Shown piece by piece: positions 1 through 64,000 of a stretch of 64,000 nucleotides of DNA (its first letter is position 1; each line of letters opens with the position of its first letter). Source of the DNA: Taxawa tesnikishii (nom. ined.) (taxonomy: Eukaryota; Ascomycota; Dothideomycetes; Dothideales); assembly GCA_030247885.1 (NCBI GenBank), contig JAPDRO010000016.1:682001-746000 (forward strand). The letters run 5' to 3'. The notes under the pieces were generated by a model. That model made no database searches, was not told where the DNA came from, and was given only the letters and a program-made list of their open reading frames with translations. The translations under genes were made by a program, and so were the position numbers.

Positions 1-2959
1 CGGTATAGCTGGCAGTCGATACGCGATGACGAACCCAACCGGCCCAGGATACATATCATCAAGATTGTCTCGAACACAGCAACGGCGTCGGCTGGCTTCC
101 CTCAAGGCGAAGCCTTCGGGTTCTCGATATCACATGGGGGCAGGAGGATAGCAGCATACAACTCTGCGAGACTGTTCATCCTGCAAACAGCCGCGCTGCC
201 AGTCAACGTTTCACAAGAGTATGCCCTGAGACGAAGACCGCTGGCAGTGGAGATGGTGGATGACGGTAACATACTAGCCGTGCTGGCGGATCAACATACT
301 GTGAATATCTACGATTTGTCGCATCATAGCGTACCAAGGATCAAGACGATCAAGCCAGACTTCCCCACCAGCACGATAGCACTTGCGCCGACCGGCGGCC
401 TTTTGGCCGCTGCGTACGAGGGCGGCGTGGAGATCTTCTCTCTTGCTCCTGACGCACTCAGTACCGATAGACGAGCCATCAGATGTCCGCGCATGGATAA
501 GCTTGTATTCTCAGATGACGGCTCAACTCTGCTCGGGACCACAACGCGCATCAACGCTTCGTCCACAGTGGTAGTGTCTGTACCTGTCTTTCCTGCAGCG
601 CCAAACGGTGTACCTACCCACGAAGAACTGAAGGAGGCTTGGTGCACCGGACTTTGAACCCGGAGAACATTCGCAACAGCAGCCATGCTACCTTCATGCG
701 TGAATCGGGGGCCACATGCAACGAGAAGCTGTTCGCCTGGAATGGCCTCGAGGATACCTTCGGCATTCTGAACACTGCAGACATGGAATACAGTAGTGTC
801 GACTTTCCCGTGACGATCTCCCCGCCCTTGTCGACTGTTGGCGGGCTTGGTGCAGCCATTCATTCGTGTCCCTCATTGGACGAACAAGGCGATACCGTGG
901 CAATGATTGTCAACGATCGTACGATCCGGTTGTACATTGTACCTCATAAAGCCGAAGAAGATCAGACCAAAGTTGAGGCTCACAGCATTGACCATGAGCT
1001 GGATGATGAGTATGGGTGCCCGTTCACGGAGGTTCGGTGGGTACGTTCTGCGGCGAACCTTCCTGCGCCTACTGGCATACAGAGTCAGATCAGGGGTCGG
1101 CTCGTTGCAGCCAGCCCAGGAGGGCTGGTCGATTCGGCAATGGCAGAAGACTCGGTAGAGGATATCGAAGGCGGACGTATCATTCTATTTGACTTCGACC
1201 CTCAGTTTGCAGGACAACCTGGCCAGACATTCACGCTGAACTTGGGCAAGGCTCCTCCACAGATGCTCAAGGAGGAGGAGCTGGATGTTACTCAGGAAGT
1301 AGCACTTATCCGTCGGCGGACTGTGAATCAAAGCAAGAGTGGCACACTCAACCAGAAGACGCCGACCCTTGGCAGGGCAGCAACTACTGTGACTTCGTCG
1401 CGGAACTTGCAACCTCTGCCGAGAAGTATCAGCCCAACCAACTCAATACAACAAAGCCCGATCAATGTTCATCCGCCGGTAGCTTTGAACAACCGCAGGT
1501 CTCACATGTCGATGCTGTCAATGTCTTCAGAAGGCGGTACTCGATCACTGCCTGACCTCCTCGAGACGTCTGAGGCGGTAGAAGAACCTTATGTGATAGG
1601 CGCACCTCGATCGGCAGCAACCCTTCAGCGTGCGGCGACTGCAGCAAACAGACATCGTTACCAAGCCTTGGAGGAACGAGCGGCAGAACGAAACAGCACC
1701 GACAGCGTCTTGCCTCTTCCTGAGTATACAGAAGAACCGAACGCGCCGCTACCGAGCCGTTTCCGTGCGTTGGCTGGGCTGGACATACCACAATACCCCG
1801 GACATGCAAGCATTACAAACGGAGCCAACGCCAGTCCTATCTCCGCTATCGCAACCGCGCCTCCTACTTTCCCAGGCGCCGATCGAGCCTTCGCCGCCGC
1901 CCTGGCGTCGCAAGGACTCGGAGTCTCACCCTCAACTGGGACACTGAACTCAGCCGTGTCGCCAGGCAGTTCCTCGTCGACACCCTCGTCCACTCCTGCT
2001 AACCCGAACACCTTCCGCGCACCTACGCTCGCTATGCCGATGCCGCGCGCTTTACAACGAGCCTACAGCAACGCCATGAACCCTTTCGGAACCGGCCCTG
2101 CTCCATCCATTATCGGCGACTGGGAAAACGTATCTCCCATCATGTCGCGGACCCCCACAACCCGGACCATTCAACCGCACCCTCACACGCAAGTCCAGCA
2201 GCAGCCCGTCTGGCCCATCCATCCTCAGCCCGGTGCGCCGCCATCCGCCAGCCCTCTCTCACCCAGCTCGCCGTTCACCCGCATGCAGACCAACTCGCGC
2301 AACTCGCTGCGCTTTTCGCAAAGCGGCGTCAGCGTCGTCAGCAACAGCAGCAACACCACGAACAACACCGCCATCCTCAATCCCACCAACCCTGCCACCA
2401 TGCAACCCACTCCGCCTACCGTGCACACCAATCCTCCCATCCCGGCCGATGGAACCTTCCCTTCGTTCTCGCCCGATGCCACAGCAGGAGACGAACGCCC
2501 CACCAGCGCCGCCTCCACGACCGCGGGAAACGTGCGCACAGCGTCGGCAGGAGCGCGAGGACCGCACCGTCCCGCGCACGTGGCCGCTTTCCACGCCCTC
2601 AATACCGCGAACCTGATGCCGAGCAATCCGCACCATGCGTACAGGCATTCGATGCAGACGGCGCCGGTGGGGAGCGTGCCGCATCCCGTCATGGCGTGGC
2701 ATCCGCCCGCGCCTAGCGCGCAGCCGGGCGAGGCGAGGGGTGGTGAGGGGGAGGTGTGGATGGGATGGGTGGGGTGAGCGATGGCAGGGGAGCGTCTGGG
2801 TCGGGTGGAATGCCGCAGAGGAGTGCGAGTAGAAGCAGCAGGAAGAGCAGGTTTACGGTGTCTGGGGGGTCCAAGAGGAGGAATTGGTACGGGAAGAGGA
2901 AGGAGGAGAGGGAGGAGAGGGAGTGGATGGCCGAGGAGAAGAAATGTGTTGTTATGTGA
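1..2959 (+). CDS. WD40-like beta-propeller protein with CaaX tail (partial, left end missing)
   Basis: The frame is open from base 1, so the 5' end lies outside the window. The first ~218 residues have the texture of propeller repeats (short phrases such as IYDL, EIFSL, LVFSDDGSTLLGTT); the rest is a long Ser/Pro/Asn-rich disordered region. I recall this as a conserved fungal family of unknown function. Two frame changes are needed. Near the T run at 653-655 the reading moves from frame 1 to frame 3 while conserved-looking sequence continues (EAWCTGL, then NPENIRNSSH). In the G-rich stretch at about 2745-2777 it moves again, into a frame ending at 2959. Both behave as one missing base. The last frame is rich in Arg/Lys/Glu and ends KKCVVM, a CaaX motif predicting farnesylation and membrane attachment. 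If the second shift is not real, the protein ends at 2777 without CaaX. Confidence 0.7.
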
Positions 2960-3642
2960 GGTGTGTTTTGGTTTGTTCGTTTTTCGTTTTTCGTTTGTTC
3001 GAGCGATTTTCGAAATACAACCGCGGAGGACGGACGGGCTAGTAGCTACTGGCTGCTGTGCCGTTTGCTGAGCGCAACGGAGGAGAAGCGGATGAGAGTC
3101 TTGATAGCGTTGAGCGAAGATACCCTTGGCGTTTGGCGTTTCGAGCGTGTTGGAAAATAGGTTCCATCTGATCCTTATATATGGTCGTAGCCATTCACCG
3201 TCCTGGCATGTGTTTGTCTGTTCTTTGTGATACTGCTGGAGTGCAACAGCATAGAAGTGTATGGGCCTGCGAACGCACATTGAAAATCGGTAACTAGGAG
3301 ATCTTAGAGCACATGCTATAAGCCATCAGTATCTGTCCAACAACTACAGAGCCCCCGATTGCTGGTATACTACTACAAATGAGTGCCATGGTGAGGATAG
3401 TACACATCAATGGGTAGGTCGCCGGAATTATGCGCGGAACGCGGAGAGAGAGCTGACGAGACTCGGAGGTGCAGCATCGGAATTCGGCTCGGGCAAGCCT
3501 GATAGCCCTGATCTATGAATGAATCCTGACTCGTGCCCGGTAGCTTAATTTTCGATGCCAGTCGCAAAGTCACGCCCCGCTATTCTGATGCTCACATTTC
3601 GCATCCTCTGACCAACAACCACCATCACGCTCCGTTGCAGCC

Positions 3643-4908
3643 ATGTCGAAGGTGGAAGATCAAGGGAGACGCTCTACGAGCGATGCTTGACATCGGCCTT
3701 GTCCTCACCCGAGGGCAAAGCGAAGCTGTTCTACCAGGACGAGATGCTCACGTTTGGTGTCGCGAGTACGCCGGGGGACCTGATGGCGATATGTCAAGGC
3801 CTCATGAACGCGCAACTGATGCGGTTGATGAGTATGGAAGGGAAGACTTGTTGGGCGCTTAGGACCAAGGATGTTGCGAACAAGTAGGTCTTTTCGACGC
3901 AAGATGGTGGACCAGTAACACTTTCTTCGGGACGCTGTGGAAAGGGAGGGAGACAATGTGGATATGCTGCCCCAACTCTTCTCAAAGAGGGAGGACGGTC
4001 GCTCTGCTATACCAGACCGCAGCGGCTAACCCCACCACCCCTCCTTCTAGAATCGCAACCCTGACCGAAGAAGAGCGCATGGTCTACAACCAGATCGAGA
4101 ACACAGGCACGACCGGAATATGGCAGAAGAATATCAAGCAACGCACGAACCTGCACCAAACGGCCATCACCAAAGCCATGAAGACTCTCGAAGCTAAACG
4201 CCTCGTCAAACAAATCAAGAGCGTCAAGCACCCGGCGCAGAAGATCTACATGCTGATGCACCTCGCCCCAAACGAGGACGTGACAGGCGGCCCCTGGTTC
4301 TCCGAAGGCGAACTGGACGTCGAACTCATCGGCATCACGGCCAACGCCGTCGTCGACTACATCAAGAAGAAGAGCTGGATAGACGGGTACATCAAAGTGG
4401 AACGGAGCGCCTCTCCCGAGCCGAACGGCACATCCCTCTCCCCGAGACGAGGAAGCGGAAACGCGTCGACGACATCGAAGGCCCACATCCGAAGTCCAAA
4501 CGCAGAGGCATCAGGACCCAACTCCCCTACCCGCCCGCCTACCACGGCTACCCCACCGTCGCCGAATTGACCCACTTCATCCGCGAGGCTGGCTTCATCA
4601 AGGACGTCCTGACCGAGTCCGACATTCAGGGTCTGCTCGACGTTCTCGTCTTCGACGACCGCATCGAGAAGATCAATGGCGGCTACAGGACCGTGCGGGG
4701 CGTCGAAGGGCCCTCGGACGCAATGATGGGAATGATGCACGGGCGCGGCGCGGGAGAGGCATATGATGACCAGGAGGGCAACGGCATCACCCAAGCGCCC
4801 TGTGGACGCTGTCCTGTGTTCGCGCTGTGTGGAGATGACGGACCGGTCAATGCGCAGACCTGCGTGTATTGGAAGAGCTGGCTGGGGAAGATGATTGACG
4901 TGAGATGA
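3643..4908 (+). CDS. RPC34: RNA polymerase III subunit RPC6/RPC34
   Basis: This subunit of the RPC82/34/31 subcomplex acts in Pol III initiation and promoter opening in the nucleus. Exon 1 begins at ATG 3643 (MSKVEDQ). The intron is 3884-4050 (GTAGGT...TTCTAG) and joins ANK to the tandem winged-helix region with the family phrases GIWQKNIKQRTNLHQT and KQIKSVKHPAQKIYML. The C-terminus has a Cys cluster (CGRCPVFALCGDDGPVNAQTC), matching the Fe-S-binding C-terminus of the family. Two frame changes are required, one near 3667-3675 and one at the C4 run 4440-4443, after which a basic linker (RKRKRVDD) continues into PAYHGYPTVAELTHFIREAGF. Both are explained by one missing base each, and exon lengths fit only with that correction. 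Loss of this essential gene is implausible, so I suspect sequence error. Confidence 0.9.
3884..4050 (+). other. Intron of the RPC34 gene
   Basis: GTAGGT donor after codon phase 2 and TTCTAG acceptor. The splice joins the first winged-helix segment to the TLTEEERMVYN block in the frame the family requires. At 167 nt it is much longer than the 46-60 nt introns elsewhere in the window. Confidence 0.8.
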
Positions 4909-5261
4909 GATGGACCGAGATGCGACGGGACGACGATGGCAGCAAGATGACACGGAGGGACGTCGAACCGGGAAACCTTGCATTGAGCGACTGGCGTTTG
5001 AAAGGACTTGTAAGGTATGGGCGCAGCTCAAGTGCTGACTGCGAAGGTTGGTGTTTACGGAAACCCTAATACCACTTTTGACGAGGAATTAGACGTGAGA
5101 TGTACCAGGATTCTACATCCAGCGGCAAAGCGGCCGGATTTAGTTTCTTCTTCTTTTTCTCCCCTGGTGGTTGGTGAAAGTATGTTCATACGTCTTGCAG
5201 AGCGACACAAATGTGTATAGTACGAAAAACCAGCACACAAAACCTCCCCATCCCATTACGT
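4909..5261. other. Intergenic, convergent 3' ends
   Basis: Lies between the stop of the Pol III subunit gene and the stop of the flavohemoglobin gene on the other strand. I see no gene, RNA or repeat here; it presumably holds both 3' untranslated regions. Confidence 0.6.
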
Positions 5262-6512
5262 CTAATTCTTCGGGATCTCTCCCGTGCCGAACAACTCCTC
5301 CTTGACCCTCTCCTCCTCAACTCCCAACCCCTTCAACCCCTTGGCCATATCCACCATGAAGCTATCCGGGCCGCAGATATAGTACGTCGTACCCTTTTCA
5401 CCCAAGCAGAGATCCTCCTCCTTATCCAATTTCTCAATGCTCACCCTGCCCACGTGATTGTAGTCCCTGCCCTCGACATCCTTCTCGCCGGGCCTCTTGT
5501 TGAAGACGACCGCGTGCACGTTCTTGTGCTCGGTCACGACGTCCTTGATGTGCTGTCCGAACGCCTGCGCGGCCGTGCTCCGCGTGCCGTGGATCCAGGA
5601 TAGCCTCCTCTTGCTGCCCTGCTGGAGCAGCGTGTTCAGGATGCTGATCATGGGCGTCAGGCCCACGCCCGCGGACATGAGCACCACGGGGCCGGTGTCG
5701 CTCTCCTTTGGGTCGAGGAAGAAGTCGCCGTAGGGGTGCGACACGAGCACCGTGTCTCCGACCTGCTTCTCCGAGTGCAGGATGTTGGAGATGTAGCCCG
5801 GGTGGTACTTGGCGCCCTTGCGGTCCATGTCGAGACCGGGGTCTTTCTTCACGCTGATGCGGTAGTAGGATTCGTTCGGTGCGTCGCTGAGCGAGTACTG
5901 CCGCGATTGCATGTACTTGAGGTCCGGCACGTCGGTCATGACGGAGATGTACTGGCCGGGGAGGAAGGGAGGGAGCTTTCCGGCGGAGTCGACGGGGCTG
6001 AGGTAGAAGGAGGTGATTTCGGCGGACTCGGGCACCTTTTTCGCGATCCGCATGTCGCGCCAGCTCGTCCAGCCTTGCGCGTCGGACAGCAGCTGCTTCT
6101 CGCGCCCGATCATGATGTCGGCCAGTTGCCAGTAGGCGGTGGCCCAGGCGTCGTGGATGTCCTGCGTCAAGGCGTCGCCCAGGATGTCCTTCATTGAGCG
6201 CAGGAGGTACGTTCCCACAATGTCGTAGTGTTCGGGCTTGATGTACAGACTGGCGTGCTTGTGGCATATCTTCTCGACCGCGGGGCTCAGCGCGCCCAGG
6301 TCGTCGATGTGCGTGGCATAGGCGTACAGCGAGCCTGCGAGCGCGCCGGCCTGGTGCCCGTTGACCTGGTTCGCTTGGTTGAAGACGTTGTTCAGGTCCG
6401 GATTCTCCTTGAGGAGGGTGGCGTAGAAGTTCTTTGTGATGTCATTGCCGTGGTCCTTCAGGACTGGCACGGTGGCCTTGATGGTCTTGACCTGGTCTTG
6501 TGTTAGAGGAGC
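5262..6512 (-). CDS. YHB1: Flavohemoglobin (nitric oxide dioxygenase)
   Basis: Converts NO to nitrate using O2, NADPH, FAD and heme, and so protects against nitrosative stress. The first ~140 residues form a globin domain (MAPLTQDQVKTIK... with the family block HKHASLYIKPEHYDIVG containing the proximal His). A ferredoxin-NADP reductase-type FAD domain follows (RQYSLSDAP, the FAD-binding RxYS motif), then the NAD(P)-binding domain (SAGVGLTPM and a C-terminal YYICGP block). About 416 residues from this start matches the family length. An upstream in-frame Met at 6584 would add 24 residues unlike the family, so I chose the ATG at 6512. One uninterrupted exon with no defects seen. Confidence 0.95.
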   Translation of the reverse strand, partial: APLTQDQVKTIKATVPVLKDHGNDITKNFYATLLKENPDLNNVFNQANQVNGHQAGALAGSLYAYATHIDDLGALSPAVEKICHKHASLYIKPEHYDIVGTYLLRSMKDILGDALTQDIHDAWATAYWQLADIMIGREKQLLSDAQGWTSWRDMRIAKKVPESAEITSFYLSPVDSAGKLPPFLPGQYISVMTDVPDLKYMQSRQYSLSDAPNESYYRISVKKDPGLDMDRKGAKYHPGYISNILHSEKQVGDTVLVSHPYGDFFLDPKESDTGPVVLMSAGVGLTPMISILNTLLQQGSKRRLSWIHGTRSTAAQAFGQHIKDVVTEHKNVHAVVFNKRPGEKDVEGRDYNHVGRVSIEKLDKEEDLCLGEKGTTYYICGPDSFMVDMAKGLKGLGVEEERVKEELFGTGEIPKN

Positions 6513-7692
6513 CATCAGGTATCCAACAAATGGGTTCGTTTTCGGTTGAAACTGCAAGCTTTCGGAGAATTGTTTGTTTGGCACTTACAGAACTCTCATA
6601 AACATGGGCGAGGGCGCGTCATGTTGATATATCGACTCGCTGTCATTGGAGCTCGCCACGGAAAAGTGGACATCCTGGCATGAATTGGGGGTTAGTTCGC
6701 TATCACACGGCACTGCCGGCACAATAGGCGAGCGGTTGCTGCTGTCTATCGAGGCGAGAAAGACCAGTCGTCCATGTGGTCGTAAAACCCTGTCTTGAAA
6801 TTATATCGGGCTATGTAACTTTTACGAAATCCCGCCGTGAAGTTCGAAAGCTCCCGTCGCACATGGGCTGAGTGGCAGTCGTGCGGAGAGCTTCGGGCGG
6901 CCAGCAAGCCCGGCACCGATCGGGTTCGCCCGGTTTTCCTCTCTGCGCTGAAACATCACCAGATTCAGTGACTAAATTATCTGCTGAGCGCTCTGACCGA
7001 AACTCTGCATCTCCGTGGAACATTGCAACAAGAAGGACTTGTGCACAATCGTCCACCATGGTAGGGTAGAGTGTCACATACGTGTACGTTGCTTGGTAGA
7101 GAGAGTGTCCTGTTTTCGTATCACTCTAATCCAATCCCTGGCAACTTCAGCACTTTAGCGGAGCCATGAGCAAGCATCGAAGGTGTAGTGGCATCTCTCC
7201 CTCTGGTTACCCTCAACACCCTCAAATTCCTCAGCAATCAACCCTCACCTCATCCGTCTCAAATCTTTGCGACAAACAGCGTGAACGCGGTGATCGCGGG
7301 AAACTGCAGCCTGATGCGCGCGAAATCGCGGAACAGAGGCGCGTTTGCTCGTTCGCATGTTGATACTTCTATGATTCTTCCATGGAGACAATGAAATGCT
7401 TGCCTTTCAGCACACCTCCCTTCTGGGTGAACCATTGATCTGATGACCAAGGAAGCAACTGTCCAAAGCAACATAGCAAATTGTGTCCAATCCATGTCTT
7501 CGAAACTTGAGCGGCTCGCCGCGTTCTCACAGCAAAAACGAAGCAACCCCTTTAGTTACACAACGTCCCCTCAGAGGGCAGGCCCTAAACCATTGAGTTC
7601 GATCCCAGCCATTGCAACCTGCCTGTCGTTTCGCCCACTTGCTGCGACTTTTTACATGACCACGTTACTTTCTCCTCGCAGATGAGCTTGTG
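6513..7692. other. Intergenic, flavohemoglobin upstream region and MYND gene 3' side
   Basis: No supported gene. It should contain the flavohemoglobin promoter. A stretch at about 7264-7363 resembles, imperfectly, one at about 8548-8650 on the other side of the MYND gene (shared phrases TTGCGACAAACAG and a following GC-rich block). Confidence 0.45.
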
Positions 7693-8393
7693 CTACTTCC
7701 AGTGCTTCTTCTGACAATCCGTGCTGCAGTAGTGCTTCTTCTTGCACCTTCCACACCTCTTGAGCGCACCTCCGCCATTCTTGGCTTGCTTTGCGCCACA
7801 GTTTCCGCACACATCATCCGGGAAGTCGAACTCCCCAGCGGCTCTCTGCTTGCTCATGTTTTCGGTGATATCGCGCATGGACTGGGCCCAGCTCATACCG
7901 TGCTCTGGGGTCGGGGTGTTGAACAACACACCGTCGGGAAAGATCAAGTCCCCTGAGGCGGGCCTCCCGTGTCCATAGTGTCGTACAGGCCCTTACTGTC
8001 GAAGTGGTACGGAAGCCCGTCTTTGTAGTTGTCAACGGCTTCCGACATCTGACGAAGACCATCACGCAAGAGACCGACGTTGACGTAGTTTTCCTTGAGG
8101 AACTGCCTGAACGAAGGAGAGAGGGTACAGCCGTGTTCCATCGCAAGTGCACCGAGAATGACGAGCATGTACTTGGGAGGTGCACGAAACCTCTTGGCTT
8201 CTTCGGAGGTTGCGTTCATGTACTTGGCGACGAGTCGGGCTAGGACGCCGTTGTCCATGATCTTGCGAACTTTATCGTAATCATCGGCGAAGTAGAGCCT
8301 GTTGGGTTCCTCGAGACCCGCCTCTTCAGAGAGTTCGTCGATTATGTCGTAATCGTAGTCGCTCTGGAAGAGACCAAGGCCCCATCCGCCCAT
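7693..8393 (-). CDS. MYND zinc-finger protein (disrupted)
   Basis: Starts MGGWGLGLFQSDYDYD, a phrase I associate with fungal MYND proteins of unknown function; the N-terminal ~150 residues are helical. The C-terminus is a MYND zinc finger (CGNCGAKQ...CGRCKKKHYC...CQKKHW) that usually mediates protein-protein contact. Two oddities are visible. First, at the four-base C run 7950-7953 (plus strand) the reading must shift by one base to join the N-terminal part to DLIFPDGVLFNTP; total length becomes divisible by three only if one base is missing. Second, a TAG directly follows HWK, and the codons after it still spell HKLIC, exactly the missing last His and Cys ligands. The finger is therefore truncated as sequenced. 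Decay, error or readthrough are all possible. Confidence 0.7.
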
Positions 8394-8759
8394 GGTGGCG
8401 AGTGCTTTCCGCGTGAGTGATAAAGAAGTGTTTGATGATCAGCGATGAGAGGGAAGTAGCTTGATGGATGGTGATGAAGTCGGATGATGAGGCACGACTG
8501 GAGCTCTGGTTTTGACTGAATCCTTCTTGGCGAAGGCAAGTGCTTGCGACAAACAGTGAACCTGCTTTATACCGTGAATGCGGGACGCTGCAGCTCGAGA
8601 CGCGAGGAACCGCGAAAGAGACGCGTCTGCCTGCTCACATGCGACTTTGACATCTGCAAAACCCATTCGTTGAGACGACGGAATCTATGCCTTACTTGAT
8701 CTCAGAACAGGCATGTCGCTGCTCGTCCCAGCCAGCAATGTGTCGCTTCCTAAATAAGC

Positions 8760-9578
8760 TTAACCATTGAGATATCCGCATAGCACGGCATCATCCCCGA
8801 GCTGCCTCCATTTGGTCTCCTTCAATCTCGCGACAGGCGCAGATTGAGTAGCTTGGCCTTCTGGCCGCGGCGGGGACACTACTACACCTCCTTGACCAAG
8901 CCAGGTGGGAGCTAATGTGACGATAACAGAGCTGACAAGATGCGAGTTCTGGGTCGAGAGTAGGGCATTGATGACACTTCCTCCACCTTCAATCATGACG
9001 CTGTTGACCCCTTGAGCCTTGATGGTCCGCAGTATCTCCGCCCAACTCAACACTGCACGCTCCTCACTTTCCGAATCGAGCATATACACCCTCCCACCGA
9101 GCGGATGCAACGCTCTGAGTTGAGCTGCTGTCGGTGTTTTAGCTGTGATAAGCCAAGGCGCTTTTCCTCTTCCATCTCGCGCAAGATTCAGAATCTTTGT
9201 CTCCTTATTGAGCTGCCACCTCCCACTCGGATCGACGACTATGGGTTGAGGTTGTCCATCCAGTCCTTGGCCTCCATAGCCGCCCACTCCGTCCAACCTG
9301 CAGTTCAGACTTGGGTTATCCGCAATTGCCGTCCCTACACCAACCAGGATGGCATCATGTTTGGAGCGAAGATAGTGTGTCATGGCTTTGGATTGCGGTC
9401 CAGACAACGCAGTTTGCGTGCCTGGAGCCAGTGACAGAGCGGAATCCAGAGAAGTGGCAAACGTCAAGGTCACGAATGGGAGCGTCTCATCCTGTAGTCG
9501 CTTGCCGTCCTTGGGAAGATAGTCCTGGAGAAAGATCCGGTCTTCTTCAGGAAATTGGAGGACGCTACGATCCCCCAT
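8760..9578 (-). CDS. RIB7: RIB7: 2,5-diamino-6-ribosylamino-pyrimidinone 5'-phosphate reductase
   Basis: Riboflavin biosynthesis enzyme that reduces the ribosyl side chain of the GTP cyclohydrolase II product using NADPH. The 272-residue single exon has the RibD C-terminal reductase fold: PFVTLTFATSLDSALSL near the N-terminus (fungal family signature), SKHDAILVGVGTAIADNPSLNCR (substrate and NADPH pocket), and VNSVMIEGGGSVINALL. Length and motifs match fungal RIB7. Start MGDRSVLQFPEEDRIFLQDYLP fits family N-termini. No defects seen. Confidence 0.92.
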   Translation of the reverse strand: MGDRSVLQFPEEDRIFLQDYLPKDGKRLQDETLPFVTLTFATSLDSALSLAPGTQTALSGPQSKAMTHYLRSKHDAILVGVGTAIADNPSLNCRLDGVGGYGGQGLDGQPQPIVVDPSGRWQLNKETKILNLARDGRGKAPWLITAKTPTAAQLRALHPLGGRVYMLDSESEERAVLSWAEILRTIKAQGVNSVMIEGGGSVINALLSTQNSHLVSSVIVTLAPTWLGQGGVVVSPPRPEGQATQSAPVARLKETKWRQLGDDAVLCGYLNG

Positions 9579-11106
9579 GTCGCTGTAAGTCGTTGGAGAG
9601 ATACTCCCTAAGCAATGACAAGAAACCGGCTAGATCCTTGGGTGATCCTTAGGCAATCCTTTGCGACGAGTGGAGCAGATGGTTTCCTTATGACTCGCCT
9701 ATATAGGAGACTGGGCAGGGGTTGAGGCTGTCGAGTTTCAGGGTGCGGAAGGAACGTGTTTTAGCTCCTTGTCTGCCCCCAGTTGTGGCCTTCTGCACCG
9801 CCTCACCAACGACAAGTCTGCGGTTTGGCTCCGGTAGCGAGAGAAGCGAGACAAGGCTTTACTGAGTCAGACTGGATGTCAAAATTGAGTGCTGCATCCT
9901 GCGTGGTCAGAACGAGAGGTATTTGCCTGTCCGTCTCTCATCATCCGTTTCTATTCTTGCGACTGATAGAAGCGGCTCAGGAACAATGCTGTTCAATTTA
10001 CGTTGGTTTGATGGAAATGAGATAAAGAAGATCACATCTTGTTCCGCGCCAGTAAACCTCACAAACCAGCAGGTCACTTTTGGCGCCGCGCCGTGGGCGT
10101 TTCCTACCGCTCCTCCTGTGGAACGTCACAAAGCTTGTCCGAACATCCACCATTATCTCCTCAATCGCCGGCTCTGTGTGGCCCTCTACACTCCCGTCTC
10201 GCGTCAAATGCATCCGTCGGTGTGGGTGAGTTGTCGCAGGCTCAAGTCTATGACATACCGACACGTGTGCTCCACGCATGCCTCCGCTCGGATGGATGTA
10301 ACTTTGGGTCACAAGGGAGCCCCCTCTACTTGCAGTCCGTGCCGACGCTCCGCCTCTGCAGCGAAGATCACTGACCTCCACCAGCTAGCTAGCTCAGCAG
10401 GACACCAGTCCAATCCGACGACTCGCCGCAGCCAAACACCTCATCTCAGGCACCTGACGAGATCAACAAGATCTCTTGGTATGGCCCTGCGGTAGTGCTG
10501 AGTGTGACGCCGTCATGCCCCGGGACATTGATGGGCAGTAATCGCATAACAAGCCAGTTATGTTTCGGCTCTGCAGGTGAGACCCATGAACACGGAGTCC
10601 ACGCTCTACTTTGACTCGCTCCGCTTTGCCCATGGGGCCATGCTCAAAGCGTTCCACGATCGGCAACGGGCTCCAGAGACCCTTAACCTTCCCGGACTTC
10701 CCGCCGGTGTTTGCAGCCATGCTCCCCGATGGCGTTATCCACCAATATCGAAGTAAACTTGGATACAAACTGCGGACCATGAATCTGTGTTTGGAGCTAT
10801 CCTAAAAACGTAGTCACGGTCATTTCCAAGCCTCCCAACCAGACCGAAGATGCGGTTCCTCCGCTCGGCATCAATGCAGCTTCAACGGCTACCTCGCGTC
10901 GGAAAGTCTTGCTAGACTAAGATGTCCATGGGATTGCTTTGATCATCAGTCTAAGCATGCTGATCCACCCCTTGCGCAGGCGGCATTCTGTGTACTAGGG
11001 TGATTAAGCCTCCAAGGTAGGAGCACATAAACCGAGCCGTATGCACTCCATCTTCCGCTCTCGTAGCAACATCTCCTATCGCTCTCGACTTCCTTTTTGT
11101 CCGAGT
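9579..11106. other. Long intergenic region
   Basis: About 1.5 kb upstream of both the RIB7 gene (-) and the glutaminase gene (+), so it holds two divergent promoters. Short open frames occur on both strands, but none has recognisable motifs or a credible intron structure. No tRNA, repeat or transposon seen. Confidence 0.5.
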
Positions 11107-13779
11107 ATGGCATCCTTCGTTTGCAGTTGCCTTCTCTTTAGTGCTGTTGCTTTGGCACAATCATCGTTCTCGCCAGCTCGCCCACCCGCTATACCTTTGG
11201 CAGTCAGATCTCCTTATCTCAATACATGGCTGCAAGTTGGCAGTGATGGCGGTGGTGCTACTGGTGGCAATGGAGGTCAGCTTCCTGGAATTTGGCCTAC
11301 ATTCTGGGGAGGCGCGGTGTACGTTCGTAGTGCAGACCTTTCCTCCAATCGGCTAACGCACACATAGAACCGGGTGGACTGGCCTCATCAAGGTTGACAA
11401 TGCCACATACACCTGGTAAGTCTATGGAGCTGAAATCGAAGCCGGATAAAGCTCAACTCTTGTAGGATGGGTGCCCCAGTGGGTGTTCCATCACTGGCAA
11501 CACAGACCAGCTTTGAGTACACGTCAACCAAGAGCATGTTCTCTCTATCCGTTGGCAGTGCTATTGCTCTGAACATCACGTTCCTATCTCCAGTAACTCC
11601 GAACGACGCGAAGCGGCAGTCCATCCCAGTGAGCTACATGTCTGTGTCTGTGTCCTCCCTTGATGGAAAGGAGCATGATGTGCACCTCTACACTGATGTC
11701 TCGGCCGGTGAGTGATTGACTTTCACGGTGCAAAGGCGATGACCAAAATCTAACCACCCTCTAGAATGGGCATCCGGAGATCGGAGCGCAATTGCGCAGT
11801 GGAACTACGGTACCGTTGGAGGATCTACTTCGAGCCTAAGTCGGCGGTCCAGGCGCGTACGAAGGCAACCGGTGTCTGAGGTCGTCTCGCCCTATACGGA
11901 GAACCCCTACAAGACTTTCACTCGCAGCTCCCGGTCACATCACTCAGAGACCCCTGCCGTTACTGCGCAGACTTCCACAGAAGCTCCAGCTAGCACCACT
12001 CAGACTCCTTCATCTCCAGTGCCTTCCCCAACTACCTTGACCAATGAGACGAGTTCTGCGGCGTCCGGAACCGAATCATCAGCCCCAGCTCCGACGGGAA
12101 CGGCCTCGGCCGGTGGTGTGGCATACCACAAGTTCTATCGCCAGAACCAGGTAGTTTTTCAGGAGAGTAGTGACCAACCCAACTGGGGAAACTGGTACTA
12201 TGCGACCAACAACGTGGCAGGGCTTTCGCACCAATCGGGCGCCGACGTCTCGGTTCGTGGACTCTTCGTCAACGGTTCCGGCGTTCTGAACGACACCGAA
12301 GACACGAACTTCAGAGCAATAAACGACGCTTTCCCGGTATTCGCCTTCGCAGTCAACTTTGGTTCTGTAGGATCTACACCCGTGGACAGTCTGTTCACCT
12401 TGGTGCTTGCGCAGAGCGAGTCCATCCAGTTTGAAGCTGCAGATGGAAATGTCACCGTGCCCTCTCTTTGGACCAGCTACTACTCCAACGACCTTGACCT
12501 GGTAAGTATCAACCACACATTCAATGATGATCAGGCTGAAACATAGCCCAGGTCTCTTTCGCACACGGTGATTACGGCACCGTCAGTGGCCTAGCAACCA
12601 CTCTGGACAACAAGGTAGCAAGCGACTCCGCCGCCGCGGCTGGCCAGAACTACACTATTGTCACCACACTCGCCGTTCGCCAGGCATGGGGTGCTCTCAA
12701 CTTGTGCGGTACTCCAGACCAGATGTACCTCTTCCTGAAGGAGATCAGCAGTGACGGCGACGTCCAAACCGTGGATGTCATCTACCCGTTCTTCCCAATC
12801 CTCCTGTACATGAACCCATCGTGGTTGAAGCTGATGCTTGACCCACTCTTTATCAACCAAGAGGCAGGATACTGGCCGTTTGAGTATCCGATCCACGACC
12901 TGGGCTTCTACCCCAATGCGGTCGGCCACAATGACGGCAATGACGAACAGCAGCCATTGGAAGAAGCTGGAAACATGCTGATCATGACACTGGCTTACTC
13001 TCAGCGCACCGGTGACACCGATTACCTTACGCAGCATTACGACATCCTGAACCAATGGACGCAGTTCCTGGTTCAGGAGGCATTGATCCCAGCCAACCAA
13101 ATCTCGACGGACGATTTTGCCGGCTCGCTGGCCAACCAGACCAACCTTGCCTTGAAGGGAATCATAGGCATTCAAGCCATGTCTGTGATCGCAAACGAGA
13201 CTGGCCATGCCAGCGATGGAGCGAACTTCAGCAGCATTGCTCACTCCTACATCGATCAATGGCAGAACTTGGCCATCGCCCGTAACGCCTCCCCACCACA
13301 CACCACACTCGCCTATGGGCAGGAGAACACGCACGGTAAGTCTTTCCTTCCTCTCCCATTCGCCCCCTTGTCCGATTTTTCAAACACGGACTAAACCAAC
13401 TCCAGGCCTTCTGTACAACCTGTACGCCGACGCTCTGCTCAACACGCAACTGGTGCCCCAGTCCGTCTACACTATGCAATCGAACTTCTACCCCACCGTA
13501 GCAAACGAATACGGCGTTCCCCTCGACACGCGTCACCAGTACACCAAGAGCGATTGGGAGATGTTCTGCGCCGCCATCGCTGCACCCGCAACCAGGGATT
13601 TGTTCATCGGGGACCTGGCCAAGTGGATCAATGAGACCCCAACCAACAGAGCGATGACCGATCTGTTCGACACCAAAAGCGGAGATTATCCTTCGGGTAT
13701 CACGTTCACGGCCAGGCCGGTTGTCGGTGGCTTCTTCGCGCTGCTGGCGCTGAATGGCACGAGTCCCTTGAGTGGATGA
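11107..13779 (+). CDS. gtaA: Secreted glutaminase A
   Basis: Extracellular enzyme releasing glutamate and ammonia from glutamine. ATG 11107 opens a signal peptide (MASFVCSCLLFSAVALAQ), followed by the family N-terminus PLAVRSPYLNTWL and GQLPGIWPTFW. Five introns (11319-11367, 11416-11465, 11708-11764, 12502-12551, 13336-13405) give a 798-residue frame with no interruption. The catalytic-region phrases VRQAWGAL, GYWPFEYPIHDLGFYPNAVGHNDG and LEEAGNMLIM agree with the gtaA/DUF4965 family, as does ARPVVGGFFALLAL at the C-terminus. Between NYGTVGG and GGVAYHKF (about 11818-12111) lies an in-frame insertion of ~97 residues. It opens with a polybasic patch (RRSRRVRRQ) and continues as Ser/Thr/Pro-rich sequence not usual for the family. 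Confidence 0.93.
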
Positions 13780-14048
13780 TGAACTCCCTCAATGTGCTGT
13801 TGAGTAATGGTTATCTTCTGGTGTTTCTCAAATAATGGTTGCTTTCATTGACATTCCGTTGCGGAAGTAGCTCGTACTTCTTAGCCGTATTGTACAGGAC
13901 TTCGACATAGTAGAGGGAACCGAGAGAAACGGTATCATCTTCCAACTGTGATTGCCACTAAGCACCCGACCAACGGCAGGAGCCTCACTCACCTTGACAA
14001 ATTTTCATGTCCAGTTCCATCATCACTCGACAATCAGCCCATGCTCAT
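13780..14048. other. Intergenic, convergent 3' ends
   Basis: Short spacer between the glutaminase stop and the 3' end of the alcohol dehydrogenase remnant. Nothing else recognised. Confidence 0.5.
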
Positions 14049-14588
14049 TTACAGCATCGCCTCGCCCTCGTTGACGAGAGTGTACCTGTACCTCGCTTTG
14101 CCGGCTTCCATATCCACGATGGCCTTGTTGGCGTCTTTCATCGGCACCTTCTGAATCCATGGCTTGACCCTCTTATCCGCCGCCAGCTTCAACATCTCCT
14201 CGATCTCCCACGGCGCGCCGATCATGCTACCACCAAGCTTGACGCCCTTTGCAATAAAGGCAAAGGCCGTGAGGTCCGGCAACTTGTCCTCCGACGCGCC
14301 GACCTGGATCGACGTACCCCTGGTACGCAGCAGCTGCAGGTACTGCTCGGCAGCTGCAGACAGGATAGGTTTTGGGCGCCGACGCCGACGCGATCGCCGA
14401 CTTTGATGCCCTTTTCGACTTTGGAGCAGGTCACTGCCGCAGATGCCGCAGTGGGTGATCTCGATGTCGACGCAGGACTCGTCCCACGTCTTCACGTCTT
14501 GCAGTTCCTGCCACACCATGTTGCCCCCGGCTGCGTGCTTGTCCAGGCCGCACCAGCCTTCGAACTTGTAGTCATTCTCAGACATATC
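14049..14588 (-). pseudogene. Zinc alcohol dehydrogenase (ADH6/cinnamyl type), internally deleted
   Basis: N-terminus MSENDYKFEGWCGLDKHAAG and CGICGSDL (first catalytic-zinc Cys) are those of NADP-dependent ADH6/7-type dehydrogenases. The C-terminal third (TSIQVGASEDKLPDLTAF, KLGGSMIG, VKPWIQKVPMKDANKAI) is also clear. Between them only a fragment of the middle survives, in another frame (KVEKGIKVGDRVGVGAQNLSC). About 30 residues including the GHE zinc site, and some 150 residues including the structural zinc cluster and the Rossmann glycine motif, are gone. The larger deletion is bordered by a repeated CTGCAGCTG, suggesting microhomology-mediated loss. About 180 codons remain of an expected ~360, so it cannot be a functional dehydrogenase. 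Confidence 0.85.
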
Positions 14589-15433
14589 GGACAACAATAA
14601 CAATAACAACAACAACAATCTGTTACTGAGTGATATAAAATCAAACCGACAGAAGGATATGGTGTTCTTGTATAGGAGCAGGAACAGGAACAGGAACCTA
14701 CACAGCACGGTACCCTTCCATGGCGCAGTGCGTATATATACACACAACGTCCTTTTCTTGCTTACAACATATTTCCATGGCCGTCTGTTCAATCTCCATT
14801 CTACCCCCGAAGCGTTTACAAATTCGCACGGTTGAATTGGGGGGAAGGGATTCTTTTTACCCGTTTCCCGCCTTTTCTCTGTAGTGCGGATCTGTCGATT
14901 TGTTAATCAGCACGGGAGACTCGGACCCCTCACGGCCACTGGCACATCCTTTGTCGCTCTTGAAGAGCCCTGATAGCATCGAGGAGGGGCGCACTGGAGA
15001 CCCGAACATTGTCTCTGATCTTTCGTTGTTGCGGACGGGAAAGCGTATACATGGACCGGCATCGGCATCGGGGTCGGTATCGGCATCGACATCAATATCG
15101 ATCAAGGGAATCTGCAAGGTGCGCCGACAGGATCGTCAAGAGCCGAGCCTCATCTATCGCATGCAAAAGTCGCAGGATCGGGCGCGGAATGTGGAAGCAA
15201 CCCCTTGACTCCAACCGCAGCTCGAGACGCTTCGAGGACGGCAACAGGCACAAATATCCGGGTTTCGCAACACCAATGTAACGGTGTTGAATGGGCATAC
15301 TGTACACTCATCAATCTATGCCCGTCAGTCCGAACATTCTCTTCAAGTCGGCCTAACCCACGCCAATTCACCCCCACCAGAACATCGTAGCAAACACCGA
15401 TAGCACAGCAACACCTCCCTTCTTACGCTTCAT
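14589..15433. other. Intergenic with small simple repeats
   Basis: Contains a (CAA)n-like tract at about 14593-14622 just upstream of the ADH remnant and imperfect GGCATC hexamers at about 15055-15105. No gene recognised. Confidence 0.5.
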
Positions 15434-18400
15434 TCACTTCTTCGCTCTACCCTTCGCAGCAGCCTTGCCCTTGCCCTTCTTCGGCTTCCCCTCTTCTTCG
15501 TCCTCATCTTCATCCTCAGCCTTCTTTCCTTTCCCCTTGCCCTTGGAGACACCCTTGGTCGGCGCGGCCTTCTTCTTCTTAGGCTGCTTGACATACTTGT
15601 CCTTGCTGATGTCCATGTCTTCCTCCTCGTCGTCGTCGTCGCCGCCTTCTTCCTTGACGTCCAGGACCTCGCCTTCGTCCGATTCGTCGATGGCTTCTTC
15701 AAGGTCCGGCTTCTCCTTCGTCTGCTTCTTGGGCGCCAGCACGTTGGAGGATTTGATGAACGGTAACGGGTGTGATTGCTGGTTGTAACTGCAGATTGTG
15801 GATTAGCATGCCTGCAGTAAAGTCTATCGCGTCAGCGCCACTTACAGTCTGGTGAACGTCGATTTGGCCTGGCTCTCCACCTTGACATTCTCCATATCCA
15901 TCGGACCCACACCGAGCTCCATGATGCCGTCCCAATCATCTTTCGTGAGGAAATAGCTATCCATGAGGTCGATGATTTCAGGCACAGAGTCCTTGCCTTC
16001 GATTTCGAGTCGTTTGACCAGGTTTTGCCATAGAGTCGGCACGTACTGCTGGCGAATTTCGTGGCGATCACCACTGGTGCGAAGGCGCATGTGTCCCTGA
16101 ATCTCTTTGACGATCCTGGTAAGCTTGCCCTGGGTGCTATTCTTGCCGAGCCAGGACGCGAAACGAGTCTGGTGACCTGCCATCGAGCCGGCAACGAAGG
16201 ATGCCGGGCGAACAAAAGAGAAGACAGCGTGTGTAGGCATAAGAGACCACTGTTGTTGAGAACCGTGTATCATGCGGTCTACGAGGTCTCCGTCGGATAT
16301 GCTGTCAGCGGCTTTGCTAGCAAGCTCCAGAGCCTTGAGGTTCTTGAGCTTCGTGTTGGGTGCGTTGTTGGAAAGGATAGGGTTGGTGCCGAGATAGTTT
16401 TCTTGCAACATGAGGTAGCTGAACTCGTGATCGTTGAAATAAAGCTCGATTTTGTCGTTCAGAGTTGCCTTGCTCGCAGCTGCGAACATGCCGCCGCCGA
16501 GAATCTTGCTGGTGATATCCCATGGCTTGAGGATGGTGTGCTTCTCCCAGGCCTTCGACATCTCCTTGCCCTGGTCAAAGTCCATGGCTTCTTGGTCGAG
16601 CTTTGCGGTTGACACCATATTGACCACTTGTCGGATGTCCGCCCCACTGCCCTCAATGAGCGCGTTCACGACGTTCGGCGGCATCTTCATTCCCTCGCGG
16701 TACATGATTGTGCTGATTCTGGAGCGGATCTGATCAGTAGTCGGACGACGGAATGGCATGTCGTAGGTGACGAAGTCAAAAGGCTTCATCTTCGGCTGCT
16801 TGCGGTCATTGCAGATGAGTATCATCGGAATCTGAGTCTTCTTGCACACAGCAGCAAGGGCACCAACACCGCCACGATCGCCTGCAGACATGCCATCAAC
16901 CTCATCCATGACCAGAACGAGCTTCTTCTTCCCAGCCTCAACCTCCTTACCGTCGCCAGCAAAGTAGCCCAGGAGCGAGGTTGTGCTGAGGACGCCCTTG
17001 AGACCGTTTTCCACAAGCTTCTTGCTACGCGTATCGCTGGCGTTGCTCTCGACCACATCAAAACCCTCGAGTTTAGCGACCAGATGCGCCGCAGTTGTCT
17101 TTCCAATGCCAGGAGGGCCGTGGATCATGACAGCTCGGTAGGTGCCACTGCCGTTTGGCCCGGGCATTTTGAAGCCGGTACGCTGGTTCTTTGGGAAATC
17201 GTGGAGCCACTTCTGGAGCTTCTCAACCTGTGTCTTGTTGCCGCAAATCTGGTTCAGCTGTTGAGGGGCGTACTTGACGGTCCACAACCTCGTGTCGGGG
17301 ACGGCTTCCTTACCCTTTCCTGTCGAGCCAGCGGCGGATTTTGGAGCTCCAGCGCCACCTGCGCCGCCCGCTCTTCGTTCTTGCTTCTCCATCTCTGCTG
17401 CCATTTCCCTAATTTTCTCTTCCTCTTTGGCCTTCTTCTCGGCATTCTTGGCAGCAGCCTTGCTGTCTCCGCCGTTTGCAGGCATCTTGCGGATGAGTTC
17501 AGAGAGGCCTTCCTCGTTGATCACTCTGAGGTTGTTGTTCTTGATGACTTCCAGCTTCTTTGGGCCAGCGTCATCACCAAGCACCACATAACTGGTGTTC
17601 TTGCTCGGAGCAGACATTATTTTGCCGCCGTATCGCTTCACCAGGGCGATACCATCCTCACGTTGGAGACTCCGCAGGATTCCCGTAAAGACGAAGGAAA
17701 GACCAGCTAAGCAATTGTCCGCACCTTCAGGGGTTTCGAACGTGCCCGCCTCTGGGGGCGGTCCAGAGTTTGCATGCGCACCGCCGAATTGGAACTTTGG
17801 CTTGTTGCCGTCTTTGGGTGGAGGTGAGGGAGGCCTGATCAATGGGATGCCAGCCAGGATATCTTTGATTTCTGTGCTGTCCTCCGCTTCCTCCTTCTTG
17901 CCCTTCTTAGCTGGTGCTGCACGGTTCTTGGCCGGGGAAGTTGCTTTCTTCGTCTTCTTCTTTGGCGTGTCCTCATCGTCTTCGTCATCCGCTGGAGCTT
18001 TCCTCTTCTTGGTAGCAGCGGCCTTGCTCTTTGCTGCAGACTTGTCCTCGACAATCGTCTCATCGCCATCCGGAACAACAAAATCATCGTCGGCATTGGT
18101 GTCTTTCATGTCAACATCTCCCTCAGGATCATAGTTGTCATCCTTCAGTTTCGCTTGCTTGCCCCTGCCGCCAGACTTCCTTTGTGGTGCCAACGGCTCG
18201 TCATCCTCATCCGCGTCTTCATAGTCGTCTCTCAGTCCTTTACCCGCCTTCTTGAACTCTGTCTTGAATACGTCATCTGCTCCGTCCAGATCATCATCGG
18301 GAAATTCGTCGTCTTCATTGATCTCCGCATAGCTTGTCGTAGCCTTCTTCCGTCCCGAACTCCGCTGAGGGGTTTCTTTCGCCTTTCCGCTGGCCTTTAC

Positions 18401-18813
18401 AGGCGTGGCCTTGGGTGTGGGGTCCTTCGCGGCGGCCTTGGAGCGGGTGACCTCTGATCGTTTCGGTTTGCTTTTGCCGTTGGTAGCAAAATAGTCTGCG
18501 CTTGTGGTAGCTTCGCCTTCTGGAGTGACGGCTCGTTTTCTGCCTTGCGTTAGTTCGTCCTCAGTTGTTGTGATGGGCACTGCACTTACGGCTGGCTCTT
18601 TGGTGCGGCCTTTTAGGCCTTGGCCTTGGTGTATGCTCAGCGATTATCTTCAACGATTCGATACGAATATACATACGTCTCTTCTTCCTCATCACTGTCC
18701 TCAATGACTTTTCTGGCGCCTCTTCCCTTTTTGGCAGCTGGTTTCTTCTCCTGCACTGCCGGCGTACTAGCGGGCTTGCCGCCGAAGAAGCTGCGAATAT
18801 CGGACGGCATCTC
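15434..18813 (-). CDS. RFC1: Replication factor C large subunit RFC1
   Basis: Large subunit of the clamp loader that opens PCNA onto primer-template DNA in the nucleus. Four exons: 18677-18813, 18590-18624 (only 35 nt), 15846-18543, 15434-15788. They are joined by introns with CTAAC-type branch points and give a 1074-residue frame with no interruption. Residues 1-11 (MPSDIRSFFGG) resemble a PCNA-interacting box. An acidic/basic linker precedes a BRCT domain (GLSFVFTGIL...YVVLGDDAG). The AAA+ module has Walker A GPPGIGKTT, Walker B VLVMDEVDG and a SNASDTRSKK block, followed by the RFC1-specific collar region. The tail is Lys/Glu/Asp-rich (basic GKGKGKK repeats). The in-frame ATG at 18580 lies inside intron 2 and is not the start. 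Confidence 0.93.
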
Positions 18814-18993
18814 GACACAATGCAACAGGAGCCGGCAACTGAATTGCAAAGTATCAGCTCGTCTCGCAAGTGTTGTGTTGTGCGAGCAGCAAAGATGTCG
18901 GAGGGAGAGTGTCGCGAACCCGCGTGGGCGTTCACCACGCGTTAATTAGATGACGCCCGCTCGGAACTTGCCGCGAACGATTCGGGAAGGAAC

Positions 18994-19045
18994 AGGCAGT
19001 GGCAGGCAGTGGCAGGCTGCAGCAGGCCACAGCAGGCCACAGCAG
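18994..19045 (+). repeat. Short tandem repeat (GGCAGGCAGT / CACAGCAGGC)
   Basis: Two adjoining sets of near-perfect 10-bp units, between the divergent RFC1 and MRPL16 genes, where both promoters should lie. Confidence 0.6.
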
Positions 19046-19107
19046 GAGGCTACAGCCAGGAAGCCCAACCCAATCACTATACATACTACATACCGCAAAT
19101 CAAAGCA

Positions 19108-19960
19108 ATGCCTCCACCGCGGATATTCTCTGCCTTCAAGGCACCAGCTGCCCTCCTGCAGGGCTCGCGACCATGCAGTACGATCGTTCGCGCGATATTC
19201 CATTTTACCGCAACACCTAACAATACTCAGGTCTATCGCATCTCCTCCCCCTGCCACATCCTCATCACCCCTCAGCCGCCCCTTCTCCAGCACACCCACC
19301 GTACTCAACTGGCTCCTCCCTCGCGCCGGCGCGAACAAAAGGACCGCAAGGGACGTCCCCGGGTGCCGACGGGCGGCAGCACACGAGGCACCACCGTTGT
19401 TTGGGGAGACTATGGCCTGCGACTCCTGGATCACGACCGGCGCATTTCCGCCGCGCAGCTCAAGAACGGCGAGGAGACGATCCGGAAGAGATTGCGTGGG
19501 ATGAAGTACAGGCTGTACACGCGCATCAGCGCCAACATTGGCGTCTACACCAGCGGCAATGAGAGCAGAATGGGAAAGGGAAAGGGCAGCTTCGATTACT
19601 GGGCCAGCAGGGTGGCCGTCAGCAAGATCATCTTTGAGATCAAGGGCGAGTTGCATGAGCAGATTGTCAAGGATGCGTTCAGGTTGGCCGGGAATAAGTT
19701 GCCGGGTGAGTGCTTCCGTAAAGGGCCTCAGTGAAACCTTGGGGATTTCGCGCATGGAAAGTCTCGCGCGAGATTGCTGACACAGATGCACAGGCTTGTA
19801 CGAGTTCGTGAAGAAGGGAGATCCTCCCGTCATGGGCATCACGAAGGTTGGCGATGCAGCTGCAGAGGAAGAGCTGAAGCGGCCAAGGAGGACGCTTCCT
19901 TTACCGAACCTTGAGAATACGGCGAGCATGCGCAGCACAACACCGCCTACAGAAGGATGA
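19108..19960 (+). CDS. MRPL16: Mitochondrial ribosomal protein L16 (uL16m)
   Basis: Large-subunit mitoribosomal protein. The conserved core is unmistakable: KGRPRVPTGGSTRGTTVVWG, RRISAAQLK, LRGMKYRLYTRISANIGV, MGKGKGSFDYWASRVAVSK. An intron at 19706-19793 splices KLPG to LYEFVKKGDPPVMG, and the stop is at 19960. The N-terminal targeting region is uncertain. A good intron signal (GTACGA at 19178, CTAAC and CAG ending 19230) fits, but the presequence then continues in another frame (RPFSSTPTVLNWLLPR) and rejoins the core frame near 19345. The whole is consistent with one intron plus two single missing bases. Reading straight through in frame from 19108 is also open but gives an atypical presequence. 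Confidence 0.88.
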
Positions 19961-20612
19961 AAAGTATGGCTCCTGAGCGAGAACCGCGCTTGTCAACCGC
20001 AGCACAAGGCAGGTTGACCGGCCAAAGACGAGCGGGTTCGTATTGGCCAAACACCGGGTCGTCGTTTTTCACACTACTTGTAAAATAGCATACCAGCACC
20101 AAGGGCGTTCTGGAAGGGACACAGTAGATGTTCGATCGGGTTGGGAAAGACTTTTAGCATTATGTAGAAAAGCTGCAAGATCCACGCTATACACCAATTC
20201 TTGAAGATGAGAATGAGCGTTCATATTGCACAACATAATGTCCAGCCAGTAATGGCTGGAAACCTTGTTCAACACCCTGTTCAACACTAACAGAAAACTA
20301 CCCTGGGTGTATTGCTCGCAAAGTTCATACAACATCAGCACCGAAAAGCTTTCGGAAGTCTAGACGGAAAATCGTTTGGAAGACGTGTAACATTGTAAAA
20401 TCTATACAAATGAGATGATGCTTTGCGCAGAATGGTATCCCGGGAAAAAAACCCAAACCTCCTGACCCCTCTTTCGTGATCAGGATACCAGCTCCCGAAC
20501 TCTCTTTTGATTTCCTCAACAAAGGGAAATAGATGAATCATCCGTCGTAAGAGTGTGAAACCCTTTCTATCTACAATAACGCCCTGCGCCGCCCTGATAG
20601 CCATCATCCCAT
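19961..20612. other. Intergenic, convergent 3' ends
   Basis: Between the MRPL16 stop and the stop of the LysM/lysozyme-like gene. No gene, tRNA or repeat recognised. Confidence 0.5.
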
Positions 20613-23600
20613 TTACAAAGTACAACTGCTGGGCCCGCTGTACCAACCCGATAACCTGTTCGCGACATCGGAGGAGTAGCACAGCGTGCAGCATCCCGAG
20701 CCCAGATCATCCGCGTTGTAGCCGCTCTGACCGCCGTTGTAGATCCTCGCGGCGCGGTAGTACATGCTGACATCGCTCACGGCGGTCTCGGCAAGACACT
20801 GCTTGAGGCCGTCGCCCGAGGCCGTGCCCTCGGTGCCGTCCTGGATCATCTGGAGGATCTCGGAATCCGGGCACGGGTCCTGCACGATGGAGTCGTTGTT
20901 GCAGGTGCCGGTGCCTTGGTTCGTCTGCATCAGTCCGGGATTCAGGTGCGACCAGGACGTCGTGACGACGCGCACGCAGCCGTTGGATTCTTGCATCACG
21001 ATCGCGAGGATGAAGCGGGCGTCGACGCCGGAGGAGGCGCTGACGGATTCGATCGAGGATTTGATGTCGGCGATTTCATCGTCCGAGTCGTTGGCACCCC
21101 AGCCGTTGTTCTCGCAGGACTGCTTCATAATGGCTGTGTTGGCCTCGAACCTGAAGGCTGTCAGAGTTGTTGCGGATTGCGCGTCTTACTGTACCTACAT
21201 AGACTCGAAGTCCATCCATTGATCCATCGAAGGCCAGCCCGCCTCTACGGTGCCGTTGCCGGTGTACATCTTATATGTAGCAGAGCCCGTAGATGTCGAT
21301 GTGGCAGCGCTGGTGGTGGTGGTGGTGGTGGTGGTAGCAGTTCCGGTCGGAGTGGTTCCTGCTGAGGCAGTGGTAGTGGTGCCTTCCGAAGTAGTAGTAC
21401 CTGCCGAAGAAGTCAGTGTAGTAGTCGCGCTTGAAGCACCGTTAGTGGCAACACAGTAAGCATAGCCGGCCAGCATGTTGCTGCACGATGGTGCATTGAC
21501 AGCCGGATTCCAGGCCATGAACGTGTCCACGGAAATATCGTATTCCTCCGCTACAATGGAGCAGTAATCACCTACAGGACGTTAACTGATGAGCTTCGAG
21601 TAAAACTCAGTGCCAAAACTTACCTGACTGTGCAACATAGTACTCGGTACATCCGGAGACGATGCCAGTCTGAGTGGGAGCTGGCGGCGTGGCCACAGCG
21701 CCTGTTGTCGACGAGCTCGATGTCGCTTCAGTTGTGGTAGATGAAGCGACAGACGAAGTCGAAGTGGCTCGAGTAGAGCTCAGGACAGTGGAGGTGGAGC
21801 CCGTCGTGAATACAGCAGTAGAGGACGAACTCTCCGATGTGCTTGTAGCGACCTCAGAAGAGGAGCTCGATGTTGCTGACAAGCTGGTGCTAGCCTCAGA
21901 AGTGGTGGTGCTGGGAGCCACCGAAGAGGTCGTGGTAACCTCCGACGAGGTGGACGACACCGAGGAGGAGCTTGGAGTGGTCTCAGACGAGCTTGTCTGC
22001 ACTGCCGAGGAGGTAACAGGGGTCTTCGTGGTGCTCTCGCTGCTGGAAGACGAGCTTGCAGTTTGCGATGAGCTTGGGTACACCGGGTAAGCAGTTAGAG
22101 ATGCTGCAGAAGAGGAACTGGAAACCACGACACTCGATTTGAATGTTGCCAGGGACGAGCTGGGAGATACAGTCGAAGAGCTCGAAATGGCCGAGACCGT
22201 GTTCGAGGAGGTGCTCGCCGTACCGGACTGGATTGCCGAAGCGGTTGACTCAGCATAAAACGAGCTGTATGTAACAAGCGCCGAAGTTGTGCTGGCCGCG
22301 CTTTGAGAGCTCGAGCTCGCTGGAACAGCGGAAACAGCGGAAACAGCGGACAAGGTAGACGAGGCGACGGTCGATGTCGCGTTCTCTGATACGGCAGCAG
22401 CGCTGTACGAACTGTAAGGCACCAGAGAGGAAGTCGAGATGACACTAGTTTCGAAGTTAGTGCTCGACAACGAGCTCGAGTTGACTGAGACAGCGGTGTA
22501 AGGATAACCGGCGTAGGTCGATTCAGAGATCGAGTTTCCGCTGACCGTGGTCCATGTAGTGGTGTACCTCGTCGTGAAGGACGTGGTGGTCCGGGTGTGG
22601 TAGCTGATGGCCTTCGCGGGAAAACTCTGGCTTAAACTCGACAGGGTCACAGCTGAAGTGCCGTTTGCTGGGACCGGGCTGGAGAGCGCAGCAGCAGTGG
22701 ACGCTGAGGATGAGCTGTATGGTGTGAGGATGATGGTAGACGACGCCGTCGTCGATGAGACAAAGCTTGACGAGTACTGTTGGCCTTCCACAACCTCCTC
22801 AATCAAGTCATCAAGAACGCGGAGAGCATCGTAGGCGAGCCTTGCCGGCACGAAGCCAAGCTGGACGCCGCTCATCTTCGAACCGCCGGTGATAGCACTA
22901 AACAGTGTGCACTCCGAAGACTCGACGACGAAAGCGAAGCCAACACACTCATCTGACAAGGAGCAGTGCTCGAGACACGCTTGGAAGGAGTCAACACTAA
23001 GCCCGCGCTTGGAGACGTAGGTCGTATCGAGCTCTTGTCCCGCGCCGCTGACATCGCATGCAATCTTGTAAGTCTGGTCACCGGCGCTAACACCAGCGCC
23101 AGCACAGCTGGGGCAAACATCAGTACTGGTGCAGGAAGCAAGAGCTACAGTAGCGGTGAAGTTGCTACCGGTGGTGCTGCTAGCGGCAATTGTAGCTGAT
23201 GCAATGGAAGTAGCGTTGACGGCAGGGCTATAAGAAGACTGTGCGCCCGAGCTCTGCGCTGCTGCCGCCGACGAGCCCTGGCTGATTGTCGCGGAGGTGA
23301 CTGTGGACTGTGAAACCACCGTAGTAGAAACGGGAATCGACTTGGTCACAACTGCTGTTGCCGAAGCCGGGCAATCAGTGTAGTCCGGGCTGCAGCGGGT
23401 CACAGTGAACATGATCGTCGTGTAGACGGTGATGGTCGATGGCTCGAACGAAGATACTGGAGTCGTGGTTACTGGGGCAGCGCTCGTAGAGGGGTAACGA
23501 CCGCGGTAGACAAAGGAATCGACGAAGTCACGACGGACGTAGCTGGAATGCCTTGGGCGTAGTCGGTAACTGTTACAAGCGTCGTTGTCCAGACAGTGAT

Positions 23601-25162
23601 AGTGGCTGGCTCGACCGTAGCAGCAGGCGCAGCGGTAGCGGAGGGAGTGATGGTCGTGGTGACGGGTACGGATCTGGTGATGACAGAAGTAGCACCTGGC
23701 TTGCCGATGCCCCATTTGGGACCCCATTTGGTGACAGTAATCAGAGTCGTCGTCCAGAATGTGACCGTGGTGGGAGCGAGTACCGGAGCAGAAGTCGTTC
23801 CGGCAACTGGGCTAGGGATGCCGGTCGCGATGGCAGCACCCGAGGTTTGGTTGAAGCTGACCGCGCTGCTTTCTGCGACAGATCCATTGGTGTAGGCGCT
23901 CGGCGTGTAGCTTGGAGCGCTGGTATCGGTGGAGGACTGCCTTGCTGACAGGCGTACTGCGAATTCAACACCAGAGTCCAAGTATGGCTGACCGATGCTG
24001 CTGTAAAGGGTGCATGCATCATTTTCGAAGGCCGTGCCAACGCAGTCGTTTGTAGCATCACACTCCGCCAAACAATCGGCAAGCGATGATGACGTAGCCC
24101 GACGGTACACGCTCTTCCCAACAGTGACAGTGCCGTCGTAGTTGATGTTGCATCCAATCTTATAATCGACACCGCTCTCATCGCTGTACGTCTGGACATT
24201 CAGAGAAGGACAGAAGGTCGTATCAGAAGATTGGGTGGCCGAAGAGCTAGACGTAGTAGAAGCGCTGCCGTAGGGTGCGATCGAAGTCGATTCGGCCTCG
24301 CCAGAGGTATCGATGGAGACAGCCGAGCTTGCGGTGACGGCGGCAGAGGTTTCGGCAGAGGTCGACACGGAGCCCACAGAGGCCTCGGAAGAAGACGAGG
24401 CAGGTTGAGCATATGCGGCAGTTCCGTAAGCAGATGCGCTAGCTGAACTGTCGAGTGCCGCAAGAGAGCTCGTAACCATGGCGTACAGCGAGCTCTCAAT
24501 GGTGGTGTAGGCTGGGGCTCCCGCAGCAGAGCTAGCGGCCTGTGCAACAGCTGCACTTGTCACCTGAGCGGGCTGCAAGCTGGTCAAGAAGATCGTGATG
24601 TACTGTCTTCGTCAGCAGCGCTCGTAATGTGGGTGATAGATTGCATACCTCAGTAGCCCATTCCGTGATCGTGTGCTCGTATTCTGTCGTCTTGACCGTC
24701 GTAGTTGCGCCAGCGCCCATGGTGTAGGTCAGAGTAGTGGTAGTGACACGGGTGACAGTCGATGGTCTCTGAGCGACCGCGTTGACCATACCATCAGATG
24801 CAGTGGTGATTGCAACAGACAACCCAGTGGAACTCGGTGTGGCTTCGGCACTTGTCTCCAGCAACGCACCTGCCGTGGTTGACGTGGTGGTGTCCGACAC
24901 GTTCCATGTTCCGTATGGGTTGACGGAGACGGAGGTGTTGGAAGCTGAAGAGTAAGCTGTAGGGCTCTCGGCCTCGACAGGTGTGACGATGGATGTCAGT
25001 GTGACAACCTTGGTGCTTCTCGCCTTCTTGTGAAGATGCAGCCTATCGAACGGACTTGCGAGCACAGTGGCTGCTGCTCCCAACACAACGCATAGCTGTT
25101 CGATGTCAGAAGTGGCGGTGGTACCGTAAGGACTGAGAAAGACGTACCTTAGTAAAATGCAT
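20613..25162 (-). CDS. Large secreted protein: two PAN/Apple-like domains, Ser/Thr stalk, LysM, lysozyme-like (SLT) domain
   Basis: A first mini-exon (MHFTK, 25148-25162) and intron 25096-25147 create a signal peptide (MHFTKLCVVLGAAATVLA). Further introns are 24603-24648, 21572-21623 and 21151-21198. After Ser/Thr-rich sequence come two Cys-rich PAN/Apple-like modules (SLADCLAECDATNDCVGTAF and FQACLEHCSLSDECVGFAF), each ~90 residues. A very long Ser/Thr stalk follows, then one LysM (CTEYYVAQSG...YCSIVAEEYDIS...NPAVNAPSCSNML) that should bind chitin or peptidoglycan. The C-terminal ~170 residues look like a transglycosylase/lysozyme-like fold (FILAIVMQES with the catalytic Glu, and NPGLMQTNQG). 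One apparent missing base at the four-base G run 23491-23494 shifts the frame; with it all exon phases agree and the protein is ~1450 residues. Probably cell-wall attached or secreted; peptidoglycan hydrolysis is inferred. Confidence 0.82.
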
Positions 25163-26546
25163 GTTGGAGATTTGAACCCCACTTGGGGTATGGGTATAGG
25201 GCTTCTTGGAAGGGAATCGAACTTCGCTTGAATGCTAGGGACCTGCGCTGTCTGTGAACGTATGTAATCTCCTGTAGTGACTGGTGCTGCAAGTTGGGTG
25301 CAGATGGAGAGAAAAAACGGGACAGGAGGAGACTATCTTGGTCTACTTATCTTGTGAAAAAGTCCGAAAGCATGTGAGGGGTTGCGAGATGCTAGGCGGG
25401 GTCCCACTATGGTGAATTGATGTTTGTCGTGCAAGGTAGTCCTTGTGGGTATTAGCGTCGTGGATGGTCGTGTGAAAGAGGAACAATTATGTCGAAGACG
25501 GCAGATGGTGGAATAAATTGTAAGACAGGGATCCCCGTCGCTGGAGCTGGTGTGCAAGAACTACTGCAAGGTACAGCACCTTATACCCGCGTTACAATGG
25601 CCAATCGATGTTGACATGCACAGAAGCTTGCCTGTTCTACTTGACCGTTTGAGGCTACAGTACTAGACGTGTGCCTGCTGCGCGGCGCATGCTAGAGCCG
25701 TTGGAACGGTTTGGCGGGCTCTTAGCGCGACGGGAAGAACAGCTCCCCGCCGAACACAGCAGGGGTCCGAACCCCGGATATTCAGGAGATTGGGTGTTTT
25801 AGTGCAATCTGCAATGCAGTGCAGTGCAGATCGGATCAAGCCGTCAAGTTGCCCATGGCCATGGCCAAGCCCGTACCTGAAAGGATTACACGACGAGGGG
25901 AACCATCCGCTGCCCGAAAGTCATCTGCCATAGTCGCGTCAATATTTGGACGATGCGGTCACCAGAGGCACACAGCCTGGGATGGAGGAGTTGCCATGGC
26001 GTTCAAACGGTCATTTGCTTGTTGCCCATCGCAAAGAAATCAGAGACGTTTTGATAAACCAAGATATGATCAGAGTCCTTGCATGAGCCACAAAACCCGT
26101 TGAGAGACCAGACCTGTCGCGCATCTGCACCTGTCATGCCGCAACGCGTGTGTTGCGGCTGCCGCATTGTACCCGTCGCACCGGAGACGATGGTAATGTG
26201 ATCGTAAGCCTATGGCAGCGAGTCACAATTCGCAGTAGCCGTTTGCATGACGCGTAGAGGCCAGAGGCTAAAAATCGCGGACAACAGGACTTTGTTCCTC
26301 TGCGCGATTGACTCTGAAGCTGCATCCATGATCCAGAGGGGCCGACGAGCAGCGGAGTGGAGATGTTAGTGCATCCCGGGGTGCGGCCTTTCGATTGGCC
26401 ATGTGTAACAAGCATCCGAAACACTCATTTCAATTTATCCTTGTACAACCTGCAAGCCAAGAATGTCAGAGCCATTTTCCCACACTGCATCATGCTGTTG
26501 AACGAACGAAGGAAAGAGGCTTCTGCCGGCAAAAGGACCAATGCAC
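25163..26546. other. Long intergenic region
   Basis: Upstream of the PAN/LysM gene and downstream of the DUF1989-type gene. Short open frames only, none with recognisable motifs. No tRNA or transposon recognised. Confidence 0.5.
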
Positions 26547-27221
26547 TCATAAGCCTGTGACGACAGCGATATCCGTAATCTCGCCGCCGTTGAAACCGTG
26601 CAAGTTGTATGGACAACAGCTCACAGCGCAGACTGAATCCTTCAAAGCCTCGAACTCGATGAAGTCGCCAGGTTTGCTAGAGCCGAGTCTTTTCAGGCTG
26701 TAGTTGGGCGTGTTACGAAAGATGTTGAAAGGGTCCGTGACTTCGAGATGGCTTGACATGCCATAAGGCCTCATCACCTCGGCGATGTTTGTCGCGCAGC
26801 TGCGATGACCAGGACGACCCTTCTTCTCGTACATCTCCGGGAAGCAGCTCATGAAAGTCATATCGTGCACCCTGACCGTGTCTTGGGCAACACGCAAGAT
26901 GGCTTCATCCTTGTTTGTCCACAAACACTCGCCAACCGCTGGTGCCACACCCGAAAGGTGATAGCGGGTGTAGGCCTTGGAGAGTTTCTCCATCAGCTGA
27001 GTTCCAGATGCCCAGGCAGCGAAGTCGACGACTTGCTCGCTATGGAGATCGACCACACGGAACTGTTCGCCTTTCCGGACTTCGAAGGCATAGCCGTGTG
27101 CAGCCTGCACGACCTTCGTGTTGCCTCTCTGCGCCTGGAAGCTACCAGCGCAACCACCAGACTGACGACTGCACGTGCTCGCCGAGGCAGCCGGTATGTT
27201 ACGCGTCATAACGAAGAACAA
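26547..27221 (-). CDS. DUF1989 / urea-carboxylase-associated family protein
   Basis: A single 224-residue exon. The family is a cupin-like fold linked in bacteria to urea carboxylase operons; its fungal role is unclear. Recognisable blocks are FEVRKGEQFRVVDLHSEQVVDF (N-terminal strand region), YTRYHLSG, TFMSCFPEMYE, and C-terminal GDFIEFEALKDSVCAVSCCP followed by YNLHGFNGGEITDIAV. The CPYN...GFNG block with clustered Cys is typical of DUF1989 and may bind metal. The start could be the second Met (MTRNIP), four codons in. No interruption seen. Confidence 0.8.
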   Translation of the reverse strand: MFFVMTRNIPAASASTCSRQSGGCAGSFQAQRGNTKVVQAAHGYAFEVRKGEQFRVVDLHSEQVVDFAAWASGTQLMEKLSKAYTRYHLSGVAPAVGECLWTNKDEAILRVAQDTVRVHDMTFMSCFPEMYEKKGRPGHRSCATNIAEVMRPYGMSSHLEVTDPFNIFRNTPNYSLKRLGSSKPGDFIEFEALKDSVCAVSCCPYNLHGFNGGEITDIAVVTGL

Positions 27222-27719
27222 TCGCGTGGCAAGATTGGGACAAGAGTTGTGAAGGATTACAGCAATCCAAGAATAAGTAAGCTATATAACTGCAGGGGTT
27301 GCCGAGAGGTAGTCGTGTTTCCAGAGAGCGGTGAACTCAGATGGATCGATCAGTCTGCGCCTGGGTTGGACCAGAGGCTGCCGTCGGTCTGTCCTCTCGA
27401 CCAGACTTGGCACGAAGCAACAAGTGACAAAGAAGGCGCAACTGCGGTGCTGTTTGGTCTGAGAGATTGTAGGGAGAGTGTTTGGGAGGCACAAATATCA
27501 TCGATACATCAAAAGCGTTTCCGTCTCGTCGTTTCGTCTGGTCTTCGACGAGAGTCTGTGTGTGCGATGACGCAGCCTTGCTTCCAGTCTGGACCTCGCT
27601 CGCACATGCGTGATCCACCCAACCAATTAATCCTTATCCTCGACCTACCCATCTCCCTACAGATGCCTACAAAGGCAATCAACAGGACACTCGTCCTATA
27701 ACTCAACACTCGAGTCAAA
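27222..27719. other. Intergenic, divergent promoters
   Basis: Separates the DUF1989-type gene (-) from the App1-like gene (+). No gene recognised. Confidence 0.5.
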
Positions 27720-30700
27720 GTGGCTCCACCGTTCTTCCGGAAAAAGCCCTCTGGAAACGCCCAAGATCCCTCGTCGCTCCTACGCTATCTCTTCCCTCAT
27801 GTGAGACGGCGCGCCCGTACCCGTCTTCACAACCTCCGTTTCGACGTCCTTCCACGCCTCCAGCGCAAAGCGCACGCGGACATCTACAGATATCTCGTAG
27901 GAAAGCGATTGAACAAGAAGCAAAAGAGCGAGTCTGGAATCCTTGCGAGGATCCGCAAGCGAGGCTCGAAGTTCTGGGGTCCGCGTTCGCTGGAAAATGG
28001 TGGTTTACTGCGAAGGGCGAGGATGGCCTACAGAGAAGCTACTGGAAATGGCTACAATGACCAGCAAAACTTGTCGGGTTGGCGCGCAGAGGGCCGCGAG
28101 CCGGGCGCAAGACGGAAGAAGTTAGCAGGATACCTAAAAGCAGCAAACGAGCTGAGACAGTCGTATACCCAAAGTTGGAATGCAAGGGAAACGTCTGAAG
28201 AGGTGGATAGCGACATGCCTGGCGCTTTCCCGGATGCGGCCGTGGTGCGCAGCGGTAGCGAGGAGATGATCCTCTTCCCGAGCTATGCTCGAAACCACAT
28301 TAGAGAGAAAGTAAGAGACTCTGTGAATACAACGTGTTTGACGCTCTCGTTCTGACATTAACACAGCCGCGAGCCGAACCCGGGACGATCCAACAAGTAT
28401 CAGGCAGTGGCAGAGACTACCGAGATACCACAGGAGCCGGTGACGCCGAGTTTTGGCGTGAGCAATGGGAGAAATATGAAGATGACACTGCGATTGTAGA
28501 TGTCGATGTCCGTGGGTGGATATATAGCCCACACAAAGGACCCATGAGCCGCAAACATCGCCTGATGGTTGGTCTTGCGAGGCAGCTGGTAGGAATACCA
28601 GCGCCAACGGCGACAAAGTCCAGCCCCTCCTCCAGTGGCGTCAACAGTCGCTCTTCGAGCCCGACCCGAAGCGCTCACAGAGAGAGAGCGGAGGCACGGG
28701 CAGCACGGAACGAGGAGGAGCTCGTATCGCAGGAAGCAGAGGCTATTATCAGAAGAGGAGAAGCTGAAGCTGATATAGCTGGACTGGGTGGGTTCAGCGA
28801 ACCTCCTTCCAAGGCGTCCGACAATACCAGCGTCTACAGTGCGCGGAGTCGAAGCGGCTCACCCCTTCCCATGTCTCGGCAAACGACGCTTGATTCGTCT
28901 CAGAGTGGAGAGTCTGATTGGGTTAGCCCGGTGCAGAAGAGAGCCTCCTGGCCTGTGCCAGCAAAGATGAGCCCTGCAGAGCTTGCTGTGGCTAACAGCC
29001 ATCTAATGGCGAGACTGAAGCCTTTCATGGCCAATCCTCTCGCCAATACACCCATCAGTGCATTTTTTACAACGACAAGGTCTCTCGGCAAAGAACCATC
29101 AATACTGATGCCTCGGGTCACTTTTCGTTTCGCGCCGCATTGGACTTCATTCCAACCCATGTACGGATACTGGCATCTGAGAAACTGTCTGCTACTGAAG
29201 AGGTCAGAGTGACTAAGCCGAGAGGAGTAAGTCTTATCAGCGACATTGACGACACCATCAAACATTCCGCAATCACTGCTGGTGCCAGAGAGATCTTCCG
29301 AAATGCGTTCATCCGCGATTTGGCAGACCTGACGATTCAAGGTGTGAGGGAGTGGTACAACAAGCTCGCAGACATGGGGGTGAAGTTCCACTATGTCTCA
29401 AACTCGCCCTACCAGCTCTATCCCGTCTTGACGAGCTTCTTCTCACACGCCGGTCTACCAAAGGGCACGTTTCATCTCAAACAGTACACAGGAATGTTTC
29501 AAGGCATCTTTGAGCCCGTGGCTGAACGCAAGAAAAGCACGCTTGATAAGCTTATGCGTGATTTTCCTGAACGGAAGTGGATCCTGGTGGGAGACAGCGG
29601 AGAGGCCGACTTGGAGGTGTATACGGATGTTGTCATGGAGTATCCTAACCGGATCCTAGGCATCTTCATTCGGGATGTGACGACGCCGCCGGACAAGGGG
29701 TTCTTTGACTCAGCAATGGGTCCTTTGAGTGGCGAGAGAAGCCCGAAGTTTCACAAACGGAACCAGAGCACAGACAGTCTTTCCGGCGCGAAGCGCTTCA
29801 GCCGTCCAGATGATATCCAGGACGACGACGAAGAGCTGAGGAAAGCTATCGCCGAATCCCTCAAGGAGATGGAAGAGCAGGCAGCAAAGGATCGCAGATC
29901 AGTCTTTTCGGATACGCCTGCAACAACGCGTTTCCAAGATCCCGACAGGAAAGAGGCACGGCCGATGTTACCTCCTCGCCAGACAACAGAACCAGCCGCT
30001 CCTCGATCGCAAGCAATGGAATCTCTAGGCGATCTTATAGATTTCAGCGATGACGAGGCCTCGCCTTCACTAGGCGTTCAACAAGCCAAGCCGAGTCGAA
30101 CAGGCCGCCCTGCTCCGCCTGCGCAGCTTCACAAGGCAGCAAGCTTCGCAGAACCCCACACGGCCACACCACCTCGTCGTCCGGTTAAACCCATGAACCT
30201 TCGCAGTCCCTCGAATGAAGGAGCCACCGCACACGCACCCGCACCCGCACCAAACGCGACAATACCCAGACCCCAGCCTCCTAAGCCGCGGAAGCCCTCG
30301 ACCACTGTCAACCCCATAACGCCATCACCTCTATCCCAGGTCCAAGCCAACTCACCCCTCGCAACACAACGTCCGGCCCTTCCCGAAAGACCAACGACAT
30401 ACCGCGCCGCCGCAAAGCAGAAACTGGCAACAGCATACAACGCGCTCCCGTCGGCATCTGCATACTGGCACGGTGCTCCGTCTACGCAACCTACAGGACC
30501 ACCCCGTCCCACTTTCGCCAGCGAAGATGCCGGATTCGCGCCGAGCCCGCGCTCCGTGAGCACAGTGAACACCCGCAGCACAGATGAGCTTTACCCGCGC
30601 GGCGGTCAAGCTGTCGCCGGATCAAGCTCCAGACGTGAAGCCCCGCCCGCGCCTCCACCGCGCCGCAACCTTTCCGCCTACCCAGCCGCCGCCGCTTCGT

Positions 30701-31020
30701 ACGCGACGAACCGGCTGAGCGGGGGCAACTGGGACGGTAGCAGCGGTGGCAATGGCAACAACGTGAATGCGGGCAATGTCGGGCAGCCAATCAACAAGCG
30801 CGAAGAAGCGTGGAAGAGGCGGTGGGCGAGGAGTAAGGAGATCATGGAGCACAGGGGTGTGCTGTTGAGGACTTGGAGGGTCGGTGAGGATGTTATGGAG
30901 CAGTGCACTCAGCTTGTGGAGAAGGCGCTGAGGGAAATGGAGGCAGAGACGGGGAAGCAGGCGGATAGAGGACAGGCCGAGCCGAATGGGGTAGCGGACA
31001 GAGGGAGGAGATCGCGTTAG
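27720..31020 (+). CDS. APP1: App1-like phosphatidate phosphatase (DUF2183)
   Basis: Mg-dependent phosphatidate phosphatase of the HAD type that works with actin patches and endocytosis in yeast. Exon 1 (MAPPFFRKKPSG...) and intron 28311-28366 lead to a conserved N-terminal domain (GWIYSPHKGPMSRKHRLMVG). The catalytic HAD signature is DIDDTIKHSA, followed by FHYVSNSPYQLYP and WILVGDSGEADLEVY. The C-terminus is long, Pro-rich and disordered, ending in a helix (EEAWKRRWARSKEIMEHRG). A six-base T run at 29063-29068 breaks the frame; one extra T would restore the family sequence from ISAFF to SGHFSFRAALDF. The first codon is GTG at 27720, not ATG. Loss of an A (AAGATGGCT to AAGTGGCT) would explain that too. 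Confidence 0.88.
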
Positions 31021-31193
31021 CGAGGACACGAATTAACGTCGCATTGTGAAGGCGAGCTTCTTTGGTTGGCTCCTTGGTGCGTTAGGTTGAAGGAGCAGCG
31101 CGGCATGTTCCAACGGATCTGAGAACAAGCGTAGATGAGGGTATAAAATACAAAGAATCAGAGGGAAACAAAATCAACCTTTCCCCCTCTCCC

Positions 31194-32858
31194 TCATTTC
31201 TTTTTCTTGTCCATCTGCTCCAACTTCTTTTTCGCCTCAGTATTCGCAACTTTGTTAGCCCTGAAGACCTCTTGTCTTGCCCCCTTCCAAACCTTCCTCT
31301 TACCCGTATCAAACAGTCTCCATATTGCTGGCGTAGCAAGACCGTTGACGCACATACGGTAGAGTTCTTTGTCCTGCCACCAGAGCTTCCAAGTCTTCCA
31401 ACTGAGACACCCACCACAGAACGCTCCAAGACCCCAACCTCCCAGGTTGTCTCCGACCCCGCATCCGGCGGTCCGATCCAGCCATTCCAGGTGCTCATGG
31501 CCAGGAACAAAGGCGAGGTAAAAGTTGGCGTTGGGACTCTCACCCTTCAGTTGGTTTCGACGCCACTGGAGGTAGTGGTCGAAGTACGCCTCCATCTCCG
31601 GGAGAGAGGGCAGCGGCGAGTTTCCGAGCCAGGTCTGCGATACCGCCATGCCGCCTAACTCAAACTGTACGAAGCCGGGGAATAGAGTTGCAGCAAGGCC
31701 AAGGAACGCGAGTGAATTCCTGATGGCCGCGTCGTCAGACAACGGGAAGATGTTGCGGTAGAGGCGTGGCACCTGGTCCCTGTTCTTTCGGTTGAAGGGA
31801 TCGTATCTCTCTTCGAGAAAGTCGACGTTGCTCTTGTAGCCCGTACAGTAGATGATCGCGTCGATGTCCTCTAGCACCCTTCCGTCTGTAAGGCGGATCG
31901 TCTTTGGACCGGTGATGCATTTGACTGAAGAGACGGGCTTAGCTTGACCGGACTCGAAGAGCGGAAAGATCTCGTCTGCAATGATAGGAGGTGTAACCAG
32001 CATGGATGGAGGATTCGAAAAGCCCCAAGACTCCGGTACTATAAAGGATTTCTTGGCCATGGACTTGATGGCCATGTTGATGAACCAGCTGAAGAAGTTT
32101 GGGAACCAAGCCATCAAGAAATTGAAGATGTACGTCATACGCAGGTTCTGTCCCTGATCAAACGTGCGACCGTCAGGGGTGTAACGTCCAACCATGATCA
32201 CGCCGTGGCGATGCGCCATGTAAATCTGAGAAGTGTGGCCAGCGAGGCCAAGAGCAACATCTATACCTGACGCATGGGTGCCAAGGATAAGAACGTTCTT
32301 GCCAGCGAACTTCTCGGGGTCGTGAAACTCCACGGAATGGATGACTTTGCCTTCGAACCTGTCGATCCCATCCAGAGCCGGCTTATGGGGCTCGACAAAC
32401 GTTCCCACCGATATAAGGACCTTGTCGTAGTAGTCGATCTCGGATGGACTGCCATCTTTCGCGTACTCGACAGCCCACTTGTTCCCTTCTCTGTGCACAT
32501 GTCTGACGCGGCTGTTCAGACGTACCTTGGGTTTGAGGTTGAAATGATCGGCATAACTGTCCAGGTAATGCCATATCTGCTCACCCGTAGGGAAGTCTTC
32601 CATGTCGCCTCTCATCGGAAAATCGCTGAAAGCCGACCGGTATTTGCTGCTGTTGAATATCGTGTTCGCTGCCACAGAGATGGAAGAATCAGTGGAATAC
32701 TTCCAAAGTCCGCCGACATATCCCCTGGCCTCATAACCGGTAACATCAAAGCCGTCCTCCGTGAGATTTTTTATTGCTGCAAGACCTAGAGGTCCAGCCC
32801 CGATGACCGCAACCTTCCTGCCGTTGGTCGAGTCATCAATTGACCCGTTCAATGACAT
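31194..32858 (-). CDS. Flavin-containing monooxygenase (FMO type)
   Basis: A single intact 554-residue exon. It has an N-terminal FAD-binding Rossmann motif (VAVIGAGPLGLAA), the FMO fingerprint FEGKVIHSVEFHD, a second dinucleotide motif for NADPH (NVLILGTHASGIDVA) and the late signature IIYCTGYKS. A hydrophobic stretch (FNFLMAWFPNFFSWFI) may associate with membrane. Substrates of such fungal FMOs are typically amines or sulfides, or they act as tailoring enzymes; nothing here fixes which. A P450 and a decarboxylase-like gene follow on the same strand 2-6 kb away, which may hint at a small catabolic group. Confidence 0.9.
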   Translation of the reverse strand: MSLNGSIDDSTNGRKVAVIGAGPLGLAAIKNLTEDGFDVTGYEARGYVGGLWKYSTDSSISVAANTIFNSSKYRSAFSDFPMRGDMEDFPTGEQIWHYLDSYADHFNLKPKVRLNSRVRHVHREGNKWAVEYAKDGSPSEIDYYDKVLISVGTFVEPHKPALDGIDRFEGKVIHSVEFHDPEKFAGKNVLILGTHASGIDVALGLAGHTSQIYMAHRHGVIMVGRYTPDGRTFDQGQNLRMTYIFNFLMAWFPNFFSWFINMAIKSMAKKSFIVPESWGFSNPPSMLVTPPIIADEIFPLFESGQAKPVSSVKCITGPKTIRLTDGRVLEDIDAIIYCTGYKSNVDFLEERYDPFNRKNRDQVPRLYRNIFPLSDDAAIRNSLAFLGLAATLFPGFVQFELGGMAVSQTWLGNSPLPSLPEMEAYFDHYLQWRRNQLKGESPNANFYLAFVPGHEHLEWLDRTAGCGVGDNLGGWGLGAFCGGCLSWKTWKLWWQDKELYRMCVNGLATPAIWRLFDTGKRKVWKGARQEVFRANKVANTEAKKKLEQMDKKKK

Positions 32859-33413
32859 CGTCTTCGTCTCCTCAAGACTATTGCAAAGTGCAAGGGTGAT
32901 TCAATGCGAACTTGCAGCTTGGCGTCTGAGTGTCTAGACGAGATCTGAGGAATGTAGAGCTCCCTGCATCGAGGGACGGAGCCTTTTATCAGGCGTTCGC
33001 TTGGGCGGCCTGAATCCATCGCTAGACTCGTGTCGTACGGAGGATTGACATTCGAATCGTGTTGCGAATGGTCGAGCGTCCATGCCCGTTTAGGATCGAA
33101 GGAATCATAGAGCAAGGAACAGATGCCAAGTGCTCTCGTAAGCCAGAGCGAGGGTGGCCTTATGTCGCTTGTCATACAAAAGGTTGACTCTTTGTCGCCT
33201 ACCGATCCTCCGACGAAGGATTCAAGCCCTCTCGCTAACCTTGAGCCCTAAATCTGCCACGTTCGAACACGGCCTTGAAGATGACGTTGTGTGTCACGTA
33301 TCTCAAGAGCGCAGCTATCAAAAGCGGAAGATTCGCCAGAGCGCTTATGTTGCGACCACGTCCGGCGGTCTGCGATACATGACGGTCCACCCATTTGGGT
33401 CCCTCAGATAGTC
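32859..33413. other. Intergenic
   Basis: Upstream of the FMO gene and 3' of the unrecognised gene. No gene or repeat recognised. Confidence 0.5.
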
Positions 33414-34147
33414 TTAGAAGGTCGGCATGACGGACCCGTCCTCTACCTTCATCCACCCAACGTCTTCTTCTGTGCACCCTTCGATGGCGGGATATTCTTC
33501 GTCAAGCTCATCATCAGTGAAATCACCCTCATCCTCTACCACTCCATCAGCCTCAAACTCATGCTTTGCTTTCTCTTGCCTGGTGGCTCCTTGCATCTGC
33601 AGATCGTCCCTAATCAAGTTGACCCAAGCCTCGCGTTTTTCAGAAACGATGCTTTGCATTGATGCTTCGTCAATATGCACACAGTATCTATACCTCACCG
33701 CCAGGCTTCCATACCACGGCACCGGTTGCTGCCGTCGGCTTTCGATCTCTTCGCGCGAGCCTTGCTCCTCATGGAGCGCACGTGCGCACCACTCGTTGAA
33801 GTGCTGGCGCACAGTCGACGTGCTCGCTCCATCAAGCTTGCTTGCATCCTCCATCACAGTAAGCTTGAAGCACCCCACCTCGAGTGAATCGTGTCCGTTG
33901 TACGTCGTCATGCTCTGTCGGGTCGATACATTGATGCGCTGGCATAGGTGCAGCAGTACACGACGAAGCCCCAGATGCGGTGGCCATCGGCACGGAGTCC
34001 GCGCTCGATGTTGTCGGCTGAGTTGGACTGAGCAGAGATGGAATTGGGCGTGCGTGGGGAGATGTCGCCGGGTTCTGGGTGAGCCGCGCACATCTCGGCA
34101 ATGCGGCTCATCATGGCTTCGATCTGAGGTAAGCGGTTTGTCACCAT
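33414..34147 (-). CDS. Uncharacterised fungal protein, frame broken
   Basis: I do not recognise a function. The N-terminal part (MVTNRLPQIEAMMSRIAEMCAAH...WGFVVYCCTY) and the C-terminal part (YNGHDSLEVGCFKLTVM, RYRYCVHIDEASMQSIVS, WVNLIRDDL, EGCTEEDVGWMKVE) are both typical of a small, expanded family of hypothetical proteins in filamentous fungi. They lie in different frames, changing near 33930-33945. The length fits a single missing base, or a slightly larger deletion, since some residues usually present between CTY and the next block seem absent. It could be a decaying family member. Confidence 0.5.
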
Positions 34148-34429
34148 CTTCGGCTCGTGCCTACTGATATGTGTACATGAGACTAGGTGAAGACGTCGGC
34201 CTGGAGGACGAAGTGAAGAGGGTCGGCTCAGCGAGTCAGACAGGGCCTCATATAGCAGCGGAATAGATACTAAGCGCTTGCTGAGCAGGGTCTAGGAGTG
34301 CCTGGCGGCGACGTCTGCTCTACCCACGCACATGACATCGGACTCAACAGATGGAGTGATGCGGAAAGATACATGTTTTGTATGCAGGTGGACTTAGATA
34401 GACCGCCGAATTGCAAATCTTGCACGACG

Positions 34430-34740
34430 AAGACGTTGACGCCAAGACAACAGCTCCAAAACGCCAAAGATATTATCCAAGGTCAATACAAGAACGAACA
34501 AGGAAAAGACGCGTCCACCTCCAACAAGCCTATTCAAAAAGGAGTGGTACTCACTTACACTATCCACAATGCAGGATACTATCATCCTAGCTTCCACACC
34601 ACGCGATGCCACAAATACCAGGATGACGGCCACGTAGCCTCCAACTGCAAGAGACCCGACAGATGTGGAAAATACGCAGGCAGTGCGGAAACCGATGCGA
34701 TTGGTTCGCGGGATATCCGAGGCCCCATGTCCGTTTACGG
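34430..34740 (+). mobile_element. Tad1-like LINE ORF1 relic (zinc-knuckle part)
   Basis: An open frame at 34298-34849 contains CHKYQDDGHVASNCKRPDRC and GKYAGSAETD. This has the spacing of the CCHC knuckles in ORF1 of fungal Tad-clade LINEs, with one Cys position read as Tyr in each knuckle. That change fits C-to-T damage. No reverse transcriptase part is present nearby, so this is an isolated fragment between the uncharacterised gene and the P450. Confidence 0.55.
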
Positions 34741-34931
34741 TCTTCTCCTTTTTGACAGGTTCTCTCTCGATAACCTCCTTTGTAGCGATTCTATCGTCCA
34801 TTACAGCATAATGTTACCGAGCGTTTTCCGGACTGTTATGTGGAACTGATTCTCCTTCAAGGATGAGTCACAAGCTTTAGCAATGACAACTACATAGTGA
34901 TCCACCTCTGACTACGCTTATATACCGATAA

Positions 34932-36905
34932 TCAATCCCCATATTCCCGGAAGATAGCCTCAGCTTCTGCGCACTCGCTCAGAATTGTTTCCCGGTGTCG
35001 CACGGAGCGTGTTCGCAGAATGAGCGGGAAAGCATGTGGAGCTCCCAGAAATCCATTGGTCCAGGCCGTCTCAATGGAATCGTCGATGTCCTCCTTTGTA
35101 AGTTGGGCACCACTTTTCGGATCCTTGCCTGGTGCGATATCAAACGCCCAAACCAACTTGCTCACATTGATGATCTTCCAGGCGATGTCAGCAGATATTG
35201 CATGTTGACCAGCCTCAAGCCTTGCAACTTACTAGTGAATTCTCGGCCAGGTGTTGACCCGGACAGATTCGCCTGCCAGCTCCGAACCCATAGGTTTTGC
35301 GCAATCCCTCTGGAATAGCAAGGCCTTTCCTAAAACCATATTCGTTGTCTTCGTATCGTTCTGGTCTGAATTCCTCAGGGGAGTCATAGTACTCCGTGTC
35401 TTGGTGAATTGCCCTAGAACTCACGGTGAGTGTTCTGAGACGGACAGAGTTAACAAGGTTCGTACCATGTATTCGGTAAGAAGGTTGCACCTTTAGGGAA
35501 ATGATATCCCTCGTAGACATCATCTAGGGCTACAGTTAGACTCGTTGTCATAGCTCGACCAACGGTCCTTACCTTGAATTAACGTATGCGGTAGACCACC
35601 AGCTGCTGTCGGCCGCCACCGCAATACCTGTACAAGGTCAGTGAAGATATTGCGAGCGAGCATCTTTGTAGTCACCTCTGTCACGCAATGCTGGATGTAT
35701 GGCAGCTTCTCCATGTCTTTGAAATCTGGCGTTCTCCCCGAACCACACACTCGGTCGATTTCCTCTTGGGCTTTGTGGAGGACTCTTGGATACTTCACCA
35801 TGGCCATCAAGAAAGATAGAAGTGTGGAAGCAGTTGTGTCAGAGCCTCCTTCCATGAGAACACCTCCTACATAGGCGATATGTTCTTCATCCAGACCATT
35901 CTTCGTACGACTGGGCTCATCCAACATGGCGTCCATGAAGCAATTCCTGCGAACTCCTTTCTCACGACGATCCTTCACCTTTTGGATCAGGTCGAAGTAG
36001 AGCTGTCGTTGCTCTTTCCGAATCGAAAGAGCCCACTTTCGCCACGGAGCCAAGAATGTAGGTAGTGCTTTGAAGACGGGAAAGATGTCAACAGGAGGCG
36101 TGGCACCAGTTTCCAAGATTGCCGTAAATTGATCCTGAGCATGGTATAGCCGTTGAACATTTGGATCGTCAAATGAGGGTCCGCGGATGCCGAAAACCGA
36201 AGCGAGGATGACTGCAGTAGAATACCGTCTGATGTGGTCGTAGTAACCTTCGGGAGACTCTGCAAGATGTTTCAACGTGACGGTGGCTTCTGCTGCCTGT
36301 ATTGACCGTAGCGAACCTACTGCGTTGATGTTGAGGATTGATTGGTAAACCTTTCTCTGGTTCCTCCATTCAGGACTATACGGCATAAGGAGCAGATGCA
36401 CGTTGTCGCGCGTGATAAGCTCGGCGCCGATATGATTCTCGGGTCGACTACTATAAATTGCTCCTCGTCTGTCAAAAAGACTAGATGCACAAAGCGTGAG
36501 GAGATCGATATTGGCAAGGTCGTGAGTGGAGGGTTTAACTCACTCTCTGACTGCAGTAGCCGAATTTAGGATAATCAAGTCCTTCGACCCTAGTTTCAAG
36601 GAGATGATAGGACCATATTTTTGAGACCATTTTGAGAATCTAGATACGGTCAGACAAGCGACATGAAACGAAATGTGACCAAGCATACTGGAGATATGCT
36701 TTTGCAGTCGGGATCTGATGCAGGTTCCCTAGGGAGTGGTTAGGCTCCGCTTAATCATGCCCTCCAGTAGATCGTCACGAACCTAGGAAAGGAAGCGTTG
36801 GTGGTCCAGGGGGTGTGATTTTGATCGAGTGGTAGATAGCGCATATCTCACAAGGCCGAGCAGAAGGACGAAGACCGCAACGATAGCCCAAGTGTTGGCA
36901 AGCAT
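34932..36905 (-). CDS. Cytochrome P450 monooxygenase
   Basis: Microsomal class II P450. Eight exons (36783-36905, 36689-36728, 36544-36639, 35676-36480, 35573-35627, 35466-35523, 35233-35413, 34932-35174) with consistent phases code for ~533 residues. Seen: an N-terminal membrane anchor (ANTWAIVAVFVLLLGLV), the Pro-rich hinge (PPGPPTLPFLG), a threonine-containing I-helix (GGSDTTAST), an ExxR motif formed across a splice (E|VLR), the EEFRPERY region, and the heme loop FGAGRRICPGQHLAENSL with its Cys ligand. The hinge is reached only if the five-base G run at 36809-36813 (plus strand) is short by one base. It resembles fungal P450s related to O-methylsterigmatocystin oxidoreductase; the substrate is unknown. 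Confidence 0.88.
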
Positions 36906-37270
36906 GATGGCAGTGCAAAATACTGCTTGACGTCCGAAGCCAGAACCTTGGAAAGCTACACCCTTAAGTGTCCCTACAGATTGGCTACGTTCTCCGCGAC
37001 AGCGGAAATTCCGCGAACAGACAATGCGGTTAACCAGCGGGGTGCATCACTGCGGGGACGCGAGGAGAGGAGGAGGGGCACGAGAATGCGGGATACGAAA
37101 GCTTAACCACGTTCCGTCGGATGTTTTGGGAGTAACCTTGTTCCGTTCCGACCAGAGGCCGCATTTTAGTTCATCACACAGACAAGGCTCTAGCGTGATT
37201 GCTGCTTGTGCCCCAGCATCGCATCCAGCTTCCGACGGGAGGTCCTAATCAGATTCTTTGCCGAACGCTA
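36906..37270. other. P450 upstream region
   Basis: No gene recognised. It ends at the TA target site of the adjoining inverted-repeat element. Confidence 0.5.
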
Positions 37271-38176
37271 TTCTCACGTTCAAAAGGTCCGGGTCTAATT
37301 CTAGATTTCGGGCTACCCGCCCAAAATACGCGTCGCAACATTTCGAAAAAGACGTTTCTATAGTTTGCGCACGTAACTACGATAGTTAGTAAATAGTATA
37401 TATATATCGTTTTATTTACCTAACTTAGGCGCATCTTTTAATACTAGTTTTAAAAAATAAAACTAAATATATAAGAAGTAATCTATAAAAAAGTAGTAAA
37501 AATACGTTATTTTTTATATAATAAAATATAGGCTAACTATGTTTACTTAGATCGCGTAATAATAAAACTATATTATATATCTTTATTAGTTAGTTTTATA
37601 TAAATAACTAAAAAACTATTAATTTATATATATAATTAAGTATAAATATATTTTATTACGTAGTTATCCTATTATATTTATTAAAAAGTTGGGAAAAAGT
37701 AGCCTTATAGTATATGGCAAAAGTCGAAAATTACTAAGATATATAGCTAAAAATTTTAAAATAATCTTACAAGAAAAATTTCGATTTTTTTTAACTTTTT
37801 CCTTAATAACTTTACGAATATCTTAGTTATAAAGACGATTTATATATCATTTTATACGCCTTATATAAATCTATAGAACTATAGTATATAGTTTTTTATA
37901 ACTCTTATACTTACGGATATATTAAGTAAAAATAACTAAAAGTATTTTTATATATAGCTTTTTATATATAAAGTTTCACTCCTTAAAATTAATATTAAAA
38001 GATGCGCCTAAGTTAGGCGAATAGAATGATATATATATTAGCTACGAACTATTATAGTTGCATACGTAAACTATCGAAAACTATCGAAAATTACAAATTG
38101 TTTAAAATCTTACTTAAAAATTGGCGGGGCGGCAGCCCGAGATCTAAATTAGACCCGGACCTTTTGAACGTGAGAA
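37271..38176. mobile_element. Non-autonomous DNA transposon with long terminal inverted repeats, TA target site
   Basis: Outer ends are inverted copies starting TTCTCACGTTCAAAAGGTCC, flanked on each side by TA (37269-37270 and 38177-38178), as for Tc1/mariner-type insertion. The inverted similarity continues inward, imperfectly, for about 180 bp per side, including a shared block CGCCTAACTTAGGCGCATCT-like core. The ~540-bp centre is extremely AT-rich with no open frame of note, so no transposase remains. The pattern fits a RIP-damaged, foldback-type miniature element. Confidence 0.8.
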
Positions 38177-38178
38177 TA

Positions 38179-38855
38179 CCAATCAAGATGGCCACAAACC
38201 AACCTGGCACGTGTTCTTGGTCACTGCCTTAACATGGACTTTCGTGTTTTGTGATAACCATGACGGTTTGCGGTGAACTGCAGGGTGCAGGTCAGTTCGT
38301 ATGGCGGTTGTATTGGCTGCCAGTCCCATCGAAAACGACAGGCTTTTCTCCTGTGAGACTATGAAATTGCTGCTTAACCACCATGACCCCGTCCACGGCC
38401 TAGAAAAACCGTATGTTATTGAACTTCACGCTTCAACCTCGCTGTTTATTCGCAAAGATGGCGTTACTTGACACCTCTCTCAGCAGACTCAAGTTAAGGC
38501 CATGAACGAGATTATCAAACCGGTCAAACAGGGCGCAGTGCTCGGTGAGATTGATGTCAACGCTTGTCCATTACCAGCGAAGATCTCTACTGGCGCAGCT
38601 TCTCGGAGCCTCTGCTTGGAGTGACCCGTTGCCGTAAGTATGGAATTCAACAAGCCCATCGAATGGCGAAAAAAACCGTCCAGATAAGGTCCTTACTGCT
38701 GGGAATTGAAGAGAATGCTTTTCGATAGCAGTTGGAAGCGCCGGTGACAGTTGGTGGCAGCATGTTGAGTGAAGCAGCAGGTTCTTGTTTCTTCATGGAG
38801 GTTGTATGTACATGCGCAATGAGTGCCGAACTGCTACTCAAATCTGTACCCTATG
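38179..38855. other. Intergenic, no supported gene
   Basis: Normal base composition between the inverted-repeat element and the amidohydrolase 3' end. Short frames on both strands may be remnants; none is recognisable. Confidence 0.4.
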
Positions 38856-39989
38856 CTAATCAAGCTTGAGCCACCGCTTAGCATTCTCGGAAGCAATTTG
38901 ACGCCGGGTGTTCTCGTTCATCTGAAGTCCATCGAACCAGTCCGATGCCTCTTCATTGCTCTCGTATGGATAATCGACGCTGAAAAGCACCCTGCCCTCA
39001 CCCAACTCCTCAAGGGTGTTCCTGAGTGTGCTCTCCCGTCGTACGCCAGCGAGCGTGGCAATGAAATTATTTTGAAAGTAGTACATCATCGTCTTTTGTG
39101 TGGACCGCTCATACCAGGGGCACCATCAGAAAATCGGTGATCCATCCGATGAACAAGAAATGGTAAAGCTTCAGCGCAGTGGCCTAGGATGATTTGGACG
39201 TTGGGATACTTGTCCAGAAGACCAGAGCACATGATTCGCACAGCATGACCAGCGGTCTCGTTACCAAAGGCAAAGGCCGCTTGACACATAGCAGGGTAGT
39301 CCCAGTAGATGCGCTGTTGGTTGGGTGGAGGATTGCGCGGATGAATGTACATGGGTACGTCCAGCTTGCTCAGCATATCCCAGAACGGCGTGCAGACTTC
39401 TGCATCCAGATACTGCACGTCGGACATATTGTCTGGATTGATATTTGAATAGCCGTTGATGAGTACGCCCTTGGCACCGAGCTTGGTTACTGCTCTCTCG
39501 AGTTCTTGAGCTGCGGCTTTCGGATCTTGCATGGGAACGCATGCGAAAAAGCCAAAACGATCTGGATGTCTAAGACAGATCAGTACTTGTCTCCGTAATA
39601 ACGTGGAAGACTGATCCGGACTTACGGCTTTACAAATGTCTCATGTATCCAATCATTGGTTTTTGAGCGTACTCGACGGCCGTTTTTGCATCTGCAACGC
39701 CTTCGATTCCAGGCGAAGTGAGAGAGATGATCTCAAAGCCGATGCCAGATTGATCCATTGACTTGATGCGCAGATCCACGTCGTTGAGGCGGCCTTTGAT
39801 ATCATGAATCACCTCCTCAGAAAATGGTAGTGTACCTTCAAAGTGAGTGATCAAGGGCGCTTCGGGCACCGTCAAACTGGCATTCCAAAATGGGCTTCCG
39901 CAAGCTTCCTCAATTGCAATCTTGCCCGGACATCTCTGCACACGGAGAGTCTGATTAGTTTCTCGAGGAATTGATCGAGTGAGTTCCAT
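38856..39989 (-). CDS. 2,3-dihydroxybenzoate-decarboxylase-like amidohydrolase
   Basis: Amidohydrolase-superfamily, metal-dependent aromatic decarboxylase (2,3-dihydroxybenzoate, gamma-resorcylate or 6-methylsalicylate type). Seen: KIAIEEACGSPFW (N-terminal metal-binding strand), LGAKGVLINGYSN, PMYIHPRNPPP (metal-site His), ILGHCAEALPF (second His) and FSVDYPYES (catalytic Asp). Intron 39570-39625 joins ETFVKP to HPDRFGFFACVPMQ. Two frame changes occur, at the five-base T run 39660-39664 and near 39110. Exon phases fit if each is one missing base. The start is uncertain: Met at 39989 is used, but the family often begins close to KIAIEEA. Weakly linked by neighbourhood to the P450 and FMO as possible aromatic catabolism. 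Confidence 0.82.
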
Positions 39990-40071
39990 GGCAAGATAAT
40001 GCAAGCTCGTTACTGAAAAGTGGGAAGGAATGCGTAAGAAAATCCAACCATCTTGCGCTTCAATCTGTCTA

Positions 40072-40242
40072 TAACGTAAACCGCGGGGTAGTGGATCAGG
40101 TGGGGATATGGATCACTGACCCAAGTACGGCTTAGCTCTGCCCTACTTAGACTAATTTTCTGCTTCTAAGGGCTTTCAGTTGCCTAAAGAAGTTTAAGTG
40201 ATCCATAACCCCACCTGATCCATTACCCCGCGGACTACGTTA
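40072..40242. mobile_element. 171-bp MITE, TA target site
   Basis: Ends are inverted repeats of ~47 bp (TAACGTA..CCGCGGGGTA and GTGGATCAGGTGGGG) flanked by TA (40070-40071, 40243-40244). The ~75-bp centre is unremarkable. It lies 80 bp upstream of the amidohydrolase start, so it may sit in that promoter. It is not damaged like the AT-rich islands, suggesting a younger age. Confidence 0.85.
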
Positions 40243-40684
40243 TAGTAGTCGAACACACCAGTGTGTAAATCGGCGTTAGGAGATACAGGAAAAGAGTCCG
40301 GAGCACTTTGTCATGATAACCTCATGCCGTTTTCGCCAATACCGACCATCTCCGACGATCTATATATTGGAGCTAGGTTACCATGTTTGATGGTGATGCC
40401 ATTTTCACTATCACGCTCTTTGCATATACCAATGCACATAACCGTTGTCGATGAGATATAGTCTGAGGACTATATTCGCAGCATCAGTGTCGTTCATCGC
40501 GACGTCCTTCGCCCGCAATCGCTCGGTTCTTACGGCTTATCCGTCCGCTTATGTCACTGACTTCGTACACATCGACAGGCGTCGGGACTTCCGAGCTAGC
40601 CCATGGAAGACATTAGGTACTATACCTCGGTAAAAGTCTCGGAATTCTCCGAATCTAGATCCTACCCTCTATGATACCTCGGCA

Positions 40685-41767
40685 AAAGTCTACGTACAAA
40701 TTTGCGCGACGTATTAGCTAGAATAATATTCTATTAATTTAACTACTATTATAAAATTATAAACTTATATTCTTATTATAATATTATATAATAAATATTA
40801 TAATATTAAGATCTTACTAGCTACGAGAAATTAAATTATTAAAATAGCTATTACTAGTATACTATAATATTTAATACGTAAGATCTTTAACTTTATAATT
40901 AGTACTATTAGTACTATTATTAAAAGGTTTTCTTAGTAATTATATAATATCTTTAAACTTTATATAAGCTATTTATAAGCTTATATAAAGTATATAAAGC
41001 ATATAATTATACGTTATATATATAAATATTTATTTTATAATTATAATTAACTTTTAAAGGATTTCTAGTTAAATTATAATTATATTATAATTTACTAAGT
41101 CTTAAAGGACTAAAGTATTAAGGATTAAATTACTAAGAAGAAACCTTTATTATTAAAAGTCTTAATTAAAAGGAAAAGAAAATAATATAAATTATATAAA
41201 GACTAAAGTATTAAAGACTAACTAAGAGTTATCTTTTTAAATAAGTACTTTATAAAGTATAAATATTATAAGTTATATAAATAATAATCCTATAGCTATA
41301 ATTTACTTAGTAGCTAAGAGTTCTTAGTAAAACTAAGTAGTAAAATTTATATATATTACTTAGTTACTTAGTACTACTTAGTATTACTAATTAATTAAGT
41401 ATAACTAATTAGATCCTTAAGGTATAAATTTCCTTAAGTATATAGTTATCTTTCCTTACCTTAAATAAAAGCTTTATACTTAACTTATATAGTAAGTTTA
41501 ATTACTATCTTTTACTATATAATTTTAATACTTACTTACTTATAATACTACTATTTTTTACCTTACTTATTTAGCCTTAGGCTTACTTATTATACTTTAA
41601 GTACTACCCTTAAAGTACTAAGCTTTAAGTATTATATAATAATATACTAACTAGTATATATTATTTAATAAATCTTCTTTTAATTTTAATAATAGTTTTA
41701 ACTATAAGTTTAATAATAACTAACTAATTAGACTAATACTTTATATTAAACTTACCTACTAAATTAG
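40685..41767. other. RIP-degraded AT-rich island
   Basis: Composition changes abruptly: nearly only A, T and scattered TAG/CTA/ACG words, with CA and TG dinucleotides almost absent. This is the end state of C-to-T mutation at CpA on both strands. No gene. The same island continues beyond the gypsy element at 48,316. Confidence 0.85.
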
Positions 41768-41925
41768 TGTAAGGGTAGTTTATAGCAACGTGTAGAACGC
41801 TAGGACTCGGTAGATTGTAGTAGAGACTAATTGTTATCTTCCTCTAGGGGGCCTCGAGCTCCCTTATAAGCGGGACGGGTTCGCTTCGTAGACGAGTCCC
41901 AGGCGTTACGCAACTACCCGTAACA
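41768..41925 (-). repeat. 3' LTR of the chromodomain gypsy element
   Basis: 158 bp, element sense TGTTACGG...TTACA. Preceded in element sense by a purine tract and followed by the ATTAG target duplication. Confidence 0.93.
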
Positions 41926-42142
41926 ACTGCCCTCCCCTAGGCGAGCCGTCCCGGCTCGCGGCGTTACTCCGGCTCGGCGCCGGCGTTGCGCATGGGCCCT
42001 ACGGGCTAACATCGGCGTCGCGTGTTTTGCCCAAACAACAACACTGCAGGATTCTTGACTAACAGGAGCAGCGACACGCCTGCGCGACACCATCTACCCA
42101 CCCGTGTGCCACCGTCGATCCACATGCGCGCCACCAGCCATC

Positions 42143-42930
42143 ATGCCTCCCAAGACCCCATCCAAGCGCCCAGTCCTAGCTCAGCCAACCACACCAGCGG
42201 GCAAGGGTAGTACCGCCCCCTTGTCGCTAGCGGCTACCCTGCGCGCCGCCTCCTCCAATCCAGACGTCCAGCTCAGATGGAACACCTGTAAGCGCTGTGT
42301 GATCCACATAGCCACTGAAGGTATCATCCCCGATACGCGACGCGCATGCGACTCGCTGACGCTTCGAACAGGCAACAGATACAACGCGGATCATAACCTT
42401 ACGACCGCGCGCAAGTGCTCCCGCTATGTCCAGGCCCACAAGCCCTACATGGCCATCACCAACCCTCAGCTCTTCCCAGTCATTAACAAGGCGTGCATCG
42501 CCTACGAGGAGCTGGCGGAGCTCCGCCGCATCGGCGGCGCCGAGGAGGAGGACATCGCGGAGCTAGAGGAGGTTCTGGCCCAGGCCCAGGTTGCTGCCAC
42601 CACTACCCTCAATGCCTAGCAGCATAATCGCAACAAGGTCTCGGGCGACACCCCTCTGAAGCGCCGTCGCACTGCCGCCGTTCCGCAGTCCTTGGACCTA
42701 ACCTACCATGAGGAGGTGACTCGCATCCGCTCCGCCCTCGAGAACATGGAGGCCCACATGGCTAAGTTCCTGGGTGTGTTCAAGGTATGTGCATCTGCGC
42801 TTCGCTTCCGCTGCGCTTGCTAACCACTAGTGTTTCTCCAGCGCTCCGCCCTCGCCGCCCCTACCCCCACAGTTGAGGAGGATTCTGAGGTAGAGGGTTC
42901 TGAGATAGAGGTTTGAGAGATGGGAGGTTG
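42143..42930 (+). other. Antisense passenger reading frame inside the gypsy element
   Basis: On the strand opposite to gag-pol, between the 3' LTR and the chromodomain, runs a frame starting MPPKTPSKRPVL. It has paired cysteines (CKRC...) and an acidic helical stretch (EEEDIAELEEVLAQAQ). Further downstream on the same strand is a textbook fungal intron signature at 42785-42841 (GTATGT, CTAAC branch, CAG). It is not complete as it stands. I do not recognise a family; the Cys spacing is loosely like fungal zinc-binding proteins of repeat-encoded origin. An intron opposite to the element's own transcript would be kept in the retrotransposition intermediate. Confidence 0.55.
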
Positions 42931-45900
42931 GGGACCTATGCCTCGCGGCCTCTGTGGAGTTGGCACATCATCGTGGCGCCTTCGGGTCGCCTTCGCAGCA
43001 CCTCCCGCTACATAATGAGAAATGATAATGAATTTCAGGGGTAAAGAGCCTACGGGCCCCCCTTCTTCACCTGCGCTTCGCCTTCGTCGTGACTGTGACT
43101 CGCTGTCGGTCCGCCTCCCCTGGCCAATGTTCATCTGCCTCTTCCTCTTCCTCTTCGCCTGCGCCCCCTCTATGCCTCGTAGGCGGCTATCCTGTCCTGT
43201 AAGTTTTCCATGCTATCCTCTAGCACCCATTCGTTATATTCCTCTGGCCAGCCTTTCCATTTTACAAGGAAGAATTTAATTCCCTTTCTTGTTTTCCGGT
43301 CTAGCACTAGTTCCACCTCATACTCCTGTTCACCTTCTGCAAGGTCGGGTAATGGTAGCTCCTCTACCGGTTCGCCATCGTCCCGCCTGTGGTGTGCCTC
43401 GAGGAGGGATACGTGGAAGACATTGTGGATTCTGTATGCTGACGGGAGTGCTAGGCGGTACGCCTGTGATCCGATGGCGGCAAGCACCTTGAAGGGCCCT
43501 ACAAACTTGTGTGAGAGCTTCTTATTTGGCTCGTTGAGCCGGAGATTTCTGGTTGCTAGCATCACCATGTCTCCAACCCTGTATGTTTTTGGCTAGTGTC
43601 GTTTGTTATACGCTTTGCTACTCGCTTCGGATGCGCGTCTCTAGCGCTCCTCCAGCGCTGCGCGCTCTTCCTTTAGTTGCTGAACTCGTTCCATGACTAC
43701 TAGCACTCCTCCTTCCCCAGGCTCGTCCCGAGCCTCTATATGAAGTTCTAGATTGTATCCATAAAGGGCGTAGAAGGGGCTCATGCGAGTCGCAGGGTGC
43801 TCGCTATTGTTACAGGCAAACTCTACTAACGGTAGCCATTTCGCCCAGTCTGCCTACTTGTTGCTGCAGTAACAGCGTAGGTATTGCTCTAGCGTCTGAT
43901 TTTGTCTCTCTGTCTGCCCATCTGTTTGTGGGTGAAACGCTGTGCTAAGCCTTCGAGTCACGTGTGCTGCGTAGCAGAAGTCTGACCAGAACGTGCTTAT
44001 AAACACAGAACCTCTATCTAATACGATGCCGGATAGCATACCATACTAGCTAACCACGTGGTTTGTCACGAGATCTAGCACATCTGATGCTATACAAGTC
44101 TTGTTCGTAGGAATGTACTTTGCCATCTTTGTATAGCGATCAATGACGACGAGGATTACATCATAGACGCTTTCGCCTCTCTTGCTCGGCGGCAGGTCTA
44201 TAATAAAGTCCATAGACAGTTCCTACCATGGCCCTGCAGGATGTGGTAGGGAAGTAAGCTTACCGTAGGGCCGGTGACGCTTCACTTTCGTCCTCTGACA
44301 TACCTCGCATGTGCGTACATACTCGGCTACATCTGCTCGTAGAGATAGCCAGTAGTACTTCCTCTCTAGCAGGGCAATGGTCTTTTCTCTGCCAAAGTGG
44401 CCTGCTAGCGCATCATCGTGGTGCATGCGCAACACCTGTGCGCGCAATGCGCTGTCTTCAGGTACGTAGAGAGAATTTTCTTTGTATAAGAAGTTTCCTT
44501 TCCAGTGCCACGTGGCCGCGCCGCTAGCGGCCCGCTGGCGGCCCGCAGTTGCGGGGTCCCCATGCTTTTGAGCCAAGGGGTCTTCTGGAAGAAGTGCAAG
44601 GATTATGTCCTTGACTTCTGGCTAGGGATCATCCCAGGGGTTTTCCGCTGTAATGACTGCAGCTATAGCGATTCTAGGCAAGCCTGGTGCTATGCCAGTG
44701 CTCCGGAGACGTCTCTCCTGCGCTACTTCTTGAGCAAGGGGCGGCCGGTCAAGGCCTTTTCCCGACAAGGGTTCAACCTCATCCTCATGATGCCTTTTCA
44801 GGGCATCTGCAGCTGTCGCAGCGACCCGTTGGACTAACGGCGGTTCGCCTGCGTTATCGCTCCGCCCCTCCAGGGCCGCAAGCTTATGCTACAGTGTAGG
44901 GAGGAGATGACTCGTCGTGTCCTCCCCTACATCGTAGTCCGGGCGCCTCGATGGCGCATCGGCGGGATTTAGCTTCCTGCTCGATGCTCGATTATAAAAT
45001 CGAAAGCGGACAAGGCAACAGCCCATCTGGCCTGCCTTCCATTGAGTTGCTTCATCTTCATAAAACCCTTCAGGTTATTATGATCTGACAGCACCTGAAT
45101 CGGGTGCGGGGCTCCTTCGAGGTAGTGGCGCCAATGCTTGAAGGCCGCCACTATAGCCAGCAATTCCTGATCATACACCTCGTAATTCTGCTCCGCCGGA
45201 ATCATCTTCCGAGACCAGAATGCGATCGGGTGCCAGTTCTTGCTACCATTACGGTCTAGCAGTAACTGAGAAAGTATCGCCCCTAGGGCGAACTTCGACG
45301 CATCACTTTCGAGCCGCAGGCGTGCCGCTGGGTCGTAGTGTGCCAGAACAGGGGCTTCCGTAAACGCTGTTTTCAACGTGCGGAACGCCCCTCCTCGGAG
45401 TCGGTCCACTGGATAGGCCCCGATCTCCTGCTCTTATGACTGCCCTTTAGTAACCTAGTCAACGCGGTTGCCTTCTTCGAGTAGTTCTCAATAAACCGTC
45501 GATAGAAGTTAGCAAACCCTAGGAACTATTGCACGTCATAGATCGTTTTTGGGGCCGGCCATTCCTCGATGGCGCGCACCCTGCTCTTATCCATCGCGAC
45601 GCCTTCGCGGCTCACGATGAAACCGAGGAACTCTACCTGATGCACGAAGAATTCGCACTTCTTTCGGCTTGCAAACAGTGCATACTTCCTCAGTCGCTCT
45701 AGCACGGCCCGTAGGTACTCCACGTGCTCTTCCCTTGTGGCACTATAGATGAGGATATCATCTAGATATACCACACAGGAGACGTCCACTAAACCTACTA
45801 ACGCTTTGTTAATATAGGCTTGGAACGTTGCCGGGGCATTAGTTAGGCCAAATGGCATAACTAGATACTCGAAGTGTCCGTAGCGCGTGCGGAACGCAGT

Positions 45901-48157
45901 CTTCTACTCGTCGCCCCGCCTAATCAGTATACGATAGTAGGCATCTTTCAAGTCTAGCTTAGAAAACCACTGCGCGCCACTAAGCCGATCCAAAGTCTCA
46001 CTAATTAGAGGTAGTGGATGGCGATTCTTGATAGTAATCTCATTGAGACCTCTATAGTCAACGCATAGCCTTACGCTCCCGTCCTTCTTCGGAACGAACA
46101 GGATCGGCGCACCCGCCGCGGACTCGGATCGCCGAATCTAGCCATTTGCCTGTGCGGTGGCTAGGTAATCTCGGAGTATCCCCAACTCCCTCTCGGAAAG
46201 GTTGTATAGGGGCTGGAAGGGTGGCTCCTTGCCTTCCACTAAGTCGATCGCATGCGTTACCCCTTCGGGTCGTGGAAGGTTCGCTATGTCCTCATAGTTA
46301 AAAACATCCTCCAGATCCGCGACCTCTAGAGGCAAGGCCTCCTCACGGGACTCCTCACGTGGCTCTTCACGTGGACTTTCACGTGGATCTTCACGTGAAC
46401 CCGTAACAGCTATACAGAGAATGGCAAAGACTTGAGGCTCTCCCTCACAGTCTTGCATGAACTGGTTAGGGTCTGAGATCTGGTAGACGCTGCGGGCAGT
46501 GCCGTAGCGCCAGCGATCCGTACCCGAATCGACGACAATGCCTTCTTGATACCGCCATGGCCTTCCTAGGATTACTGGCGGTCCCTTCACTTCCATTACG
46601 TAACACAGGAAATCTGTTTCCTTTTCGGCTCCAGTGGAGTCAGTGATTCGGATGCGCAGCTCATGCGCTCCGTAGCAAAATGCTCTTAGGCCCTAGAAGG
46701 ATTCCGGTTTTGGAAGGTCCGCGCTTTGCCGTGAGGCTAGATCATGTTGTAACACAAAAGCCTGTGAGACGATGTTGCAGTCGGCAGCGTCGTCTAGCAG
46801 AAAGGTAGTCTTCACATGACCACGAAGCGTGACGACCTCGCCTCGCAAGGGGACCGCGGGTCGTGCCTGGACCGGAAGGTAAAGGAGGTCTAGCGTCGGT
46901 CCTTCGCTGACCTCCTCCCTTTTCCCGTGTGCCTCGGCGCCGGTTCGTCGGCAGTAACCTTGCGCACGGTGAGGCCGCTTTCAGCCTTTTCTCTCCTCGG
47001 GGCTCTACAGTCCCGGGTAATGTCCTTTCTTGTGACAATTGTAGCACTCCACCTCACTCAGAGGTGCGGATGTTCTCTGGTCGCTTTCGACACGTGGGCG
47101 GGGCGCGGCCGCAGATGAGGTGTGTACATACAGGTTGTCCTGCCGAGGCCTCTTCACTAGGCCTTGGGAATTCGATCCTCCCGTGGAGGGTCGCTTGTAG
47201 GGCGGGTGTGCACCGCTGCCGAGTCGGTCGTTGGCTGTCTCCATGCGGGTTGCCAAAGAGATTAGCTCTTGTCTTGTGTCTGGAAGGGTATTATGCTTCA
47301 TGATTGACAGGCGAAGTTCAGGCCGCAGCTTGGCGAGTAAGTGTCGCATGCGCTACGCCTCCGTATAGGCGGACATCTGATCCTCTAGCGTAGCTAGATA
47401 AGAAGCAAAACTAGCCACTGTCTAGTGTTCCGTCTGTTTTGCCGCGTTGTACTGATAGGCTACGGTAAGGGCGCGGTTCACCGGGTCCTCGACGGAGTCT
47501 ACGCAGAAAGCCTTGAACTGATCATAAGTACCTGGCTCGTCCACGCTATATTGCTGGTACCACTTCTCCGCCGCCTCGCCGGCGAGGTACATGATACCGT
47601 ATAGGATCTTCGACTTATCCGTAGCAAAATGATGAGGATTCATCGAGTAGGTGACATCTAGGGCGCGTATGAAGGTGCGTGCCTCTTTGAGGGTCTTCCT
47701 GAAAAGGGGTTAGCTCCTTCACCTTAATAAAGGACCTCGGCGCGCCGGGGGTAGTTCGTATGGGATCCGACGACGCGCCGCTGTCGGTGTCTATCCTCGA
47801 GGCTACCTCGCTCATAGCGTTATCCATTATCCCCGGCTGTCCCTCCTCTTCTTCCTCCTACAAGCCTCGCAACTCGCTGTCTTCGTATAGGAGGCCACAG
47901 GCGTGGCGCCGGCGGCGCGGCGCCGCCGGATATCATTGCCAATCTCTAGTTGCCTTAGCTCTTCCTCTTAGTCCAGACGAGTCCGCTCTGCGCGTGCTTC
48001 CTCAAGGCGTTCTGCTAAGGTGGCTTATAGTGTGAGGACTGGTCCTCTTTGCGTTCCGCTGTCGAGTTCCGTCTGGCTCGCCTGCGCCTCGACGTCGGCC
48101 ATTATTGTGCCGTCCATTAGGTTCTACGGGCTACTACCGGAGTAGAACAATTAGAAT

Positions 48158-48315
48158 TGTAAGGGTAGTTTATAGCAACGTGTAGAACGCTAGGACTCGG
48201 TAGATTGTAGTAGAGACTAATTGTTATCTTCCTCTAGGGGGCCTCGAGCTCCCTTATAAGCGGGACGGGTTCGCTTCGTAGACGAGTCCCAGGCGTTACG
48301 CAACCACCCGTAACA
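48158..48315 (-). repeat. 5' LTR of the chromodomain gypsy element
   Basis: Matches the LTR at 41768-41925 except one position, a CA/TA difference. Target duplication ATTAG lies at 48316-48320. Confidence 0.93.
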
Positions 48316-48545
48316 ATTAGTAATATAATTAACTATATTATAAGCTTAACCTTATTTATCTTAAGATAATAAACTAAAACTATCTTACGTTATAAAATTC
48401 TATTTTTTAAATTTATAAATTCGTAAGTTAAGGTAATATAAAGTAAATTAAACTTCGACTTAGCCTTAGTAGAAAGTAGCTACTTTTCTTTACTACGCTT
48501 AACTATATATCTACTATAAGATTTATACTAAGTCTTTATATTTTA
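48316..48545. other. RIP-degraded AT-rich island, continuation
   Basis: Same texture as 40685-41767. The final TTTTA (48541-48545) is the left target duplication of the mini-LTR element. Confidence 0.75.
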
Positions 48546-48919
48546 TTTTAACTTGTGACAAAAGTGATGTCACGTGAGCATCTACTCTTGTATACCTTAG
48601 GTAGGGTTATACATGTTAACACTCCCCTAACCCTAGTAAGGGGTACAAGCGTGCAACGTCGCTAATGGATTCGAGGCTCGCAACCTTCCGGGCTTATTGG
48701 CCGACTCCGCGGCTTGCCGAGGCTCTACTCCCGTTTGGGATTTTACGCGCTTCTGCCACAACTCAGGTGGGAATCGAACTCGTGACCTTCTGTCGTACAT
48801 CGAGATCACGATTTAACCAACGCGCTAACCCGGGCTCATAACCTTTTAACTTGTGACAAAAGTGATGTCACGTGAGCATCTTCTCTTGTATACCTTAGGT
48901 AGGGTTATACATGTTAACA
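48546..48919 (-). mobile_element. TRIM: 374-bp miniature LTR retrotransposon with half-tRNA primer site
   Basis: Two 76-bp LTRs (48546-48621, 48844-48919) differ at one base, flank a 222-bp interior and are bounded by the 5-bp repeat TTTTA. In element sense (minus strand) the LTR starts TGTTAACATG. Immediately inside the 5' LTR is GGTTATGAGCCC, complementary to the anticodon stem-loop of initiator tRNA-Met. This is the half-tRNA primer site known from copia and Ty5. A purine tract (GGTTAGGGGAG) directly precedes the 3' LTR. There is no coding capacity, so it must be mobilised in trans. It looks structurally whole and young. Confidence 0.85.
48756..48838 (-). other. tRNA-like module inside the TRIM
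   Basis: On the minus strand an A-box-like stretch (TTAGCGCGTTGG) and a B-box-like stretch (GAGTTCGATTCCC) are spaced as in a tRNA gene. The arms do not pair well enough for a working tRNA and no anticodon can be assigned. It starts next to the primer-binding site and might act as an internal Pol III promoter. Confidence 0.5.
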
Positions 48920-48923
48920 TTTT

Positions 48924-49138
48924 AGGATATTTAGTAAGATATTTAGTAGGATATTTTATAGGATATTTCGTAGGATATTTTATAAGATATTTAGTAAGAT
49001 ATTTAGTAGGATATTTAGTAAGATATTTCGTAGGATATTACGTAAGATATTTAGTAAGATATCTAGTAAGATATCTAGTAGGATATCTAGTAGAATATCT
49101 AGTAGGATATTTAGTAGGATATCTAGTAGGATATCTTA
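48924..49138 (+). repeat. 12-bp minisatellite (AGGATATTTAGT)n
   Basis: About 18 imperfect tandem copies, beginning directly at the right target duplication of the TRIM. The repeat keeps a long open frame by chance (a four-residue YLVG-type repeat) that I do not regard as a gene. Confidence 0.85.
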
Positions 49139-49321
49139 TGTTTATCTTAATTACTTATAGCGCTTTTATTATTATATATATCTTCCTTTATTTTTAGTAC
49201 TTCTTTTTCTACTTACTATATTATAATATTTCGACTCTTTTAATTTCTTAAACTCTATTTTAGATATACTTAGCCTTTATGTCTTCGTTTTCCCTTTTCT
49301 TTTCTTTCTTATTACTTATAT

Positions 49322-49397
49322 TTTTAACTTGTGACGAAAGTGACGTCACGTGAGCATCGTCTCTTGTATACCTTAGGTAGGATTATACATGTTAACA
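49322..49397 (-). repeat. Solo copy of the TRIM LTR
   Basis: 76 bp, matching the TRIM LTRs except for about four positions, flanked by TATAT on both sides (49317-49321, 49398-49402). It shows a full CRE-like TGACGTCA followed by CACGTG. Probably left after recombination between two LTRs of an older copy. Confidence 0.82.
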
Positions 49398-49402
49398 TAT
49401 AT

Positions 49403-52400
49403 TATAATTATTTCTCTACTACGTAAACTTTTTATTCTTTTAATCTTCGACTTAGTTATAATATAAATTACTCTTTCTTCCTAATCCTTATTATAAATAA
49501 AGTTATACGTTACCTAGTTAGTAGTAATATTAATATATATATTCCTATTAACTTACTCGATATACTCGTCTACTAGTACTATATAAATAGTATAGTAAAC
49601 TTAAGTTAAAAAATATACTCTTCTTCCTTATAACGTACCTTAACTTAAGTATACTACTAAAGGCTTAATTATAGTTATCTTATAATCGTTATTTACCTTA
49701 CTATTTACTCTTTTTGCTATATAAATATCTACGTATATATTACTATAGTATAAAGTCTTACTATTCTTTATATTATTATCGTCGATATAAGCCTCCTTAT
49801 AGCCTTAATACGTAGATTCGATATTCTTTATAATAATAATTAGTTAGAGGTAAATTAGAAAGTATCCCTAAAATATAAGTATAGTTATATTATAGTCGTT
49901 TAATACTAAGTCTATATATTCTTATACTTATACTTAGTCGTATTTAAACTAGCTAGACTTTTACTAGTTATAAATCTATTACGCGTAGTTTTACTTTATT
50001 ATATTCTTATTACTAGCGTTATTACTAGTTTCCTTTCGATATTTAATAGAGTAATAAAGCTAAATAAGATAGTTATTTACTTACGTATTATTAAACTTTA
50101 TCTTATTTAAGTTATTAGTTACTTCTTAAGACGCTAGGCCTATAAGCGCGATTATTATTTCTTTTAGTTTACTCTTACGTACAAAAATAACTATTACCTA
50201 AGGAAAGTATTACTTCTCCTTAGTACCTAGGTACTTTACTACTTTACTTACTAGTTACTATAAATACTTCTTAACTTAATAATATAGTTTAAGAAGGCTA
50301 AATATAGCTATAATAAGCTAGGCCTTAAAAGGTAATATAGACTCTTTTACTTACTTTTTAGTCTTTATTATAGACTTCTATTTATAGCTATTAAGAAGGT
50401 CTTATAATATAAGTAAATTTAAGCTATAATAATAATAATCTATTAGCTAATCTTCCTACTTATCTTTTTATTTATTCGTTAAAAGCCTTCCTTTATATAA
50501 GTATAGTACTTATATTTAAGATAACTTATATTCTAATTAAGCGCGTAGTTATATAAGCGAATTATTTAAACGTAGTACGTTAAAGTATACTACTTAAGAA
50601 AGTTAAAGTAGCGTTTATCTTCTTTTACTTTTAAGTTATAATATACTCGAAATACTTCCTTATATTAATTTATTTTATATAGTATAAGTTCGAAGTAACG
50701 TAGTATTTATTTATTATAACTATTATATATTACGAAAGTAATAAAATCTACTATTACGCGTATAAAACAAATTACTTCTTTCGCTTCTATAGTACCGATT
50801 TCCTTAAGTAATAGTATAAATACTAGTATAATTTACTATAAGATACTTTTTTACTTAGCGCTAGTCTATTAAGAAATAGCGAATAGCTTCTTAAAAATAC
50901 GAAGCGTCGAAAAGGGTAAAATCGCTACAAATTGCCTATTAATAATATTCTCGATAATAACTTTAGTTACTTTAGAATTAGTAGCCTTTTAGCGCTTCTT
51001 TTTACGTTTACCTTTTCTATTACTTCGTATATTAAGGTACCCTTCTTATTCTTTATATACTCTAATATAAATACTTAAGTTTAAGTAAGTATATATATTA
51101 TAACGTCCTTTAAAAGCTAGTAAAGAATATCGACTATAAGTAATTAGTAGATCTTTATACTTAGTATATTAAATATAAAGTAGTTAATATTATATAGTCT
51201 CTTATCTAAGTTTAGTTTTAAGTTTAAGTCTTTTAATATACTATTAGACTCTTACTTATCTTCTCTTCTAGTATTTAGTAGTAATATATTCGAGGGGCTA
51301 CTATAACTTATATAAATACGAACGGCTCGTTACTAATATTTAATACGATTTTAAGAATTTACTTTAGTTTACTAGGGCGCTAAGAGTTCGAGATTCTCTC
51401 GTAAATTAAGATAAATCTTATATATTATATAGCATCGACTACTAAGTACGCTTATTAGCTTAACTTACTCCTTATAGTTAGTTATAATTACGGCGATTAT
51501 TAGAAAGTATTACCTTATCTAGCTATTAATATAAGAGATTTTAGTTCCTTTTTATTTATATATATTTATAACTAATTTAAAGACTTCTTTTAAATACTAA
51601 TAGAATATTCTACTTCTTAAGTTTATATTACTCTTATTAACTATTAGTAGTAATACTAATAATATCGACTTAAGCTATTCGTTTAAATATTACATTATTA
51701 TATTAAGGTTACTAATTATTATATATATAGCGTAAGCTTATAAGTCTCCTAATTAAAGCGTTAACTTAGTCTTATTACTTACGATAATAATAAGTATAAT
51801 AGTAGCTTTAAGTATAGTTAAGTTAACTTATTTTTATATATCTTACTACTAATTACTAAATAGTATATTAGTATACTTCCTATAGTTATAGTTCTCGTCT
51901 ATTTATACGTAGTACGGCTTATAGTAGAGATTATATTAAAAGCTAATATAACCTAGGAAGAATTTAATTACTTATATCGAATCCTTATATTATAAACTAT
52001 ATACTATATATTTAGTTAAGTTACTTTTACTTAGTACTTATATTTCCTTTATATATTACTACTTAATATCCGCTATTATAAGTATATTTTCTATCTTTAT
52101 TTATAGTTAGTTAGCTAACTTTTAACTAAGGCGCTATAGTAGGAGTTTTAGTTTTAGAGTCTTAAGTAAGTAGTTAATACTATTCTTAGAGATATTTTCT
52201 TAGTATATTTATTACGTAAAGTTAAAGTCGAACTAGTCTTAGAAATTTCTAAGTAGCATTAGATTAATTATATCTTATATATTATAACTAGATACTATTA
52301 GTTATATGTTAATATTTAATCTTTATACTATATATACTACGTCTTATAAGAGCCTACTTTTAGAGTCGTCTTTTCTTTAAAACTATTATATACCTTACTT

Positions 52401-53591
52401 AATACTAATAATAATAGTCTTTTACTACTTAAGTAAATTAAGTTAAAACTTATACTATATATAGTATTATATACGTCTTTTACTTCCTTACTAATTATCT
52501 TCTTTCGCTTATTAATAAGAGTTATATTATCGTTATTATTACTACTATTACTAGGCTATAAGTCGAGGGCCTCTAATATTTACGTCTAGTTTATAAAGTC
52601 CCTAGCTAAGTTATATTCTTTATTATTATTAAATTCTTCTTTAACCTTCTTATCTTCTTTTATTTATTTACTATTACTTTCTCTTATATCTTTATAAGGT
52701 AATTTGTCGCTTATTAAGTCGTATATAATATCCTCGTATACTATAGCATTAATATTACTTTTACCTAGTTTATAAAAGTCTTAAGATGCTATATTAATAT
52801 ATAAGGCGTTTAGTATAAAAGGAAATATAAGGCCTATTATATATTAGTTTTAGTATATTCGCTATCTTTACGAGTTATATATATACTCTCTTTAGCCTAT
52901 AAGGCGTTCTTTAGTTTTTAAGTAGTAATACAAGTAGTAATATATCTTAATAACTTAGAAGCGCTCTTAAATCCTAGTCTTTAATATATAAAGTATACTT
53001 ATATTAGTATTATAGTACTATTATTTAAATAATAATATAATAGTAAAGAATTAAGGTAGTTACGCTTCGTAAGACGCGAATATAATACGGCCCTATTAAG
53101 TATTTATATTCTTACGTTTTTGCTTTATATATTACGTATATTACGTATATTAAGCTATTTACTCGACTCTATTAAGTATCCTAATAGGATTTAGTATTTT
53201 AAGTACTTTACTAATTTCTATTTTATTTACGTAAATAGTTTACTTTTAGGAATAATAATTTACGTATATTCTTTTTCTTTTAAATTTATATAAGTATAAC
53301 TTTCTAGTCTTTTATTACTATTATCTTTTATTTATAATGTATTTTATAAGTAAGTTAACTACTTAAGTAAGTTAACTACCTCGCGAAACTAAAATACCTA
53401 CGTAGTAACATTACGTAATACCTTAATAACATAACGTATAATATACTTATATTAAAGGAAATATATACCTTATTATCTTTAATATTATATCTAAGTAAAT
53501 TTAAAGCGAAAGACGCGCTATAGTAGTATATACTATACTCTAATTAACGCTATAAAACTAACGCGCTAAATAGCGCTCTTAATACGACTAT
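49403..53591. other. RIP-degraded AT-rich island, 4.2 kb
   Basis: No gene, tRNA or terminal repeat can be read. CA and TG dinucleotides are almost missing, while CG survives in many places (ACG, GCG, TACG), which points to CpA-directed C-to-T change rather than CpG decay. CAG and CTG appear absent, whereas a few CAA persist. The original sequence was presumably transposons, now unrecognisable. It ends abruptly at the 5' LTR of the next element. Confidence 0.8.
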
Positions 53592-53818
53592 TGTGGTGGG
53601 ATAGCCGCTGGATAGTCATGGGTTGTTAGTCACGTGGAAGCTACCTTTGATTCCTACTTATTTAGTCCGCACACAAGATAGTCACTCATTCAATCAACAA
53701 CTGTTCTTTCTATGTCTTGTTCTTGTCTTATGTCTTACTAACTGCTGTCTCCATTACTACTTGCGTAGCTGCCTTCTGCAGTCTTGACCTAACCCAACAT
53801 AGGGTTCTCCCCACCACA
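53592..53818 (+). repeat. 5' LTR of the second gypsy element
   Basis: 227 bp with perfectly inverted nine-base ends (TGTGGTGGG / CCCACCACA), sharp change of composition at its left edge, and the element leader immediately after. Confidence 0.75.
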
Positions 53819-56800
53819 TTTTTAGTGACCGTGCCAGGGAAGAAACAAAGCCCTTGAGGAAACAGTCAACAGAAGGAGTGCGTAGAGTAGTAGGAGAACA
53901 GCAGAGGTTCTAGTCGATACTGGGAGGACGATTGACCCCTTCAGCTACTCGCGTATCTACGACGATACGGAGGACCTCGGAGGCTGGAGATGGCTCCTAT
54001 ATCGGCGACATAGTGTGCAAGGAACCCTTGCAAGGCATCGCATAGCCGGCGTCTTAAGGCTTCCTATTCTGGAATCGGAGCGTGTCTAGACCAGAGGGGT
54101 CGAAGGCGTGCTTACAAGGGCAAGCAGTATCGAAGGCCTAGCTGGATCTGGAAACACGAGGACTACATGGATGCTAGGGCATACCCATATCAGGGACGAA
54201 CCTTACCGGAGATTAAAAATAAAGTGTAGGGTACCGAGCTACTACAAAAGATGGAGACGATAGTACTACTCTGGATAGAGATCTACATTCATCTGCTAAA
54301 GATAGTATTGGAAATCTTACTGCAACGGAAACCACACCATTGTTACTACGCTACAACATCTGCGGAACTCACTATGTCCGAGAACGTTACTCAGAGCATT
54401 GCTTTCGGAGAAGGAGAAGCGTTCAGTGCCTTCCGTGCTGCTGATAGAGGACACCAGTCCGACGAGGATTCCATGCCATCCAACACCTACAACGATGTTC
54501 CTGGACTCACTCCAGACGGTAATCCTGAGCCTCCACTAGTTACAGAGACGTCCTCGTCCAATAGTCAGGCTATCCGCACTCCTAGTGACAGCCAAGGCAG
54601 AACTACGACCACTTCTACCACGGTTCAACCTGCTGCTCCTGTTCAGGCATCCATTGGTGTAGGTGGAGGGCAAGGCTTGTCTATTAGAGATCTCCGTCGC
54701 CTTGTCGCTAGTAGCAACTTGCCAGGGCCGGATGCTGCTAGATCTCCAAGGTTCACTGGTAGCAATGTCACTCGGTTCGTTGAAGACTGGGAAAAGTAGT
54801 GTGTTGACAACTTCACCACTCCAGAGAAGTCTATCAGATCTCTTCCTCGGTATGCAGATAAAGGACCTGCTAAATTCATCCGGTCTCTAGATTCCTATGC
54901 GGATAGGGAATGGACTAGTTTGAAGAGAGATCCTCCGAGAGTACCGAAAGGATGATATCGACCATCCGAGGAATGCCAAGTCTGCACTAGCTGCTCTCTA
55001 TAAGAAGGCCAAGGATCAGAAAGGCAAAACTCTGGAGGACCAGAAAGGATACTGTCAGCGCTTCCAGGTTCTGCAGAAGAGAGTACCAGATAAGTACATG
55101 AATGCAGTCGAACGAGCGTCTTTGCTGTTGCGCGGACTGGCACCCTCTGTGTCGGAGAAGGTGTATCAGAAGGCACAGTTGGATGGCGAGGATCCGGCCA
55201 CTTTCAGAGACTTTGCAAAGATCATGAAGGTGGCTAAGAAGTTCTTAGATGAGAAGATCGGTTATCAAGGGATTGCAGGCCCTGTAACTGATGATGGTCG
55301 TTTCGAGGAGATAGCAGAATCATACCGTGCTCCGAAAAGAGCATGGCTATGAGCTTCAAGACTGATCAGGTGCGTGGAGGGCACACTAATAAGGCTGTAG
55401 AGAAACTGGCCGAGCAAGTGAGCAAGATATCCATTTGCGTAGGCCAGCTGGTCAATCACTCTATACCGGTACATGTACAGAAAGGTTCGGAGAACGTTGC
55501 GAGAGCAACACCTATAACTGCTGGAGGACAGTATCAGAGGGCCTCCGGATCCCTAGCCACAGGGGCGAATGCTATCCCTGTACGCCCTCAAGGACCCATG
55601 AATTGCTGGTTCTGCTATAAACCAGGTCATGGTACGAACAGCTGCACATATCTTGAAGAGTGTGAGCGTAAAGGCTGGGCGCACCGTGATGGCAACGGTA
55701 TCTTCTTAGGTAGCAGAGACAAGCCCCTAAAACGTCTCCACGGCCAAGAGGAGAGAGGAGAACCTTCTCGGTACGAGCAGGTACTGGAATACTTCGGACC
55801 GAAGAAGGTAGTTATCCGGACAGCGAGAGTGGAAGAAGAAGAGGAGGATGTACATCCGGGCCGCCTTGTACGAGCAAGGTTCCTTACGGTAGACCCTCTA
55901 GAGGAATCAGAAGTGTTGCCTGAAGGACTGGCTAGTGATGGGGAGGAAGACTCTGAAGACGAGGTCGCTGTTCGGTATCATGCAGTCGAAACCTCTCGGA
56001 GAACCGTTGGTGTTGCTGCAGCACGCACTGATAAGGTGCTAGGAAGTAGGCAGAGCAATGCCAATTCTACGGACCACCGGATCAGTAAGCTAAAAGAGAA
56101 GGAGAGGGCCACTGGCAGGCTTCCAGTCTCAAAATCTGCAAGAACTGGACAGTACGTTGGATATTCTGCAGAACCAGAACCTTCGAATGCAACTTTGCCA
56201 GGTAATACAAGGCGGAGCCAGACAGTGGAAGGCCCAGAACTGAGCATGGAAGATCCCCTACTATGCGGAAAGTTCATGGCAGGACACAGCCGAAGACGCT
56301 AAGATGGGACAAGATGGCCCAGAGGGAAGTCGATCCCAAAGAAGTCTTCGAAATGACCAAGAGTGCAAGGGTATCCCTATCATTACATGAACTCATTGGT
56401 GTTGCACTAGCAGTGGCCAAGCACTTCTTCGCCAGATATCAGAATCCGGAATACGCCGGGGAGGATCCAGTTGCTAGAGACACTGGCGCAGAACCGACAG
56501 TACATCACGTGTCTGTTGAGGACGATGGCCAGCAGCAGATAGGAGTGTTCTCCATCAAAGGACAACAGTACCAATTCGCCATCTCCCCATACAACAAGAG
56601 GGATCGGGAAGGAATCAATGTCCGGCTGTTGCAAGCAGAACCGCTGGTTGTGGACGAGGAGGAGGAACCCCTTGAAGACGATGGATTTGCTGCCATAAAT
56701 GAGGATCTCATCTGTGCCGGAAGTCCATTCATAGGGGTGTCGCTAAATGACCACCCAAGTAGATATCAGGCCCTGATCGATTCCGGGTCTGAATGCAACT

Positions 56801-57334
56801 TGATGAGTGCCTCCATAGCAAGGCAAGCCGGCATTCCCGTCAGCAATGGGCCGAGTCTGGTATTGCGCGGCGCAACTGGGGAAAGCACCTTCAAGGGTGT
56901 AGCTCAAGGAGTTGTTGTCCGTCTCGGTGGTGTTAGGATTCCCACCTCTTTCCTTGTTGTGGACCAACCCCTCAACAACATCATCCTAGGACGGCCATGG
57001 GAACGCATGTCTAGGCTGAAAGCGATCAACCATGACGATGGTACCTGGGAGGGTACTGTATATGACAGGTCCGGCAATGTCTCCACCTCTTTCGTTGGTG
57101 TTCGTCCTCACACGGATCGGAATCGTACTACGGAGGAAATACTGTACCGCTCTGTAGTACCAGTCACAGTGAGGCAGGGAAAAGAGTAGGTGGCCCCATG
57201 ACCGGCAGGGCTTCCACCTTATCGAATAGACCGGTAAGAGACGAGAGATCTGAGTATAAAGCTGCGTGCATGAGTGTGCGCGTGGTGTCGAGCGCTGGCG
57301 ATAGCGAGGCCGCTAGTGAGATTATTAGTGGATC

Positions 57335-57361
57335 TTTACATGGCTCCGGGAGCCATGTAAA
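57335..57361 (+). repeat. 27-bp perfect hairpin, copy 1
   Basis: Arms TTTACATGGCTCC and GGAGCCATGTAAA around a single G. It lies between the protease and reverse transcriptase regions. An identical copy is at 61081-61107. Confidence 0.9.
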
Positions 57362-60300
57362 CATGATTGGCTGGCAGCCGCCGCCGAGAACGCGGGGTCA
57401 TCCAGGGTCCAGAGGCTTGGCGCCAAATCCAGGGTCCAGAAATCTCACACTAGATGCAGTGTCTAGCAGGACTGGCAGAAGAACAACACGGCTGCAACAA
57501 TCGGACAGCGATGACTCAGATACACGGATCCAGTCTGCGCGGTTGCACAATAATGCGCAAGACCAAAAGCACCAAAAGGCGCGCTCACAGCCTTCCTCCC
57601 ACACACATCCAGAGATCTGCAGACAGCCGAGATCCGAATGGCCAGAAGATTCGATCTATCCTACACAATTGGTCCGATTCAAGAGCGAGGACGCTCCTAT
57701 ATAAAGAGCCAGGGAGGAGACAATGTGGTACATGCGAGGACACTGTACAAGCGGAAGGCAGACAAGGTCAATCCGGTCAATTCGTCCTTATCTGATAGCT
57801 CAACTCCAAGAGGACTTATTGACTGGAGGGAAGAGCATTAGCAAGAGAGAAACTGCTTCCACAGTCAGCAGGGCAGTACGGACAATGGCTCATTCCGAAA
57901 TTCTCTAAGATCCAGCGTGGTACTCGTCTCAACAAGGAACGCATTGCAAAACTGCAGACTAGAGAGCAGCTATAGCCAAAGGAGAAGGATTTGCTACTAG
58001 AGATGCTGTACAACAGGGAAGCAGCACTAGCATGGGACTTCTTAGAAATCGGAAAGGTCAAACCAGATATGGCACCGCCTCAGGAGATCAGGACAATACC
58101 CCATGAGGCATGGCAAGCTCCAGGGTTCCCTATACCCAAGGCAATAATCCCCAAGATCGTGGAGATGCTACAGGAACGACTGAAGGCAGGATTACTAGAA
58201 TACTGTCACGGCCCATACCGGAATCCATAGTTTCTCGTCGCCAAGAAGGAGCAGAACAAGTTCCGCATCGTCAATGCAGCCATGAACATCAACCGTGTCA
58301 CTATCCGTGATGGAAATCTGCCCCCAAATCCAGATGAATTCAGCGAGCAATTTGCAGGACTCGCAATAACGTCCCTCATCGACCTCTTCTCTGGATACGA
58401 TCAGATGGAACTTGCTACGGAATGCAGAGACATGACAGGATTCATGACTCCTCTGGGACTGCTAAGACAAACGACGCTACCCCAAGGAGCCACCAACTTA
58501 GTGGCGCAGTTCGTGAGAATCATCACCAAAATCCTGGAAGCGCACATTCCGCACGTAGCATTGCCATTTCTGGATGACATTGGTGTCAAAGGCCCGGTTG
58601 ACAAAGAAGGAGACGCAGAAGCAGTACCTGGTATCCGGAAATACGTTCTGAAGCACATCTGTTGGCTAGATGGTGTTCTTGCGGATCTGGAACGTGCTGG
58701 CTGTACCATTGCCGGAGGAAAATCCCAATTCTGCATGTCCGGAATCAAGATCGTTGGCTATGTCTGCGACTCAGAAGGCAGACATCCAGATACTGCCAAG
58801 GTCATCAAGATCTTGGAATGGGATAGGTTTGAGAATGTTACAGATGTTCGGGCATTCCTTGGCTTGAGCTCATACTATCGTCTCTGGGTGGAAAACTTTG
58901 CACATGTGGCAGCACCACTGTACGAACTCATGCGGAAAGACGTGGTGTTTTCCTTCGGAGAACCAGCCAGACAGGCAGTTGAGCTGCTAAAGGCGAAGCT
59001 TACTGATGCTCCAGCACTGAAGTCCATTGATTATACTGAAGGAGCAGGATCCATCATTCTGGCCGTGGATTCTAGCCTTCGCGGATAGGGAGCCATCCTG
59101 ATGCAGTTGGCCAGAGACAACAAGAAGAGACGGCATCCGGTACGATACGAAAGCGGCCTCTGGACGACTACGGAATCCGGCTACGATGCTGGAAAACGCG
59201 AATGCAGAGGAGTACTCAAGGCCCTGAAGAAAGTACGCTCGTATCTGTATAGCGTATTCTTCATCTTGGAAATTGATGCCAAAACGCTGGTGGCGCAGCT
59301 CAACAAATCGTCCTCGGATCTTCCTGGTTCCGTTATGGCCCGATGGGTAGCCTGGATACGACTATTCACATTCGAGGTTCGACATGTGCCTGGTACCAAA
59401 CACACTGCTACAGATGCGCTGTCTCGGAGACCTCGCCATCCTTCGGATGACGATGATATGCTAAACGAGCAAGACATTGACGTGGTCATCGACGCAGATC
59501 TGTTCACTACTTCTGTGTGCACTGTTACAGTTGACGGGGTGTTGAAATGTACCCCACAACCACAGCGGCCGCTGTTGGAATGTCGTTGGTAGAAGGTTAC
59601 TCGGAGAAATCTCAGAGAATAGCGGAATACCTCACGACTTTGAAAAAGCCTGCGGCCATGGATCTCAAGGAATTTCACGCATTCAAGAAAGAGGCGCTCA
59701 ACTATCTGGTCCGCGGTCAGCATCTATTCCGGAGAAATGCCAGGAACATGCCACTACGGCGGGTAATTGACAGCGAGGATCAGAGGCGAAAGATTATTCA
59801 AAGCCTGCATGATGAAAGTGGCCACCGAGGACGAGAGGCTACTTACAGAAAGGTCGCTGACCGTTACTGGTGGAACAATGCCTTCAAAGATGTTTCCAGA
59901 TACTGCGCGGGCTGCCTAGAGTGCCAGATGCGTGCTAACTGCAGGGATGTAGAGGAATTGCATCCGGTTTACTAGCAAGTCCTTGGAGAAGCATGGTCAG
60001 TGGATATTGTCTCTATGCCCGCGTCTGGTGGCAAGGAATACCTCGTTGTCGCCAGAGAATTAGTGTCAGGGTGGCCAGAGGCCAGAGCATTACGCAAGCC
60101 TGATAGCCAGGCCGTTGCAAGATTCCTTTACGAGGACGTCATCTGCAGACATGGGTGCTTCGCCAAACTAATCAGCGACGGAGGACCTGAGAACTTCGGC
60201 TATGTATCTGCGTTGGCTGCACAGTATGGAATTCGGAAGATTGTCACCTCCGCTTATCATCCTGAAGGCAATGGATTAGTGGAACGCGGACATCCGAACC

Positions 60301-61080
60301 TTGTTGACTGCTTGTCAAAGCTTACTTCCGGGTTCAGCAAGCCCTGGGACGTACGGTTACCGGAAACCTTGTGGGCAGACCGGATTACGCTGAGGCGATC
60401 CATTAACATGTCTCCAGCATGGATCCTATATGGAAGAGATGTCGTTCTTCCGATCGAACTGGAATTCCCATCATGGCAGGTACTGGACTGGAGCACTGTC
60501 AAAACTACCACGGATTTGGTGGCTATGCGCGCACAACAGTTAGCACGCCGGGATGAAGTCCTGGAGGATGTACTACTATACCAACAGCGAATGCGGGAGC
60601 AGAACGCAGAGGAATTCAACAATCGGAAGAATGCTACGTTCGAACAGCTGAACGTCGGACAGGAAGTCCTCATCCATGACACGAAACGCAAGAAAATCCG
60701 GAGAGACAAGCTGCTGTTTCGATGGTACGGTCCTTCCAGGATCAAAAGCGTTACCCCTATAGGTACCTACGTACTGGAAACCTTGGATGGTATTGAAATG
60801 AAGGGGACTTATACCCGAAATCGGCTGAAACCATGGATCCGGCCTATCCTCCCAACCACGCCTGAACGGCTGCAAGATCGGTTGGTAGCTGCTGAAGGCG
60901 GCATGCCTTCACCTGAGGATGAAGGATCAGAAATCAATTTGCAGGACGAGGAACTGGAGGACGAATTGCCTGCAGACATCAGAGATACAGGCCCAAAGGT
61001 GATCGTCAGCGTGCCGCGAGGATTCGATCCATCGCAGTACGAGGATTACATGGAGTAGCCAGCCAGCTGGCAGGCTAGGT

Positions 61081-61107
61081 TTTACATGGCTCCGGGAGCC
61101 ATGTAAA
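61081..61107 (+). repeat. 27-bp perfect hairpin, copy 2
   Basis: Identical to 57335-57361, located just after the integrase stop and before the purine tract. The two copies bracket the reverse transcriptase-integrase part. Confidence 0.9.
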
Positions 61108-61150
61108 AACTTGAGTCTAGGGACAGACTCATGGAGGAAGGGAGGTGTGT

Positions 61151-61688
61151 TTCCATATTGTTTTGACAATCTTTCCATTCATTTCTTTAGATAATTTCCT
61201 TTGTCAACTCTCTTGATAATCTCTTTTGTCATCTGTTTCTCTGCCATTCTCACATTCCCCTTTCGTAATAAGGCCTTTGTCTGTTTGCCCAAGACAGTAG
61301 TCTCATCCTGTTACCAAACAGAAGCGCAAAGCTCGCAGGATGAGAAGTTTGTGTTTGTGTAAAAGATGTTCCTTTCATACTGTAGGTTGAAAGGATTAAG
61401 TGATGGTGGTGACAAGGGGTAACAAGAAAGAAGTGAAAGGAAGGACACTTCCAGAACCGAAATCTCCGGATATTAGCCGTGTTTCCCTTTGAGGAAGCAA
61501 AACACGTGACAAACATCCAAATTCACATGCTGGACTACAAATCCTCCAGAAACCACGCCCCAAAGCTACTACCAACAACGCTGCCACGATTCGCAAGTAC
61601 GGCAGTTGCGGACACCTCAGAAACCTACTAGAAGACAGCATTTCCTTACTACATATTTACTGAAGTCTGACTACACCTGCGACTCACC
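61151..61688 (+). other. Non-coding spacer before the downstream reading frame
   Basis: About 540 bp, pyrimidine-rich in its first part, with no match to the LTR at 53592. It could be a divergent LTR, or the leader or promoter of the following gene. Confidence 0.4.
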
Positions 61689-64000
61689 ATGTCGCAACCC
61701 AACCCACCTGGCGGTCAGGTTATTAGCACTACTGAAGCCAACAACCCTGTCGTTCCAATTTCCGAGTCATTCCACCGAGCATTTGAAGAAGTGAAGAGGA
61801 TCAGCGATGACGACGAATACTACTACGCAGCCCTCGACTTAAGCAACAAAATCTCCCAGGAAGAAGAAAGACTAAGTGAATACCAGTCCCTACTACTGTG
61901 GGACTGCCGTAGGAGAAGAATAACCTTCAGACCAAACTTCCAGGAAGACTTCGGGGACGCTATCCGATCGGAAAGACTTCTTCTCGATAGAAGAGACGAG
62001 CAAGCAGAAGCTAGGAGAACTCTCTACAGCCTGTGGCAGATTACGGGAGATGCGAACATCTTTCAGTTCAACCTTAGCAGCACAATCCTCTTTAGGATGA
62101 GACGGCTAGCCAGAAAGGGGTTTACTATGGAGCAGGTAGTTTACGCGTTCCTTCGTGGGTACATGCATCGCAACCGCACTAGAGGCAGAGGTTCCAAGAA
62201 GGGTCAGCTATTCTAGCCTAGGGACTTGGAAAACATTGAAGAGCACCCTAAGAGATGTCTGCCGCTTGATCAAGGAGAACACGAGTACCTAACTACACTG
62301 GGATATACTGTCAACGAGCAAGGAGAAGTTCATGAAGTCGCCAATACTGAACTGTCATATAGCGGCCGCGCCCAAACCCTACCTATAGATGTCGACGATA
62401 CGAATATGCCTGCACCAGAGAGCTCTCCCCTTTCATCACTTCCAGAAGGAGTGAGACGTGAGATTGAAGAGGAGGAAGTAGAGGAACGTAGGCGCAGGAC
62501 GATGGCTAGTGTGCCTCTTGACCAGGATCTGGATGCTCTTGCCGATCTGCACAACGATCCCGGCAGATGGAACACTCGCGACCTCGGTAATAATCTCCGC
62601 AAGAATGCAAACGACGATGAGATGCCTGAGGATCCTGTCCTGTCTGATCCGGAGGAGGAGGAAGAGCGACATAAGGAGGACACAGAGGAAACGGCTCCAA
62701 AGAAGAGAAGCGGCTGTAGTTGCCAGATTAGCAGGGGATACAAAGCTCTTTGGAGGGAGATCGATCAACTCCCGAGCAAGATGTTGGATCCTGATATTGC
62801 CAACTTGATGAAGAAGGTGCTACGTGCCATTGATGAGGACGACGAAGTGTTCTGCAGGGTACACCTTTTCCGACTCTGCCAGAAAGCTGGATACCATATT
62901 AGAGCCCTTAGTAGGGAGCAGCTGATCATGCGCATGAGAGAGTTCTCATCTGGCAAAGCTTCCAAGCTCAGAACTGACCCTAAGACCATGAATCAATTCT
63001 ACAAGTCTCGCAGGCCAGCCCGCACTTCTGATGCTCGCGGTCTCTACAGATATTAGCACCATGTTCCTCCAGCTGAAAAATACGATTACAGAGCCGTCAT
63101 GGAGTCTGTTTTTCCAGGTGCCTATGACCAGTTTCAGAAGGATGGTACCGTCAACATCAATGTGTTCGACTGGCTGTTCAAAGAGGACCTTATGAAGGAC
63201 ATGCTAGAAGAGCTTGCTATGTACAAGCACCATCTTCGTCTTCCTACTGGTCAATCCGATCAAGGCTGGTTACGCAACGCCTATTATAGCTATGCCCAGC
63301 AAGTTATCCGTCAAGATGTGCTGTACTATCTGGCCTACGTGTGCCTGCGGCCCGATCACAATCAACAGTTGGTTTCCTACCCATACTACTGCAAGTACGC
63401 GACTGGAGCTAGCAAGACCGAATTCCGTTACCTAGACAACCATCCGGACTGTCTTCTAGCTAGTGACGGTGCCAACATGATCCAAGGAACCATGTCCCTA
63501 GTGGATGAGACGAAGGACAACTATACGGTCTTGATCAAAGGCATTCACTAGCATTTTGAAGAATGGTAGCATGACGTACAGGAGCGTGGTGGTGACAAGA
63601 CCTCTAGCGGAGCCGTCATTCGCATCGACAACAAGATCTAGAGCAAGGAGGATAAAGAGAAGTATAGCCTGCAGTAGGAGGAAGTCCCTTGCAAAGCCGG
63701 AGAGGCACGTATTACCCTGCCACACCTCCTTCACGGTTCCAACGGAGGACTAGTTAAGAAGAGGGTGACAGTATTCCCATAGTACATGGCTATCAAAGAG
63801 GACCTTAGCACTCTGGAAATCAATGCTAGAGCTAATGACTGGACTGCTCTTGCCCTTAGTCACCTGAAGCTTACCTTACCTCCATCTACGCCTTCTGGAC
63901 ATCCTCAGATGTACGGCACGATTGCGTACGCTTTTCCAACAGCCGTCCCCTGTATCATGGACAGCGCAGTGTCCCAAGCAATCGTAGGGCGCACTACGTG
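61689..64000 (+). other. Long accessory reading frame downstream of integrase, possibly 2OG-Fe(II) dioxygenase-like (runs off right end)
   Basis: One frame starting MSQPNPPGGQ keeps coding character for over 760 codons and leaves the window, with about seven interruptions. The N-terminal part is charged and helical, with an acidic linker. The C-terminal part has CKAGEARITLPHLLHGS, reminiscent of the distal metal-His strand of 2-oxoglutarate dioxygenases, and an earlier FRYLDNHPD where HxD might be expected (His read as Tyr). Similar sequences recur in fungal genomes as hypothetical proteins; I cannot name the family. Because the 3' LTR of the gypsy element is not seen before it, the frame may belong to that element or to a separate mobile unit. 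I therefore treat it as a fossil. Confidence 0.4.

Follow-up and report, generated by a model that had tools for sequence, protein, structure and literature searches.

In plants, the primer sites of TRIM and SMART elements usually match the 3' end of a tRNA. Other solutions are found in the elements that come closest to the one described here, the Helenus TRIMs, which hold tRNA-derived sequence in their LTR and occur in fungi, animals and one plant (Kojima 2024, PMC10886601). The sections of that study drawn on here give 113 Helenus TRIM families in Pucciniales and state that, in fungal Helenus, the anticodon loop of initiator tRNA-Met (iMet) is the prevailing primer type; most fungal families combine anticodon-loop primer sites with 5-bp duplications and primer-matched copia elements, and LTR-1_PTrit also has a copia element with a similar interior and unlike LTRs. 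The term TRIMp3 is proposed there for such elements. The same sections cite Drosophila copia and yeast Ty5 for anticodon-loop priming and describe Cassandra and Ajax as TRIMs with 5S rRNA-derived sequence. From a dothideomycete, Cochliobolus heterostrophus, nine TRIMs are recorded in the part of PMC4112212 consulted. These reports date the statement of a first-pass annotation of our locus that TRIMs are rarely described in fungi and, as far as their cited parts go, mean that its headline features, a fungal TRIM and a half-tRNA primer site, were already known. We here describe the element, its copies, its probable partner and its primer tRNA genes in Taxawa tesnikishii.

Anatomy of a 374-bp element

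The window, a stretch of 64,000 nucleotides of contig JAPDRO010000016.1, contains a unit of 374 bp at 48546-48919 that is oriented on the minus strand and consists of two 76-bp LTRs and a 222-bp interior. LTR comparison places the 3' LTR, in the sense of the element, at 48546-48621 (minus strand, TGTTAACATG...AGTTAAAA) and the 5' LTR at 48844-48919 (minus strand). The pair is identical at 75 of 76 positions, and the LTRs end in TG...AA rather than the usual TG...CA. In the flanking sequence, the target-site duplication TTTTA stands on both sides, at 48541-48545 and 48920-48924. A purine-rich tract, GGGTTAGGGGAG (48622-48633, minus strand), was assigned by its position at the border of the 3' LTR, which its run AGGGGAG (48622-48628) directly adjoins. 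At the other end of the interior, the primer-binding site (PBS) GGTTATGAGCCCGG (48830-48843, minus strand), the complement of the iMet anticodon arm, was assigned by its pairing with the host iMet and lies flush with the LTR; GGTTATGAGCCC, at 48832-48843 on the minus strand, is the part that adjoins it. Position, LTR and interior lengths, TTTTA duplications, a purine tract and a primer sequence exactly at the LTR junction had all been described in the first-pass annotation, and we found each of them as described.

The unit thus has the features by which TRIMs are recognised: two LTRs, a total length below 1 kb, with 374 bp being too short for the needed proteins, and a PBS and a purine tract at the two ends of the interior. 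SINEs, by comparison, have no LTRs and are moved by LINEs via their 3' tail, while LTRs, a PBS and duplications of a fixed 5 bp are present here. A 12-base tandem repeat (GGATATTTAGTA-like) occupies about 48923-49150 of the window and starts right at the target duplication of the TRIM. Beyond an AT-rich block, a further stretch of the window (56263-61058) appears LTR retrotransposon-like, with open frames, a match to an aspartyl protease and a weak one to an integrase core (24 bits, below the cut-off).

Young and mutated copies of the element

We searched the genome assembly from which the window is taken (29,367,862 bases in 34 contigs). The whole element gave at least 31 matches, comprising at least 21 copies with two LTRs and at least 10 single LTRs; the LTR as query gave at least 37 matches and the interior at least 21. 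Exact 5-bp duplications, in the range of 4-6 bp expected of a TRIM, flank 17 of the 21 two-LTR copies at differing sites and are absent from the other four. At the copy C30:1422286-1422658, the duplication would, on our reading, match if the LTR were taken one base shorter. Seven of the ten single LTRs, read by eye, also have exact 5-bp duplications. One single LTR of the same family, found by the LTR search, lies in the window at 49322-49397 (minus strand; 93-95% identical, flanks ATATA/ATATA). Of the three single LTRs without exact duplications, two, L036 (C1:106737-106810) and L037 (C1:105749-105824), are inverted to each other at a distance of about 0.9 kb, and each carries the duplications of the other, the pattern expected after an inversion between two LTRs. 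The identification of the unit as a TRIM, against which, according to the first-pass annotation, a lack of further copies bounded by 5-bp duplications would have spoken, is therefore borne out by its anatomy, by the further copies and by their duplications.

The two-LTR copies fall into two age classes. With gaps left uncounted, the seven youngest show 0 to 6 differences from copy L002, which indicates recent movement, and the remaining fourteen show 26 to 100. Among the 1015 differences of the fourteen older copies (listed as L008, L019-L029), 970 are C-to-T or G-to-A. In these copies, C was changed at 525 of 601 CA, 230 of 644 CG, 119 of 601 CC and 96 of 642 CT sites, a CA-biased pattern like that of repeat-induced point mutation (RIP). 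Such CA-to-TA change is heavy in the older copies and almost absent from the seven young ones. The family thus combines a recent burst with older copies that have been mutated. In the 800 bp that surround a copy (400 on each side), the GC content is 15.6 to 30.9% in 20 of the 21 cases and 43.6% in one; in gene-rich parts of the window it is about 49 to 58%. Because mutation has spared the young copies themselves, the DNA that they entered was probably AT-rich already.

A primer site shared with a resident copia family

The iMet genes of the host carry CCGGGCTCATAACC, 14 contiguous bases that are complementary to the primer site GGTTATGAGCCCGG of the TRIM. The PBS thus matches the anticodon arm of the organism's own iMet, which supports a copia-type half-tRNA site. 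This agrees with the first-pass annotation, which had proposed such a site from the element alone and had named a mismatch with the species' tRNA-iMet as what would speak against it. The pattern GGGCTCATAACC occurs 15 times in the 29.4 Mb, and its reversed control twice. Judged by place and context, the 15 occurrences are seven young TRIM copies, three copia elements, three iMet genes and two something else.

A genome search with the reverse-transcriptase family PF07727 (RVT_2) gave 47 matches, of which the best four, L039-L042, belong to one copia family. Its members measure 5,492-5,495 bp, and all four have 5-bp duplications; their LTRs, about 167 bp long (TGTTACAAG...GTTCAACT), end in TG...CT, not TG...CA. 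This family pairs with the host iMet across the same 14 bases as the TRIM; in L042, one of the four elements, the primer site has a different first base. Six weaker loci (L013-L018) are 76-85% identical to L040 across about 3.2 kb. The open stretches of L040 are separate (409, 482 and 173 aa) and form no single long frame.

Comparison of TRIM and copia on the plus strand revealed 17 common nucleotides at the very start of the interior (E 1e-4). A further 9 nucleotides, GGAGTGTTA, are common to both across the border of purine tract and 3' LTR; at E 6 this match is no evidence by itself, and only its place, exactly on the border, speaks. Two other matches of 10 and 9 nucleotides (E 1.5 and 6), located elsewhere, were set aside as chance. 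Matches at the start sites fit a parasite that has kept little except the start sites of its helper. The first-pass annotation had suggested a comparison with autonomous copia elements sharing both primer site and LTR ends: a family with the same primer site is indeed present in the same genome, but the sequence comparison found no LTR similarity to it beyond the ends. The proposed mobilisation in trans thus rests on the junctions and on co-residence.

A tRNA-Ile-like segment behind the primer site

The first-pass annotation had missed a segment that follows directly on the primer site. Bases 16-70 of the interior (48774-48828, minus strand) align with a tRNA-Ile(AAT) gene of the genome (L107) from the D-arm to the T-loop, with a local score of 35, compared with a maximum of 27 in 500 dinucleotide shuffles and a score of 21 on the other strand. 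None of 300 simple shuffles of interior bases 1-80 reached the tRNA score. The comparison set consisted of 20 tRNA genes taken as nuclear, from which iMet is absent. The segment is accompanied by a strict box A (TGGTTAAATCG, 48809-48819, minus strand) and a box B (GTTCGATTC, 48771-48779, minus strand), both found by motif match; the strict pair has normal spacing, is present on the sense strand only and arose in 1 of 400 shuffles. The box A that is aligned with the tRNA, TAGCGC-GTTGG, lies just before the strict box A, overlaps it in part and has a one-base deletion. A suspected second tRNA-like stretch, at interior bases 81-222, was dropped, as 102 of 300 shuffles reached its score. The LTR gave a best score of 14 against the 20 tRNAs, which all 300 shuffles reached.

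The Rfam tRNA model had no match on the TRIM at E values up to 10, so a tRNA fold is not apparent in the tRNA-like part; the other Rfam families listed were far below their cut-offs. ARAGORN called no tRNA genes in the window and none at five loci with the GGGCTCATAACC pattern. Judged by its letters, the segment behind the primer site is not a tRNA, although it looks derived from one. With respect to transcription by RNA polymerase III (pol III), the interior is free of T-runs of four or longer. The only such run of the LTR is TTTT at LTR positions 59-62, and the first T-run downstream of the box pair is the TTTT of the 3' LTR. A pol III start at what we take to be the usual spacing would fall at the border of LTR and PBS or inside the primer site. 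Without read-through, such a start would yield an RNA that lacks the normal terminal repeat.

Split initiator tRNA genes

The whole genome was searched with a 22-base iMet 3' pattern at up to three mismatches. It gave three places, the same three iMet genes that bear GGGCTCATAACC, and all three were found to be split when their sequences were read: L043 (region of C1:570408, minus strand) has two inserts in the D-arm, and L051 (C11:89599, plus strand) and L054 (C29:579417, plus strand) have one each. Removing the inserts yields iMet tRNAs of 72 bases, which fold in a cloverleaf-like manner for L043 and L054, not for L051. The Rfam tRNA model gave 32.5 bits for L054 without its D-arm (cut-off 29), a weak 26.6 bits for L043 and no match at L051, and ARAGORN made a single call on the three loci, a Gly tRNA at L054. 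Runs of T5 to T7 begin 11-15 bases past the iMet genes, as is typical of pol III. At L051, a second AGCTGAGTGGCGCAG, the iMet 5' end, is found from 1073 onward, about 350 bases upstream of the gene.

Single D-arm inserts were also read in a tRNA-Phe gene (L112, C12:443929-444179, minus strand), which appears to carry the usual anticodon intron as well, and in a tRNA-Ile gene (L121, C33:554899-555149, plus strand). They represent one of five tRNA-Ile places, all of which were read, and one of five tRNA-Phe places, of which four were read. All six inserts are 53-59 bases long, start with GT, end with AG and contain a branch-like YTRAY motif that starts 14-16 bases before the end. This set of signals occurred in 27 of 300,000 random stretches from window positions 1-36000, a comparison favoured by our fixing the insert ends to the GT-AG reading wherever a one-base slide was possible. 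From these signals, the inserts are likely candidate spliceosomal introns in pol III genes. A spliceosomal intron in a pol III gene is known from the U6 gene of fission yeast. Two of the six inserts were searched in the genome for introner-like copies, and each was found only at its own place. In the open-licence literature we found no report of spliceosomal introns in tRNA genes, and the consulted parts of PMC3978253, PMC13149111 and PMC8450103 report none. If spliced by the spliceosome, the split initiator tRNA genes would be a surprise in their own right, and we consider them more surprising than the TRIM itself.

Proposed mobilisation and transcription of the element

The element is very probably a non-autonomous miniature LTR retrotransposon that is primed by half of iMet and borrows its proteins from the 5.49-kb copia family resident in this genome. 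Its RNA would be packaged, and the proteins of the copia family would do the copying. For minus-strand DNA, initiator tRNA-Met would be cleaved within its anticodon stem, and its 5' half would serve as the primer on GGTTATGAGCCCGG; plus-strand synthesis would proceed from AGGGGAG. Integration by the copia integrase would create the 5-bp duplications, for the most part at AT-rich places. A tRNA-Ile-like gene would be the ancestor of the part of the interior that follows the primer site immediately. The anatomy of the element, its copies and their duplications, the match to the primer tRNA, the junctions in common with copia and the resemblance to a tRNA are observed; we infer that the copia proteins are used, that the primer tRNA is cut, that the AT-rich target preference may be more than nesting and that the tRNA-like part could have a promoter role. 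That no retroelement is involved, and that the unit is a direct repeat arisen by chance or some DNA element, is hardly credible: such a reading could appeal to the short length and the atypical 3' LTR ends and to nothing more. Both versions of it are refuted by the 21 two-LTR copies, 17 of them with exact 5-bp duplications at differing sites, by the 10 single LTRs, by a PBS and a purine tract each placed at the junction where it belongs, and by a copia family of the same PBS.

Within the favoured reading of a copia-driven TRIM, the origin of its RNA deserves closer weighing. The internal boxes A and B, derived from a tRNA-Ile, might drive pol III transcription of the TRIM RNA, making the element a hybrid of SINE and LTR retrotransposon; otherwise the LTR would be the promoter. 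From the sequence we regard pol III transcription as possible, if somewhat doubtful. The tRNA similarity and a normally spaced box pair on the sense strand only argue for it, as do an interior free of longer T-runs up to the TTTT in the 3' LTR and an LTR that itself lacks tRNA similarity. The repeat for the first jump would, however, be only the last few LTR bases, and the weak TTTT in the 3' LTR would have to be read through; a start at or inside the primer site, by the spacing assumed above, would leave little or no 5' repeat, and the tRNA-aligned box A has lost one base. Moreover, known pol III TRIMs hold their promoter in the LTR, according to the sections of PMC10886601 drawn on here. Alternatively, the tRNA-like stretch may be a relic, or a tRNA mimic that aids, for instance, primer capture or packaging, with the RNA being made by pol II from the LTR, a reading whose chances we consider evenly balanced. 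It explains full terminal repeats without special pleading, and HIV-1, which has a tRNA-like element near its primer site, provides a precedent. Against this reading stands that the segment resembles tRNA-Ile and not the primer iMet, although iMet was absent from the 20 tRNAs compared. It is unlikely that all of the more unusual features hold at once, i.e., that an internal pol III promoter makes the RNA of the copia-driven TRIM, that a repeat of a few bases suffices for the jump and that the primer comes only from tRNA genes spliced in spliceosomal fashion.

In published pol III TRIMs, the promoter lies in the LTR, and the RNA thereby acquires the terminal repeats on which reverse transcription depends. 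A tRNA-type promoter inside the element would, if true, break this rule and represent a second route to an LTR parasite with a SINE-like head; alternatively, the tRNA-like sequence close to the primer site may have a function outside transcription. With seven nearly identical TRIM copies beside a young copia family, the question of the promoter is approachable by RNA and cDNA mapping.

Comparison with known elements

In its size, its short LTRs and the presence of a PBS and a purine tract only, the Taxawa TRIM resembles the classic TRIMs and SMARTs, which are plant families. It shares with copia and Ty5 a primer site that complements the anticodon arm of the initiator tRNA; copia and Ty5 are autonomous, whereas the Taxawa TRIM codes for nothing. 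Like Cassandra and Ajax, as characterised in the cited sections of PMC10886601, it is a TRIM that contains sequence of a small-RNA gene with pol III boxes, but their promoter is of the 5S type and lies in the LTR, and the boxes of the Taxawa TRIM are internal and of the tRNA type.

The closest resemblance is to Helenus as described in those sections. Both are short, non-autonomous, copia-type LTR elements of fungi with 5-bp duplications and, in many of the Helenus families, an iMet anticodon-loop site, both contain tRNA-derived sequence, and both are accompanied by copia elements with matching primer sites. The hosts of fungal Helenus given there are Pucciniales and Agaricomycetes, while that of the Taxawa TRIM is an ascomycete. 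The RIP-like pattern of the old copies points the same way, as does, weakly, a search with one protein of the window: its best-scoring named hit is from Rhinocladiella mackenziei (49% identity over 99%), the most similar named hit near full score is from Zalaria obscura (66% over 61%), and filamentous ascomycetes make up most of the named hits. Unlike Helenus (TRIMp3), which is defined by tRNA-derived sequence in the LTR, the Taxawa TRIM has none there, and its tRNA-like segment is internal and directly behind the primer site. Because the screen reported in PMC10886601 sought tRNA sequence in LTRs, as its cited parts describe it, it may have missed an internal form. It is this internal place of the tRNA-like segment that is new in the Taxawa TRIM.
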